DNA from: Chiridota heheva
Lineage: Eukaryota > Echinodermata > Holothuroidea > Apodida > Chiridotidae
DNA length: 64,000 nucleotides
Direction: 5' to 3'
Assembly (NCBI GenBank): GCA_020152595.1
Contig: JAIGNY010001459.1
Span: forward strand, 1,204,501 to 1,268,500
Shown: positions 1 through 64,000 of the stretch, piece by piece
Layout of the letters: each line of letters begins with the position of its first letter
Position numbering within the stretch: the first letter of the stretch is position 1
The notes under the pieces: model-generated
What the model was told of the DNA's origin: nothing
What the model saw: only the letters and a program-made list of their open reading frames with translations
The model's database searches: none
Translations under genes and position numbers: made by a program

Positions 1-66
1 TTTTACTGAAATAATTCAGCATAAAAAATACACCTTCTTAATTTCAGTTTTTCTTTTTACTTGAAT

Positions 67-1030
67 AAATTAACATCCAACATTATGTAGGAACTTCCAC
101 ACAGTCAACATTCCAAAATTATGTAGGATTTTCCAGTCAACATTCCAAAATTATGTAGGATCTTCCACAGTCAACATTATGTAGGATTTTCCACAGTCAA
201 CATTCCAAAATTATGAAGGATCCTCCACACAGTAAACATTCCAAGATTATGTAGGATCTTCCACAGTCAACATTATGTAGGATTTTCCACAGTCAACATT
301 CCAAAATTATGAAGGATCCTCCACACAGTCAACATTCCAACATTATGTAGGATCTTCCACACAGTCAACATTCCAATATCATGTAGGATCTTTCACACGA
401 TCAACATTCCAACATTATGTAGGATCTTCCATACAGTCAACATTCCAACATTATGTAGGATCTTCCACACAGTCAACATTCCAACATTATGTAGGATCTT
501 CCACACGATCAACATTCCAATATCATGTAGGATCTTTCACACGATCAACATTCCAACATTATGTAGGATCTTTCACACGATCAACATTCCAACATTATGT
601 AGGATCTTCCACACAATCAACATTCCAACATTATGTAGGATCTTCCACAGTCAACATTCCAACATTATGTAGGATCTTCCACACAATCAACATTCCAACA
701 TTATGTAGGATCTTTCACACAGTCAACATTCCAACACTATGTAGGATTTTCCAGTCAACATTCCAACATTATGTAGGATCCTCCACAGTCAACATTCCAA
801 CATTATGTAGGATCTTCCACACAGTCAACATTCCAACATTATGTAGGATCTTCCACACAGTCAACATTCCAACATTATGTAGGATCTTCCACAGTCAACA
901 TTCCAACATTATGAAGGATCTTCCACACAGTCAACATTCCAACATTATGTAGGATCTTCCACAGTCATTATTATAATATTATGTAGGATCTTCCACACAG
1001 TCAACATTCTGTAGGATCTTCCAGACAGTG
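67..1030. repeat. 36-bp minisatellite
   Basis: Tandem units of about 36 bp with core AACATTATGTAGGATCTTCC, roughly 27 copies. Units differ by small deletions (ACA before GTCAACATT) and by variants such as ATGAAGGATCCTCC. No coding capacity is seen. Confidence 0.95.
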
Positions 1031-1082
1031 TTTATCTTTTGTATTATGAATCCATAATATAAGTATGGGAGTTGAACATTAT

Positions 1083-1099
1083 ACACACACACACACACA
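1083..1099. repeat. (AC)n microsatellite
   Basis: About eight uninterrupted AC dinucleotides. Confidence 0.9.
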
Positions 1100-1454
1100 T
1101 TTGTATAGTAGGATGTTATTGCACCAAAGTGTTTACTTTCATAAACATTTCTTCAAATTATAACTGAAATAAGAGTCATGCCCTAACCATGATCTCCTAT
1201 TTTTGTATGTATGTTAAGCCATGGTCATTCTTAAAGAATTTGGTTGTAATGGATCATTCCATATCAAGTTTATTGTAAATCTTCACCCCCACTTACCCCT
1301 GCCCCCACCCCTGGCCCAACCCACCACCACCACACAAAGCCATGTATATTATGTTGTGACCAGGGACTGTGCAAAACAGTGACTATACATGAGGAAGCAA
1401 ATTGAGATAAAACACCAAGATCAAAGCACATGACATGCTGACATGCAAAACATC
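1100..1454. other. Unique sequence, no gene seen
   Basis: AT-rich sequence with a short C-rich stretch near 1285-1335. No supported exon, RNA gene or element. Confidence 0.5.
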
Positions 1455-1800
1455 AAAAACATGAAGCACAGCAGGTGCTACTTGCATGCTCTGGGAGGTA
1501 TGTAGAAACATGAAGCACTGCAGGTGCTACTTGCATGCTCTGGGAGGTATGTAAAACATGAAGCACAGCAGGTGCTACTTGCATGCTCTGGGAGGTATGT
1601 AAAAACATGAAGCACAGCAGGTGCTACTTGCATGCTCTGGGAGGTATGTAAAAACATGAAGAACTGCAGGTGCTACTTGCATGCTCTGGGAGGTATGTAA
1701 AAACATGAAGCACAGTAGGTGCTACTTGCATGCTCTGGGAGGTATGTAAAGACATGAAGCACAGTAGGTGCTACTTGCATGGTCTAGGGGAGGTATGTTA
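1455..1800. repeat. 48-49-bp minisatellite
   Basis: About seven copies of a 48-49-bp unit with core CAGGTGCTACTTGCATGCTC. The last copy is diverged. Confidence 0.93.
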
Positions 1801-1875
1801 ATGTAGACTCTTCTATACTCTTCTATAAATTTGCTTGATGTTTCATTAGATTTGGTACGAATCAAAATACAATGA

Positions 1876-2290
1876 GGCAGGTAGCTTAGTCAGCTGAGCG
1901 TATGACTGAGATGCTGGAGGTCCCAGGTTCGAGTTCAATGGCTATTTAACCAGCAATTTTTCCACAGATATGCAGAACGATATACGCTGACATCAAGCGT
2001 AAAGGTTTGTCCCCTGCATCACACCTTCTCCCCCACCCAAGCTTTATGAACAGTGGCCAATGGTTGGGTGGTGCTCACCGTCCTTTGGAGAGGAAGTACA
2101 GCGGTACAAGTTTTACCCTGCCTGGTTCTCTGAACACTTTCTCAAAAGAGCGGGGCCTTAACCCAATGTTCATCCACTTTCCATCCTGGCAAATTCATTG
2201 GGTCCACACTGAAAACAAGTCATAGTGACTTACATGTGCTTTCTCTGGCATATGCCTAAAAGTGAAATACAAATTGCCAAGCTAACCAGG
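1876..2290 (+). mobile_element. tRNA-derived SINE, copy A
   Basis: The first 70 bp read like a tRNA-derived pol III promoter: an A-box-like TAGCTTAGTCAGCTGAGC and a B-box-like GGTTCGAGTTC. The body (about 2060-2200) matches the inverted copy at 47281-47716, including TGGTTCTCTGAACACTTTCT and GTTCATCCACTTTCC. The 3' part (CCACACTGAAAACAAGTCA) differs from that copy but recurs near 10790, so the family seems to have more than one 3' end. No intact tRNA cloverleaf is expected, since it is a SINE head and not a tRNA gene. SINEs of this kind are copied by the reverse transcriptase of a partner LINE. No TSD was identified. Confidence 0.78.
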
Positions 2291-2337
2291 AAAACATGGC
2301 CATGTTTGCTGTCCTTTTTCTGAATGCATTGATAACA

Positions 2338-2425
2338 TAACCCCCACCCACCCCTTCCCCCACCCCCACCCCCCCCCTCCCCCACCCACACCCACCCCTC
2401 CCCCACCCCCTCCCAGCCTCCCCCT
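2338..2425. repeat. C-rich low-complexity tract
   Basis: CCCACC/CCCTCC-rich polypyrimidine sequence. A minus-strand frame across it is only a Gly/Trp-rich artefact. Confidence 0.85.
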
Positions 2426-2581
2426 CTGCCAGTTTTCAACAAATAAACTTTTAAGGGACCATGATTGATTTTCAGCCTAACTGTTTCTATGGATTTCAGC
2501 ATATAATTTGATATCTTGTTGATAGAGATCCTAAGCATGAAATCACTTTAGCCATTTCTTTGGAGTTTTGATGAGATACAT

Positions 2582-2662
2582 TAAACCTCTACTGTGCTAA
2601 ACACAGCATTGAACCTCTACTGTGCTAAACACAGCATTAAACCTCTACTGTGCTAAACACAA
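2582..2662. repeat. Short tandem triplication, about 31 bp
   Basis: Three adjacent copies of AACCTCTACTGTGCTAAACA plus spacer. Confidence 0.9.
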
Positions 2663-3029
2663 ACATCACATTCACAGGAAAATACATCGCACATCATTAG
2701 TGCAGATACAAAGTCAGTGGATGTACTTGCCTTTATCTTCCTGCCAGATCTGCTTGACTGTTGATAGAAGAAAATGCCAAAATCATTATCCTAATAATTC
2801 ACAATGACACTACTTATGCTTCACATGTGCATCTTTACAAACCAGGGGAAACACATACAGCACAAAGAAGATCAGATTCCGAAAATTACTTTTAAAAGTT
2901 TTTCATCCTTAAATCAGATGTATCAAAGTAATCTAGTAAAAAGGTCCCACCCCACCAGGGCTCCATTTAAAGTTTTATTTGAGGTTAATTTTGTGAGTAT
3001 GCTGCTTTCAGCAACACATTAAAGGAGCC

Positions 3030-3094
3030 AGCTGGTGGCCACAAAGTGAGCATGTATGAAAAGGAGCTGGTGGCCACAAAGTGAGCATGTATGA
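3030..3094. repeat. Tandem duplication, 35-bp period
   Basis: Two near-identical copies of AGCTGGTGGCCACAAAGTGA plus the following ten bases, separated by a few bases. Confidence 0.9.
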
Positions 3095-3767
3095 GCCTTG
3101 AGTCTCAAGAATATTAAACTAAAAGGTTAATTGATTAATAAAGTGCTATGCATTCAGTACAGGATAATGCACATAAATAAGTTGGGTACAGATTCAGTGG
3201 TGCACAAAGGCTGATCCTGAGTGCATCCAGTGATATCTGTGCAACGATTTATGTATAACAAATTATTTGATAAAAATTCAAAATAATTCAGATAAACTCA
3301 TGGAACACAAAAACTTATTATCATTTTTCAAGATGCAATAACATTGACTCAGCTTCAACGTGTAGCATTCATCCGCAAAATAACAAATAAAAGATATGCA
3401 TAACATAGCAAATCATGAGCTAAAATAAAAAAATCATTGAAAAAAACTTTGATATTGTTCAAATTTGCATAAGATCAACTTGGACAAAAGTACCAAAATA
3501 TATTTCAAATACTAAAACAATAGTAACTTGTTCATTACAACCTGAATAAAATTTAAATAAACACAGTCAAATTGATTTCACTGACATGTTGCTAAGCAAC
3601 GCTAAATTTCCGATTCCGAAAACTAGGCCTACTGTAGTCTACACAAAACTAAGAACGTTTGGCATGTATACGTTGCTAGCCTACGTATGTATGTCATAGG
3701 ACTCATGCCTGCATGTTAACGTACAAACAGCCAGACAGCTGAACATTTAACGTACTGACGTGTTTGC
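3095..3767. other. Unique AT-rich sequence, nothing recognised
   Basis: No supported exon, RNA gene or repeat family. Confidence 0.5.
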
Positions 3768-4350
3768 ATATGCATGTAGGTGTTGTGCCTCAAAGGTTAT
3801 TTATGAACTAATGCATGTAGGTGTTGTGACTCGTAAGTTATTTATGAACCAATGCATGTAGGTGGTGTGACTCGTAAGTTATTTATGAACTAATGCATGT
3901 AGGTGTTGTGACTTGTAAGTAATTTATGAAGTAATGCATGTAGGTGTTGTGACTTGTAAGTTATTTATGAACCAATGCATGTACGTTTGTAACTCGAATA
4001 AGTTATTTATGAACCAATGCATGTACGTATTGTAACTCGAAAATTATTTATGATGTAATGCATGTAGGTGTAATGACTCATAAGTTATTTATGAACTTAT
4101 GCATGTAGGTGTTGTGACTCATAAGTTATTTATGAACTAATGCATGTAGGTGTTGTGACTCATAAGTTATTTATGAACTAATGCATGTAGGTGTTGTGAC
4201 TCATAAGTTATTTATGAACTAATGCATGTAGGTGTTGTGACTCGTAAGTTATTTATGAACTAATGCATGTAGGTGCTGTGACTTGTAAGTTATTTATGAA
4301 CTAATGCATGTAGGTGTTGTGACTCGTAAGTTATTTATGAACTAATATTG
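3768..4350. repeat. 41-bp minisatellite
   Basis: About 14 units of about 41 bp with core GCATGTAGGTGTTGTGACTC. The central units near 3980-4050 are the most diverged. Confidence 0.95.
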
Positions 4351-4375
4351 AACTATATTGACAAAAACATTAAAG

Positions 4376-4816
4376 TTATTTAATGTTATAATGGGAAAAT
4401 GGAAAAATGATCAATTAAATCTAATTTGTGTGCCAGATTTTCTAGGCTGACGAAATGTCCATTTTTCATGCTGGAATTAGTTTTAACGTTAGTATTAGGC
4501 CTGGCAATAGGCATAGCATTAATGTTCGAATTTACTTGCATTCAATTCTCAGTTCTTTCATGTCCTGAGGCAAAATCTGTTCAAACCCTCAAAAGGTTAT
4601 TTAACGTTAGAATGGGAAAATGAAAAAAGGATCAAGTAAGGTTAATTTGTGTGCCAGGTTTTCTAGGCGGACGAATTGTACATTTTCGTGCTGGAATTAG
4701 TTGTAACGTTAGTGTTAAGCCTAGCAATAGGCCAAGCATTAATGTTCAAATTTAATTACATTCGATTCTCAGTTCTTGCATGTCTTGAGGCAAACCTATG
4801 TTCAAACCCTCAAAAG
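4376..4816. repeat. 221-bp tandem duplication
   Basis: Two adjacent diverged copies (4376-4596 and 4597-4816). Both contain AATTTGTGTGCCAG, CTGGAATTAGTT and end in TTCAAACCCTCAAAAGG. Substitutions are spread evenly, so it is an old duplication. The short plus-strand frame in copy 1 is not kept in copy 2, which argues against coding. Confidence 0.9.
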
Positions 4817-5271
4817 GACACATTTTAAATCAAAAATATGGCAGACATTTTAAAGAATTCACAATCAGCAGATCAGACCAAAAAGATCAAGCTTAGTATT
4901 TACATTTTTAGGTAAACTAGCAGACGATGGCAGTGTTTAGCCTTGGAAGTTTTCAGACTGGTTGCTTACGTAACAAATTTGATTGACAGGCCGGATCTAC
5001 TTCCATTACTTCTGCAAATAATAATCATTGGGTTCTTCCAATGCATTATGTATATAGAGTATATATGAACACACCTATGTATTTTCAGTCTATATGAACA
5101 CACTTTTCAAGCGAGTGATTGTACTGAAAAGCTTTGATACAAAAGTTCAAATTAATCAAAATGATTTCTTATGAATACTTAAGAAAATTCTGTCAATTGT
5201 TTTGCTTCCAAATTTCCAAAAATGATAAATTGTTATTCTTTATGAATCTCAGATTATACTACTTGGTATAA
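4817..5271. other. Unique sequence, nothing recognised
   Basis: Contains only a short local duplication around TATATGAACACAC (5064-5103). No gene evidence. Confidence 0.5.
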
Positions 5272-6186
5272 TAATAGGTGTGAGAGAGGTTATGTAACTT
5301 AATTGGTGTCAGAGAGATTAAATAACCTAATCGGTGTCAGAGAGGTTATATAACTTAATCAGTGTCAGAGAGGTTAAGTAACTTAATTGGTGACAGAGAG
5401 GTTATATAACTTAATCAGTGTCAGAGAGGTTATATAACTAAATCGGTGTCAGAGAGGTTACGTAACTTAATTGGTGTGAGGGAGGTTATATAACTTAATT
5501 GGTGGCAGAGAGGTTGTGTAACTTAATTGGTGGCAGAGAGGTTATGTAACTTAATCGGTGTCAGATAGGTTATGTAACTTAATAGGTATCAGAGAGGTTA
5601 TGTAACTTAATTAGTGTCAGAGAGGTTATGTAACTTAATTGGTGTCAGAGAGGTTATGTAACTTAATTAATATCAGAGAGCTTATGTAACTTAATGTCAG
5701 TGAGGTTATGTAACTTATTTGGTGTCAGCGAGGTTATGTAACTTAATCGGTGTCAGAGAGGTTATGTAAATTAATTGGTGTCAGAGGGGTTATGTAAATT
5801 AATTGGTGTCAGAGGGGTTATGTAAATTAATTGGTGTCAGAGAGGTTATGTAATTTAATTGGTGTCAGAGAGGTTATGCAACTTAAGTGGTGTCAGAGAG
5901 CTTATGTAACTTAATTGGTGTCAGAGAGGTTATGTAACTTAATTGGTGGCAGATAGGTTATGTAACTTAATACGTGTCAGAGAGGTTATCTTACTTAATT
6001 GATGCCAGAGAGGTTATGTAATCTAATAGGTGTCAGAGAAGTTATGTAACTTAATTGGTGTCAGAGAGGTTATGTAACTTAATTGGTGTCAGAGATGGTA
6101 TGTAACTGAATTGGTGTCAGAGAGGTTAGGTAATTTAATAGGTGTCAGAGAGGTTATGTAACTTAATTGGTGTCAGAGAGGTTATA
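5272..6186. repeat. 28-bp minisatellite
   Basis: About 32 units of 28 bp with core GGTTATGTAACTTAATTGGT followed by GTCAGAGA. Confidence 0.95.
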
Positions 6187-6204
6187 AAACTTTCAAAAGG
6201 GTCA

Positions 6205-6419
6205 AAAAGCTTTCCTGGATATTTGTAAGCCTTTGAAAAATTGTGCCCTCACTTTTCTGTCTAGTGCCCTCACCACTTTCCTGTCTAGTGCCCTCACCAC
6301 TTTCCTGTCTAGTGCCCTCACCACTTTCCTGTCTAGTGCCCTTACTACTTTCCTGTCTAGTGCCCTCACCACTTTCCTGTCTAGTGCCCTCACCACTTTC
6401 CTGTCTAGTGCCTATTTAA
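6205..6419. repeat. 24-bp array inside a MITE terminus
   Basis: Seven to eight units of 24 bp, each with CTTTCCTGTCTAGTGCCCTC. The sequence before the array (6209-6262) aligns with the right inner and terminal part of the TTAA MITE at 24416-24640 (GCGCCCTCTCTTTTCGGTCT there, GTGCCCTCACTTTTCTGTCT here). The array ends in CTAGTGCCTA and TTTAA, matching the MITE end CTAGTGCTTCT followed by its TTAA target. The array is therefore best read as an internal expansion of the MITE terminal repeat. The left half of the element is not visible and may have been lost to the 28-bp array. Confidence 0.75.
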
Positions 6420-6439
6420 ATGATCCTCTATTTCCTATA

Positions 6440-6915
6440 AATTATGATTATTCTAAGAATTAGCCGAAGGTAGCAGTAATAATGGCATTATTCTAGAAAT
6501 TAGCTAAAGGTAGCAGTAATTCTGGCATTATTCTAGAAATTAGCTAAAGGTAGCAGTAATTCTGGCATTATACTAGAAATTACCCGAAGGTAGCAGTAAT
6601 TCTGGCGTTATTCTAGAAATTAGCGAAAGTAGCAGTAATAATGGCGTTATTCTAGGAATTAGCCAAAGGTAGCAGTAATTCTGGCGTTATTCTAGGAATT
6701 AGCAAAAGGTAACAGTAATTCTGGCGTTATTCTAGGAATTAGCCAAAGGTAGCAGTAATTCTGGCGTTATTCTAGGAATTAGCCAAAGGTAGCAGTAATT
6801 CTGGCATTATTATAGGATTTAGCCAAAGGTAGCAGTAATTCTGGCATTATTCTAGGAATTAGCCGAAGGTAGCAGTAATCATGGCATTATTTCAGAAATT
6901 AGCCAAAAGTACCAG
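6440..6915. repeat. 40-bp minisatellite
   Basis: About 11 units of 40 bp with core GGAATTAGCCAAAGGTAGCA. Early units vary between AAT and TCT before GGCATTATT. Confidence 0.94.
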
Positions 6916-7214
6916 TTACCCAAGTTCACCACGATACATAACTTTTAAATCACATACATATTCAAATATTTAAAAATTGTAGAACTTTACAATCCTGTAT
7001 CTTTAAACACCACATTCTACTATATTGTGTGATGGTGGGCAGAGGTGCAGCTTTATCCGGAGAAGAGACGTCTTCACAAATGTGTTCGTTGTAAGGGAAA
7101 TAATGTTTACATGTCTACCCATAATATGCATCCTTATTTAAATATAATCACTGCAGCAATACAATGCATGTGGATATGCATTGCATGTGGATGTCTTAAT
7201 AAGAAAAAACAAGG
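6916..7214. other. Unique sequence, nothing recognised
   Basis: A short open frame (7045-7242, plus) runs into the next repeat. It has no recognisable motif and no splice support. Confidence 0.4.
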
Positions 7215-7405
7215 AGAATCATCCAGTGTTCCGCATGAGTGATTCATTGTGTGAGAGGCAATGAATGGAGTGTTCCGCAGGAGTGATTCATTGTGTGAGG
7301 GGCAATGAATGGAGTGCTCCGCAGGAGTGATTCATTGTGAGGGGCAATGAATGGAGTGCTCCGCAGGAGTGATTCATTGTGAGGGGCAATGAATGAAGAG
7401 CATGA
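7215..7405. repeat. About 40-bp minisatellite
   Basis: Four to five units of 39-46 bp sharing CGCAGGAGTGATTCATTGTG and GGGGCAATGAATGGAGTG. Confidence 0.9.
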
Positions 7406-7427
7406 AGCCAAGTAATGGGTAGGGACT

Positions 7428-10400
7428 TGCCCCTTGGTCACGTCTCAACATACAGCTCTTTCACTATACATGATATTGCCCCTTGGTCACGTCTCAACAT
7501 ACAGCTCTCTCACTAAACATGATATTGCCCCTTGGTCACGTCTCAACATACAGCTCTCTCACTATACATGATAATGCCCCTTAGTCACGTCTCAGCATAC
7601 AGCTCTCTCACTATACATGATATTGCCCCTTGGTCACGTCTCAGCATACAGCTCTCTCACTATACATGATATTGCCCCTTGGTCACGTCTCAGCATACAG
7701 CTCTCACTATACATGATATTGCCCCTTGGTCACGTCTCAGCATACAGCTCTCTCACTATACATGATATTGCCCCTTGGTCACGTCTCAGCATACAGCTCT
7801 CTCACTATACATGATATTGCCCCTTGGTCACGTCTCAACATACAGCTCTCTCACTATACATGATATTGCCACTTGGTCACGTCTCAGCATACAGCTCTCT
7901 CACTGTACATGATATTGCCCCTTGGTCACGTCTCAGCATACAGCTCTCTCACTATACATGATATTGCCCCTTGGTCACGTCTCAACATACAGCTCTCTCA
8001 CTATACATGATATTGCCCCTTGGTCACATCTCAGCATACAGCTCTCTCACTATACATGATATTGCCCCTTGGTCACGTCTCAGCATACAGCTCTCACACT
8101 ATACATGATATTGCCCCTTGGTCACGTCTCAGCATACAGCTCTCTCACTATACATGATATTGCCCCTTGGTCACGTCTCAGCATACAGCTCACTCACAAC
8201 ATGATACACGTCTCAACATACAGCTCACTCACTATACATGATATTGCCCCTGGTCACGTCTCAACATACAGCTCACTCACTATACATGATATTGCCCCTT
8301 GGTCACGTCTCAACATACAGCTCACTCACTATACATGATATTGCCCCTTGGTCACGTCTCAACATACAGCTCACTCACTATACATGATATTGCCCCTTGG
8401 TAATGTCTCAACATACAGCTCTCTCACTATACATGTTATTGCCCCTTGGTCACGTCTCAACATACAGCTCACTCACTATACATGATATTGCCCCTTGGTC
8501 ACGTCTCAACATACAGCTCTCTCACTATACATGATATTGCCCCTTGGTCACGTCTCAACATACAGCTCTCTCACTATACATGATATTGCCCCTTGGTCAC
8601 GTCTCAACATACAGCTCTCTCACTATACATGATATTGCCCCTTGGTCACGTCTCAACATACAGCTCTCTCACTATACATGATATTGCCCCTTGGTCACGT
8701 CTCAACATACAGCTCTCTCACTATACATGATATTGCCCCTTGGTCACGTCTCAACATACAGCTCTCTCACTATACATGATATTGCCCCTTGGTCACGTCT
8801 CAACATACAGCTCTCTCACTATACATGATATTGCCCCTTGGTGACATCTCAACATACAGCTCTCTCACTATACATGATATTGCCCCTGGGTCACGTCTCA
8901 GCATACAGCTCTCTCACTATACATGATATGGCCCCCTGGTCACGTCTCAACATACAGCTCACTCACTATACATGATATTGCCCCTTGGTCACGCCTCAAC
9001 ATACAGTTCTCTCACTATACATGATATTGCCCCTTGGTGCCGTTTCAACATACAGCTCTCTCACTATACATGATGTTGCCCCTTGGTAACGTCTCAACAT
9101 ACAGCTCACTCACTATACATGATATTGCCCCTTGGTCACGTCTCAGCATACAGCTCTCTCACTATACATGATATTACCCCCTGGTCACGTCTCAACATAC
9201 AGCTAACTCACTATACATGATATTGCCCCTTGGTCACGTCTCAACATACAGTTCTCTCACTATACATGATATTGCCCCTAGGTGCCGTTTCAACATACAG
9301 CTCTCTCACTATACATGATATTGCCCCTTGGTAATGTCTCAACATACAGCTCACTCACTATACATGATATTGCCCCTTGGTCACGTCTCAACATACAGCT
9401 CACTCACTATACATGATATTGCCCCTGGGTCACGTCTCAACATACAGCTCACTCACTATACATGATATTGCCCCTTGGTCACGTCTCAACATACAGCTCT
9501 CACTATACATGATATTGCCCTGGGTCACGTCTCAACATACAGCTCACTCACTATACATGATATTGCCCCTTGGTCACGTCTCAACATACAGCTCACTCAC
9601 TATACATGATATTGCCCCTTGGTGCCGTTTCAACATACAGCTCTCTCACTATACATGATGTTGCCCCTTGGTAACGTCTCAACATACAGCTCACTCACTA
9701 TACATGATATTGCCCCTTGGTCACGTCTCAGCATACAGCTCTCTCACTATACATCATATTACCCCCTGGTCACGTCTCAACATACAGCTCACTCACTATA
9801 CATGATATTGCCCCTTGGTCACGTCTCAACATACAGCTCACTCACTATACATGATATTGCCCCTGGGTCACGTCTCAACATACAGCTCTCTCACTATACA
9901 TGATATTGCCCCTTGGTCACGTCTCAACATACAGCTCACTCACTATACATGATATTGCCCCTGGGTCACGTCTCAACATACAGCTCACTCACTATACATG
10001 ATATTGCCCCTTGGTCACGTCTCAACATACAGCTCTCTCACTATACATGATATTGCCCCTTGGTCACGTCTCAGCATACAGCTTTATCACTATACATGAT
10101 ATTGCCCCTTGGTGACATCTCAACATACAGCTCACTCACTATACATGATATTGCCCCTTGGTCACGTCTCAGCATACAGCTCTCTCACTATACATCATAT
10201 TACCCCCTGGTCACGTCTCAATTTACAGCTCACTCACTATACATGATATTGCCCCTTGGTCACGTCTCAACATACAGCTCACTCACTATACATGATATTG
10301 CCCCTTGGTCACGTCTCAACATACAGCTCTCTCACTATACATGATATTGCCCCTTGGTCACGTCTCAACATACAGCTCACTCACTATACATGATATTGCC

Positions 10401-10621
10401 CCTTGGTCACGTCTCAACATACAGCTCTCTCACTATACATGATATTGCCCCTTGGTCACGTCTCAGCATACAGCTTTATCACTATACATGATATTGCCCC
10501 TTGGTTACATCTCAACATACACCTCTCTCACTATACATGATATTGCCCCTTGGTGACGTTTCAACATACAGCTCTCTCACTATACATGATATTGCCCCTT
10601 GGTCACGTCTCAACATACAGC
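7428..10621. repeat. 51-bp satellite-like array, the longest in the window
   Basis: About 62 units of 51 bp, core TCACTATACATGATATTGCC followed by CCTTGGTCACGTCTC. Variants recur in blocks: CTCTCT against CTCACT, AACATA against AGCATA, CACGTC against GTGCCGTTTC or GTAACGTC. The variant series around 9030-9170 reappears near 9620-9770 and partly near 10110-10230, showing that multi-unit blocks were duplicated. A period divisible by three (17 codons) yields open frames, which are not genes. Confidence 0.97.
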
Positions 10622-10784
10622 TTGAGTAGCTGCACATATGATCCACAAAGTTACATCACGATATTAATCTGCACAATTTGCTTGGGAGCTACAGAAGATT
10701 ATCAAACACTTCGCTTTGACTATTGGACCTTCCATCAGAACACTTTATAAAGTACTGACTTTATGCTGTGACATGATCAATTTG

Positions 10785-10880
10785 CCCATTTTGGGATCCA
10801 CACTGAAAACAAGTCAAGGGTGACTTATGTGCACTTTATCCTGCATGTGCATAAAAAGTGTAAACAAAGAATACAATGAA
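10785..10880 (+). mobile_element. SINE 3'-tail fragment
   Basis: Shares GGGATCCACACTGAAAACAA with the tail of SINE copy A, followed by similar GTGACTT and TGCAT...AAAAGTG segments. There is no tRNA-like head here, so it is a 5'-truncated or solo tail. Confidence 0.6.
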
Positions 10881-11719
10881 TAGCTTTAACTAAACCTTTC
10901 CCATACAATACTGATATAGCTGAGTTTCTCTTGATCTGATCAATCCAGATGTTTATTTTTTCCCCTCCATACTGTTACATGCATTTCTGAATACTGCCAC
11001 TGTTTTTACAGAGCGAATCCCAATGAGACCTTATCTGTGTCATCTGCATACAGAGTGATATCAACAGTAAATGTTTGCTGACCAAACTTACAGGACTCCA
11101 AAACAATGATTGAACAATTCCAACTGCACAGTTTGAATTACAAGGCAGTAAATGAAAAGTAGGTTAATGCCTTCAGAAAGAATTAAAGCTCTTGGAATCA
11201 TCTGAAGATTAAAGGAGACCCTGTCAGTATGTAATCTGTGACTTAATATAAACTGATAACAAACATGTTTTCTCTAGATGACTGAAGATTGAATGCATGG
11301 GCTGATCGTTGCTAAGGTTTGATTAACATGATAATAAGGAAGCTTTCGGAATGAGGTATAGGAAAAAAGAGCTGCTTCAGAAATGGATGAAATGCCGAGG
11401 GAAAAGGGTACTGAAAGATTTCAATTTTAAACAAGATGAGAGATTACATCTCTTATTTACAAATACTGAATCAAATGGTAGATTAAATGAAGGAGGGCGA
11501 CAACGAGGACGGGTGAAAACACAATTACAATGACGGGGTCGTCGCCTGCGTATTTGGTTATGATAGTAACAATGCTATCACGAAACGCTTAATACAACCC
11601 AGATGAAAACACAGGTACGACGAACGGACAGACATAACATCAACAACCAAGTCAATGTCCACGACCTTTGATAAGCAGTTGTGGTGCACTGGCGTGTCTA
11701 CCCAACCCAGGCTTGAACC
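10881..11719. other. Mostly unique; possible minus-strand exon near 11020-11140
   Basis: On the minus strand about 11139 to 11015 is an open stretch containing the residues TLYADDTDKVSLGFAL. It is preceded by a weak acceptor (CAAACTGTGCAG) and closed by TAA, or by a GTAAAA donor. YADD resembles a reverse transcriptase catalytic motif, but no other RT motif is present. It could be a small real exon, an RT shard or chance. At 11208 GATTAAAGGAGACC resembles the terminus of the TTAA element at 26951, but no partner end is visible. Confidence 0.2.
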
Positions 11720-12012
11720 CAAGGCCTCGTGGTCTGTAGACAGGTATGATAACAGCTACACCACAGTAGGTACCTCGTGGTCTGTAAACACGTATGATAA
11801 CCGCTACACCACAGTTAGTAGACAGACAGATATGATAACCGCTACACCACAGTTAGTAGACAGACAGATATGATAACCGCTACACCACAGTTAGTAGACA
11901 GACAGATATGATAACCGCTACACCACAGTTAGTAGACAGACAGATATGATAACCGCTACACCACAGTTAGTAGACAGACAGATATGATAACCGCTACACC
12001 ACAGTAGGTAGA
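11720..12012. repeat. 38-bp minisatellite
   Basis: About seven units, core GATATGATAACCGCTACACC followed by ACAGTTAGTAGACAGACA. The first two units are diverged. Confidence 0.93.
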
Positions 12013-12104
12013 TACAAATGAGGAAGCATGTTATGGTTTCTTAAAAGTTGTTGTAATGAGCAATAGACTCAAAATGGCGAATAAACTCAAAATTGCCGAA
12101 TCCA

Positions 12105-12875
<771 letters not shown>

Positions 12876-13161
12876 ACTTACGTTGTCCAATTAATGCTTT
12901 TCACCTTAAATTCTTATCCTTTATCGCTAATATTTGTATTTGATTTTTTAAGAATTTTACATATTTCTTATTTTTTCACCTTTTGATTACAATTTGACCA
13001 GTTTTACTTTGTTGTATGTTGTTTTCTTTCCATGCCATGTGTACAACTTTTTCATTTGTTTGATATTCTATTGTGTTATTTTTCCTTCTTATATATTCTT
13101 TGAATTTGTTGTTCTATTTTATTTTGCTCAGGGCCCTGTGTAAGACCAGTGAACTGAACAA

Positions 13162-14665
13162 TATAAATCACATCTCGAGTAAAGGTAAATCACATCTCAA
13201 GTAAAGGTAAATCACATCTCAAGTAAAGGTTAATTACACCTCAAGTAAAGGTTAATCACATCTCAAGTAAAAGTAAATCACATCTCAAGTCAAGGTAAAT
13301 CACATCTCAAGTAAAGGTAAATCACATCTCAAGTAAAGGTAAATCACATGTCAAGTAAAGGTAAATCACATCTCAAGTAAAGGTAAATCACATCTCAAGT
13401 AAAGGTAAATCACATCTCAAGTAAAAGTAAATCACATCTTAAGTAAAGGTAAATCACATCTCAAGTAAAGGTAAATCACATCTCAAGCAAAAGTAAATCA
13501 CATCTCAAGTAAAGGTAAATCATATCTCAAGTAAAGGTAAATCACATCTCAAGTAAAGAGTAATCACATCTCAAAAAAAAGTAAATCACATCTCAAGTAA
13601 AGGTATATCACATCTCACGTAAAAGCAAATCACATCTTAAGTAAAGGTAAATCACATCTCAAGTAAAGAGTAATCACATCTCAAAAAAAAGTAAATCACA
13701 TCTCAAGTAAAGGTATATCACATCTCACGTAAAAGCAAATCACATCTCAAGTAAAGGTAAATCACATCTCAAGTAAAAGTAAATCACATCTAAAGTAAAG
13801 GTAAATCACATCTTAAGTAAAGAGAAATCACATCTCAAGTGAAGGTAAATAACACCTCAAGTAAAGGTAAATCACATCTCAAGTAAAGGTAAATCACATC
13901 TCAAGTAAAGGTAAATCACATCTCAAGTAAAAGTAATCACATCTCAAAAAAAGTAAATCACATCTCAAGTAAAGGTATATCACATCTCAAGTAAAAGTAA
14001 ATCACATCTCAAGTCAAGGTAAATCACATCTCAAGTAAAAGTACATCACATCTAAAGTAAAGGTAAATCACATCTCAAGTAAAGGTTAATCACATCTCAA
14101 AAAAAAGTAAATCACATCTCAAGTAAAGGTAAATCACATCTTAAGTAAAGGTATATCACATCTCAAGTAAAGGTAAATCACATCTCAAGTAAAGGTAAAT
14201 CACATCTCAAAAAAAAGGAAATCACATCTCAAGTAAAGGTAAATCACATCTCAAGTAAAGGTAAATCACATCTCAAGTAAAGGTAAATCACATCTCAAGT
14301 AAAGAGTAATCACATCTCAAAAAAAAGTAAATCACATCTCAAGTAAAGGTATATCACATCTCAAGTAAAAGTAAATCACATCTCAAGTCAAGGTAAATCA
14401 CATCTCAAGTAAAAGTACATCACATCTAAAGTAAAGGTAAATCACATCTCAAGTAAAGGTTAATCACATCTCAAAAAAAAGTAAATCACATCTCAAGTAA
14501 AGGTAAATCACATCTTAAGTAAAGGTATATCACATCTCAAGTAAAGGTAAATCACATCTCAAGTAAAGGTAAATCACATCTCAAGTAAAGGTTAATCACA
14601 TCTCAAAAAAAAGTAAATCACATCTCAAGTAAAGGTAAATCACATCTCAAGTATAGGTAAATCAG
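13162..14665. repeat. 22-bp minisatellite with 374-bp higher-order repeat
   Basis: About 68 units of 22 bp, core AAGTAAAGGTAAATCACATC. Variant units (TCAAAAAAAAGT, GTACATCACATCTAAAG, AAGTCAAGG) recur in the same order. GTACATCACATC occurs at 14041 and 14415, and the run ending GTAAATC at 14107 and 14481, both 374 bp apart, which is 17 units. A shorter block repeat is visible near 13550 and 13670. Confidence 0.96.
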
Positions 14666-14697
14666 TAGGTTTTTTTGGGGGTTTTATTCTTTCCAGG

Positions 14698-15771
<1,074 letters not shown>

Positions 15772-16277
15772 TTAAAACTAAATCAAAATGAACTGAATAG
15801 TTGAAGATCATCTGCAAGGTTGAAGGAACTTCACACATATTTTCTTTTTCCTAGAGTGCAGAGGAATGATTGAATTCTGGCAATGAAAGCAAGAGATTTC
15901 AAACAAATATTACACCTAACATGAGCTGGCATTGATTATGCTCGCTGTTACCTCAGTGTGTAATTAACTGGATCACAATGAGTCAGCACATCTGAGATTC
16001 AAACAGGTTCATGTTTGTCCTGCAGGTTTCAAAATGGTTCCGATTGTAAGCTCATTTCAAATTAATACCTTCCTGAAGGTTGCAAAGTTCGCTGCAAGCT
16101 CGTCACAGGATTAAAACAACTAACATTCCATTTCAATCAAGGAGCTATAGGGGTGCTGTATTTCCCTTGATACTTCCTTATTTCACATTTTGTTTCATTT
16201 CTTTACATTAACAGACCTTTTCTTATTTTAGTATTGTGCTGACACATAAGAGTGTATTACTACTAAGGTTCACTTAC
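15772..16277. other. Probable intronic sequence
   Basis: Lies downstream of the exon at 16278-16443 on the minus strand. No repeat or further exon recognised. Confidence 0.4.
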
Positions 16278-16443
16278 CAGTTCGTTTCCTTCTGAATGTG
16301 CTCTGTGTCCGTCTGATTTTGGGAGAAGATGATGGCGAAAAACGGAATTTGTTGGAGGAGGTGAGGGCAGGTCTCAGGTTTAAGAATTCCTTGTCCAATC
16401 GAATCACTGTCCCTGGGTACTTGTCTGTGATAATTGTGGCATT
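16278..16443 (-). CDS. Internal exon 2 of an unidentified gene (minus strand)
   Basis: Read on the minus strand, this 166-bp block is preceded by a pyrimidine-rich acceptor (TTCTTATACCTCAACAG) and followed by a near-perfect donor (GTAAGTG). One frame is fully open: 55 codons plus one base, beginning NATIITDKYPGTVIRLDKEF, then a Ser/Pro stretch (SPSSSPKIRRTQSTF) and a basic end (RRKRT). It enters in phase 0, exactly as the exon at 21208-21338 leaves off, so the two should splice directly. The Ser-rich basic tail looks like a disordered, phosphorylatable linker. It exits in phase 1, but the next exon is not identified in the window. I do not recognise the family. The open frame plus both splice sites make coding likely. 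Confidence 0.72.
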
Positions 16444-16764
16444 CTGTTGAGGTATAAGAAGATGTGATCAAACAGAAAGAGATAATACAGTGATCCATGG
16501 CTAGATGTTAACACCTAATAAGCATATAACTGAGCTTGAAATTTCATTTAATTTATTAATTTGTTTTATCACAACATTCATATGATAATAAGTGCATACA
16601 TATAACAAAAATTAAAATAGTGAAAGGAAGTGCTCTGAAAAACCTTTATAGCTAAACGAACAGAGCATTAGCTCCCTTATAACATTGAGATATAGGATAC
16701 ACATCCATCGATGCTTCTAAACAAAGTTAGGAGAGAAAAATAGCCCTGCACCTGCAAGTCAATT
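16444..16764. other. Intronic sequence, nothing recognised
   Basis: Between the exon and the 27-bp array. Unique and AT-rich. Confidence 0.4.
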
Positions 16765-17221
16765 TTGTATCATGTCACACACTGCCTTATAATGTATCAT
16801 GTCACACACTGCCTTATAATGTATCATGTCACACACAGCATTATAATGTATCATGTCACACACTGCCTTATAATGTATCAGGTCACACACTGCCTTATAA
16901 TGTATCATGTCACACACTGCCTTATAATGTATTATGTCACACACTGCATTATAATGTATCATGTCACACTGCTGCACTTATAATGCCTTATAATGTTATA
17001 ATGTATCATGTCACACTCTTATAATGCCTTATAATCATGTCACACACTGCATTATAATGTATCATGTCACACACTGCTTTATAATGTATCATGTCACACA
17101 CTGCCTTATAATGTATCATGTCACACACTGCCTTATAATGTATCATGTCACACACTGCCTTATAATGTATCATGTCACACACTGCCTTATAATGTATCAT
17201 GTCACACACTGCCTTATAATT
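16765..17221. repeat. 27-bp minisatellite
   Basis: About 16 units of 27 bp, core ATGTATCATGTCACACACTG followed by CCTTATA, with a disrupted stretch at 16965-17035. The period of nine codons gives artefactual open frames on both strands. Confidence 0.95.
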
Positions 17222-17314
17222 GACGTGAAGACAAGTTTTATGCTTTTTGGAAATTGTCATTGTACAATCATTTACAATTTGCACACAGTATGTGTTTTGA
17301 GTCTTATTAAAGAT

Positions 17315-17861
17315 TAGTGCTGTCATGATATTATGGTAACATCGCAATATCTATTTTCCCCACGACATGAAATATGCCTCTCAATACATATCGCGATACC
17401 AAAAACTAATACATAACTAAGAAATTTTCACACAACTAGGCTCTTCGTACGTTACGATACAAACATTGCAGAAGTACATCTACAAGTCATGTTTTTAGGC
17501 CATTAAAAACGTGCAAAAATACCGTGACACATAAACAAACAAAAAGCTAATTAAAAATCGTGTTCCTTTACTCTACACTGCACGCTCCGATGTAAGTAGG
17601 CAAAAAGAAGAAAAAATTGGCCCAGAATTAGCAAACGTGCATGATGCGTGATGAACGCAAGTCACAAGATCATGTAGTCTGCTAGATCTGCAAATCCATT
17701 TTTCTTTCGTTCATCATACTGTCATACAAGAAGTAACGTTAGTGATATTAACAATGTGCCATGAGTTTCCTTGAAAAGTATCCCAATACATATAGCAATA
17801 TATCACAATATTTTTCCCCACGATAATCAATACGTAGTAGAGCCATGTCGTGACAGCACTA
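17315..17861. mobile_element. hAT-type MITE, 547 bp
   Basis: Terminal inverted repeats: the left end starts TAGTGCTGTCATGATATTAT, and the right end, read inverted, starts TAGTGCTGTCACGACATGG. Imperfect pairing extends inward (ACCCAATA/CAATACATAT and CCCCACGA motifs on both sides). It is flanked by a perfect 8-bp direct duplication TTAAAGAT (17307-17314 and 17862-17869). An 8-bp TSD with a TAGNG start is the hAT signature. No transposase frame is present, so it is non-autonomous. It lies in the intron between the two minus-strand exons. Confidence 0.85.
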
Positions 17862-17960
17862 TTAAAGATGAATGTTGAGGCGGGGTGTTTATATGCGTGC
17901 GTATTTAAAGAACGGGCCAAAGCACTTTAACACCAGCAGAATGATCTAACTTAAGGAGGT

Positions 17961-18392
17961 TTATTTGCAAGTGTAAAGTTCTTTGAACAGTGCATTCATG
18001 CTGAAAAGTTTCTCTTTGAGCCAACCCGTACCTGACACCTGAGTTAATCCTGAAAACTCAGGTATGACAATTACCAACCCGACTTCTTGTTCAGTGTATT
18101 GTGTTTCCACTCCAAACAATGATTGTTTATCTGCCATTCCCATGCATACCACAGCCAAGTAGCCCAAGGCTATTTGTGTGTATAAGATTACACAAAGCCA
18201 GAGCTGAATAATCAAGGCACCTTTGTGATTAAAATCACTCATCCGTGTTAGGTGTCTTAGTGGGAGAAGTTTGTTTTCAAACTGGTAATAAAAATAATGC
18301 CTGAAGTGATAATGTGCATTAAGTGTGAATGATTGACGGACCATTTCTCCTAAAGAAAGATATTGCTTCATGTTAAATACGCATATAAACAC
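17961..18392 (-). CDS. Unidentified 143-codon open frame, doubtful
   Basis: The longest open frame in the window that is not made of tandem repeats. It starts at an ATG (18392) and its stop is at the 17961 end. The predicted protein begins MFICVFNMKQYLSLGEMV, is rich in aromatic and aliphatic residues, and has one hydrophobic stretch (ALIIQLWLCVILYTQIALGY, about residues 79-98) that could form a membrane segment. No family motif is recognised. It lies within the intron between the two minus-strand exons, on the same strand. No promoter or splice support is seen. A frame of this length can occur by chance, so I treat it as probably non-coding. Confidence 0.15.
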   Translation of the reverse strand: MFICVFNMKQYLSLGEMVRQSFTLNAHYHFRHYFYYQFENKLLPLRHLTRMSDFNHKGALIIQLWLCVILYTQIALGYLAVVCMGMADKQSLFGVETQYTEQEVGLVIVIPEFSGLTQVSGTGWLKEKLFSMNALFKELYTCK

Positions 18393-18897
18393 AATGTTAT
18401 TTCCTTGTTTGCTTAAAATGCATTTTTTTTAATGAAATATGAGAAAAGTTTATGTACATTTTTTTGCTTTATAAAAACATTCACCTGTTGTAAAGATGGA
18501 CTAAACCACATATCCAAGGTCATGCATTAACATAATTTGTTAGCATTAGATATTAATTCAATTTGAGATTGCTTCATACTCTTGTTTGTGATACATTCAA
18601 GTGTATAATTTACGACTAATGATCAGTTTCACCATTTTCAAATTCTGCAACATTTGTGATATACATTATTGAGGAAACCTCAAGATCGTAAACCATTGAA
18701 TTGTTTGTCTTCAAATGCATTAAGTGATCTTCAAGAGTGTCTTTTGCAGCTAATGCTGTTTGGGGGATGACAGATATTTGACATCTACTGTATTTGTCAG
18801 ACTAACTACTTTTCTTCAGTAAATTGTGGATTAAAAACAAAGGATTAACAGTTGAAAGAAAGGCATTTCAAATAATAGCATCATGTGTTTGTTTATG
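18393..18897. other. Unique AT-rich sequence, nothing recognised
   Basis: No supported feature. Confidence 0.4.
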
Positions 18898-20903
18898 GAG
18901 CTTGAGGAGTTCAGACTGGCAGCTGTATTGACCATACAGAAACCTAGCCAGCCTAATAGGCTGGGCTAAGGGGATGGGATCTCAGCTGCCAGCCTGCACA
19001 ACCTCACAGTAAGAGTATATTTCATTTCACACCAGATTCAGTTTGCGTTCAGAGCTTAAGGAGTTCAGACTGGCAGCTGTATTGGTCCGCAGACACCTAG
19101 CCAGCCGAATAGGCTGGGCTAAGGGGATGGGATCTCAGCTGCCAGCCTGCACAACCTCACAGTAAGAGTATACAGTATTTCATTTTACACCAGATTTACA
19201 GTTTGTGTTCAGAGCTTGAGGAGTTCAGACTGGCAGCTGTACTGACCAGTCAGAAACCTGGTCATCGACTAAAACACATCTCCTCTTAACAATAAATGAT
19301 ATCTCTAAACAAATTGACCAAAACAGTGACGTCTCTATGGCTATTCTTGTCTTCTCAAAAGCCTTTGATAAAGTCCCACACCAGCGCCTGTTACCCAAAC
19401 TTTCCGCCTATGGCATTGATGGAAATCTCCTGGTCTGGTTTGCATCATTTCTCAACAACCGCATCCAGCGTGTTGTCTGTGATGGTGAAATCTCTGATTC
19501 TAAACAGGTTTTATCCGTTGTACCACAAGGTATTGTTTTAAGTCCATTACTTTTCCTTTTATATGTAAATGACATCCCTGATGATATACACAGTACAGTT
19601 AGACTGTTTGCTGATGACTGTCTTGTGTACAGAACAATTAATAACCCCTCTGACCAACAAATCCTCCCAGATGATCTTAACAAACTTGAACAATGGCAAA
19701 ACAAATAGCAAATGAATTTTGACCCTCCTAAATGCTACATCTTGTCAATTTCTTCTAAAAAATGCTTTAAATCACCTGTATATACCTTATGCAACCAGCC
19801 ACTAAAACATGTCAACTCCCACCCATACCTAGGTGTTGAAATTGATAATACACTTAGATATACATAACATAACCAAGAAAGCTAACTCTGTACTTGGCCT
19901 ATTACAACGTAATCTCTCAAACTGTCCCACCGACGTTTAATCCACTGCTTATAAAGCTCTAAGCAGGCCAGTACTTGAGTACGCATCAGCAGTCTGGGAC
20001 CCCCATCACCAGTGCGATGTGGATCAACTTGAATCTATTCAAAGGAGAGCAGCCAGGTTCTGTATGGCAGACTACTCTTATAAATCTAGTGTAAAAAACA
20101 TGCTTCATAAATTAGATTGGCCCCTGCTAAAAGCAAGAAGATACAACACCCGGCTACATATGCTATATAAAATCAATAACAATCTTGTCGCCATCAATAA
20201 AGATGAACTTATCCCACCGTCAGAACTAATACAAGAAATAATCATGACCTTAATTTCCAGGTTCCCTATGCTAAAAAGAATGTATATAAACACTCTTTCT
20301 TCCCTCACACTAAAGGATTGGAATGCTTTACCGTCAGACATTGTACATGCACCAAGTCTCAACTGTTTCAAAGCTAAACTTACTAACACTTGTATTGCTA
20401 AGTAATTTTTTTTTTTTTATACTTTTTTACGCTCGGTTGGCGTTCATGTCCTCTTGAAGGATTTTTGCCAACTTAAGTGATTCAGATTCATCTTAATTCT
20501 ATTAGAATAGGCTTGGCTAAGGCGATAGGATATCAGCTGCCAGCTTGCACAACCTCACAGTAAGAGTTTATTTCATTTCACACCAGATTCACAATTTGAG
20601 TTCAGAGCTTGAGGAGTTCAGACTGGCAGCTGCAGTGACCAGTCAAAAGCCTAGTCATCCTAAATCTATTACAATAGGCTTGGCTAAGGCGATAGGATAT
20701 CAGCTGCCAGCCTGCACAACCTCACAGTAAGAGTATATTTCGTTTCACACCAGATTCACAATTTGAGTTCAGAGCTTAAGGAGTTCAGACTGGCAGCTGC
20801 AGTGACCAGTCAGAAGCCTAGCCACCAGTCAGAAGCCTAGCCAGCCTAAATCTATTACAATAGGCTTGGCTAAGGCGATGGGATCTCGGCTGTCAGCGTG
20901 CAC
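18898..20903. repeat. 155-167-bp tandem repeat split by a LINE
   Basis: Units start at GAGCTTGAGGAGTTCAGACT (18898, 19052, 19212, then 20605, 20772) and contain GGGATCTCAGCTGCCAGCCT or close variants. Left copies end at 19266 and right copies resume at 20493. The gap between them is filled by the LINE copy at 19267-20492. Right copies carry ATCTATTACAATAGGCTTGG in place of the left-side CTAATAGGCTGGG. Confidence 0.9.
19267..20492 (+). mobile_element. 5'-truncated LINE with RT remnant
   Basis: The plus strand encodes the RT and C-terminal region of a CR1/Jockey-like LINE. RT motif A is at about 19352-19370 (ILVFSKAFDKVPH), where the catalytic Asp of the usual DFSKAFD is Val. Motif B follows as VVPQGIVLSPLLFLLYVNDI, then the catalytic FADD at 19607-19618. 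An in-frame TAG at 19706 replaces the Trp usual in WQxxWxMxF, and at least one indel follows near 19866. The C-terminal part (20019-20405) has LESIQRRAARF, LKARRYNTRLHMLYKI and LKDWNALPSDIVHAPS with a normal end. The 3' UTR has a possible hairpin (GTTGGC 20436-20441 with GCCAAC 20467-20472) and a TGATTCAGATTCA tail. It is flanked by TCATC (19262-19266 and 20488-20492), a likely TSD. Dead copy. Confidence 0.88.
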
Positions 20904-21207
20904 AACCAACACCAAGAGAATTTAGCCAGCTCTGATCAGTTCGGTTTTAGTGTAAGCAATAACAGAATTACTCTACCATAGTTGTGGAAGAAAGCATGGG
21001 AAAGTAAGATTGTATGCACTGTTGAAGTTAATCTTACTAAACGTCGGAGACCTGAGACTTAAATTTCCCTCTTGGTGTTCTGTTTTAATTTTTAGCCTGG
21101 CTGGCTGGGTTGTTACAATATAATAGCTATAAATGGTCACAAATATCAGATTCAACCAGCAATAGGTTCATTTTCCCCTTCCCCTAGTAGCTTTCCCCTC
21201 CCCTTAC

Positions 21208-21338
21208 CTGTTTATCATCAAAGTGGTAGAGCTTCCTCCCCTTGAACAGGATGACGCAATACTGCAGCTTCCAGGTGACCACACCAATTGCATCTAAGTG
21301 ACCAGTTGACTTGCTCAATTCCCTCTCATCCAACTCCT
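21208..21338 (-). CDS. Internal exon 1 of an unidentified gene, PH-domain-like (minus strand)
   Basis: On the minus strand an acceptor (TTTTTGTATTTGTAG) precedes 131 bp of open frame ending in a donor (CAG then GTAAGG). After two bases completing an upstream codon it encodes 43 residues. The core GHLDAIGVVTWKLQYCVILF followed by KGRKLYHFDDKQ has the look of the first strands of a pleckstrin homology domain: G-x-L near the start, WK before an alternating hydrophobic strand, then a basic turn and LY-F. PH domains bind phosphoinositides or proteins and bring signalling proteins to membranes. It exits in phase 0, matching the exon at 16278-16443. The PH assignment rests on the pattern alone. The gene is not identified, and its upstream exons must lie at higher coordinates or outside the window. 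Confidence 0.72.
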
Positions 21339-21419
21339 CTACAAATACAAAAAGAGAGAGTTACAGGTTAAAAGCTACACTTTACACATACACACATATA
21401 AGAAACAAATGAAGAGAGA

Positions 21420-22580
21420 TGTCACCAAGAAGGCCCTTTTAGCCCTCATCTGACTGACATACAGAAGCCAAGGTCGCCTTTCTAGGCCTAGTCAGACGGG
21501 GGTATTGTTAACCCTTGTCGGACTGAAAATGAGTGAAATCAGCAAAGGCCCCCTTTACATTCCCCGTCACACAAATAGTACTGTTAACCCTTGTCAGACA
21601 GAAATAACATAACATAACAAGATTATGGGCTAAGAAGGTTTAGTTACCTTATAAAAAGACCAAACTAACACCACCACCACCATAAAAAATCAAAAATAAA
21701 GTTAGTAAAGAACTTATAAATGTTGACCTTGAAATTGTGAACAGAATTGGAGCTAACTATTCAGGCAAACCATTACACTCATTAACTACTCTTTGCGAAA
21801 AGCTAAAACGCAGAATATATATCCGTGAGAACTCTTTGGTCAACTTCAAACTGTTACCACATGTCACATGAGGATTAGCTGAAACATGCACGAAATAACA
21901 AGAAGTCAAAGCATCACTACCAGATAGGAATTTAAAAACCTGAATCATATTACCACATACTCTTCTCAACAAGCGTGGTCAAACCAAGAATTTGCAACCT
22001 AGATTCATAAGAGAGATTCTTTACTTCGGGAATATGTCTAGTAGCTCTTCGCTGAACCTGCTACAAAATGAACTTATCCTTCTCATAAAAGGGACTCCAG
22101 AGCCTGAATAGCATACTAAAGGTGAGGCCTGACTAACAGCTTATACAAATTAAGAACAACCTCTCTACCAAAATAACAAACATTTCTTTTACTCAAACCA
22201 AGCATTCTATTTGCCCTTGCAGCTGCTCAAGCACACTGTTTAGAAGGTTTCAGATTGCTAGTGAAGACAACACCTAAATCCCTTTCTAGATCAACACAAC
22301 CAAGATTTGAACCATTCATGCAGTAATCAAAAGCCAAATTGTTCTGACCAAAATGAATAACTTTGCATTTTTATCAACATTGAATGACATCTATCATGTT
22401 TTGGTCCAAGAAACTAACATATCCAGATAAGTTTGCAAAAGTTAAGAACCCCTAGCATTGAGTGAGCGCATATACCCTTTCTGTCCTGGCCCAACAAGGG
22501 TTACTATTAATCTTGTCAGACTGAAATTGAGTGAGCGCAGGTCCCATTTCTGGTGCCAGTCTGACAAGGGTTACAAAAAG
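21420..22580. repeat. Short tandem repeat split by a LINE
   Basis: Diverged units with AACCCTTGTCAGACTGAAAT-type sequence and GAGTGAGCGCA. Units occur at about 21475-21606 and again at about 22450-22578. The LINE fragment in between interrupts them. Confidence 0.65.
21735..22450 (-). mobile_element. Decayed LINE fragment, ORF2 C-terminal region
   Basis: Minus-strand translation across several frameshifts gives a typical LINE order. It runs from a segment like KCKVIHFGQNN and DLERDLGVVFTSNLKPSKQC, through AAARANRMLGLSKRNV and VLNLYKLLVRPHL, to the C-terminal part at 21757-21972 with LRRVCGNMIQVFKFLSG, SLKLTKEFSRI and FSQRVVNECNGLPE. This is the CR1/L2-like arrangement following the RT domain. 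The RT core is missing and stops are frequent, so it is an old, inactive copy. It inserted into a pre-existing tandem repeat and lies just upstream of the PH-like exon of the minus-strand gene, presumably in an intron. Confidence 0.82.
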
Positions 22581-22904
22581 CAGGTACTGAAAGGAAGGAG
22601 AATGAAGGGGTATATAAACATGGGTCTATGAAGAAAATACAAAACATGCAACTTTAAAGCTGCTGGTGGTACAAAACCCATTAAATTGACAATACCAATC
22701 CTACATGTACTATATCCTGCATTGGGAGTAAGCTTATGCACCCCCAACATTTACTGTGGTTGCAAACGAGAACAAAATTGCACTGGTAAATGTTTCCATC
22801 AAATGCTGTTGAGGAAATATGTTCACCAAGTAACCATTGGTGATCAAGTAACTTTCCTTTAGTTCCAAAATAAAAAAACAGCATGCAATCAGGAAGGTAA
22901 GTCT
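22581..22904. other. Unique sequence, nothing recognised
   Basis: Overlapping minus-strand frames near 22681-22934 have no motif or splice support. Confidence 0.4.
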
Positions 22905-23165
22905 TGTCAGCCCCCTTCCCCACCGTCTTACCACACCTCCAAAGTCAACCCCTCCCCGACCGTCTTACCACACCTTTGGAGCCAACCCCCTCCCCCACCG
23001 TCTTACCACACCTTTGAGTCAACCCCGACACTAGTTACCACCTTTGGAGTCAAGCCCCCTTAATCACATCTTTTGTCAACCCCTCCCCACCATCTTACCA
23101 CACCTTTGGAGTCAACCCCCTCCCCCACCATCTTACCACACCTTTGGGGTCGCCCCTCCCCAGTT
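22905..23165. repeat. About 36-bp minisatellite
   Basis: About seven imperfect units with CCACCGTCTTACCACACCTT and AGTCAACCCC. Confidence 0.9.
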
Positions 23166-23584
23166 TGTCATTAAGAAAATAGAAGTGTCTATTTGAGCTT
23201 TAATCCTAAAAAAGATCACACTAAACATGCAGACGAGATCAAGCTACAATGAGTAACATGATATTTGGCACTTTTTCATCCCTCTACTTCAATGTTGGCA
23301 TGATTACCGCCTTTAGCTTAGAAATGTGTTCTATACTTTGGTATAACATTAACAGGGGTAAAAGGGAAGAGGGAGGGGGGGGAGGAAAAAGTTCCAAATA
23401 ATTTTGTCTGTGATTGTAGTGGTTTTCTACCAGATTTGTGTGCGATTTAGACAATCAAATATTGCAATTTCGTTTGTTTGAAGTATGAAATGATGTTACA
23501 TGAACTTCAGATGCTTTGTCGCAGCTGATCTTATTGCTGGCTGTGAAAAAATCAAGAGTTTAAAGTTGCTCAGGTTATACGAAT
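23166..23584. other. Unique sequence, nothing recognised
   Basis: Includes a short G-rich tract (about 23366-23390). No gene evidence. Confidence 0.4.
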
Positions 23585-24192
23585 GCTTGTACCTTCAGCA
23601 AAGTAGCTATAGGGTTACGATTACTTATACCTTCAGCACAGTAGCTATAGGGATTACAATTACTTATACCTTCAGCACAGTAGCTATAGGGTTACGATTA
23701 CTTATACCTTCAGCACAGTAGCTATTGGGTAAAGATTGCTTATACCTTCAGCACAGTATCTATTGGGTTACGATTGCTTATACCTTCAGCACAGTAGCTA
23801 TAGGGATACAATTGCTTATACATTCAGCACAGTAGTTATAGGGTTACAATTGCTTATACCTCCAGCACAGTAGCTATAGGGTTATGATTACTTATACCTT
23901 CAGCACAGTAGCTATAGGGTTACGATTACTTATACCTTCAGCACAGTAGCTATAGGATTACGATTGATTATACCTTCAGCACAGTAGCTATTGGGTTACG
24001 ATTGCTTATACCTTCAGCACTGTAGCTATAGGTATACGATTACTTATACCTTCAGCACAGTAGCTATTGGGTTACGATTGCTTATACCTTCAGCACAGTA
24101 GCTTTAAGGTTACGGTTGCTTATACCTTCAGCACAATAGCTATAGGGTTACGATTGCTTATACCTTCAGCACAGTAGCTATAGGGCAATACG
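23585..24192. repeat. 38-bp minisatellite
   Basis: About 16 units, core CTTATACCTTCAGCACAGTA followed by GCTATAGGGTTACGATTA. Confidence 0.95.
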
Positions 24193-24415
24193 AATCTGCC
24201 GCACTTGCATATTAAATTGATCCGATTTTCTTCATCCAAGAAAGTAGATAGATAAATAGTAAAATGACAACAATATATTTTCAGTACTATCAGTTAAAGT
24301 TTGGGATTTTCTGTGTGTTGTTTTTCTTCTCAGTATTGCAACACAAACTTAGAGTATAGTTTACATTCATGAGCAAGGCTGATATTGTACCACATTTTCT
24401 GAAAGTGAAGTTTAA

Positions 24416-24640
24416 AGGAACACTTAACTGAAAAGTGAGGGCGTATTTTTAGGGGTCCCCAAAAATCAATTCTTTTTAGCATGCAACGGTATAGCAATTT
24501 TCTGGGTAATATGAATATTCAAGAAACCTTTGCCCTCACGTCGCCTGTGGGCTATGGAGACATGAAATTTATTAATCTTTTGTAGATATATCTGTAAATT
24601 TTTTAAAACGAGCGCCCTCTCTTTTCGGTCTAGTGCTTCT
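24416..24640. mobile_element. 225-bp MITE with TTAA target duplication
   Basis: Left end AGGAACACTTAACTGAAAAG then TGAGGGCG. The right end, read inverted, is AGAAGCACTAGACCGAAAAG then AGAGGGCG. Both are flanked by TTAA (24412-24415 and 24641-24644). Target preference TTAA is known for the piggyBac and Kolobok superfamilies. The AGG start is shared with the elements at 26951 and 51652. No coding sequence. Its terminal sequence is also the building block of the 24-bp array at 6205-6419. Confidence 0.85.
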
Positions 24641-24756
24641 TTAATAATTGAATGCTTGAATATGGTAAAGTAAGCACTCATGTGTCACTTGATGGCAAAT
24701 TACAACTGTACTGCATTCAAGTATAGAAATTACAATACACTGTGGAAAGACCTTTT

Positions 24757-25132
24757 TACAGCACAAAAAGATGACCTTCATACAGCACAACATGATGACC
24801 TTTATACAGCACAACAAGATAACCTTTATACAGCACAAGATAACCTTCATACAACACAACAAGATGACCTTTATACAGCACAACAATATGACCTTTATAC
24901 AGCACAACACAATGACCTTTATACAGCACAACAAGATGACCTTTATACAGCACAACAAGATGACCTTTAAACAGCACAACAAGATGACCTTCATACAGCA
25001 CAACAAAATGACCTTCATACAGCACAACAAAATGACCTTTATACAGCACAACAAGATGACCTTTATACAGCCCAACAAGATGACCTTTATACAGCCCAAC
25101 AAGATGACCTTTATACAGCACAGCAAGATAAC
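24757..25132. repeat. 24-bp minisatellite
   Basis: About 16 units, core GATGACCTTTATACAGCACA followed by ACAA. The eight-codon period leaves frames open on both strands. They are not genes. Confidence 0.95.
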
Positions 25133-25149
25133 CAAGATTTATTGTTAGT

Positions 25150-25400
25150 TAAAGAAAATTTCCCGAAAATTAAAACCGCTTGGAAATGGAAGATAATGTT
25201 CTGAAAATCAAAGAAAATTGCATGAAAATTGAAGAACATTGCAAACAAATTTTCCGAAAATCAAAGAAAATTGCCCGCAAATTATGGAAAGCTCAAAAAA
25301 ATTGAAGAAAATTTCTCAAATATTGACCAAAAAATTAAATTTCCCAAAAATCAAAAATCCTACATATAAATGAAGAAAATTGTCCAGAAATGAAGACTAC
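25150..25400. repeat. A-rich degenerate repeat
   Basis: Irregular alternation of GAAAATT, GCCCGAAAATCAAAG and similar words. The same texture fills 32515-33215. Confidence 0.6.
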
Positions 25401-25552
25401 ACCCCCTCCCCCCTCCATCCCCAAGCCAAAAGCCCAAGTGAAGCCATTACTCAAAAATAATTGTTTACTCAGATTCATTGCAATTTTTTTCTTCCTAATG
25501 ATTTTGAGTCTGGCAAAAAGTCACCGCTTGAATTTTGGCGAGATGCACTTTA

Positions 25553-26034
25553 GAGCCTAATGTTCACACACAAAACAAAGATCAGTTTCCAGCCTCACGT
25601 TAATGAGGTGCTGTGACATCAATCTCTTCACACAAGACTCCGCCACTCTGGAGCCTAATGTTCACCCACAAAACAAAGATCAGTTTCCAGCCTCACGTTA
25701 ATGAGGTGCTGTGACATCAATCTCTTCACACAAGACTCCGCCACTCTGGAGCCTAATGTTCACCCACAAAACAAAGATCAGTTTCCAGCCTCACGTTAAT
25801 GAGGTGCTGTGACATCAATCTCTTCACACAAGACTCCGCCACTCTGGAGCCTAATGTTCACCCACAAAACAAAGATCAGTTTCCAGCCTCACGTTAATGA
25901 GGTGCTGTGACATCATTCTCTTCACACAAGACTCCGTCACTCTAGAGCCTGTTCACACACAAAACAAAGATCAGTTCCAAGCCTCACGTTAATGAGGTGC
26001 TGTGACATCATTCTCTTCGCACAAGACTCCGCCC
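25553..26034. repeat. 98-bp tandem repeat
   Basis: About five units starting GAGCCTAATGTTCAC at 25553, 25651, 25749, 25847 and (shortened) 25945, all with CTCACGTTAATGAGGTGCTG. The middle units are almost identical, so this is a recent expansion. Confidence 0.95.
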
Positions 26035-26035
26035 A

Positions 26036-26151
26036 CATTCAGAATTTTAGTTTTCGCGAAACCAATCACTTGATGACACAGGTTTCTATCATGTTGTGTG
26101 TCACTCTTATGTTGTGTGTCACCTGACAACTTTGTAGCAGTAAAGATGGTA
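26036..26151 (+). promoter_or_regulatory. Possible promoter and first exon (ATG then splice donor)
   Basis: Just after the 98-bp repeat lies CGAAACCAATCACTTGATGA (a CCAAT-type box), a small duplication of ATGTTGTGTGTCAC and an E-box-like TCACCTGA. These are followed by GTAGCAGTAAAG, then ATG at 26146-26148 and directly GTAAGC, a good donor. A first coding exon consisting only of ATG is known from ribosomal and other housekeeping genes. No second exon was recognised downstream, so this is tentative. Confidence 0.22.
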
Positions 26152-26950
26152 AGCTAGGTGGGAGTTGGTTAATTTTTTTCTCGAATGATATCAAATTTTC
26201 CATATTTTCGGATTTCTAATTTTGGGTAATTGTCGTTTAAATTTGTCTACTTTAGTATTGGCCTAATTCTTGGACAAAATTTATGCCAAACCCCTGACCG
26301 GATTCCTTCAGATTTAGGCTGAGTTTATCAATAATTCATTAGGCGACACAATTGGCTTTCTGCCAGTACCAAATTTGTATGGGTCCGGTAGTGATTATAG
26401 TGACAGTATTTTGAATTTGAAAATGTTCACCATTACATAGATTAGCATTCAATTTATGTGGATTTTTATCGCAATCAAGTTAGTGTGGTAGCTAGGATAA
26501 GATTGATTATTTTGCATCCATCTTATTTATTACTCTGACCTAGCCTAGGGCCTAGTAGTAGCAGTCATTTGATTCGTTCGAATATGTGCAGCATTGAATC
26601 AAAATGATTGGTCACCATAGGCATATTTGAAATGTATTGTAATAGTGATCGAAAGACCAGTGATTCTTTTTATCATTTGGGTTGAAGTGTAAGCAATGTC
26701 TGTTGTAAAAATGAGAATAGTGAGTCCATAGTTACAAATCAACCATGGATTTAGGTTCTGTATTTACTGGATAAAAATCAACAATCAGGTTATTTTCAAT
26801 GTCAACCTAGTGTGTTGCCATGTTGGTATGCAGTATGTTTAAAATTGTCTTGAAATACCGCATTAGAAAATGAGTGAATACTGTACTTCAAGACCAAGAT
26901 ATCTAGACTGCAGATTATCTACTAGTTTAGGCCTTAGCTTTAGGACTTAA
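26152..26950. other. Unique AT-rich sequence, nothing recognised
   Basis: Would be intron 1 if the first exon at 26146 is real. Confidence 0.35.
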
Positions 26951-28412
26951 AGGAGACAAAGTCTGACCTAATCCATATTTCATATGATAAAATTAAAAAT
27001 AACAAATGCACTGACCAAGTTTCATAACTCTTAAAGCAATCTAACACATTTTTTGTAATTATTAAAAACTGTAATACCACTACTTAATAGTACCATGAAA
27101 GCTGCCATTTTGAGTTCAAAACATGCAGACTATGATGTCATCAGTGCAGCTGGATTTTGGGATGCTTATAATCCACCTCAAGTTTTCTAGCCCATTATTT
27201 TTCTTCTTCTTTTTTTTAAGGTTAAGGAATATTTTTTTGTACACATGAAATTAACAAAACATTATGTTAAAACTTTGTGTCACATCATTTTGGAATAAAA
27301 CTTTAATCACATTTATAAAGATTTGTTTGCTTGTTTGGTTTTTTGATGAGGGCTTACAGCACCACGACAACAAGGGTCAAATTGTGCCTGAGAGGTCAGA
27401 TCATTCTAGAGGTAGGAATGAAAGGAAACAGCGGGAGAATGAGAGAAATTCAAGAAGAAATGGTCAGAAAGCTGTGATCGAGAGGAAGGTGCATGGTTGA
27501 AACAAAAACAAAATAGAGAGCGGGTGGAAGAGGAGGATTAAATATGGTTGTAGAGAGAAGAATGAAGGAAGGAGATCATTTTATCCGGAGGATTTTTCTG
27601 GAAGAACTCAGAAATTGAGTTTTGGGAGCGAGGGAAGCTCTGGGAAGGTTGTACAGGGGGCAAGCAAGGAGAACGTGATGGATTGTGAGGGTGCAGTGGC
27701 AATTGTTGCAGAGGGATTGGGGGGAGCCAATAAGGAGGTGGGAGTGAGTAAGGTGGGTGTGACCAATTCTAAGATGGGTAATATGAACGTTGTCGATACG
27801 AGAGAGGTTGTTGATGGTGGATTTGATCAGAATTGTGGGCTGGATGACATGGAGTTTGTAATCAATTTGGGAGTTCCATGAGGTTTGCCAGCGGTCACAA
27901 ACAAGCGGTTTGATGTTAGTCAGGCTTTTGGGAAAAGGGGTAGGGAGGAGGTTGAGGGCAAGCTTAGCGGCTGCATCAGCCCTGTTATTGCCAGGGATGC
28001 CAACATGGCTGGGTATCCAGAAAAAAATAACACTTTTCCTTCAGAGGGTGGGAGAAAGGAGTTTCCGGAGGAGGTGGCATGTGAGATTATCCCATTTAAG
28101 ATTGAGTAAAGAAGTAAGAACAGCCTTTGAGTGGGAGAAAATGGGAAAGTGGCTGCGTGGAGAGTACTCAATAAAGTTGAGGGTGAGGAGAGTTACATTA
28201 AAATCCTTATGTTCCTATTGGGGAAATTATGTCATCATGCACAATATTTAGAAACAGAATTGAACCAAATTAAATGGCAGCCCCCATGTGTCGATTTCAA
28301 ACATGAATAACTTGAGATAGGAATAAGATTTTGACTTGATGTGTTTGGCAATTGGTTAAGATTTGTATCCTCTATCATAAGAAATAATGATTGTATCAGA
28401 CTTTTGTCTCCT
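26951..28412. mobile_element. TTAA-target MITE carrying a nested LINE
   Basis: Left end AGGAGACAAAGTCTGACCTA. The right end, read inverted, is AGGAGACAAAAGTCTGATAC. Both are flanked by TTAA (26947-26950 and 28413-28416). Inverted similarity continues inward: GCTGCCATTTTGAG and ATGATGTCATCA on the left, matched by GCTGCCATTTAAT and GCATGATGACATAA on the right read inverted. So this is a foldback element of perhaps 450-550 bp, enlarged to 1,462 bp by the LINE at about 27320-28200. Piggybac or Kolobok superfamily by target site. No transposase seen. Confidence 0.8.
27320..28200 (-). mobile_element. LINE fragment with RNase H and zinc knuckle
   Basis: Minus-strand translation gives the end of an RNase H domain. 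Residues IFSHSKAVLTSLLNL come first (the usual catalytic Asp of xDSxA is His). After a one-base frameshift comes FFWIPSHVGIPGNNRADAAA (plus positions about 27965-28025), which keeps the last catalytic Asp. A spacer with ITHLRIGHTHLTHSHLL and a CCHC knuckle CNNCHCTLTIHHVLLAC follow, then LYNLPR. A second frameshift near 27610 shifts the C-terminus. The order RNase H then CCHC, and the LRIGHT-like motif, point to the I/Nimb/Jockey-related group of LINEs. The 3' UTR ends in an AACCAAACAAGCAAACAAAT tail near 27320. The copy is 5'-truncated within RNase H and lies inside the TTAA element. Confidence 0.88.
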
Positions 28413-28744
28413 TTAAATATGTTATGAGAGGTTGTAAAAACTTTTCCCGTTGATGTTTATGTTTCCATTTTTCCTATTGAGTGTTTCATTGATATTTTCT
28501 GTTAACCAAATTTAAGTGGCACTACACATATTCATATGTAGGCCTACCTTGCATGGGGATTGTTTTTAATTAATTTTAAGTTAATTATGCAAATGTATAT
28601 GATTTCTTGATCATGCTTATTGCTTCTTTTATCTCAAATGCTCAAGGCAATAATCATATGATTTTTATTTTTTTCCCAATGAGTTCAATTTCTGAAAGAA
28701 AACATTGTCAAAATGTCAGTTTATGCCACCTTCACAAACTTTAA
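28413..28744. other. Unique AT-rich sequence, nothing recognised
   Basis: No supported feature beyond the TSD at the left edge. Confidence 0.4.
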
Positions 28745-29853
28745 AATACTGATTTTCTGGCCCATGTCCTCTCCCTATAACAATACTGAGTTTCTAGCCC
28801 ATGTCTTCTCCCTATAACAATACTGAGTTTCTGGCCCATGTCCTCTCCCTATAACAATACTGAGTTTCTAGCCCATGTCCTATCCCTATAACAATACTGA
28901 GTTTCTAGCCCATGTCCTCTCCCTATAACAATACTGAGTTTCTGGCCCATGTCCTCTCCCTATAACAATACTGTGTTTCTGGCCCATGTCCTCTCCCTAT
29001 AACAATAATGAGTTTCTAGCCCATGTCCTTTCCCTATAACAATACTGAATTTCTAGCCCATGTCCTCTCCCTATAACAATACTGAGTTTCTAGCCCATGT
29101 CCTCTCCCTATAACAATACTAAGTTCCTAGCCCATGTCCTCTCCCTATAACAATACTGAGTTTCTGGCCCATGTCCTCCCCCTATAACAATACTGAGTTT
29201 CTAGCCCATGTCCTCTCCCTATAACAATACTGAGTTTCTGGCCCATGTCCTTTCCCTATAACAATACTGAGTTTTTAGCCCATGTCCTCTCCCTATAAAA
29301 ATACTGAGTTTCTAGCCCATGTCCTCTCCCTATAACAATAATGAGTTTCTGGCCCATGTCCTCTCCCTATAACAATACTGAGTTTCTAGCCCATGTCCTT
29401 TCCCTATAACAATACTGAGTTTCTGGCCCATGTCCTCTCTCTATAACAATACTGAGTTTCTAGCCAATGTCCTCTCCCTATAACAATACTGAGTTTCTGG
29501 CCCATGTCCTCTCCCTATAACAATACTGAGTTTCTAGCCCATGTCCTCTCCCTATAACAATACTGAGTTGCTAGACCATGTCCTCACCCTATAACAATAC
29601 TGAGTTTCTAGCCCATGTCCTCACCCTATAACAATACTGAGTTTCTAGCCCATGTCCTCTCCCTATAACAATACTGAGTTCCTAGCCCATGTCCTCTCCC
29701 TATAACCATAATGAGTTTCTGGCCGATGTCCTCTCCCTATAACAATACTGAGTTTCTAGCCCATGTCCTCTCCCTATAACAATACTGAGTTTCTAGCCCA
29801 TGTCCTCTCCCTATAACAATACTGAGTTTCTAGCCCATGTCTTCTCCCTATAA
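28745..29853. repeat. 37-bp minisatellite
   Basis: About 30 units, core GAGTTTCTAGCCCATGTCCT followed by CTCCCTATAACAATACT. The commonest variant is TAGCCC against TGGCCC. Confidence 0.97.
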
Positions 29854-30702
29854 TTCCATTTTCTACATATTATTTACTTCCTTAAGCAGTTCAATATGTC
29901 TTTTCAAACATATTAGGCTAATACAATTAACTTGCAGTAAAATTGATTTCATTCACTTCAATCACAAGCAGCAGCAACTCCCTGATTGAATATTGTTTCT
30001 TTGAAGAGCCGTTTTGTTGTAAGCAATTTAGGTCTCACCAACCAACTGGGTAGAAAAATGCTAAAATGACCAAACTCATTATCTCTTAAATCCACCCAAG
30101 CATACATTAACATTTGCCTTCTGAAACACCGCAGCGCCCAGTTCAAGGAGGTACTATACCACTGCAGGTTCTTGCCTAGTTCAACTTGACTGAAAGTATG
30201 ACAATTATCCATTTAAGAAAACCAGTGGCCTGTGAGTAATAAAAATACAATTCTATTTCTATTACGTATTTACAGTAGCCATATGAAAAGCTGAAGAATG
30301 CAAGTATTACATCAATTAAAAGCATATTTAAACAATTCTAACATAATTTGTTCTTTGGACAAATTGGCATAGAAACAAGGTAATACAGGTAATTTGAGCT
30401 TATGGTACGTAGGCAGACTGTGTATAGATTTGTATTCCTTGCTCAACAGCTAAGATTACAAAGAGATGACCACTCTCCCCTGCCTCCCACCCCCAACAAA
30501 TGACCCCTCCCCCACCCCAGAATTGGGCCCAGGACTGATACTTGCCAAGCTGATGGTTCTTGGCTTTTATTCCCACAGGTTATTTAAAAACTGAATATTT
30601 ATTAATATCTGCAAACTTCCTTTTGGTCAATTCGTGACAGACATACATTGTCAATATATTGAAGGTGTTTGCTTCATAGACAATTAGAAAATAAGATTTA
30701 TA
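29854..30702. other. Unique sequence, nothing recognised
   Basis: A minus-strand frame (29958-30212) has no motif. A C-rich tract lies at about 30476-30520. Confidence 0.4.
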
Positions 30703-31392
30703 GACGGTATAACGATTGGTTTTGATAAAGTAGACGGTATAACGATTGGTTTTGATAAAGTAGACGATATACCGATTGGTTTTAATAAAGTAGACGGTAT
30801 AACGATTGGTTTTGATAAAGTAGACGGTATAACGATTGGTTTTGATAAAGTAGACGGTATAATGATTGGTTTTGATAAAGTAGACGGTATAACGATTGGT
30901 TTTGATATAGCAGATGGTATAACGATTGGTTTTGATAAAGTAGACGGTATAATGATTGACTTTGATATATAACGATTGGTTTTGATAAAGTAGACGGTAT
31001 AACGATTGGTTTTGATAAAGTAGACGGTATAACGATTGGTTTTGATAAAGTAGACGGTATAATGATTGGTTTTGATAAAGTAGACGGTATAACGATTGGT
31101 TTTGATATAGCAGATGGTATAACGATTGGTTTTGATAAAGTAGACGGTATAACGATGACTTTGATAAAGTAGACGGCATAACGAATGGTTCTGATAAAAT
31201 AGACGGTATAACGATTGGTTTTGATCAAGTAGACGGTATAACAATTGGCTTTGATAAAGTAGACGTTTAACAGTTGGTTTTGATAAAGTAGTCGGTATAA
31301 CGATTGGTTTTGATAAAGTAGACGGTATAACGATTGGTTTATATAAAATAGACAGCATAACGATTGGTTTTGATAAAGTAGATGGTATAACA
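30703..31392. repeat. 30-bp minisatellite
   Basis: About 23 units, core GATTGGTTTTGATAAAGTAG followed by ACGGTATAAC. The right-hand third is more diverged. Three overlapping minus-strand frames of about 200-250 codons are artefacts of the 30-bp period. Confidence 0.96.
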
Positions 31393-31429
31393 AGATGGGA
31401 TAACAATTCAGTAGAACTGCACATCATCA

Positions 31430-31895
31430 AGAACCAGTTGCTGCAACTCAGGAACCAGTTGCTGCGACTCAGGAACCAGTTGCTGCGACTCAGGAACCAG
31501 TTGCTGCGACTCAGGAACCAGTTGCTGCGACTCAGGAACCAGTTGCTGCGACTCAGGAACCAGTTGCTGCGACTCAGGAACCAGTTGCTGCGACTCAGGA
31601 ACCAGTTGCTGCAACTCAGGAACCAGTTGCTGTGACTCAGGAACCAGTTGCTGCGACTCAGGAACCAGTTGCTGCGACTCAGGAACCAGTTGCTGCGACT
31701 CAGGAACCAGTTGCTGCGACTCAGGAACCAGTTGCTGCGACTCAGGAACCAGTTGCTGCGACCCAGGAATTAGTTGCTGCGACCCAGGAACCAGTTGCTG
31801 TGACCCAAGAACCAGTTGCTGCGACTCAGGAACCAGTTGCTGTGACTCAGGAACCAGTTGCTGCGACTTAGGAACCAGTTGTTGTGACTCAGAAA
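31430..31895. repeat. 21-bp minisatellite (7-codon period)
   Basis: About 22 units, core GTTGCTGCGACTCAGGAACC. Read on plus it gives QEPVAAT repeats, and on minus SQQLVPE repeats. Most substitutions are at C/T sites and do not follow codon position. No start, signal or splice context supports coding. Confidence 0.95.
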
Positions 31896-32514
31896 CATAA
31901 ATTTAATAGAAAAATTATCTTAGAATAAGCAAAATGGATCCAAAAATTGGTCATGACCTTTTATTTATATTTTACCTTTGAAATTTGCGACCAAAAAATA
32001 TGAAAATATTACGCCAAAATTTGAGAGAAAAAAACTTAATATTTAGGATTATGATTCATTTATTTAAGTGTCTTTATTAATTTACCTCTGTTGGAAATAA
32101 CAGCACTGTGGAAATGTCTATAGCTACAGCGCTTAAAGTAGAGTGCATATCCACTACGCTTCTGGAGCAGAAACCTGCCCTGCATTTTAATCTCCTTACA
32201 CACACAAGCAACCCACACCAACTTGTAATTCTTTGTTGGACGGACCCTAAAAGGCCCTACACCAATTTGTTCAAAATCCATGTATTCAAACAGTGGCATT
32301 GTGGGTCATGTTTCACTGGGAAGGGGTGGGGAACAAGGGCATTCCCCCCGCCCCCCAAAAAATGCTCAAAAAAAAAAAACGATTTGGCACATAAGATCTA
32401 AATTGGCATGTACTGTTCAAATGGCACCGTTTAGGAAATTGCTTAAGATCAGTGTTTCAAATCAAGAGAGAAAGCCATGCAAGTGGTTCAGTGGGCAACA
32501 CAGCTTTGGTAAAA
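31896..32514. other. Unique sequence, nothing recognised
   Basis: A minus-strand frame at 32060-32299 (79 codons) has no recognised motif. It may be a remnant of an unidentified mobile element. Confidence 0.3.
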
Positions 32515-33215
32515 TTCATAAAAAATTTAGAAGAAAAGTCCGGAAATGAAGGAAAATTTCTTAAACTTGAAAGAAGCAGCCCAAAAATTGAAGGAAAATC
32601 CAGAAAAGGCCAATAATTTCCCAAAAATAAAGGGAAATGCCAAAAAATTGAGGGAAACTTTCCAAAAATTAAAGAAAATTTCTCCAAAATTTTAGAAAAT
32701 ATCCCAAAAATGAAAAAAAATTAATGCAAATATGAGAAAATATCACAAAAATGAGAGAAATTTCCAAAAAATGGAGGGAAATCACACAAAAATTAAAGAC
32801 AAAAAAATTCCCCCCAAATAATCCCAAAATGAAGGAAATTTCCTGAAAATTGAAGAAAACTTCGCAAAATTTGAAAAAAAAGGTCCTCAAAATCAAAAAT
32901 ATCCCCAAAATGAAGGAAAGTTCACAATAATGGAAGGAAATATCAAGAAAATTAGGGACATTTCTAGAAAATTAAAGATTTCCTCAAATTGAAGAAAACT
33001 TCCCAAATAATGAAGCAAATTTTCTGAAAATGAAGGAATTTTCCATAAAATTGAAAGAACTTTCTGCAAAATTATAGAAATTTCTTGAAAATTAAAGAAA
33101 ACCTTCTTAATTAAAGAAACTATCCCCAAAATGTGGGAAATTACCTGAAAATTGAAGAACCGAAATCTTCCAGAAATTGAAGATTTCCCAGAAATTAAGA
33201 TTTCCTTACGGAAGA
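32515..33215. repeat. A-rich degenerate repeat, second locus
   Basis: Irregular units built of GAAAATT, CCCAAAAATGAAGGAAA and similar words, no fixed period. Same family or same process as 25150-25400. Confidence 0.65.
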
Positions 33216-35031
33216 AAATGATTTGGGAACACATTAATTATTGGGGGCTAAAATGGGTCTTGCTTAAAATTGTGTCAACTTTAGCCATGCTATAGAGGCA
33301 AAGGTCGCAAAACCCTGGTGGGGACTGGAGACCCAGGGTTTTACAGAAAGCCTTGTTACATCTATGGAGCGAAGCTGCAGGTACGGAGCCTTCATAATCC
33401 CTGCATCTCTCGCCATTTTGATAGCAGAAAATGTATTAATATTGTGTCAGATCAAGGGTCAACGTCCTGGTAGGCTCCCCACAGGGTTTCACTAGTAGCG
33501 TTATTTGGCGTGAGTTTGGTAGCAGAATATTGCTTAAAATCGTGTCAATTTCACACTAAAGTTAGTTAAAAGGAATATTGGAAGGAATATATAGGATCCT
33601 ATTCACTACAATGTCTTTAGTTGGCGTCTAGGAATGGTTTTCATGTTTTTGATGTAAGAATAAAGCTTTGAGAAAAAAAACATTTACGATGTTGAGAATA
33701 AAAAGTTTTTTTACTGTGAACATTCGGCGCCCACTTGAAAGGCTTCTTCTACCAACTGTGTTCAATAAAATTGTTTGCCCTTCATGGCAGGGACAGATAT
33801 TAAATATTGTCAACAAGCTATCGCCATGCATCGGCTACTGTCCGAGCTTGAGCGCCAATGGAGGGAGTTCGGGAGAAAGTACCAGAAAATTTGGTCTTTT
33901 CTGTGGAAAATTCATGCACTTTTGGACTCAAAAAATTGCATATTACGTGCTTAATATAGAATAGTGAAAAGTTATTGATCAACACGTAAATTTTCTCAGG
34001 GACTAAGAAACATGTTCTCAGAACAATTTTGGCACTTGAGCACTTGGGGCCCTTAGAAAGCATCCCCTCCCCTCTCCTCCTCCTGTCACCACACCACTGT
34101 CGTCAATTGATACTTCTTGCAACTGTGCAAAAAGCGGAACAAATAAGAATGTAGTGATAAGAAACATAAGCAGATACAATAGTAGAGGGCTCACTTTCTA
34201 TTTCATAGTTACCATGAGCTAACAGCAAATGTCAAGTGCCTAAATTTTGTAATTAGGTACTGTACAGTATATTGAAGTTAAGGTCACCAAGTGTTTTAAG
34301 GAGAATTTGTGATCTTGGGTTGCATGAAGCCTGCGCAACATCCGATACTTCCAAAACACTCAAACTATCACCAGAAACTAAACGAACTATTACCAGAAAA
34401 ATGCAGAATACGCTACACTCAGAATTATACCTCTTTTCGCCAAAGAAATCATAAACATCTTTGGCTTTTCATTCTTCCGATGGAAATAAAACCTATCTTT
34501 CATGAATTGGTTCTTCTCCATACTGCATTCAGACTAAGACGATACTCTTCATTTCCCTAATCAAATTACAGGTTTACCAAGAGGTATTACTTGCAAATTG
34601 CATTTCAAAAAGACGTCTTTCCACCAACTATTCCCGCATATCCTTCCCTTAACTGCGGTATTGTTAACCAATTAAATTGCTAAATGCCATTATGAGATAA
34701 TTGAGGAATCGCGCTCATACGTGAAAGTTGAGAATAATTAGACCACAGGCTGAAACTAAATCATTTGACACTTCAATTAATTTTGATTGTGCATGTTGCT
34801 TTGGGTCACATGCAACATTTCAAGGCCAAAAAACAATGTAAATCAGATAAAATAATGTCAAGATGCGTCAAGAGATTTGAGATCTTGATGTTGAGTTTCT
34901 TCAAGGTTAACAATCCTGATACGGCAGATGCAGAACATGTTGTAACTTCTTTGGTAAAATGTAAAAATACTAACAATTTAAATAATGTTATTTTGCTTGT
35001 AAACTTTTCAAACTCATACATATATTATACA
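33216..35031. other. Unique sequence, nothing recognised
   Basis: Contains a pair of related words about 270 bp apart (GCTTAAAATTGTGTCAACTT near 33264, GCTTAAAATCGTGTCAATTT near 33532). No supported exon. Confidence 0.4.
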
Positions 35032-35068
35032 CCCCCCCCCCTCCCCCCGCCCCTCCCCCCGCTCCGAT
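35032..35068. repeat. C-rich low-complexity tract
   Basis: Runs of C with single T or G interruptions. Confidence 0.9.
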
Positions 35069-35734
35069 TAGGCCTATACTTAACATAGGATGAAAATCTA
35101 TAATATGAAGCTATAATCCTCAACAAAATTAAAGAAACTTAACGTAAACTATGCACAACATTTGTAATGTTAAAAGTCTTTCTCCACCTCCTAGTCTGGA
35201 GGCAAACAGCTAAAAGTTGCTTCTATATCAAATTGCTAAACATTTTGGTTACAAGCTGGAAACAGGTCTTGAAATAGGTATTGGAGATTGCAAAAATACT
35301 TGTTTCCAAAATTTCATGTCTTTCTTACGGCCGCCATTGTGAATTTCAAAACGGCTGCCTATATGCACTATTATGTAGAATATCCTGGCTTCTATGTTAG
35401 ATACATGACTGTTGTGGGTGGCTTAGCTTCTCTTTTCAATGCCAGATGACTTCATAAAAGCTTTTTTGGTTGTTTATCATTAATTTCAAAATGGCTGTCA
35501 TCATGAACTTTAAAAAGACCACCATCAAAAATTTCAAAATGGCCAACATAAAGCTTTTGCTAGTGAGGTAGATACATAGTCCATGTGCCCGAGGGGTGTA
35601 TCAGTACCAAAAAAGACTACCAACACCATACCCTTCCCACCATGCATCTAGGGTGGTCATGTGATGACAAAACTGCTTTCTGGACGGTCCAGATGAATAG
35701 CTTTCAAAATTTACAGGTGGTTTTAGTTTTCAGG
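35069..35734. other. Unique sequence with repeated TTTCAAAATGGC words
   Basis: Words like AATTTCAAAATGGCTG occur several times between 35340 and 35550, suggesting a decayed interspersed repeat that I cannot name. Confidence 0.35.
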
Positions 35735-35905
35735 CGATGGTGTGTGTTATAACACATTATATGTATTGCGATGGTGTGTGTTATAACACATTAAATGTAT
35801 TGCGATGGTATGTGTTATATATGTACATATCGATGGTGTGTGTTATAACACATTATATGTATTGCGATGGTATGTGTTATATATGTACATATCATATGTA
35901 TTGCA
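35735..35905. repeat. Irregular tandem repeat
   Basis: Two unit types alternate: GCGATGGTGTGTGTTATAAC with an ACATTATATGTATT end, and a shorter unit with TTATATATGTACATATC. Confidence 0.85.
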
Positions 35906-36289
35906 ATCAACTGCTGGGTAATACTAATTATGATAATACCTTTTCTGAAATGAATTGCCTAACAGTGATTAAGAATATTCAGTACCGAATGTCATCTTTC
36001 CCACCTAGTGCATGTTTATGGAATTACCATTACCTCTCAAGAAGCTGAGCCATTTAGACAAGCAATTATATACTTTTTTTCCTGAGTATTGAATGTAATG
36101 TTAATATTAGAACTCTCCGAGATCATGAATGTGCCACTTTCCCTGCTTGAAGTAGTTTAAATGCCAAGAGAGGTCCGGTTTAAGTTTTTCTCACTATGAC
36201 TGTGGGGCAAGAACAAGACGACCTGTTATAACCGAACTGGTTCAACACGGTAACCTCACCTAGAAGAGACTGGCATTTGCCAATCAAAA
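35906..36289. other. Unique sequence, nothing recognised
   Basis: No supported feature. Confidence 0.4.
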
Positions 36290-36560
36290 TGTTGCATGGG
36301 CATTGGTGTGCCATGCTGTATGCTGCATGGGCTTTGGTGTGCCATGCTGTATCTTGCATGGGCATTGGTGTGCCATGCTGTATGCTGCATGGGCATTGGT
36401 GTGCCATGCTGTATGTTGCATGGGCATTGGTGTGCCATGCTGTATGTTGCATGGGCATTGGTGTGCCATGCTGTGTGTTGCATGGGCATTGGTGTGCCAT
36501 GCTGTATGTTGCATGGGCATTGGTGTCCCATGCTGTATGTTGCATGGGCTTTGTTGTGCT
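36290..36560. repeat. 31-bp minisatellite
   Basis: About nine units, core GCATGGGCATTGGTGTGCCA followed by TGCTGTATGTT. All six frames give Cys/His-rich artefacts. Confidence 0.95.
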
Positions 36561-37139
36561 ATGCTACTCAGAGGTATTGAGCTAGATTGAGATCAATAAC
36601 AAAAAAGATATAGTCGGACCATAAATCAACATAACTGCCCAGTGGCAGTGCCATTCATTACCATAACAAGGTCCCTCAAAGTTTTTGAAGCCACCCTGAC
36701 TTTTCAATGGGCGCTGAAGCGGGCCCTGAACCCACACTGCTACTTACTCATTACTCGTACAGTGCCGACTTTGGGGTCCCAGTTTACCCCTGCTCACATA
36801 CCCCCAGTCAACCACTTGCTGCTGCTACAAAAACAATAGAATTTTATGTGGCGATTGGGCCCATCACATACGGGGGCTGCGTGACATCTCTTATACTGAC
36901 GATACTGAACGACGGAACATGCATGGGCCAAGGGTACAGTGACCGATAAGTAGCGGGCAACAAGAAAATCATTCTTTCAATAAAACAGATGTTGAACAAC
37001 CATGGTAGAGTTGGTAAGCTGGGGGCGTTTGAATTGAAGGTTGAAGAGACTGCAGGTCTTAATGTTGCTTGGTGACAAGCCAGTGAGCTTAGAGTGGTTG
37101 GTGTTGGCTTGAGATTGGGAGGGGAGGGGGTGACAGTGT
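36561..37139. other. Unique sequence with a GC-richer stretch
   Basis: About 36640-36950 is richer in G and C than its surroundings and holds two overlapping plus-strand frames (36642-36839 and 36707-36949). Neither has a known motif or clear splice site. Could be a transposon shard or chance. Confidence 0.2.
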
Positions 37140-37715
37140 ACTTAAGCCAGTGTACTTAGAGTACTTGAGTGGTTGTGTGTTAGAGTGGTTGTGTAGAGCT
37201 TAGAGTGGTTGTGAGCTTAGAGTGGTTGTGAGCTTAGAGTGGTTGTGAGCTTAGAGCTTAGGTGGTTGTGAGCTTAGAGTGGTTTGAGCTTAGAGTGGTT
37301 GTGAGCTTAGAGTGGTTGTGAGCTTGGTTGTGAGCTTAGAGTGGTTGTGAGCTTAGAGTGGTTGTGAGCTTAGAGTGGTTGTGAGCTTAGAGTGGTTGTG
37401 AGCTTAGAGTGGTTGTGAGCTTAGAGTGGTTGTGAGCTTAGAGTGGTTGTGAGCTTAGAGTGGTTGTGAGCTTAGAGCGGTTGTGAGCTTAGAGCGGTTG
37501 TGAGCTTAGAGCGGTTGTGAGCTTAGAGGGTTGTGAGCTTAGAGCGGTTGTGAGCTTAGAGCGGTTGTGAGCTTAGAGCGGTGAGCTTAGAGTGGTTGTG
37601 AGCTTAGAGTGGTTGTGAGCTTAGAGTGGTTGTGAGCTTAGAGTGGTTGTGAGCTTAGAGTGGTTGTGAGCTTAGAGTGGTTGTGAGCTTAGAGTGGTTG
37701 TGAGCTTAAAGTGGT
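37140..37715. repeat. 17-bp minisatellite
   Basis: About 33 units of GTGGTTGTGAGCTTAGA. A central block carries GCGGTTGTG in place of GTGGTTGTG. Several units are shortened (37250-37330). Confidence 0.96.
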
Positions 37716-38364
37716 TGGTGTTGGCTTGAGATGGGGGAGAAAGAATTATTAGTATGTCCTTGGACTGGTGACTCTTTTGATTGACACTTGGTTATCGCTG
37801 GTTATTTGGAAGATCGTGGTGGATGGCGATGGAGGTAACTATAGGGTTCAATGGTTTGAGTGATGTTGACCGCAGTGTCATCCTCTGACAACGAAACCTA
37901 AGGACTTGGGGCCAGCACCCTCAATGAAAAAAGTAGGGGGGAGGAGTAAGTGGGGAGGGGGTATTAAGTATATTGGTATCCTAAGTGTATTGGTTATCAA
38001 CATATCAAGGCAGATTTGCAATCTGCTTAAAGCAGGTTTTCACCCGCAGCAATGCCTTAAATGGCAGAGACTCCAGGGGACCAGACGGGCTTCTGGACCT
38101 TATGCCCTTAAGGCTTTGCTCTACGTGCGCAGTGATAGAGCGATACACATGATTTGACTTTGTAATTCCCTCCGCAATTGGTGTAAAACACTGATGTGTG
38201 TTGTGACATGTCTACAACTAGATTCCCGTTTTGAAAATAGTCCCATGAAATTGTCAAATACGCATTACACCATATCATACAGTTCCCTGACATCAATCTA
38301 ACGAAGAGTACACGGGATTTGAAGGGGGAACTTGCCCCTACTTTTTCTGATATTCATGGCATGC
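37716..38364. other. Unique sequence, nothing recognised
   Basis: Short frames on both strands lack support. Confidence 0.4.
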
Positions 38365-38790
38365 AAGCACCCCACCACACACACACACAAACCTTTTTAT
38401 TCTGACCCCACACACACAAATGGTGCAAGCCCCCACACACACACAAACCTTTTTTTGATATGGTGGCATGCAAGCCCCCAACACCCACACACACAAACCT
38501 TTTTTTCTGATATGGTGGCATGCAACCCCCACACACACACACCTTTTTTGATATGGTGGCATGCAAGCCCCCCCACACACACACACAAACCTTTTTTTTG
38601 ATATGGTGGCATACAACCCCACACACACACCTTTTTTTTTTGATATGGTGGCATGCAAGCCCCCCCACACACACACACACAAACCTTTTTCTAATATGGT
38701 GGCATGCAAGCCCCCACCCCACACACATGAGCCTTTTTCTGATATGGTGGCATGCAAGCCCCCCCTCCACATACACGCACCTTGTTTTCT
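38365..38790. repeat. About 47-bp minisatellite
   Basis: About nine units, core TTTGATATGGTGGCATGCAA with C-runs, an ACACACAC tract and AAACCTTTTTT. Unit length varies through the homopolymers. Confidence 0.94.
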
Positions 38791-39337
38791 GATATGGATG
38801 GTAAGGGCACCCTAGAGTTTATATGTCAAAGAGAAATAATTGAGTGGGCCACCTGATTTATAATTGCTGCCATGAACAAAATGAACAAAGTTTGTCCTTC
38901 TTCAGTTTGCTTGAGACAAATCAATGCTTGCAATGTTTCCTCATCAAGGTTTAGGTCACTCCACAAATTGCATGAACTTAAATCCAGTGCGCTGCTTTCT
39001 TTCAGGATGTTGCTTTCTTTCAGGATGTTTGCATTCCCCTAGAGCATTTTACAACCCACCCTGTAATCAGAATCTAATCAGGTATCAAAAGTGGAGCAGG
39101 ATGACTGATTAAGGAGTCCTTCAGGATTGCACATTTTCACATAAATACAATTAACTGAGGTTGCTGGTGTTGGTCCCATGACCATCTGATTACGCTAAGA
39201 GAAGTCTTGAAATCACAGTCTCTTATTCGCTTCAAGATGCAAGTTTTTACTCTTGTAAAAGCAAAGTGCTACACAGAAAATGAAACAATGTTGAGATAAT
39301 CAGAAGAGGCAGTATGAACTGAAGGAATCAGATTTAA
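38791..39337. other. Unique sequence, nothing recognised
   Basis: A short duplication of CTTTCTTTCAGGATGTT lies near 38994-39028. Confidence 0.4.
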
Positions 39338-39654
39338 AGGAATATTCCCATGGGTTTTTTTTATTATATTTTTGTTTTATTAGTAGTAGTAGTATTTGAA
39401 AGAGCATACGTCTAGAGCCAATTTGGTACAAAAATTAGGTTGATATCATATTCCATTCAAGAAATAAAGATTTTTAAAGATTTCTTAATTGCATTTTAAA
39501 GTTTTTGTACAGTATGATGAATTCATGTTTGATGATGACAGAGAGACAATTCCATTGCAAATGTGTATGTATTTCTTATAAGTTGCTTGCTTGTTTCTGT
39601 ATGATTAGAAACAATTTTCCAAAAAGTTATTGAAGTAGGGTATATTTGGCAATG
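39338..39654. mobile_element. Left half of the AGGAATATT MITE family
   Basis: Begins AGGAATATTCCCATGG after TTAA (39334-39337) and follows the complete copy at 51652-52221 closely: AGAGCCAATTTGGTACAAAA, then AGATTTTTAAAGATTTC, then GAAGTAGGGTATATTTGGCA. Similarity stops at about 39654, where the 24-bp array begins. The right end is missing. Confidence 0.82.
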
Positions 39655-39659
39655 CAATA

Positions 39660-40185
39660 CTGTACAAAATGTATATTCTTGAAAATGTATATTCTGCATT
39701 CCTTGAAAATGTATATTGTTTATTCCTTGAAAATGTATATTCTACATTCCCTTGAAAATGAAAATAAATAGTCTACATTCCTTGAAAATGTATATTCTTG
39801 AAAATAAACATTCCCTGAAAATGTATATTCTACATTCCCTGAAAATGTATATTCTACATTCCTAAAAATGTATAAAATATGAAAATATTCTTCATTCCTT
39901 GAAAATGTATATTCTTCATTCCTTGAAAATGTATATTCTACATTCCTTGAAAATGTATATTCTACATTCCTTGAAAATGTATATTCTTCATTCCTTGAAA
40001 ATGTAAATTTGTCATTCCATTCCTTGAAAATAAATAATCTACACTTCTTATATTCTACATTCCTTGATAATGAATATCCTTCATTCCTTGAAAATAGATA
40101 ATCTACATTCCTTGAAAATGAATATTCTACATTCCTTGAAAATGAATATTCTACATTCCTTGAAAATAAATAATCTACCCTTAAT
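39660..40185. repeat. About 24-bp minisatellite
   Basis: About 20 imperfect units, core CATTCCTTGAAAATGTATAT followed by TCTA. Variants have AATAAATAATCTA. Confidence 0.93.
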
Positions 40186-41243
40186 GATCCTCACAAAGAA
40201 GATTTAGCCTACCAACTCAATGGAAAACATCAAGGTGAATTTTTTGCTTTTCTTCCCTTAAGCACTATACTTTTTTAGCACTAGCAATGTTTTCACTTGT
40301 AATAATAAAATGTTTTCCAAACAGTCACTCATGCACTCAAGAGTGGGTATTGCTTCATCAATAAAGAGATGATGATAAATTCAAATTCAAATAATGCATA
40401 AGCTAAATAGGACAATACATCTCACTGAAAGTATAAGTACCAAAATCTTGTTTTCACAACATATTTTGCAATAATCATTTTGCTCCATAAATTGAGAATA
40501 ATATAACATTTTAAAGCAATCACAATTTTTATTTTGTATTTTAAACGTTGAATTTAGCCCTCCAACTAATTATCCTTTACAATAATTTTGATTGCTGTTT
40601 TCTTCAAATCATAATCCATACAATAATAGGCGGGGTTTGGGGGAGCAAGTGGGGCACTTGTGTTTGTATCTTTTGTTTAGTGATTTTGTGTATCTTAGTA
40701 TGATTTTGCCCCCCCCCCACCCCTTCCTCCTCCTCCTCCCAAACTTTTCTGTATGCATACAATATTAGTTCAACATACATGTACTGTACTATAAGTTCAA
40801 CATACATGTGCTGTACCACTTCACTACCCATTTCCTACTTCAAAGTAGATCTAATGAAAAGGACAAACATGTTTTCATGCCATGAATAATCTGCACAACA
40901 GCCATATTGTACTGTATACAAGCACACCATGAAAATACTTATTGATCTTTGCAAGCATAATTATGTTCATCCTGTCTAACGAAACTGAGATTTGTTATTG
41001 GGAACCAGGGAAACCTTGATCAAAACTAGGTCAAGCTTGAGTTTAGCCCTCCTATTAATTATCCTTGACGATACTATGATTCTATTTTTGGCTTAAATCT
41101 TTATTTATTAATCTTCTACATTTGATACAGTAGTCAGCTCATAATGAACCACTTTACTAGTTTTCTACTACGAAGTAAATACTGATAAAAAGCACTAAAA
41201 CCATGTCCTCATGCCATGAATAAAAATTATTGTACAGTATACA
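40186..41243. other. Unique sequence, nothing recognised
   Basis: Holds a small C-rich tract (40709-40740) and a duplicated GTTCAACATACATGT. Words near 40545-40580 recur near 41040-41070 (TTTAGCCCTCC...AATTATCCTT), a faint old duplication. Confidence 0.4.
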
Positions 41244-41505
41244 TCCATACCGAGCAGCAAAAAGTATACATTAATACCGAGTGGCAAAAAGTATACATCA
41301 ATACCGAGCGGCAAAAAGTATACATCAATAACGAGCAGCAAAAAGTATACATCAATACCGAGCGGCCAAAAGTATACCTCAATACCGAGTGGCAAAAAGT
41401 ATACATCAATACCGAGCGGCAAAAAGTATACATCCACAATACCGAGCGGCAAAAAGTATACATTAATACTGAGCAGCAAAAAGTATACATCAATACCGAG
41501 CGGCA
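41244..41505. repeat. 27-bp minisatellite
   Basis: About ten units, core CAATACCGAGCGGCAAAAAG followed by TATACAT. The nine-codon period leaves frames open on both strands. Confidence 0.95.
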
Positions 41506-41644
41506 AAGTTCCAAAAGACACTTCAAGACTTCTCATATTAGATGAAGGAGCCTTATTTTTCTTCTCTTGAACTTAAACTTTGCTGAGACAGACAAGACTC
41601 ACAAGAGCATATAGGATTTGTAATCTGGCAAGGAGGTTGATATA

Positions 41645-41922
41645 ATAATAATTTCTGGGGTTAAAGATGTAGGATCCTGTGTGGGGTTAAACAAGTACTG
41701 TAGGATCCCAGTGGACGGAAAGATGAAGGGTCCTGTGTGGGTTTAAAGATGTATTATCCTGTGTGGGGTTAAAGATGTAGGGTCCTGTCTGGGGTTAAAG
41801 ATGTACGATTCTGCGTCGGGTTTAAAGATATATGATCCTGTGTGGGGTTGAAGATGTTGGATCTTGTGTGGAGTTAAAGATGTAGGATCCTGTGTGGGTT
41901 AGGGTTAGGGTTAGACAGACAT
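41645..41922. repeat. 26-bp minisatellite ending in telomere-like motif
   Basis: About nine imperfect units, core GTGTGGGGTTAAAGATGTAG followed by GATCCT. The final unit runs into three GGGTTA hexamers (about 41897-41917), the metazoan telomere repeat in register. Confidence 0.9.
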
Positions 41923-42186
41923 CAGTTACACTTTTGTAGACAAATTTTACATTTCGGGAGCTTGAATTCTAAAAACTACATGAAATATTTCTTATTCAAA
42001 TACAAGTTTTATGAATCATACACAAATCATACTTGAGCCAGAATTCTAAAAGCAAAACTGATAAAAAGTAGAAGGAGATGCATTTTAACACAAAAGTTTG
42101 TACAGGCACAAATGGGAGCTCACGTACAATTTGATTACACTTCACTCATTATACTCTGTGTGATGGAAGGAGCTAAAAATTGTTAG

Positions 42187-42730
42187 CTTGTCACGAGTGT
42201 GCTGCATTGCTTGTCATGAGCGTGTTGCATTGCTTGTCAAGAGCGTGTTGCATTGCTTGTCAAGAGCGTGTTGCATTGCTTGTCGCGAGCGTGTTGCATT
42301 GCTTGTCGCGAGCGTGTTGCATTGCTTGTCGCGAGCGCGTTGCATTGCTTGTCGCGAGTGCGTTGCATTGCTTGTCGCGAGCGCGTTGCATTGCTTGTCG
42401 CGAGCGCGTTGCATTGCTTGTCGCGAGCGCGTTGCATTGCTTGTCGCGAGCGCGTTGCATTGCTTGTCGCGAGCGTGCTGCATTGCTTGTCGCGAGCGTG
42501 CTGCACTGATTGTCGCAAGCGTGCTGCACTGCTTGTCGTGAGCGTTCTGCATTGCTTGTCGCGAGCGTGCTGCACTGCTTGTCGCGAGCCGTGCTGCATT
42601 GCTTGTCGTAAGCGTGCTGCATTGCTTGACGCGAGCGTGCTGCATTGCTTGTCACGAGCGTGGTGCATTGCTTGTCACGAGCGTGCTGCATTGCTTGTCA
42701 CGAGTGTGCTGCATTGTTTGCTGCAAGCTA
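42187..42730. repeat. 23-bp minisatellite
   Basis: About 23 units, core GCGTTGCATTGCTTGTCGCG. CpG-rich in the centre (GTCGCGAGCGCG) and decaying to CA/TG at both sides (GTCACGAGTG, GTCAAGAGCG). This is the most CpG-dense stretch of the window. Confidence 0.95.
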
Positions 42731-43065
42731 TTATTTCTGTAATTTCTTTAAAAACCCACAGATTCTAACCAAACTGTTATTTTCATGTTGTGCACCCGGA
42801 CATATATTCAACTTTCAAGCTTATTGGTCTCTCCTATAGCTTTTGTAGAAGAGTATTTTGACTCCATCTCCCATGGATTCCCTGACTAATAAACCTATAC
42901 AGACACACTGTCAATTTAATTCAAGTATATTAAAGTGACAACTTCAGACTTCCTCTTTCCTCAATAATTGTTCCCTGAGGTTTATGTGAGGCCATACAGT
43001 AGTTTTGACTTGAAAAATGACATGTGACAAACTGTGAAATAAAATCAGCATTTTAATTCTTATAA
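42731..43065. other. Unique sequence, nothing recognised
   Basis: No supported feature. Confidence 0.4.
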
Positions 43066-43953
43066 CAAATCCTTATGAAGTACTGTACTGCACCTGGTCA
43101 TAAAGGTGAAATGGACAATAAATACAAATCCTCATGAAGTACTGTACTGCACCTGGTTGTATAGGTGAAATGGACAATAAATACAAAATCCTCATGAAGT
43201 ACTGTACTGCACCTGGTCATATAGGTGAAATGGGCAATAAATACAAATCCTCATGGAGTACTGTACTGCACCTGGTCATATAGGTGAAATGGGCAATAAA
43301 TACAAATCCTCATGAAGTACTGTACTGCACCTGGTCATATAGGTGAAATGGACAATAAATACAAATCCTCATGGAGTACTGTACTGCACCTGGTCATGTA
43401 GGTGAAATGGACAATAAATACAAATCCTCATGGAGTACTGTACTGCACCTGGTCATATAGGTGAAATGGGCAATAAATACAAATCCTCATGGAGTACTGT
43501 ACTGCACCTGGTCATATAGGTGAAATGGGCAATAAATACAAATCCTCATGAAGTACTGTACTGCACCTGGTCATATAGGTGAAATGGACAATAAATACAA
43601 ATCCTCATGAAGTACTGCACTGCACCTGGTCATATAGGTGAAATGGACAATAAATACAAATCCTCATGAAGTACTGTACTGCACCTGGTCATATAGGTGA
43701 AATGGACAATAAATACAAATCCTCATGAAGTACTGTACTGCACCTAGTCATATAGGTGAAATGGACAATAAATACAAATCCTCATGAAGTACTGTACTGC
43801 ACCTGGTCATATACGTGAAATGAACAATAAATACACATCCTCATGAAGTACTGTACTGCACCTGGTCATATAGGTGAAATGGACAATAAATACAAATCCT
43901 CATGAAGTACGGTACTGCACTTGGTCATATAGGTGAAATGGACAATAAATGTA
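43066..43953. repeat. 59-bp minisatellite
   Basis: About 15 highly similar units, core CATGAAGTACTGTACTGCAC followed by CTGGTCATATAGGTGAAATG. Low divergence suggests recent expansion. Confidence 0.97.
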
Positions 43954-44021
43954 TACAAATCTATATATTATGGTAGCATTGCTTAGTGTCTTTTTTTCTT
44001 TTTTTTTTTCTTTAAATAACA

Positions 44022-44257
44022 GGACATTGAGAAAGAATACCTACACAAACTATGGCGTACATTGCGTGAAACAGAAAAGTCGTCAATGCAGTTTGCCCTC
44101 TGGCCACAAACCTACAGTATATGTACACTGCATAAATTTCCATTTTGTTTTAAAAAACTCTAAACAAAATTTGCAGTATCAAAGAGTCTACTGGCAACCA
44201 GATACATATTTTATTATGGCCTTGGGAGGTGTTGAAAATGAATTCAAAGAATTGTAG
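44022..44257 (+). CDS. Candidate terminal exon, unidentified
   Basis: A long T-rich tract (43991-44012) leads to AAATAACAG at 44014-44022, a very strong acceptor for the plus strand. Two frames are open behind it. One runs to a stop at 44161 and begins DIEKEYLHKLWRTLRETEKS. The other runs to TAG at 44257 and includes CSLPSGHKPTVYVHCINFHF and ends GGVENEFKEL. Neither matches a family I recognise. The longer one has many aromatic and Cys residues. No upstream exon is identified, though the ATG-donor at 26146 is on the same strand. The acceptor is real in appearance, but the coding call is weak. Confidence 0.25.
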
Positions 44258-44774
44258 GAGATCCAGAATTGTCATAGCCTATTTGAAACTTTGCACTCCT
44301 TGAAATAGCAAATTGTGTCATGAGTGTTGCATCTTTCTGTAAGTCCCTCCTGAAGTTTGTGAGTCCCTCCTGAAGTTCCCAAGTGTTTTTGATATCAGTT
44401 GGAGTGGCGCTGACAGCTTACCCTTCACATGGCCCCAGATATGCCACATGGATATATATAAATGTTTAGTAGTCCATTCTCCTCTTTGGCATTATTGGAA
44501 ATTTCATGATATTTGAAGATGTATTATTGTATAAAAATATAGGAATTGAAACTTTATAAAGTGTTTTTCGAGGTTTTTCTGGGTCCAGATTTTGAGGCAA
44601 TGACCTTTTTACAATTTTTGTTTTTAGCTCTTCAGTAAATTTAACCTAGAGAAAAGTTAAAAGACCATTAATTTGACACAATTTCTAAAAAATATAATGC
44701 CATCATAATTTTTTTCTTCAATCTACATAATTCCCTCCCCCTCCCCAGGCTGGCTGCATCCCTATCATACTTCA
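44258..44774. other. Unique sequence, nothing recognised
   Basis: A short duplication of GAGTCCCTCCTGAAGTT lies near 44340-44376. Confidence 0.4.
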
Positions 44775-47172
44775 GTTAGTTGGGTAGCTGGGTATGGTTG
44801 TCAGAAACCTGTTAGGCGCCATGTCAAAAGTAGGCCGGCCAGCCGATGTTCGGCCGCCGACCAGCCCACCGCGGCCTGGCTGAGTTGCTAAGCAAGATAT
44901 TCTTGCTAAGCAAGATATTTAACAAAAGAATTCAGGCCGCGGCGCTCAGAGCTCAATAAAAACCCACTGCACAGAGTGGCTATTGTTAGTAGATACATAC
45001 GTAGTGTGATACAAATGTTTTGTAAATGCATATTGTGCACGCCATTCAAGGAAGTTTCTCTTCCTTTAATTTCTGCCATTAACAACATTGGAAAAAAAAA
45101 ACATTTGCCATTTTCATCATCACATATCTCGAATGTTGATAATCAGTAAACATATAATCTGTCCGTAAATGTGCAGAAAGATCAATAAAACAAATAATTT
45201 TTGATGAATTGGTTGCAACTTTTTAAGGGAATGTTAAAAGACAACATTCTGTAAATCACATCGCAAAAGGTAGAATTTATTTTCAATACACAAACTGATA
45301 CTGCAATATTGGGTTGTATACAGTCCCAGATAGGGCTTACAAAGCGTATGAATATTCCTGAATTATTTATATTTTAGCCCTGGATTGAATCATTGCGAGA
45401 CTTCCTGGGGAATTTCCATTACAACATTAACAGTAGCGGTTTTTTGGCAATTATTATCATGAGATTACTGCACACCTGCCAACTTTAATACGAGGAAAGT
45501 TTTCAGTCAGAAAGTTTGAACGAAATTTGCGTGGACGATATAAAAGACAATTCATTTGACACATGGGCCATCAATACTCAATTGCTTTACGTAGTCAATG
45601 GAACATAGTTTTTAAAAGAATTGAGTGCTCTCGTTTATGAACATTGACATATAAGCCTAGATTCAAAGAAGTACGAGGTTTTTGTATAATTCATGCAACT
45701 TTTATTGTTTCAGGGCCTACTATCAGGAATTGGAAAATAGGATTTCCCCATTAGAAAGAAAAGATAAAGCACACAGAAGTCCATTTATTTGTCTGGATAC
45801 TCTAAAAAAGAAAACAAATCTTTAAAAATAATTTTTTTTTTTCCATGTTCTCATTTACGATACGGGAAATAACTTAGTGCGTGATACAAAACAATACAAG
45901 AGTGACAATGTACGTAAAACCCGACGTAATCAGCAGGATTTTTTTTCTTTTCTATTATTCCTAACATCAAAACAACTATGTTTGTGAAGCCGCACGGCGC
46001 CAGTCTACCTGTGTAGCCAGTCAAGCGTGTCACAAAATTGTTGTCCAAGTGTATATAACTGAGGTCGGCGGCTGTGCAGATTATAAAGTGGTTGCTATGA
46101 GCCCTATTGTTTGGTGTTATATCGGCATGGCGCGGCTATCTGCCCGGCTACCGGCCAGCCTTACTTTCGACACGGAGCCTTAGTTGGGTATGGTTGTTGT
46201 CGATAACCTCTTAGCTGGGTATGGTTGTTGTCAGTAACCAGTTAGCTGGGTATGGTTGTTGTCAGTAACCCGTTAGCTCGGTATGGTTGTTGTCAGTAAC
46301 CTGTTAGCTGGGTATGGTTGTTGTCAGTAACCTGTTAGCTGGGTATGGTTGTTGTCAGTAACCAGTTAGCTGGGTATGGTTGTTGTTAGTAACCAGTTAG
46401 CTATGTATGGTTATTTCCAGTAACCAGTTAGCTGGGTATGGTTGTTGTCAGTAACCTGTCAGCTGGGTATGGTTGTTGTCAGTAACCAGTTAGCTGGGTA
46501 TGGTTCTTGTCAGTAACCTGTAAGTTGGGTATGGTTGTTGTCAGTAACCTGTTAGCTGGGTATGGTTGTTGTCAGTAACCTGTTAGCTGGGTATGGTTGT
46601 TGTCAGTAACCTGTTAGCTGGGTATGGTTGTTGTCAGTAACCAGTTAGCTGGGTATGGTTGTTGTCAGTAACCAGTTCGCTGGGTATGATTATTGTCAGT
46701 AACCAGTTAGCTGGGTATGGTTGTTGTCAGTAACCTGTCAGCTGGGTATGGTTGTCGTCAGTAACATGCTAGCTGGGTGTGGTTGTTGTCAGTAACTTGT
46801 CAGCTGGGTATGGTTGTTGTCAGTAACCAGTTAGCTGGGTATGGTTGTTGTCAGTAACCTGTCAGCTGGGTATGGTTGTTGTCAGTAACCAGTTAGCTGG
46901 GTATGGTTGTTGTCAGTAACCTGTCAGCTGGGTATGGTTGTTGTCAGTAACCAGTTAGCTGGGTATGGTTGTTGTCAATAACCTGTTGGCTGGGTATGGT
47001 TGTTGTCAGTAACCTGTTAGCTGGGTATGGTTGTTGTCAGTAACCTATTAGCTGGGTATGGTTGTTGTCAGTAACCTGTTAGCTGAGTATGGTTGTTGTC
47101 AGTAGCCTGTTAGCTGGGTATGGTTGTTGTCAGTAAGCTGTTAGCTGGGTATGGTTGTTGTCAGTAATCTGT
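44774..47172. repeat. 31-bp minisatellite split by the Harbinger-like element
   Basis: About one unit lies at 44774-44814, then about 32 units run from 46180 to 47172, core GTTAGCTGGGTATGGTTGTT followed by GTCAGTAACCT. The CCAGTTAGC and CCTGTTAGC/CCTGTCAGC variants alternate around 46440-46960. Confidence 0.95.
44815..46179. mobile_element. PIF/Harbinger-like non-autonomous transposon, 1,365 bp
   Basis: Left terminus GGCGCCATGTCAAAAGTAGG then CCGGCCAG. The right terminus, read inverted, is GGCTCCGTGTCGAAAGTAAG then GCTGGCCGG. Both are flanked by TTA (44812-44814 and 46180-46182). A 3-bp TTA target and a GG start fit the PIF/Harbinger superfamily. The ends are GC-rich (GGCCGCCGACCAGCC, GGCCGCGGCGC) in an AT-rich interior, and TTGCTAAGCAAGATAT is duplicated near the left end. 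No transposase or Myb-like frame is recognised. It lies within the first unit of the 31-bp array. Confidence 0.8.
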
Positions 47173-47280
47173 TATATACCTGAGTATGTTTGTTTGTCTG
47201 AGTAACCCTTAAAGTATCTCAATGTAAAATTTTGGGGTTGTCCACTCTTTAGAAGCGAGAAAAAGCTATTATGACACGTG

Positions 47281-47716
47281 TCTGTTTGTTTGTTTGCTTG
47301 TACATGATCCTCCCTTACGAACTCGGCAAGACTCCAATATGGAGCATAGTTTGGCAAGCTATAGCCTGCATAGCAGATGCCAGTCTCGTGCGACCGGGAC
47401 GGAAGTGGATGAACACCAGGTTTTCACCCTACTCTTTTCGAGAAGTGTTCAGAGAACCAGGTAGGGTGTGACTGTCCTACCATCAGGACCGATGGCTTAA
47501 CGTCCCCTCCGAAGGAACGGCGAGCACCATTCAACCATTGCAATTTTTCTCAACAGCTGAACGAGGAGCAGGAGTTGCAAATGACGTACTTCCGCTCCGA
47601 TGATAGGCGTATCTGTCTGCATAGCTGTGGAAAAGCTGGTTACACCTGTCCGAGGCTTGAACCGGGTACCTCCAGTATCTCAGTCGTGTGCTCTACCAAC
47701 TGGACTACCCGACTCC
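47281..47716 (-). mobile_element. tRNA-derived SINE, copy B
   Basis: On the minus strand the head reads GGGTAGTCCAGTTGGTAGAG (A-box region), then GACTGAGATACTGGAGGT and a B-box-like GGTTCAAGCC. The same GACTGAGATRCTGGAGGT occurs in copy A. The body has TGGTTCTCTGAACACTTCTC and GTTCATCCACTTCC, as in copy A. The 3' end is GGAGGATCATGTACAAGCAA followed by ACAAACAAACAG, a CAAA-type tail. The tail resembles the end of the LINE at 27320 (AAACAAGCAAACAAAT), which could be its mobilising partner. The TSD is not clear. Confidence 0.8.
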
Positions 47717-49424
47717 TTGTGTCAGGTGCTGTGGTACTATCATTTGTTCAGTTGTTGTATTCAGTAATATACAGGTCCCTCTTTCCTCGTCATATGCCTC
47801 TCACTCTCATCCCTTTCCATCTCTTATTTTCCCCTATATCTCTGCTCTCTCTTCATCCCATTTTTCCAATATCAAATTTTCCAAAAACCCATTTCTCACA
47901 ACCCATTATACCTCCATCCATCTCTTTTCACACCCTCTCCCATTCCCATTTCTCCCTTTCCACCTTCCCTACCCCACCCTGCTGACTGACCTCTTGTGTA
48001 TTTTTGTGATTTTACAGTTTTCAGTAACATGCTATAACAAATGTCAAGCTTGGCCTGGTGCCAATTGAATTTTAAAAGACAAAAGGGATTTAAATTAAAG
48101 TTAAAATTCAGGGATATTGTTAACAGTATCCCATGGCTAAATATTCAATGTATTTGTCATCAAACTTAAATCTTTAACACCAAGAAATGTTTTTCAACAA
48201 AATGATGAAATTTGAAATTAAATAATTTTCTGCAAGGAATGTGCCATCTCCGCAATACTTCACAAATGCTTTCAGCTGTTTGCTCTTACTACCTGACTTC
48301 ATTTGCAATCCCATCTTAAGATACATACATTTTGTGGAAGGAGAACGGATTAAAAAAAAAATATGTTAGATCGATTCAACTTTACAATTAAAGTCTCTCC
48401 AGCACGTATCAACCTTTAATCACTCACCTTCAGGGTATGCAATGTTGGGTGTTGTTTCAATAAATTTTAAGTTAAGAAAACAATTCATGTTAACATTATT
48501 TTGGGAGTTCAAAAAAGAAAAAAGTTCATATCAAATCTTTCCAGATTTGTAAGCAATTTTTTAAAGCAGGTGAATGTTTTGAATAAAAAGTGCACACAAC
48601 CTGGCAGCAATGCAGAGAGATACAAAAGTATAGAACAATTATTCTGTTATAAAAGTGTGCAGATATTTTACAACATTTCTTATATAAGGTCTAGACATTT
48701 ACACTATGCACCATACACTTGTTTTACAATACACTGGAAACCATCAAAAAGTCATAACTATAGTTGGTCAATAAATGAAACAATATCTCGTTTTCAGACA
48801 ATAAAACAGGATATAAAAAATATTGACATTGTAACACCAAACGAAAAGGTGACTTAACACTTACCACCCCTTCACCTCTGCCTCTCCCCCCCAACAAAAA
48901 ACAAAAACATTACCAGTATTTTCAAAATGTATAGCTACAGTGCTGTAAAGTATGTTTTTTGTTAATCAGGAGTAATGCACAATTAAATATGAATTTGTGG
49001 TTTATAAAGTTCCCCAAATGTTACCCTGGCGCTACAACTGTTCAACAATATATCTTTTTATTAAATGCAACAATACAAAACTATAGACTTGTCATTTGAA
49101 AAAACCGAAAATCACTAGAATCACACACTTTAAAGCTTATGTCCTTAGCATTTAAGTTTACCAGCGCATGACTCTTACTGTAATTGCCCAGCATCCAAAC
49201 TCTCATTCCTTAAATGATTGAGAGGAAACACTCTCTTTCAAATCGCGTCAACAACTTCCCTTAATTATTCACACAGGGAAAGTGCACAAGGACAATTGAT
49301 GGCAAAACAGCTAACGTACTAATTTATATTTTATTACCATATAGCCAAGGTGCACAAGCTCTGACACAGTTATTCTGCTTCAGTTTGATGAGAATTTACA
49401 ATACATTTTCTGCCACAGATGAGG
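47717..49424. other. Unique sequence, nothing recognised
   Basis: A pyrimidine-rich stretch lies at about 47780-47985 (TCTCCC and CCATTTC words). No supported exon. The 118-codon plus-strand frame at 48501-48857 has no known motif. Confidence 0.4.
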
Positions 49425-50812
49425 TAGCAGGGAGGAATTCTGGCACGGATAAGGGAGCATGCAGGGAGGATTTCTGGCACAGAGAACTGTGCAGGGAGGA
49501 TTTCTGGCACGGATAAGGGAGCAGGGAGGATTTCTGGAACGGATAAGGGAGGATTTCTGGCACGGATAAAGGAGCAGGGAGGATTTCTGGCACTGATAAG
49601 GGAGGATTTCTGGAACGGATAAGGGAGCAGGGAGAATTTCTAGCACTGATAAGGGAGCAGGGAGATTTTCTGGAACGGATAAGGAAGCAGGAAAGATTTT
49701 TGGCACGGATAAGGGAGCAGGAAGGATTTATGGCACGGATAAGCAAGTGGGGAGGATTTCTGGAACGGATAAGGGAGCAGGGAGGATTTCTGGCACAGAT
49801 AAGGGAGCAGGGAGGATTTCTGGAATGGATATGGAAGCAGGGAGGATTTCTGGCACGGATAACCAAGAAGAATTTCTGGCACGGAAAAGGGAGCATGGAG
49901 GATTTCTGGCAAGAATAAGGAAGCAGGCAGGATTTCTGGCACGGAGAACTGTGCAGGGAGGAGGGAAGATTTCTGGCACGGATAAGGGAGCAGGGAGGAT
50001 TTCTGGCCTGGATAAGGGAGCAGGGAAGATTTCTGGCACAGATAAGGAAGCAGGGAGAATTTCTGGCATGGATAAGAGAGCAGGGAAGATTTCTGGCACT
50101 GATAAGGAAGCAGGGAGGATTTCTGGAATGGATAAAGGAGCGGGGAAGATTTCTGGCACGGATAAGGGAGTGGCACAGATAAGGGAGTGGCACGGATAAG
50201 GGAGCAGGGAGGATTTCTGGAACAGATAAGGGAGCAGGAAGGATTTCTGGCACGGATAAAGAAGCAGGGAGGATTTCTGGCACGGATAAGGAAGCAGGGA
50301 GGAATTCTGGCACGGATAAGGGAACAGGGAAAATTTCTGGCATGGATAAGGAAGCAGGGAGGATTTCTGGCACGGATAAGGGAGCAGGGAGGATTCCTGG
50401 CACAGATAAGGGAGCAGGGAGGATTTCTGGCATGGATAAGGAAGCAGGGAGAATTTCTGGCACGGATAACCAGGGAGGATCTCTGGCATGGATAAGGAAG
50501 CATGGAGTATTTCTGGCACGGATAAAGGAGCAGGGAGGATTTCTGGCACAGAGAACTGTGCAGGGAGGATTTCTGGCACGGATAAGGGAGCAGGGAGGAT
50601 TTCTGGCCCGGATAAGGGAGCAGGGAAGATTTCTGGCATGGATTAGGGAGCAGGGAAGATTTCTGGCACGGATAAGGGAGCAGGGAGGAATTTCTGGCAC
50701 GGATAAGGGAGCAGGGGATTTCTGGCACGGATAAGGGAGCAGGGAGGATTTCTGGCACGGATAAGGGTGCAGGGAGGATTTCTGGCATGGATAAGGGAGC
50801 AGGGAGGATGTG
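49425..50812. repeat. 30-bp minisatellite with 607-bp higher-order repeat
   Basis: About 46 units, core GGGAGCAGGGAGGATTTCTG followed by GCACGGATAA. A block with GATAACCA and, about 80 bp later, GAGAACTGTGCAGG occurs twice. Both markers are offset by 607 bp (aacc at 49861 and 50468; gagaac at 49944 and 50551). Frames of up to 434 codons (ARNPPCSLIR-like repeats) are artefacts of the ten-codon period. Confidence 0.96.
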
Positions 50813-51651
50813 AAATTACACTACAGAAATACACCCACAAGGAGTTACTTTACACCTACCCCAATCTGTGCCAGCCATATCGCACCATCACATTGGCCCA
50901 GTAACACAAATTAAGGCTCCACTATCCCTATACCAGTGCACTATACTTGATGACTTATAACTTTAAAGTACAATTATGGAATCTGTGAAACTTATACAGT
51001 AAGTATGTGTTGTAGACAGATAAGCAAATGATCAGTGGTCATTATGTTTCTTAATAAAATGTCATCCATCAAAGTTCTTTGATCTAATTTTTCCATAAAT
51101 AACTTTTCACCCAAAAAGGCAAAATCGTCATATGGACACAATGTTTATAGAATTCTAATCAAATTGTTTGATTGGTTGAACAAATTGCTGCATGCAATTG
51201 GTAAGTTGGCCGTTATTTCTCGGTATGTATTAAATAAAAGCCCAACCATTGACATTGTTTGAAATAGCCCAGTCGGTTAAGGTAATAGACTGGTTATTTT
51301 TCGAATTCCAGCAGAATCTTTTTTTTTTCTTTCAATTTTTTGCTTGATCTTTTTTCGATCATTGTCATTTTTGTCTAGTGATATTATTGTAGTAATATCT
51401 GACTAATATTTCACTTTTACTTTTTCTTTCTGACAAACAAGTTAAAAAAAAAAAAAAAATGGAAAAAAACAAGTTTCTTGTAGCGTTATAACATTATGCA
51501 CTGTGCATGAAACTTCACACACACGTCTCGCTGTACAAACAGACAGGGATCTTGTGCATTCACAATCGGAAGAGACATACATGTAAATGTTCTCCCTAAT
51601 TTCACTGATAGCTTCCCTCTTTAAATGTACCACTGTAAGTTTATATCTTAA
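50813..51651. other. Unique AT-rich sequence, nothing recognised
   Basis: No supported feature. Confidence 0.4.
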
Positions 51652-52221
51652 AGGAATATTCCCATGGTTTTTTGTTAAATTTTGTTTGAAAGAACATACT
51701 TTTAGAGCCAATTTGGTACAAAAATCAAATCGATATGATAATCCGTTAAGGAAACATAGATTTTTAAAGATTTCCCAACTGCATTTTGAAGTTTTTATGC
51801 AATATGATGAATTCGTGTTTGATGATGTCATAGAGACAATTCCAGTGCAAGTGTTTGTTTTCTTTGAATGTTAATTGGTTGTTTCAAGATGATTAGAAAC
51901 AATTTTCCAAAAGTGATTGAAGTAGGGTATATTTGGCAATGTATTTAAATACCTAACTTTCATCAATTTATTATTCTAGCAGGTTTTACTGATAAAAAAG
52001 GATGATAGATTTGAATGAAATACATCAACTTTGTGGGAGAATGTGTCGTTGTGATGTCACACTGAGCCTTTTTCTATTCGTTTATTGGCATTTTTTGTGA
52101 ACCTTAAAATATGAATATATCCTGGTAGGAATAATATATCAACATGATTTTTGTACTAAATTGTTTCTAAAAAAGTTTTTATTTTCTTATAAAAGGTTAT
52201 GAAAAAACATGGAAATATTCC
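51652..52221. mobile_element. 570-bp MITE (AGGAATATT family), complete copy
   Basis: Left end AGGAATATTCCCATGG. The right end, read inverted, is AGGAATATTTCCATG with one base uncertain at the junction. Flanks are TTAA (51648-51651 and 52222-52225). Inverted similarity continues with TTTTTTG/TTTTTTC and words such as TTTGGTACAAAAAT and TTAGTACAAAAATC. No transposase. Truncated sister copy at 39338-39654. Confidence 0.8.
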
Positions 52222-52534
52222 TTAAACTTCTTTAAACACTAACAAGTAGGTCATGTCAGCACTTGATTGGCAGACATTCATACACAGCCAAACTTGCCTC
52301 CAACCACAGCAATATTGACCAACGCAAGAACACTATCCTTAGTTGTCAGTTAATTTGTAAATGTTTGCCTAAATTTGAATAATTTACTCAATTAAGTTAC
52401 AGCCTCAGGCCCATTCTGTCAATAATTGTCACGAACAAAACTGTAATTAACTCTTGTAAGTGATGTTTATTTGCCAAACTACAGATAATACAATTAAATA
52501 ATGCTCATAAAAACTGCAAAGAATTGCATTAATT
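52222..52534. other. Unique sequence, nothing recognised
   Basis: No supported feature. Confidence 0.4.
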
Positions 52535-53345
52535 GTAAGTGTTATTGCATTCATTGTTATACAGTGTTATTGCATTCATTGTTTTACAGTGTTATTGCAT
52601 TCATTGTTTTACAGTGTTATTGCATTCATTGTTTTACAGTGTTATTGCATTCATTGTTTTACAGTGTTACTGCATTCATTGTTATACAGTGTTATTGCAT
52701 TCATTGTTATACAGTGTTATTGCATTCATTGTTATACAGTGTTATTGCATTCATTGTTATACAGTGTTATTGCATTCATTGTTTTACAGTGTTATTGCAT
52801 TCATTGTTATACAGTGTTACTGCATTCATTGTTATACAGTGTTAATGCATTCATTGTTATACAGTGTTAATGCATTCATTGTTATACAGTGTTAATGCAT
52901 TCATTGTTATACAGTGTTATTGCATTCATTGTTATACAGCTGTTATTGCATTCATTGTTATAGGGTGTTATTGCATTCATTTTATAGGGTGTTATTGCAT
53001 CTATTGTTATACAGTGTTATTGCATTCATTGTTATACAGCTGTTATTGCATTCATTGTTATACAGTGTTATTGCATTCATTGTTATACAGTGTTATTGCA
53101 TCTATTGTTATACAGTGTTATTGCATTCATTGTTATACAGTGATATTGCATTCATTGTTATACAGTGTTATTGCATTCATTTCATACAGTGTTAATGCAT
53201 TCATTGTTATACAGTGTTATTGCATCTATTGTTATACAGTGTTATTGCATTCATTGGTATACAGCTGTTATTGCATTCATTGTTATAGGGTGTTATTGCA
53301 TCTATTGTTATACAGTGTTATTGCATTCATTGTTATACAATATTA
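52535..53345. repeat. 25-bp minisatellite
   Basis: About 32 units, core TGTTATTGCATTCATTGTTA followed by TACAG. The GTTTTACAG variant is confined to the left part, and TATAGGGTG to the right part. Confidence 0.96.
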
Positions 53346-55199
53346 TTGTCATAAACAAAGTCTGTAATAAGAAGCTTTTCCTAAGTCAATTCTCCAATTA
53401 TTTTCTTGTTATTCAATCTACTATATATGAACAATTTTGAGTAAGGTATGAGAAATTTCCAATTGTCGTTACCAAAATCAGTATAATTTCCATATTACTG
53501 TACCTGCAGAGATTTATTGAAACAGGCAATTGAAGCCATTCCGCATATCTTTTATTTTAAGTAATAGTCATGCAGAAAATAATTCCTTTCTTTTGACAGC
53601 TTACTTGACAGGATCTACAGTATACGTACATTGGCAGATCACTTAATTCACACACAGTTATTGTATCAAGTGAACAAATACTCAACAGTAGGTCTGCTGA
53701 TTTCAGAAAATACTTTTTCTACGAATTTTCCACCACAATTAAAATTTCCTACACAAAGGCTCAAAATGATGGTAGAGATTTTTGCCTGTAAAGACTGTGA
53801 ACAATTTTGCATAGCTTTAATACTTAACAGGACTTGCTTTCAACATCTAATTAGTTTGTTTTCACTGACAAGAACATATCTGTATGCATGATGTCGTGCC
53901 GATTATTTCGCATATTGAATTTTTATTAATGAACATCTTCATCTTCAATCAAACTCTCATATCGATATGGACAAAACTCGATATATTTCAGTAATATACT
54001 CATTTCCAAACTATTCAATCTTAACCCATTAATACTTACAGTATATCTCTAAAGTGAAACTTAGCACAAAAACAACTTCCTGGCAATGTTTCACTCTGAA
54101 ACTTTTTTGATTAATATCCATTATTTTGGTTTCTATTGCTTTGCAGACCAAACCCTCCACATTTAAACTCTTCCTACTGTATAACACTGATCAGTGTTTT
54201 CCTTCTTTGTAAACTGAGGATGAAATAACCTTATTCTGCCTTTACACTCAGGTGTTTACAAAGTGCTACCTCCATGTTCACACTTTCATACATGTGGTTT
54301 ATTGGATAGGTTTATGTGTACAACACGTTTATTGCTCTGTTAAGTATTTGAATGTATTATTTTAAGAGGGGGAAGGGGGAATCACATAAGTTCAGTTTTA
54401 AACTTCTTCTCTCTCCTTTTCCATTCATTTTGTTTTGAATGGCAAATGTCCATAACACTTTTATTCATTTTGTTTACAATTTGTATATTGTATATTATTT
54501 CAGGTTTTGATGTACTGAGATGCATGATGGGAATAAATTACAACAAACAAACACTGTGCATCATCATTTCACCACTTAAGGAATAAAACCAGAAAATTCA
54601 TTGTCATACTGTAAGTCAAGACTTTACACATAGTCAGAAAAAAATCAAAAACAACTGATGATTAATACCATCTTGATTAGCCTCATCAGCTCATCATACA
54701 TAATGCAATATGTTAGTTCTACATGAGCAACTGATGTATGATGTATTCATCAAGCAATCGAATCATGACAATTATTGAACAAACATTTCAAATGTCCCTG
54801 TATATTGAATGCTCTTTGCTGTTAAGACTAAACTATTATCACATGAGCACAAGCTGGAAGACACTTAAGGTTCAAAAACCTGACTCAAGGTTGGATTACC
54901 TTGTTGTAAACCATGCAAACCTGGTTTAGGGGGAAAATAAAACCTCAGATTATGATGATTACATTATGATTGGAGAAGTCTGTTGGCAAATATCCCCTTC
55001 CCTGCATCGCATAAGTTTTCTAGGCTCCATGACTTTTACTTCAGGCAAAACCACTAAGATTTTGTATAGGTTTTATATGTTTAATGTTGATGAGTATGAT
55101 ACGGTACTTTACATATACCAAATTGTATCCACATCACGCATATGTAATGTATGATCAAAGAGCTTGCACACATGGAGAGCTGACGATCATAAAACATAG
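53346..55199. other. Unique AT-rich sequence, nothing recognised
   Basis: Several short frames (53631-53891, 54738-54929, 54966-55154) lack motifs and splice context. Confidence 0.4.
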
Positions 55200-55660
55200 C
55201 CTCCATGTGGGACACCCCATGTCCCACATGACATCCCACCCCATGTCCCACATGGCATTCCACCATATCTCCCACATGGCATCCCACCCCATGTCCCACA
55301 TGACATCCCATGTCCCACATGGCATTCCATCATGTCCCACATGGATCACATCCCATGTCCCAAATGACATCCCACCTCATGTCCCACATGACATCCCATG
55401 CCTTGTCCCACATGGCATTCCACCATATCTCCCACATGGCATTCCACCATACAGTGTCCCACATGGCATTCCACCATATGTCCTACATGGCATTCCACCA
55501 TATGTCCCACATGGCATCCCACGCTATGACCGGCATGGATCCCATCCTACATGTATGTCCCACATTAATCCAACCATATGTACCACATGACATCCCTCCC
55601 TATGTCCCACACGGCACCCCTTCCTATGTCCATATGCAATCACATCGTGTCACACTCCCT
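55200..55660. repeat. About 24-bp minisatellite
   Basis: About 18 imperfect units, core TCCCACATGGCATTCCACCA followed by TATG. Spacing varies from 19 to 30 bp. Confidence 0.92.
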
Positions 55661-55817
55661 GACTAAGCATACTAAATAAAAAAAAAGTCTGGTCAGGTCA
55701 TATACTGTAGCAACTTTATGCAAATGACCACAATAATAAAATAAACGTGAAGTTTAATAATCATGCCTGACACAGCTGTTGGTGCTCTAATATTTTGAAG
55801 AATTTTAAGGATTTTAA

Positions 55818-58017
55818 CCCTTACTCTACCACGTGGCGATAATATCGCCGTTTTAAAACTACTTTTTTCCGAAAATAAAATTGGGACCTTACCAACATTC
55901 TATAGGGGTGCAAATAGTTTCATTGCAAAGATCTCAGAAAGATCTTTCATAAAATGTATTTTTTGGGGAGGTCTATAACCACAATTTTTTAGCAAATTTT
56001 GTCAAAACATTCAGAAATTTACCTTTTTGCTCAAAATGTCCCGAAAAATGCATATTTTTGAAAAATTTACAAAAATTGCTAAGAAAATAAAATGAGATAT
56101 TTTCTTTTTATATATACTATGTAGACAAGTCATATTGTCCAAATCTAATAACACTTTGCTCATACCTGGTCACTATTTTTTAATTATTTGTAAAATATGT
56201 AAAATTTTGTGATTGTAGGTAATTTTTTGACCCTTTTTGTTAAAAAATCATGTGATCCACCCCTATATCGTAATGAAGTTTCAAACACCATTCTGTAGCG
56301 TAAACATCATGCTTTCACATGGATTGCTGCAATAAAAACATACCCCCTCGATCGTTGCTAAAACATTTTATAGCTACGTCACTCGAGTTATCTTTAGATT
56401 TTTTTGACATTTATGTTCAGGCGACAGAAGAATGTGTATCCCGAATCTTGTTTAAAAGTGAAACTGAGGATTAGGAAAAGTCAGAAGGCTATCGCCAGTG
56501 ATGGAGATCTTTTAGTACCTGGACCCAATCCAGAAGAGGCCTAAAAATTATCAGAACCAGGTAAAATGATTTTTTCAAATTTATAAAATCGTGAGTGCAT
56601 TTTTCAAACTTCATGCTTTACTAACGTTACTCGTTAGGCTTAACGTTATGCATAGCTAATGTTAGTTCTGATCCGTTCAAAATTAAGCAAAAGCAGTGTA
56701 ATTTAGCTCAGATTATTTACTTGTAAGGATTATAAACAAGTAAATGGGTCACTAAAATCTGACGTGGCTAACATGAATTGTCTTTGTTATAGTAATTTTG
56801 GATGAAACTTTACAGATCAATCTTTGGTTTGTAGTGCAACAGTGCCCTACTTCGCGAATTCTCGATTCCATGTTGTGAGGTTGTGGTGCAGTGGAGTAGG
56901 ATTATAATTTTAAGGGGAAAGGGTCCCATCTTGTTGGAAAGAGAGACATGTTTGGGGCAAGATGCCAATGGTGGGGGCCAAGCTGTCCCATGTAGGGGGA
57001 AATTATTTTCTTTGAAGCATTTTTGGATCCTGAAAGGGGACCATATTTTTTTTTTGAGGGAGGGGGATGGCATTTCCCCTGGTTCCCCCTCCCAATATAA
57101 ATAAGCCAGAAGCCCCACCCCACCCTTAACTCCTGTATTTCCTTGGAAACAGTTAAAATTGTATTTCTCTGAAGGATTGTCCTGTATTTGGACAAATTTA
57201 TTGACATTTCATATGCGATACCAGCTGTCACTGAAGAATTCCAAGTTTGGCAACGTCAACATGATTACTGATGCTTTGAACCATTTTTGAGTACCGTTTC
57301 AACAAGAATTCCTACAGGAATCAACAAAAGTAAGTTTCTACAAGACTTTCAGTATATCCTGAATAAATATAAGTATTTTCAAAGCTTCAAAAGGCTAAAA
57401 TTGGTTCATAAACTGAAAATTTTAAGCCTGCGCCTAATAAATGGGAAATTACTTAATTTGCATATCATTTGCATAACATTTTAATTGAAATTTGGGTGTA
57501 AACATTTCCTTTTTATTTTATATTAGTTTTGTGCATCATAGAAAGGAACAATGCATGTTTATAGGAAAGTATAGTGCCAAATCCTATCAGATAGATCAAT
57601 GGCAAAATCAGAGGTCAATTTTTCGGCCAAAAAACGTCAAACAAATTAAAATTTACATATGAATTTTTTTCTTGCTCCAAAAAATTCAAGAGTACTATCA
57701 AATGAAAGGTCCTTCTTTCAACAATTCATCAAATCTATCAATAATTTTTTTCTAATTAGCCACAAGAAAGCAGAATATTACAAAGATAGCAGTTTTAGGA
57801 CATCTAATAATCTCAATTAATGACCTCATTTGCATACATTTGCATAATTCACCAGATAATTATGCAAACCAACGTAAAGTTCAAAGTCTTAGCTTTCATA
57901 TAACATAAACTTATTACAGTAGAAAATGAAGATAAAGTTGTGAAAAAGTCCCCTTTCCAAAAAGTTACCTAAAATAACACTTACTTGTAAATCTCAAATG
58001 CTCTGGTAGAGTAATGG
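55818..58017. mobile_element. piggyBac-like element, 2,200 bp, inactive
   Basis: Left end CCCTTACTCTACCACGTGGC. The right end, read inverted, is CCATTACTCTACCAGAGCAT. Both are flanked by TTAA (55814-55817 and 58018-58021). A CCC start and TTAA target are the piggyBac signature. GGCGATAATATCGCC, a near-palindrome, sits just inside the left end. The interior is AT-rich with repeated TTTGCATA words at the right. About 57205-57290 has SLKNSKFGNVNMITDALNHF and then PFQQEF, faintly like the piggyBac transposase stretch before its first catalytic Asp. This is too short to be sure. No intact transposase. Confidence 0.75.
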
Positions 58018-58021
58018 TTAA

Positions 58022-58734
58022 ATTTGGGATAATCCAAGTGACACCTTTTGAGACTTGAGAACCGTGTCACCTATTTACATGATTATTTTTCAAATTGTTC
58101 CTACAGCCACCATCTTTCATTTAATCCTATTTATAAACAGTTACATGCTACTTTGGATTTTCACTATAGCTTCCTAATATTAATGAGAAAATGTCAGCTT
58201 CATTTATTACAGAATTTAGTTGTACCTCAATGTGATGTATTTGATTATGTATTAACACATCTTACTCTGCTTATGTTTAGTCATTCTTTGTAACACTTTA
58301 CATGATTGGTTTGTGGGTGAAATGCATATCATGATTGGATACCTTTGAAATGATTAGTATCTATTTTTCCTGGTAAGAAATGCTGCAAAATTCATAATCA
58401 TTTATTTTGCATTTAGGGAGATCAATCTTGATACTTGAGTATTCTTCATACTTTTGATCATATTTCAATCAGTCTTATATTGACAACTGGATTTGCTTTC
58501 TAATGTCCTTTTTGGTGTTGGTAGGGGTGGGGATTGATGATGACTAAATTTATACCTAGCTGGTATGTACTGTTGTCCTTTAAGGTAAATGAGGTTACAC
58601 CTTTAAGGCAATATTCTCGCAAAATCCTGAATTCCATACAATCACTTTTCACCAAACAAATAAAGCTTTCAGGGACCTGGGGCCCCTATTGGCGGGATTT
58701 GAGGGGGACAAAGCAAAGGAGATCCCATCCATTA
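58022..58734. other. Unique sequence, nothing recognised
   Basis: The plus-strand frame 58048-58293 has no motif. Confidence 0.4.
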
Positions 58735-59035
58735 GGGCCTGGCCCTTTCTAGAGCTCGTCAAATGCTTCATTCCTCACCTCAATGAACAAGTCGGAATTA
58801 GTCAATGTCAGAGTGGGTAGTAGTAGGTATATATCACATATGGTGAGTACTCATTGTGGTAAAGGCCACATAGGGTTGTACTCCTTGTAGTAGGTAAATG
58901 TCACACAGAGTGGGTACCTGGCCCTCTCTTGTGTTTGACAAAAGCCCTTTGCACTTACTTCCCTCCCCACATCCGTGAACAAGTCTGGCTCGGAATTGGT
59001 CAATATCAGAGTGGGTACTCCTCACAGTGGGTAAA
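58735..59035. repeat. Diverged tandem duplication, about 180 bp
   Basis: CCTGGCCCTTTCT...GAACAAGTCGGAATTAGTCA (58738-58804) returns as CCTGGCCCTCTCT...GAACAAGTCTGGCTCGGAAT (58918-58995), each followed by CAGAGTGGGTA. Confidence 0.75.
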
Positions 59036-59068
59036 TGTTACTCCTACATACTGTTTGGCAAGTACCCA

Positions 59069-59235
59069 GCTAGGGCCGTAATTCTCATTTGAAAAGGTGG
59101 GGATGGGGGACATGGCCTTTTATCCAAAAAGTGTATGGACAAAAGGCAAATTTTCCCCAAAATGTACTGAATTTTAAAAATTATATTGAAAAGTGGGGGA
59201 CATGTGCCCCCTGATTGGCCGGGAATTACGGCCAT
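59069..59235. mobile_element. Small hairpin (MITE-like) element
   Basis: GGGCCGTAATTCTC at the left end faces GGGAATTACGGCC at the right end, with GTGGGGG and GGACATG words inside. The 11-bp direct repeat GCAAGTACCCA flanks it (59058-59068 and 59236-59246). The ends do not match a superfamily clearly. An 8-11-bp target would suggest hAT or Mutator. Confidence 0.5.
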
Positions 59236-59246
59236 GCAAGTACCCA

Positions 59247-59921
59247 CCCCTCGGATTGGGTACATGTGATATGGTGAGTCATAGAAGACAAAATCTCATT
59301 TTCTTTTCCGCACACAATTTTCTTAAGCCTGAATATTGTTCACTTTAGCAACTAAACATTGTCAAGAAATGTTGGCCTATCCTTTAGTTTTACAACAGTA
59401 CCGAGTTTTACAACAGCACAAAACAAACTCATTAAGTATATCTGCACTGTGTAGATACGATGTGTTACACACAAGCTAATGCACCTATTACCTCAGGGGC
59501 CATCTCCAGAGAGCGGTGTCAAAGCTTATGTTGTGAAATGATTTAATGAGGGGTTTTCCGGGATTTTCACGACTTCCAATAACTGATTTAGGAGTTTGTA
59601 CGATGGCAGCAAAACTCACTGATATATGTGTTCTACAATCGTCCGCTCTCCATGTGTGGAAGCTCTTCGATATGATTCCAACGTTATGAATATACTCTAA
59701 TATCATTTTAATACAACATTAAGTGGTGCTTTTTGGCAAGCTGACGAAACCTCACAACCAACACCCACACTCAACCGTGTACATTAATTGTATAAAATAT
59801 ACCACAATGTAAAAGCAACTATCAGTCTATGAACTTAAGAGGTCTATGGACAAGGAGTTTACTTTATGCACAGAATAAACCTGTGGGTAAAGCAGTATTT
59901 GAAAAAACAGTATATTTAAGG
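59247..59921. other. Unique sequence, nothing recognised
   Basis: No supported feature. Confidence 0.4.
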
Positions 59922-62045
59922 AAGAGCTCATGTGGAATGTATGAACCAGGGAAGAGCTCATGTGGGATGTATGAACCAGGGAAGAACTCATGTGGAATGT
60001 ATGAACCAGGGAAGAGCTCATGTGGGATGTATGAACCAGGGAAGAGATCATGTGGGATGCATGAACCAGGGAAGAGCTCATGTGGAATGTATGAACCAGG
60101 GAAGAGCTCATGTGGGATGTATGAACCAGGGAAGAACTCATGTGGGATGTATGAACCAGGGAAGAGCTCATGTGGGATGTATGAACCAGGGAAGAGCACA
60201 TGTGGAATGTATGAACCAGGGAAGAGCTCATGTGGAATGTATGAACCAGGGAAGAGCTCATGTGGGATGTATGAACCAGGGAAGAGCTCATGTGGAATGT
60301 ATGAACCAGGGAAGAGCTCATGTGGAATGTATGAACCAGGGAAGAGCACATGTGGAATGTATGAACCAGGTAAGAGCTCATGTGGGATGTATGAACCAGG
60401 GAAGAGCTCATGTGGAATGTATGAACCAGGGAAGAGCTCATGTGGGATGTATGAACCAGGGAAGAGCTCATGTGGAATGTATGAACCAGGGAAGAGCTCA
60501 TGTGGAATGTATGAACCAGGTAAGAGCTCATGTGGGATGTATGAACCAGGGAAGAGCTCATGTGGAATGTATGAACCAGGGAAGAGATCATGTGGGATGT
60601 ATGAACTAGGGAAGAGCTCATGTGGGATGTATGAACCAGGGAGAGCTCATGTGGAATGTATGAACCAGGGAAGAGATCATGTGGGATGTATGAACCAGGG
60701 AAGAGCTCATGTGGGATGTATGAACCAGGGAAGAGCTTATGTGGAATGTATGAACCAGGGAAGAGCTCATGTGGAATGTATGAACCAGGGAAGAGATCAT
60801 GTGGGATGTATGAACCAGGGAAGAGATCATGTGGGATGTATGAACCAGGGAAGAGCTCATGTGGAATGTATGAACCAGGGAGAGCTCATGTGGGATGTAT
60901 GAACCAGGGAAGGGCTCATGTGGAATGTATGAACCAGGGAAGAGCTCATGTGGGATGTATGAACCAGGGAGAGCTCATGTGGAATGTATGAACCAGGGAA
61001 GAGCTCATGTGGGATGTATGAACCAGGGAGAGCTCATGTGGAATGTATGAGCCAGGGAAGAGCTCATGTGGGATGTATGAACCAGGGAGAGCTCATGTGG
61101 GATGTATGAACCAGGGAAGAGCTCATGTGGAATGTATGCACCAGGGAAGAGCTCATGTGGGATGTATGAACCAGGGAAGAGCTCATGTGGGATGTATGAA
61201 CCAGGGAAGAGCTCATGTGGAATGTATGAACCAGGGAAGAGCTCATGTGGGATGTATGAACCAGGGAAGAACTCATGTGGGATGTATGAACCAGGGAAGA
61301 GCTCATGTGGGATGTATGAACCAGGGAAGAGCACATGGAATGTATGAACCAGGAAGAGCTCATGTGGAATGTATGAACCAGGGAAGAGCTCATGTGGGAT
61401 GTATGAACCAGGGAAGAGCTCATGTGGAATGTATGAACCAGGGAAGAGCTCATGTGGAATGTATGAACCAGGAAGAGCACATGTGGAATGTATGAACCAG
61501 GTAAGAGCTCATGTGGGATGTATGAACCAGGGAAGAGCTCATGTGGAATGTATGAACCAGGAAGAGCTCATGTGGGATGTATGAACCAGGGAAGAGCTCA
61601 TGTGGAATGTATGAACCAGGAAGAGCTCATGTGGAATGTATGAACCAGGTAAGAGCTCATGTGGGATGTATGAACCAGGGAAGAGCTTATGTGGGAATGT
61701 ATGAACCAGGGAAGAGATCATGTGGGATGTATGACCAGGGAAGAGCTCATGTGGGATGTATGAACCAGGGAGAGCTCATGTGGAATGTATGAACCAGGGA
61801 AGAGATCATGTGGGATGTATGAACCAGGGAAGAGCTCTGTGGGATGTATGAACCAGGGAAGAGCTTATGTGGAATGTATGAACCAGGGAAGAGCTCATGT
61901 GGAATGTATGAACCAGGGAAGAGATCATGTGGGATGTATGAACCAGGGAAGAGATCATGTGGGATGTATGAACCAGGGAAGAGCTCATGTGGAATGTATG
62001 AGCCAGGGAAGAGCTTATGTGGGATGTATGAACCAAGAAAGAGCT
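59922..62045. repeat. 30-bp minisatellite, 2.1 kb
   Basis: About 71 units, core GAGCTCATGTGGAATGTATG followed by AACCAGGGAA. GGAATG and GGGATG variants alternate, and the unit carries a SacI-like GAGCTC. The left third is perfectly in register. From about 60640 on, single-base losses (GGGAGAGCTC) recur. Frames of up to 357 codons (YEPGKSSCGM repeats) are artefacts of the ten-codon period. Confidence 0.97.
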
Positions 62046-62837
62046 CATACAATCACTATGTAATTCTGTATTCTTCTTTTCTCAAAATCAGTTTTGTAGC
62101 TTAGATATTGTTGATAAGATCAAAACATTTTGCCATAAGCCATGATTGTTCAAGAGAGGACACTGGGACAGCTTTAATTTTCCATACCCTCCTCCCAACC
62201 AACCAACCAACCCCCCTCCCCCTTTCTCCACCACACAATGCTTGCTACGGACATTGCCAGAATCAGCCACTTAACTTTCCTTCAAAAAACTGTGGCAGAG
62301 GAATAATAGATTAATATCTATTACATAAAAATATGAATTGTTTGTAGTTTTGATTCAGACAAATGTAAAGGTTTACATACTCTAACTCACATCTTAAGGC
62401 TTCAAAATACATCAAATGATTGATTTTAAACAAACTTTTATGGAAATTGTTTGATACATTTTAAGCCTTAACCATGTTTTTTTTTAATGTTTTTTTTTAT
62501 TAATTTCAGTTCATTTTACGTTGCCTGTATCTGTTCATCCAATTTCTCATCAATAACTTCAATGCAGAGACATTAGGAACACTGGAAGGTAATGAGCATA
62601 ACTGTAAGCTCCCATAACATCGTACATGTGGTTCTTGTGGTAATCCCTATTTATAATATCTTACATCGAGCACTTAAAGCAATCGCATAATCAAATATTT
62701 TTCCCTGCCACTCAGCCCAATTCAGGTTGTCACACTTCAAGGGATATTGTGCAAAGAATTGATGGACTTTGAAGTGGTCAGCAGTGTCAAAATAAGGTCA
62801 TTGTTTTGATTAGCAATAATACATCTGTCATTTGTAT
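62046..62837. other. Unique sequence, nothing recognised
   Basis: A C-rich tract with repeated CCAACCAACC lies near 62192-62225. Confidence 0.4.
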
Positions 62838-62840
62838 GAT

Positions 62841-62886
62841 GGAGCTATAATAGCTCCACAATATATGATGGAGCTATAATAGCTCC
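62841..62886. repeat. Two perfect 17-bp palindromes in tandem
   Basis: GGAGCTATAATAGCTCC occurs at 62841-62857 and 62870-62886, 29 bp apart. Each is an 8-bp perfect inverted repeat around one base. Confidence 0.9.
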
Positions 62887-63004
62887 ATGGATATACATTA
62901 CCTTCACCCATATATCTTCCCATGGCCAAAACTGACAAACAGCATAAATGTAAGAATTTGACAAAAGCAAATTCAAGAGGTAATTGAATAACAGTTCAGT
63001 TGTC
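62887..63004. other. Unique sequence before the last array
   Basis: Nothing recognised. Confidence 0.4.
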
Positions 63005-64000
63005 ATTACAGAGTGTCATGATAAATTGTTTCTGTAGGAATAGTTAAGTGTCATTACAGAGTATCATGATAAATAATTTCTTTAGGAATAGTTGGGTGTC
63101 ATTACAGAGTATTATGATAAATGGTTTCTTTAGGAATAGTTGGGTGTCATTACAGAGTATCATGATAAATGGTTTCTTTAGGAGTAGTTGGGTGTCATTT
63201 CAGAGTGTCATGATAAATGCTTTCTTTAGGAATAGTTGGGTGTCATTACAGAGTATCATGATGAATGGTTTCTTCAGGAACAGTTGGGTGTCATTACAGA
63301 GTGTTATGATAAATTGTTTCTGTAGGAATACTTGGGTGTTATTACAGAGTATCATGATAAATGGTTTCTTTAGGAATAGTTGGGTGTCATTTCAGAGTAT
63401 CATGATAAATGGTTTCTTTAGGAATAGTTGGGTGTCATTTCAGAGTATCATGAAAAATAATTTCTTTAGGAATAGTTGGGTGTCATTACAGAGTATCATG
63501 ATAAATGGTTTCTTTAGGAATAGTTGGGTGTCATTACAGAGTGTCATGATAAATTGTTTCTTTAGGAGTAGTTGGGTGTCATTACAGAGTGAAATGGTTT
63601 CTGTAGGAATAGTTGGGTGTCATTACAGAGTGTCATGATAAATGCTTTCTTTAGGAATAGTTGGGTGTCATTACAGAGTGTTATGATAAATTGTTTCTGT
63701 AGGAATAGTTGGGTGTTATTACAGAGTATAATGAAAAATGGTTTCTTCAGGAATAGTTGGGTGTCATTACAGAGTGTCATGATAAATGGTTTCTTTAGGA
63801 ATAGTTGGGTGTCATTTCAGAGTGTTATGATAAATTGTTTCTGTAGGAATAGTTGGGTGTTATTACAGAGTATAATGAAAAATGGTTTCTTTAGGAATAG
63901 TTGGGTGTCATTACAGAGTATCATGATAAATGGTTTCTTTAGGAATAGTTGGGTGTCATTTCAGAGTGTTATGATAAATTGTTTCTGTAGGAATAGTTGG
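63005..64000. repeat. 48-bp minisatellite, continues beyond the window
   Basis: About 21 units, core GGAATAGTTGGGTGTCATTA followed by CAGAGTATCATGATAAATGG. A three-unit order (TTGTTTCTGTAGG, then GTTATTACAGAGTATAATGAAAAATGG) repeats near 63680-63730 and 63830-63890. The 16-codon period gives a 196-codon artefactual frame. Confidence 0.96.

Follow-up and report, generated by a model that had tools for sequence, protein, structure and literature searches.

The tandem array at positions 6245-6415 of the analysed window, a 64,000-nucleotide stretch of Chiridota heheva DNA (C1455:1204501-1268500), is very probably the right terminal inverted repeat of a MITE, here called family B, which was amplified in place after the element had been inserted. 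This reading rests on the structure of the array itself, on the identity of its flanking sequence, and on sister copies of the same element in the 1.1-Gb genome assembly (3744 contigs), in which the corresponding terminus is present as a single unit. The idea that a MITE terminus was the origin of a tandem array, put forward in the original prediction, is therefore upheld; the element proposed there as its parent is replaced by another one. Coordinates of all described features are collected in Table 1.

Structure of the terminal array

In the window, TRF reported a period of 24 at 6250-6412, with 6.8 copies and 96% matches. The innermost unit, positioned beside the element body, is 21 bp long and lies at an edit distance of 1 from the family terminal 21-mer. 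Each of the six outer units is 24 bp long and lies at an edit distance of 5, three of these five steps being accounted for by a 3-bp insertion which, together with one substitution, is common to all six. The outermost unit, GTCTAGTGCCTAT, runs into the end of the element and is followed by TTAA, in agreement with the earlier proposal that the array closes with the element's own end.

Similarity of the units to the terminal repeat of the MITE at 24416-24640, also suggested previously, was confirmed: 21 of 23 bases are identical between 6245-6267 and 24614-24636 (blastn E 0.012-0.013 in the 64-kb window), and the array matches the profile of 28 copies of that element's family, A, with E 5.7e-5. 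The alignment of minus-strand peptides described in the original prediction would be a consequence of this DNA similarity. Among the 44 TRF rows with a period of 15-60 in the window, the best two matches to the consensus of family A or B are the arrays 6245-6415 and 5272-6192. Searching the whole genome with the 24-bp unit and allowing up to 2 mismatches gave 6 matches, all at the window locus, and none with the reversed control. Exact patterns had zero matches in IMG/VR.

The parent element

Sequence preceding the array was originally aligned with the MITE at 24416-24640. This part of the prediction did not hold, as both the flank and the interior are those of family B, and family A (24412-24644) was rejected as the parent because its likeness is confined to the terminal repeat. 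The score of the flank 6207-6244 against the family A consensus is weak, being equalled by 46 of 5000 shuffles and by 107 of 18,230 other 38-mers of the window, and for this reason the origin of the array was doubtful from the family A flank alignment alone; it was settled by the genome search.

With 6190-6440 as a query, 46 matches were listed: the window itself, 34 places similar to the flank plus one unit (81-90% identity over about 60-80 bp), and 11 fragments belonging to four array loci, namely C2066, C1845, C618, and C1907. Alignment of 22 of the 34 places produced a family B majority consensus of 243 bp, which starts with TTAAAGGTGGACTAGACC and finishes with GGTCTAGTGCCCCTTTAA, and the start and the reverse-complemented end (TTAAAGGGGCACTAGACC) form terminal inverted repeats. 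The element is short, putatively non-coding, and high-copy, with 34 copies retrieved by the right end, array carriers excluded.

Ten of the 22 aligned copies, which were truncated, carried arrays or aligned poorly, were set aside, and a profile was built from the other 12. It has two matches in the window, one at 5183-5299 (model 52-158, E 7.9e-13), the other at 6166-6269 (model 133-237, E 1.1e-25). The two matches are colinear and flank a 28-bp array, both sides of which continue into family B. The 28-bp unit is identical to family B consensus positions 133-158 in 22 of 26 bases, a score equalled by none of 2000 shuffled units. Based on the colinear matches around the 28-bp array and on the homology of its unit, the segment 5183-6419 is interpreted as one MITE with two arrays. 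The 5272-6192 array, missed in the earlier note, is a second expansion within the same family B copy. The left ~ 51 bp of this copy, including the left terminal repeat, are undetectable, which we count against the explanation preferred here, since it leaves the target site visible on one side only. Taken together, the unit is homologous to the element, the array is embedded in it, and other copies carry a single unit, as expected of a transposon-derived minisatellite; single-unit sister copies were also found for arrays in families C and D.

The best 40 of 4258 first-look candidates were scored in the genome search for family A, and 28 copies, the window copy included, were aligned. Families A and B have the terminal ~ 30 bp in common and nothing beyond. 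In the alignments, 19 of 28 family A copies are bordered by TTAA at both ends, compared with 2 of 12 in family B, a point against the preferred explanation. The AGGRR terminal motif, as defined in PMC6004289, was found: the 28 left ends of family A include AGGAG in 17, AGGAA in 3, and AGGGG in 2 cases, and AGGGG is present in 6 of 12 right ends of family B, the others being different. Judged from these sequences, both families look Kolobok/T2-like by their AGG-G ends and, in family A, by the TTAA target.

Table 1. Location of the described elements and arrays in the window and at other loci.
Location	Strand	Feature	Array	Evidence
5183-6419	+	Family B MITE copy, ~ 1.24 kb after two internal arrays		Two colinear profile matches
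5272-6192		Minisatellite from family B interior ~ 131-158	33 copies, 28 bp	TRF, unit likeness, flanks
6193-6244	+	Family B interior linking both arrays		Genome matches and profile
6245-6415	+	Family B right terminal repeat	7 units	TRF, family B profile, unit distances, unit search
6416-6419		TTAA, outer end of the element		Read from sequence
23417-24407	+	Family C dispersed element, left part missing		One-unit sister copies
23578-24185		Array in family C	16 copies, 38 bp	Sister copies
24412-24644	+	Intact family A MITE, TTAA to TTAA, 239-bp consensus		Profile E 1.1e-71; genome matches
35500-37138	+	Family D dispersed element with two arrays, true ends undefined		Sister copies
35734-35893		Array in family D	34/62 bp	Single unit in L127-L129
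36289-36565		Array in family D	31 bp	Single unit in L127-L129
L043 (C2066)		Complete family A element, TTAA to TTAA	17 x 21 bp	
L046 (C1845)		Family A, array at the other end	6.2 x 21 bp	
L107 (C796)		Family A	26.3 x 21 bp	
L108 (C1031)		Family A, 21-bp dimer	2.2 x 21 bp	
L104 (C618)		Family B	53.2 x 25 bp	
L092 (C1907)		Family B model 14-148, then array	63.3 x 21 bp	

Sister copies with one, two, and many units

Inspection of genomic copies for low unit numbers, as the original prediction had advised, revealed MITE copies with one, two, and many units. Retrieval by the right end yielded 34 family B ends, 33 with a single unit and one (L059) with a duplication of 20 bp in 2.3 copies. A short duplication (12 bp, 2.1 copies) was also observed in L023. 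The pattern of a tandem junction between two terminal repeats gave 19 exact matches in the genome, at two loci (control 0), and 83 matches at ten loci if up to 2 mismatches were allowed (reversed control 1). Six of the ten loci are MITE copies of families A and B (Table 1), and the window array is outside these matches because of its 3-bp insertion. Including the window, terminal arrays were found at seven MITE loci. Matches at C444, C468, and C3200 were rejected as MITE arrays, being single, associated with no MITE and apparently due to chance; the one at C468 sits in an exon whose translation matches the Pfam NFRKB second winged helix.

An array of about 100 TIR-like units with a period of 21 and no MITE flank is located on C3294 (~ 488-2618). 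About 16 of 21 bases of its unit are like the MITE terminal repeat, as estimated by eye, and it adjoins a different 24-bp array. Arrays lacking a MITE flank had been named as evidence that would speak against the proposed origin. For the 24-bp unit itself, confined to the window locus, no such array was found in the genome, but the C3294 array does show that a TIR-like 21-bp array can be found without a flank, which we count against the preferred explanation.

The four family A carriers (L043, L046, L107, and L108) are not mutually nearest relatives: compared at body positions, the closest other carrier ranks 19th-26th among 43 copies, and identity between carriers is 0.74-0.84 vs. medians of 0.79-0.84 to non-carriers. 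For this reason, births of the family A arrays look independent of one another. The consensus unit of L043 is identical to that of L046 and equals the family terminal repeat, but the two copies have it at opposite ends.

L049 carries an array in the element interior (19 bp x 20.1), enclosed by family B sequence, and so does L063 (94 bp x 4.9). As a separate observation, a 28-bp array with a unit starting with TTAAAGG (L095, 2114-2788) directly adjoins a family B copy at its outer left end.

Other arrays in the window

The 37 arrays picked from the TRF table occupy 39% of the window. Twelve were examined, chosen non-randomly, as two of them are the array in focus and its neighbour. Eleven were contained in genome-search queries, whole or, for 6245-6415, nearly whole, and the twelfth, 5272-6192, was compared with the fetched family B copies. 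Five of the 12 lie within dispersed elements that have one-unit sister copies, a fraction that may or may not exceed chance. No such parent was found for the other seven, for five of which the best 40 candidates were scored. The suggestion that transposon ends could be a general route to the many arrays of the window was borne out in part: three more arrays are expansions of elements, but of their interiors and not of their ends.

One of them belongs to family C. Its sister copies have, judged by eye, one unit in L121 and L123-L126; L122 has 2.7, and many-unit copies also exist. Extra units were observed in 12 of 39 family C right ends outside the window, a count obtained with a one-unit query that favours array carriers, and they may be due to transport by transposition. 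The ends of this element are tentatively TA followed by CGCGACTTCACACTTTCAG (by eye, in six copies), and the family A MITE at 24412 starts within about 4 bp of the end of the family C element. Family D is represented by two arrays. In at least 8 further copies of it, the matches to the left and right of the 31-bp array have an overlap of exactly 31 bases. This 31-bp unit also appears to have undergone a separate long expansion at C1561:321827-323943.

In the genome search, arrays 6447-6916 and 7225-7395 matched only the window itself, and crossing matches for 22906-23162, 28745-29853, 41236-41507, and 41656-41900 were absent among the best 40 candidates of each. A SINE-like repeat at 41928-42179, ending with GGAGCTAAAA, is located immediately before the 23-bp array 42186-42720; it was rejected as the source of this array, as the two abut but the unit is not derived from the repeat. 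A related array exists at C781:546194-547774, and a similar GCTAGCTTG-rich sequence borders one of the family B copies, that of L058.

For 36 of the 37 arrays, inverted repeats were sought in the 300 bp on either side, and none surpassed those in shuffled flanks (lowest 11 of 100 nulls); the 37th array runs off the window and was left out. This negative result means little, because the test missed all five arrays that lie in elements.

Among further features of the window, a dispersed 170-bp repeat at 28413-28582 is found in tandem elsewhere, at ~ 230-bp spacing (C2342:1113126-1118117). Open frames 19220-19708 and 27576-28040, with a Pfam RVT_1 match (E 5e-18) and a weak RNase H match below the curated cut-off, are probably retroelement remains; one open frame of 162 residues in the window matches reverse transcriptase.

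Rate of array formation

If MITEs or their ends had a special property of seeding arrays, they would be preferred places of array birth. Terminal arrays at seven MITE loci (window counted), the five of 12 examined window arrays within dispersed elements, and the family C right ends with extra units, subject to the bias of the query mentioned above, are in favour of such a property. To compare the rate of formation with the background, we used the 34 copies of family B that the right end had retrieved, not all of them full length; L092 and L104, which had come in through their arrays, were left out. Interior arrays of at least 4 units were found in 2 of them, and a terminal 2.3-copy duplication in 1. 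The background was formed by 41 loci of at least 3 kb (126 kb in total), fetched because of MITE matches and not because of arrays, in which arrays with a period of 10-120, at least 4 copies, and a TRF score of at least 100 were counted. The 24 arrays recorded correspond to 0.20 per kb of other sequence, and 2 of the 24 are the same family B interior arrays. At this rate, about 1.7 arrays are expected in 34 x 243 bp, which on these small numbers indicates no excess. In addition, the terminal 23-mer has 699 exact matches in the genome, some of which are array units (control 0), so tandem ends are rare. As the family B rate is about that of the background, special seeding by transposon ends is not apparent, and we consider it rather unlikely. 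By the same rule, array density is 0.53 per kb of all sequence in the window vs. 0.19 per kb in the 41 background loci.

Origin of the array

According to another view, arrays are carried by transposition: tandem terminal repeats would offer the transposase extra binding sites, so that array-bearing copies would form a mobile sublineage under selection. This has been put forward for Galileo and Tetris, and the Tetris paper is a precedent (PMC4079207). In accordance with it, L043 keeps TTAA outside both ends, which places its array inside the mobile unit; its consensus unit recurs at C1845, although that unit is also the family terminal repeat; and extra units at 12 of 39 family C right ends appear as if inherited. 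We nevertheless regard this view as improbable for the studied array, given that family A carriers are not close kin, that arrays of L043 and L046 are at opposite ends, that the window unit is confined to the window locus, and that L092 lacks the neighbouring interior and L104 a clear outer end. Capture of a pre-existing 24-bp minisatellite by the MITE, or recombination with it, which would make the likeness secondary, could be imagined in the light of the flankless C3294 array, but is hardly credible with a unit that exists at one locus alone, with a body-side unit close to the ancestral terminal repeat, with an outer end running into TTAA, and with sister copies carrying a single unit.

In the preferred reading, amplification in place, short direct repeats would give rise to the first duplication, through slippage or unequal exchange between them. 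In the family B case the repeats could be the GGGCAC motifs placed 21 bp apart, at the outer and the inner edge of the terminal repeat, giving a 21-bp unit. Later units would be added by unequal exchange, with the variant unit spreading outward. An interior segment of the same copy was also amplified, 33 times. In the right-end consensus of family B, GGGCAC at offset 21 is indeed the longest exact direct repeat when the first 70 bases and offsets of 8-44 are considered. A direct repeat of at least 5 bp at this offset exists in 5 of 12 right ends of family B, 4 of 28 right ends of family A, and 0 of 28 left ends of family A. Family A nonetheless made 21-bp arrays at both ends, and because its ends mostly lack the repeat, the direct-repeat step is not general. 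Most likely, the array is a neutral by-product of a minisatellite-prone genome; no sign of function was seen. Its origin can be read thanks to the high copy number of the element that served as substrate.

Comparison with known systems

Minisatellites in transposons are a known phenomenon, of which the array described here is, to our knowledge, a new member; its value is in the series of sister copies. T2-MITEs of Xenopus, described in PMC6004289 as having a TTAA target and AGGRR ends, are placed there in Kolobok. The Xmix (T2-A1) MITE has given rise to Xstir repeats (PMC6004289, PMC9659126), the source being the TIR according to a review table in PMC9659126 and an internal segment according to PMC6004289. 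Xmix is a TTAA-targeting MITE with AGGRR ends, a part of which is amplified in tandem, and the families studied here resemble it in the ends, in the tandem amplification and, probably for family A, in the target. As presented in these sources, Xstir is a large repeat family, whereas every terminal array found in this work is a separate locus.

Tandem units derived from terminal inverted repeats and grading into longer arrays are also reported for Tetris/TIR-220 of Drosophila virilis and for Galileo (PMC4079207). According to the same report, Tetris is of the foldback type; its TIRs contain units of ~ 220 bp and its arrays are of kb size, in contrast to the MITEs studied here, which are ~ 240 bp long and have units of 21-25 bp at one end. 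BrickBuilt of Porphyromonas gingivalis includes a 23-bp minisatellite within a MITE; unlike the elements here, it is bacterial, its forms occur 19 times in one strain, and its small inverted-repeat ends are described in separate leader and tail subunits (PMC4596501).

PMC6947457 reviews how minisatellites are born between short direct repeats within dispersed elements. Alu-derived minisatellites and the proposal of Haber and Louis from 1998, as summarized in PMC6947457 and PMC9659126, correspond to our case in having a motif between short direct repeats in a dispersed element. Element-derived minisatellites covered by these two reviews come mostly from retroelements and not from the ends of DNA transposons.

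Significance

The beginnings of minisatellites usually escape observation, as the ancestor with one unit has been lost. In the studied genome this ancestor is preserved in sister copies of families B, C, and D, and of family A at other loci, and the birth of a minisatellite is traceable through single-unit, dimer, and short-array states existing side by side, which form an unusually clear before/after set. The same 21-bp period recurs across different copies, ends, and families. Sister copies also allow the proposal that direct repeats set the unit to be tested: it fits the right end of family B and does not fit the left end of family A. Only tentatively, and with more doubt than confidence, we suggest that minisatellites of this genome were born mostly by repeated independent duplication in dispersed elements, and that, owing to the high copy number of these elements, the unexpanded state could be read for a large share of arrays. 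If this is true, the genome would offer many natural before/after pairs, from which one could measure directly where arrays start, with what period, and at what rate they are born.
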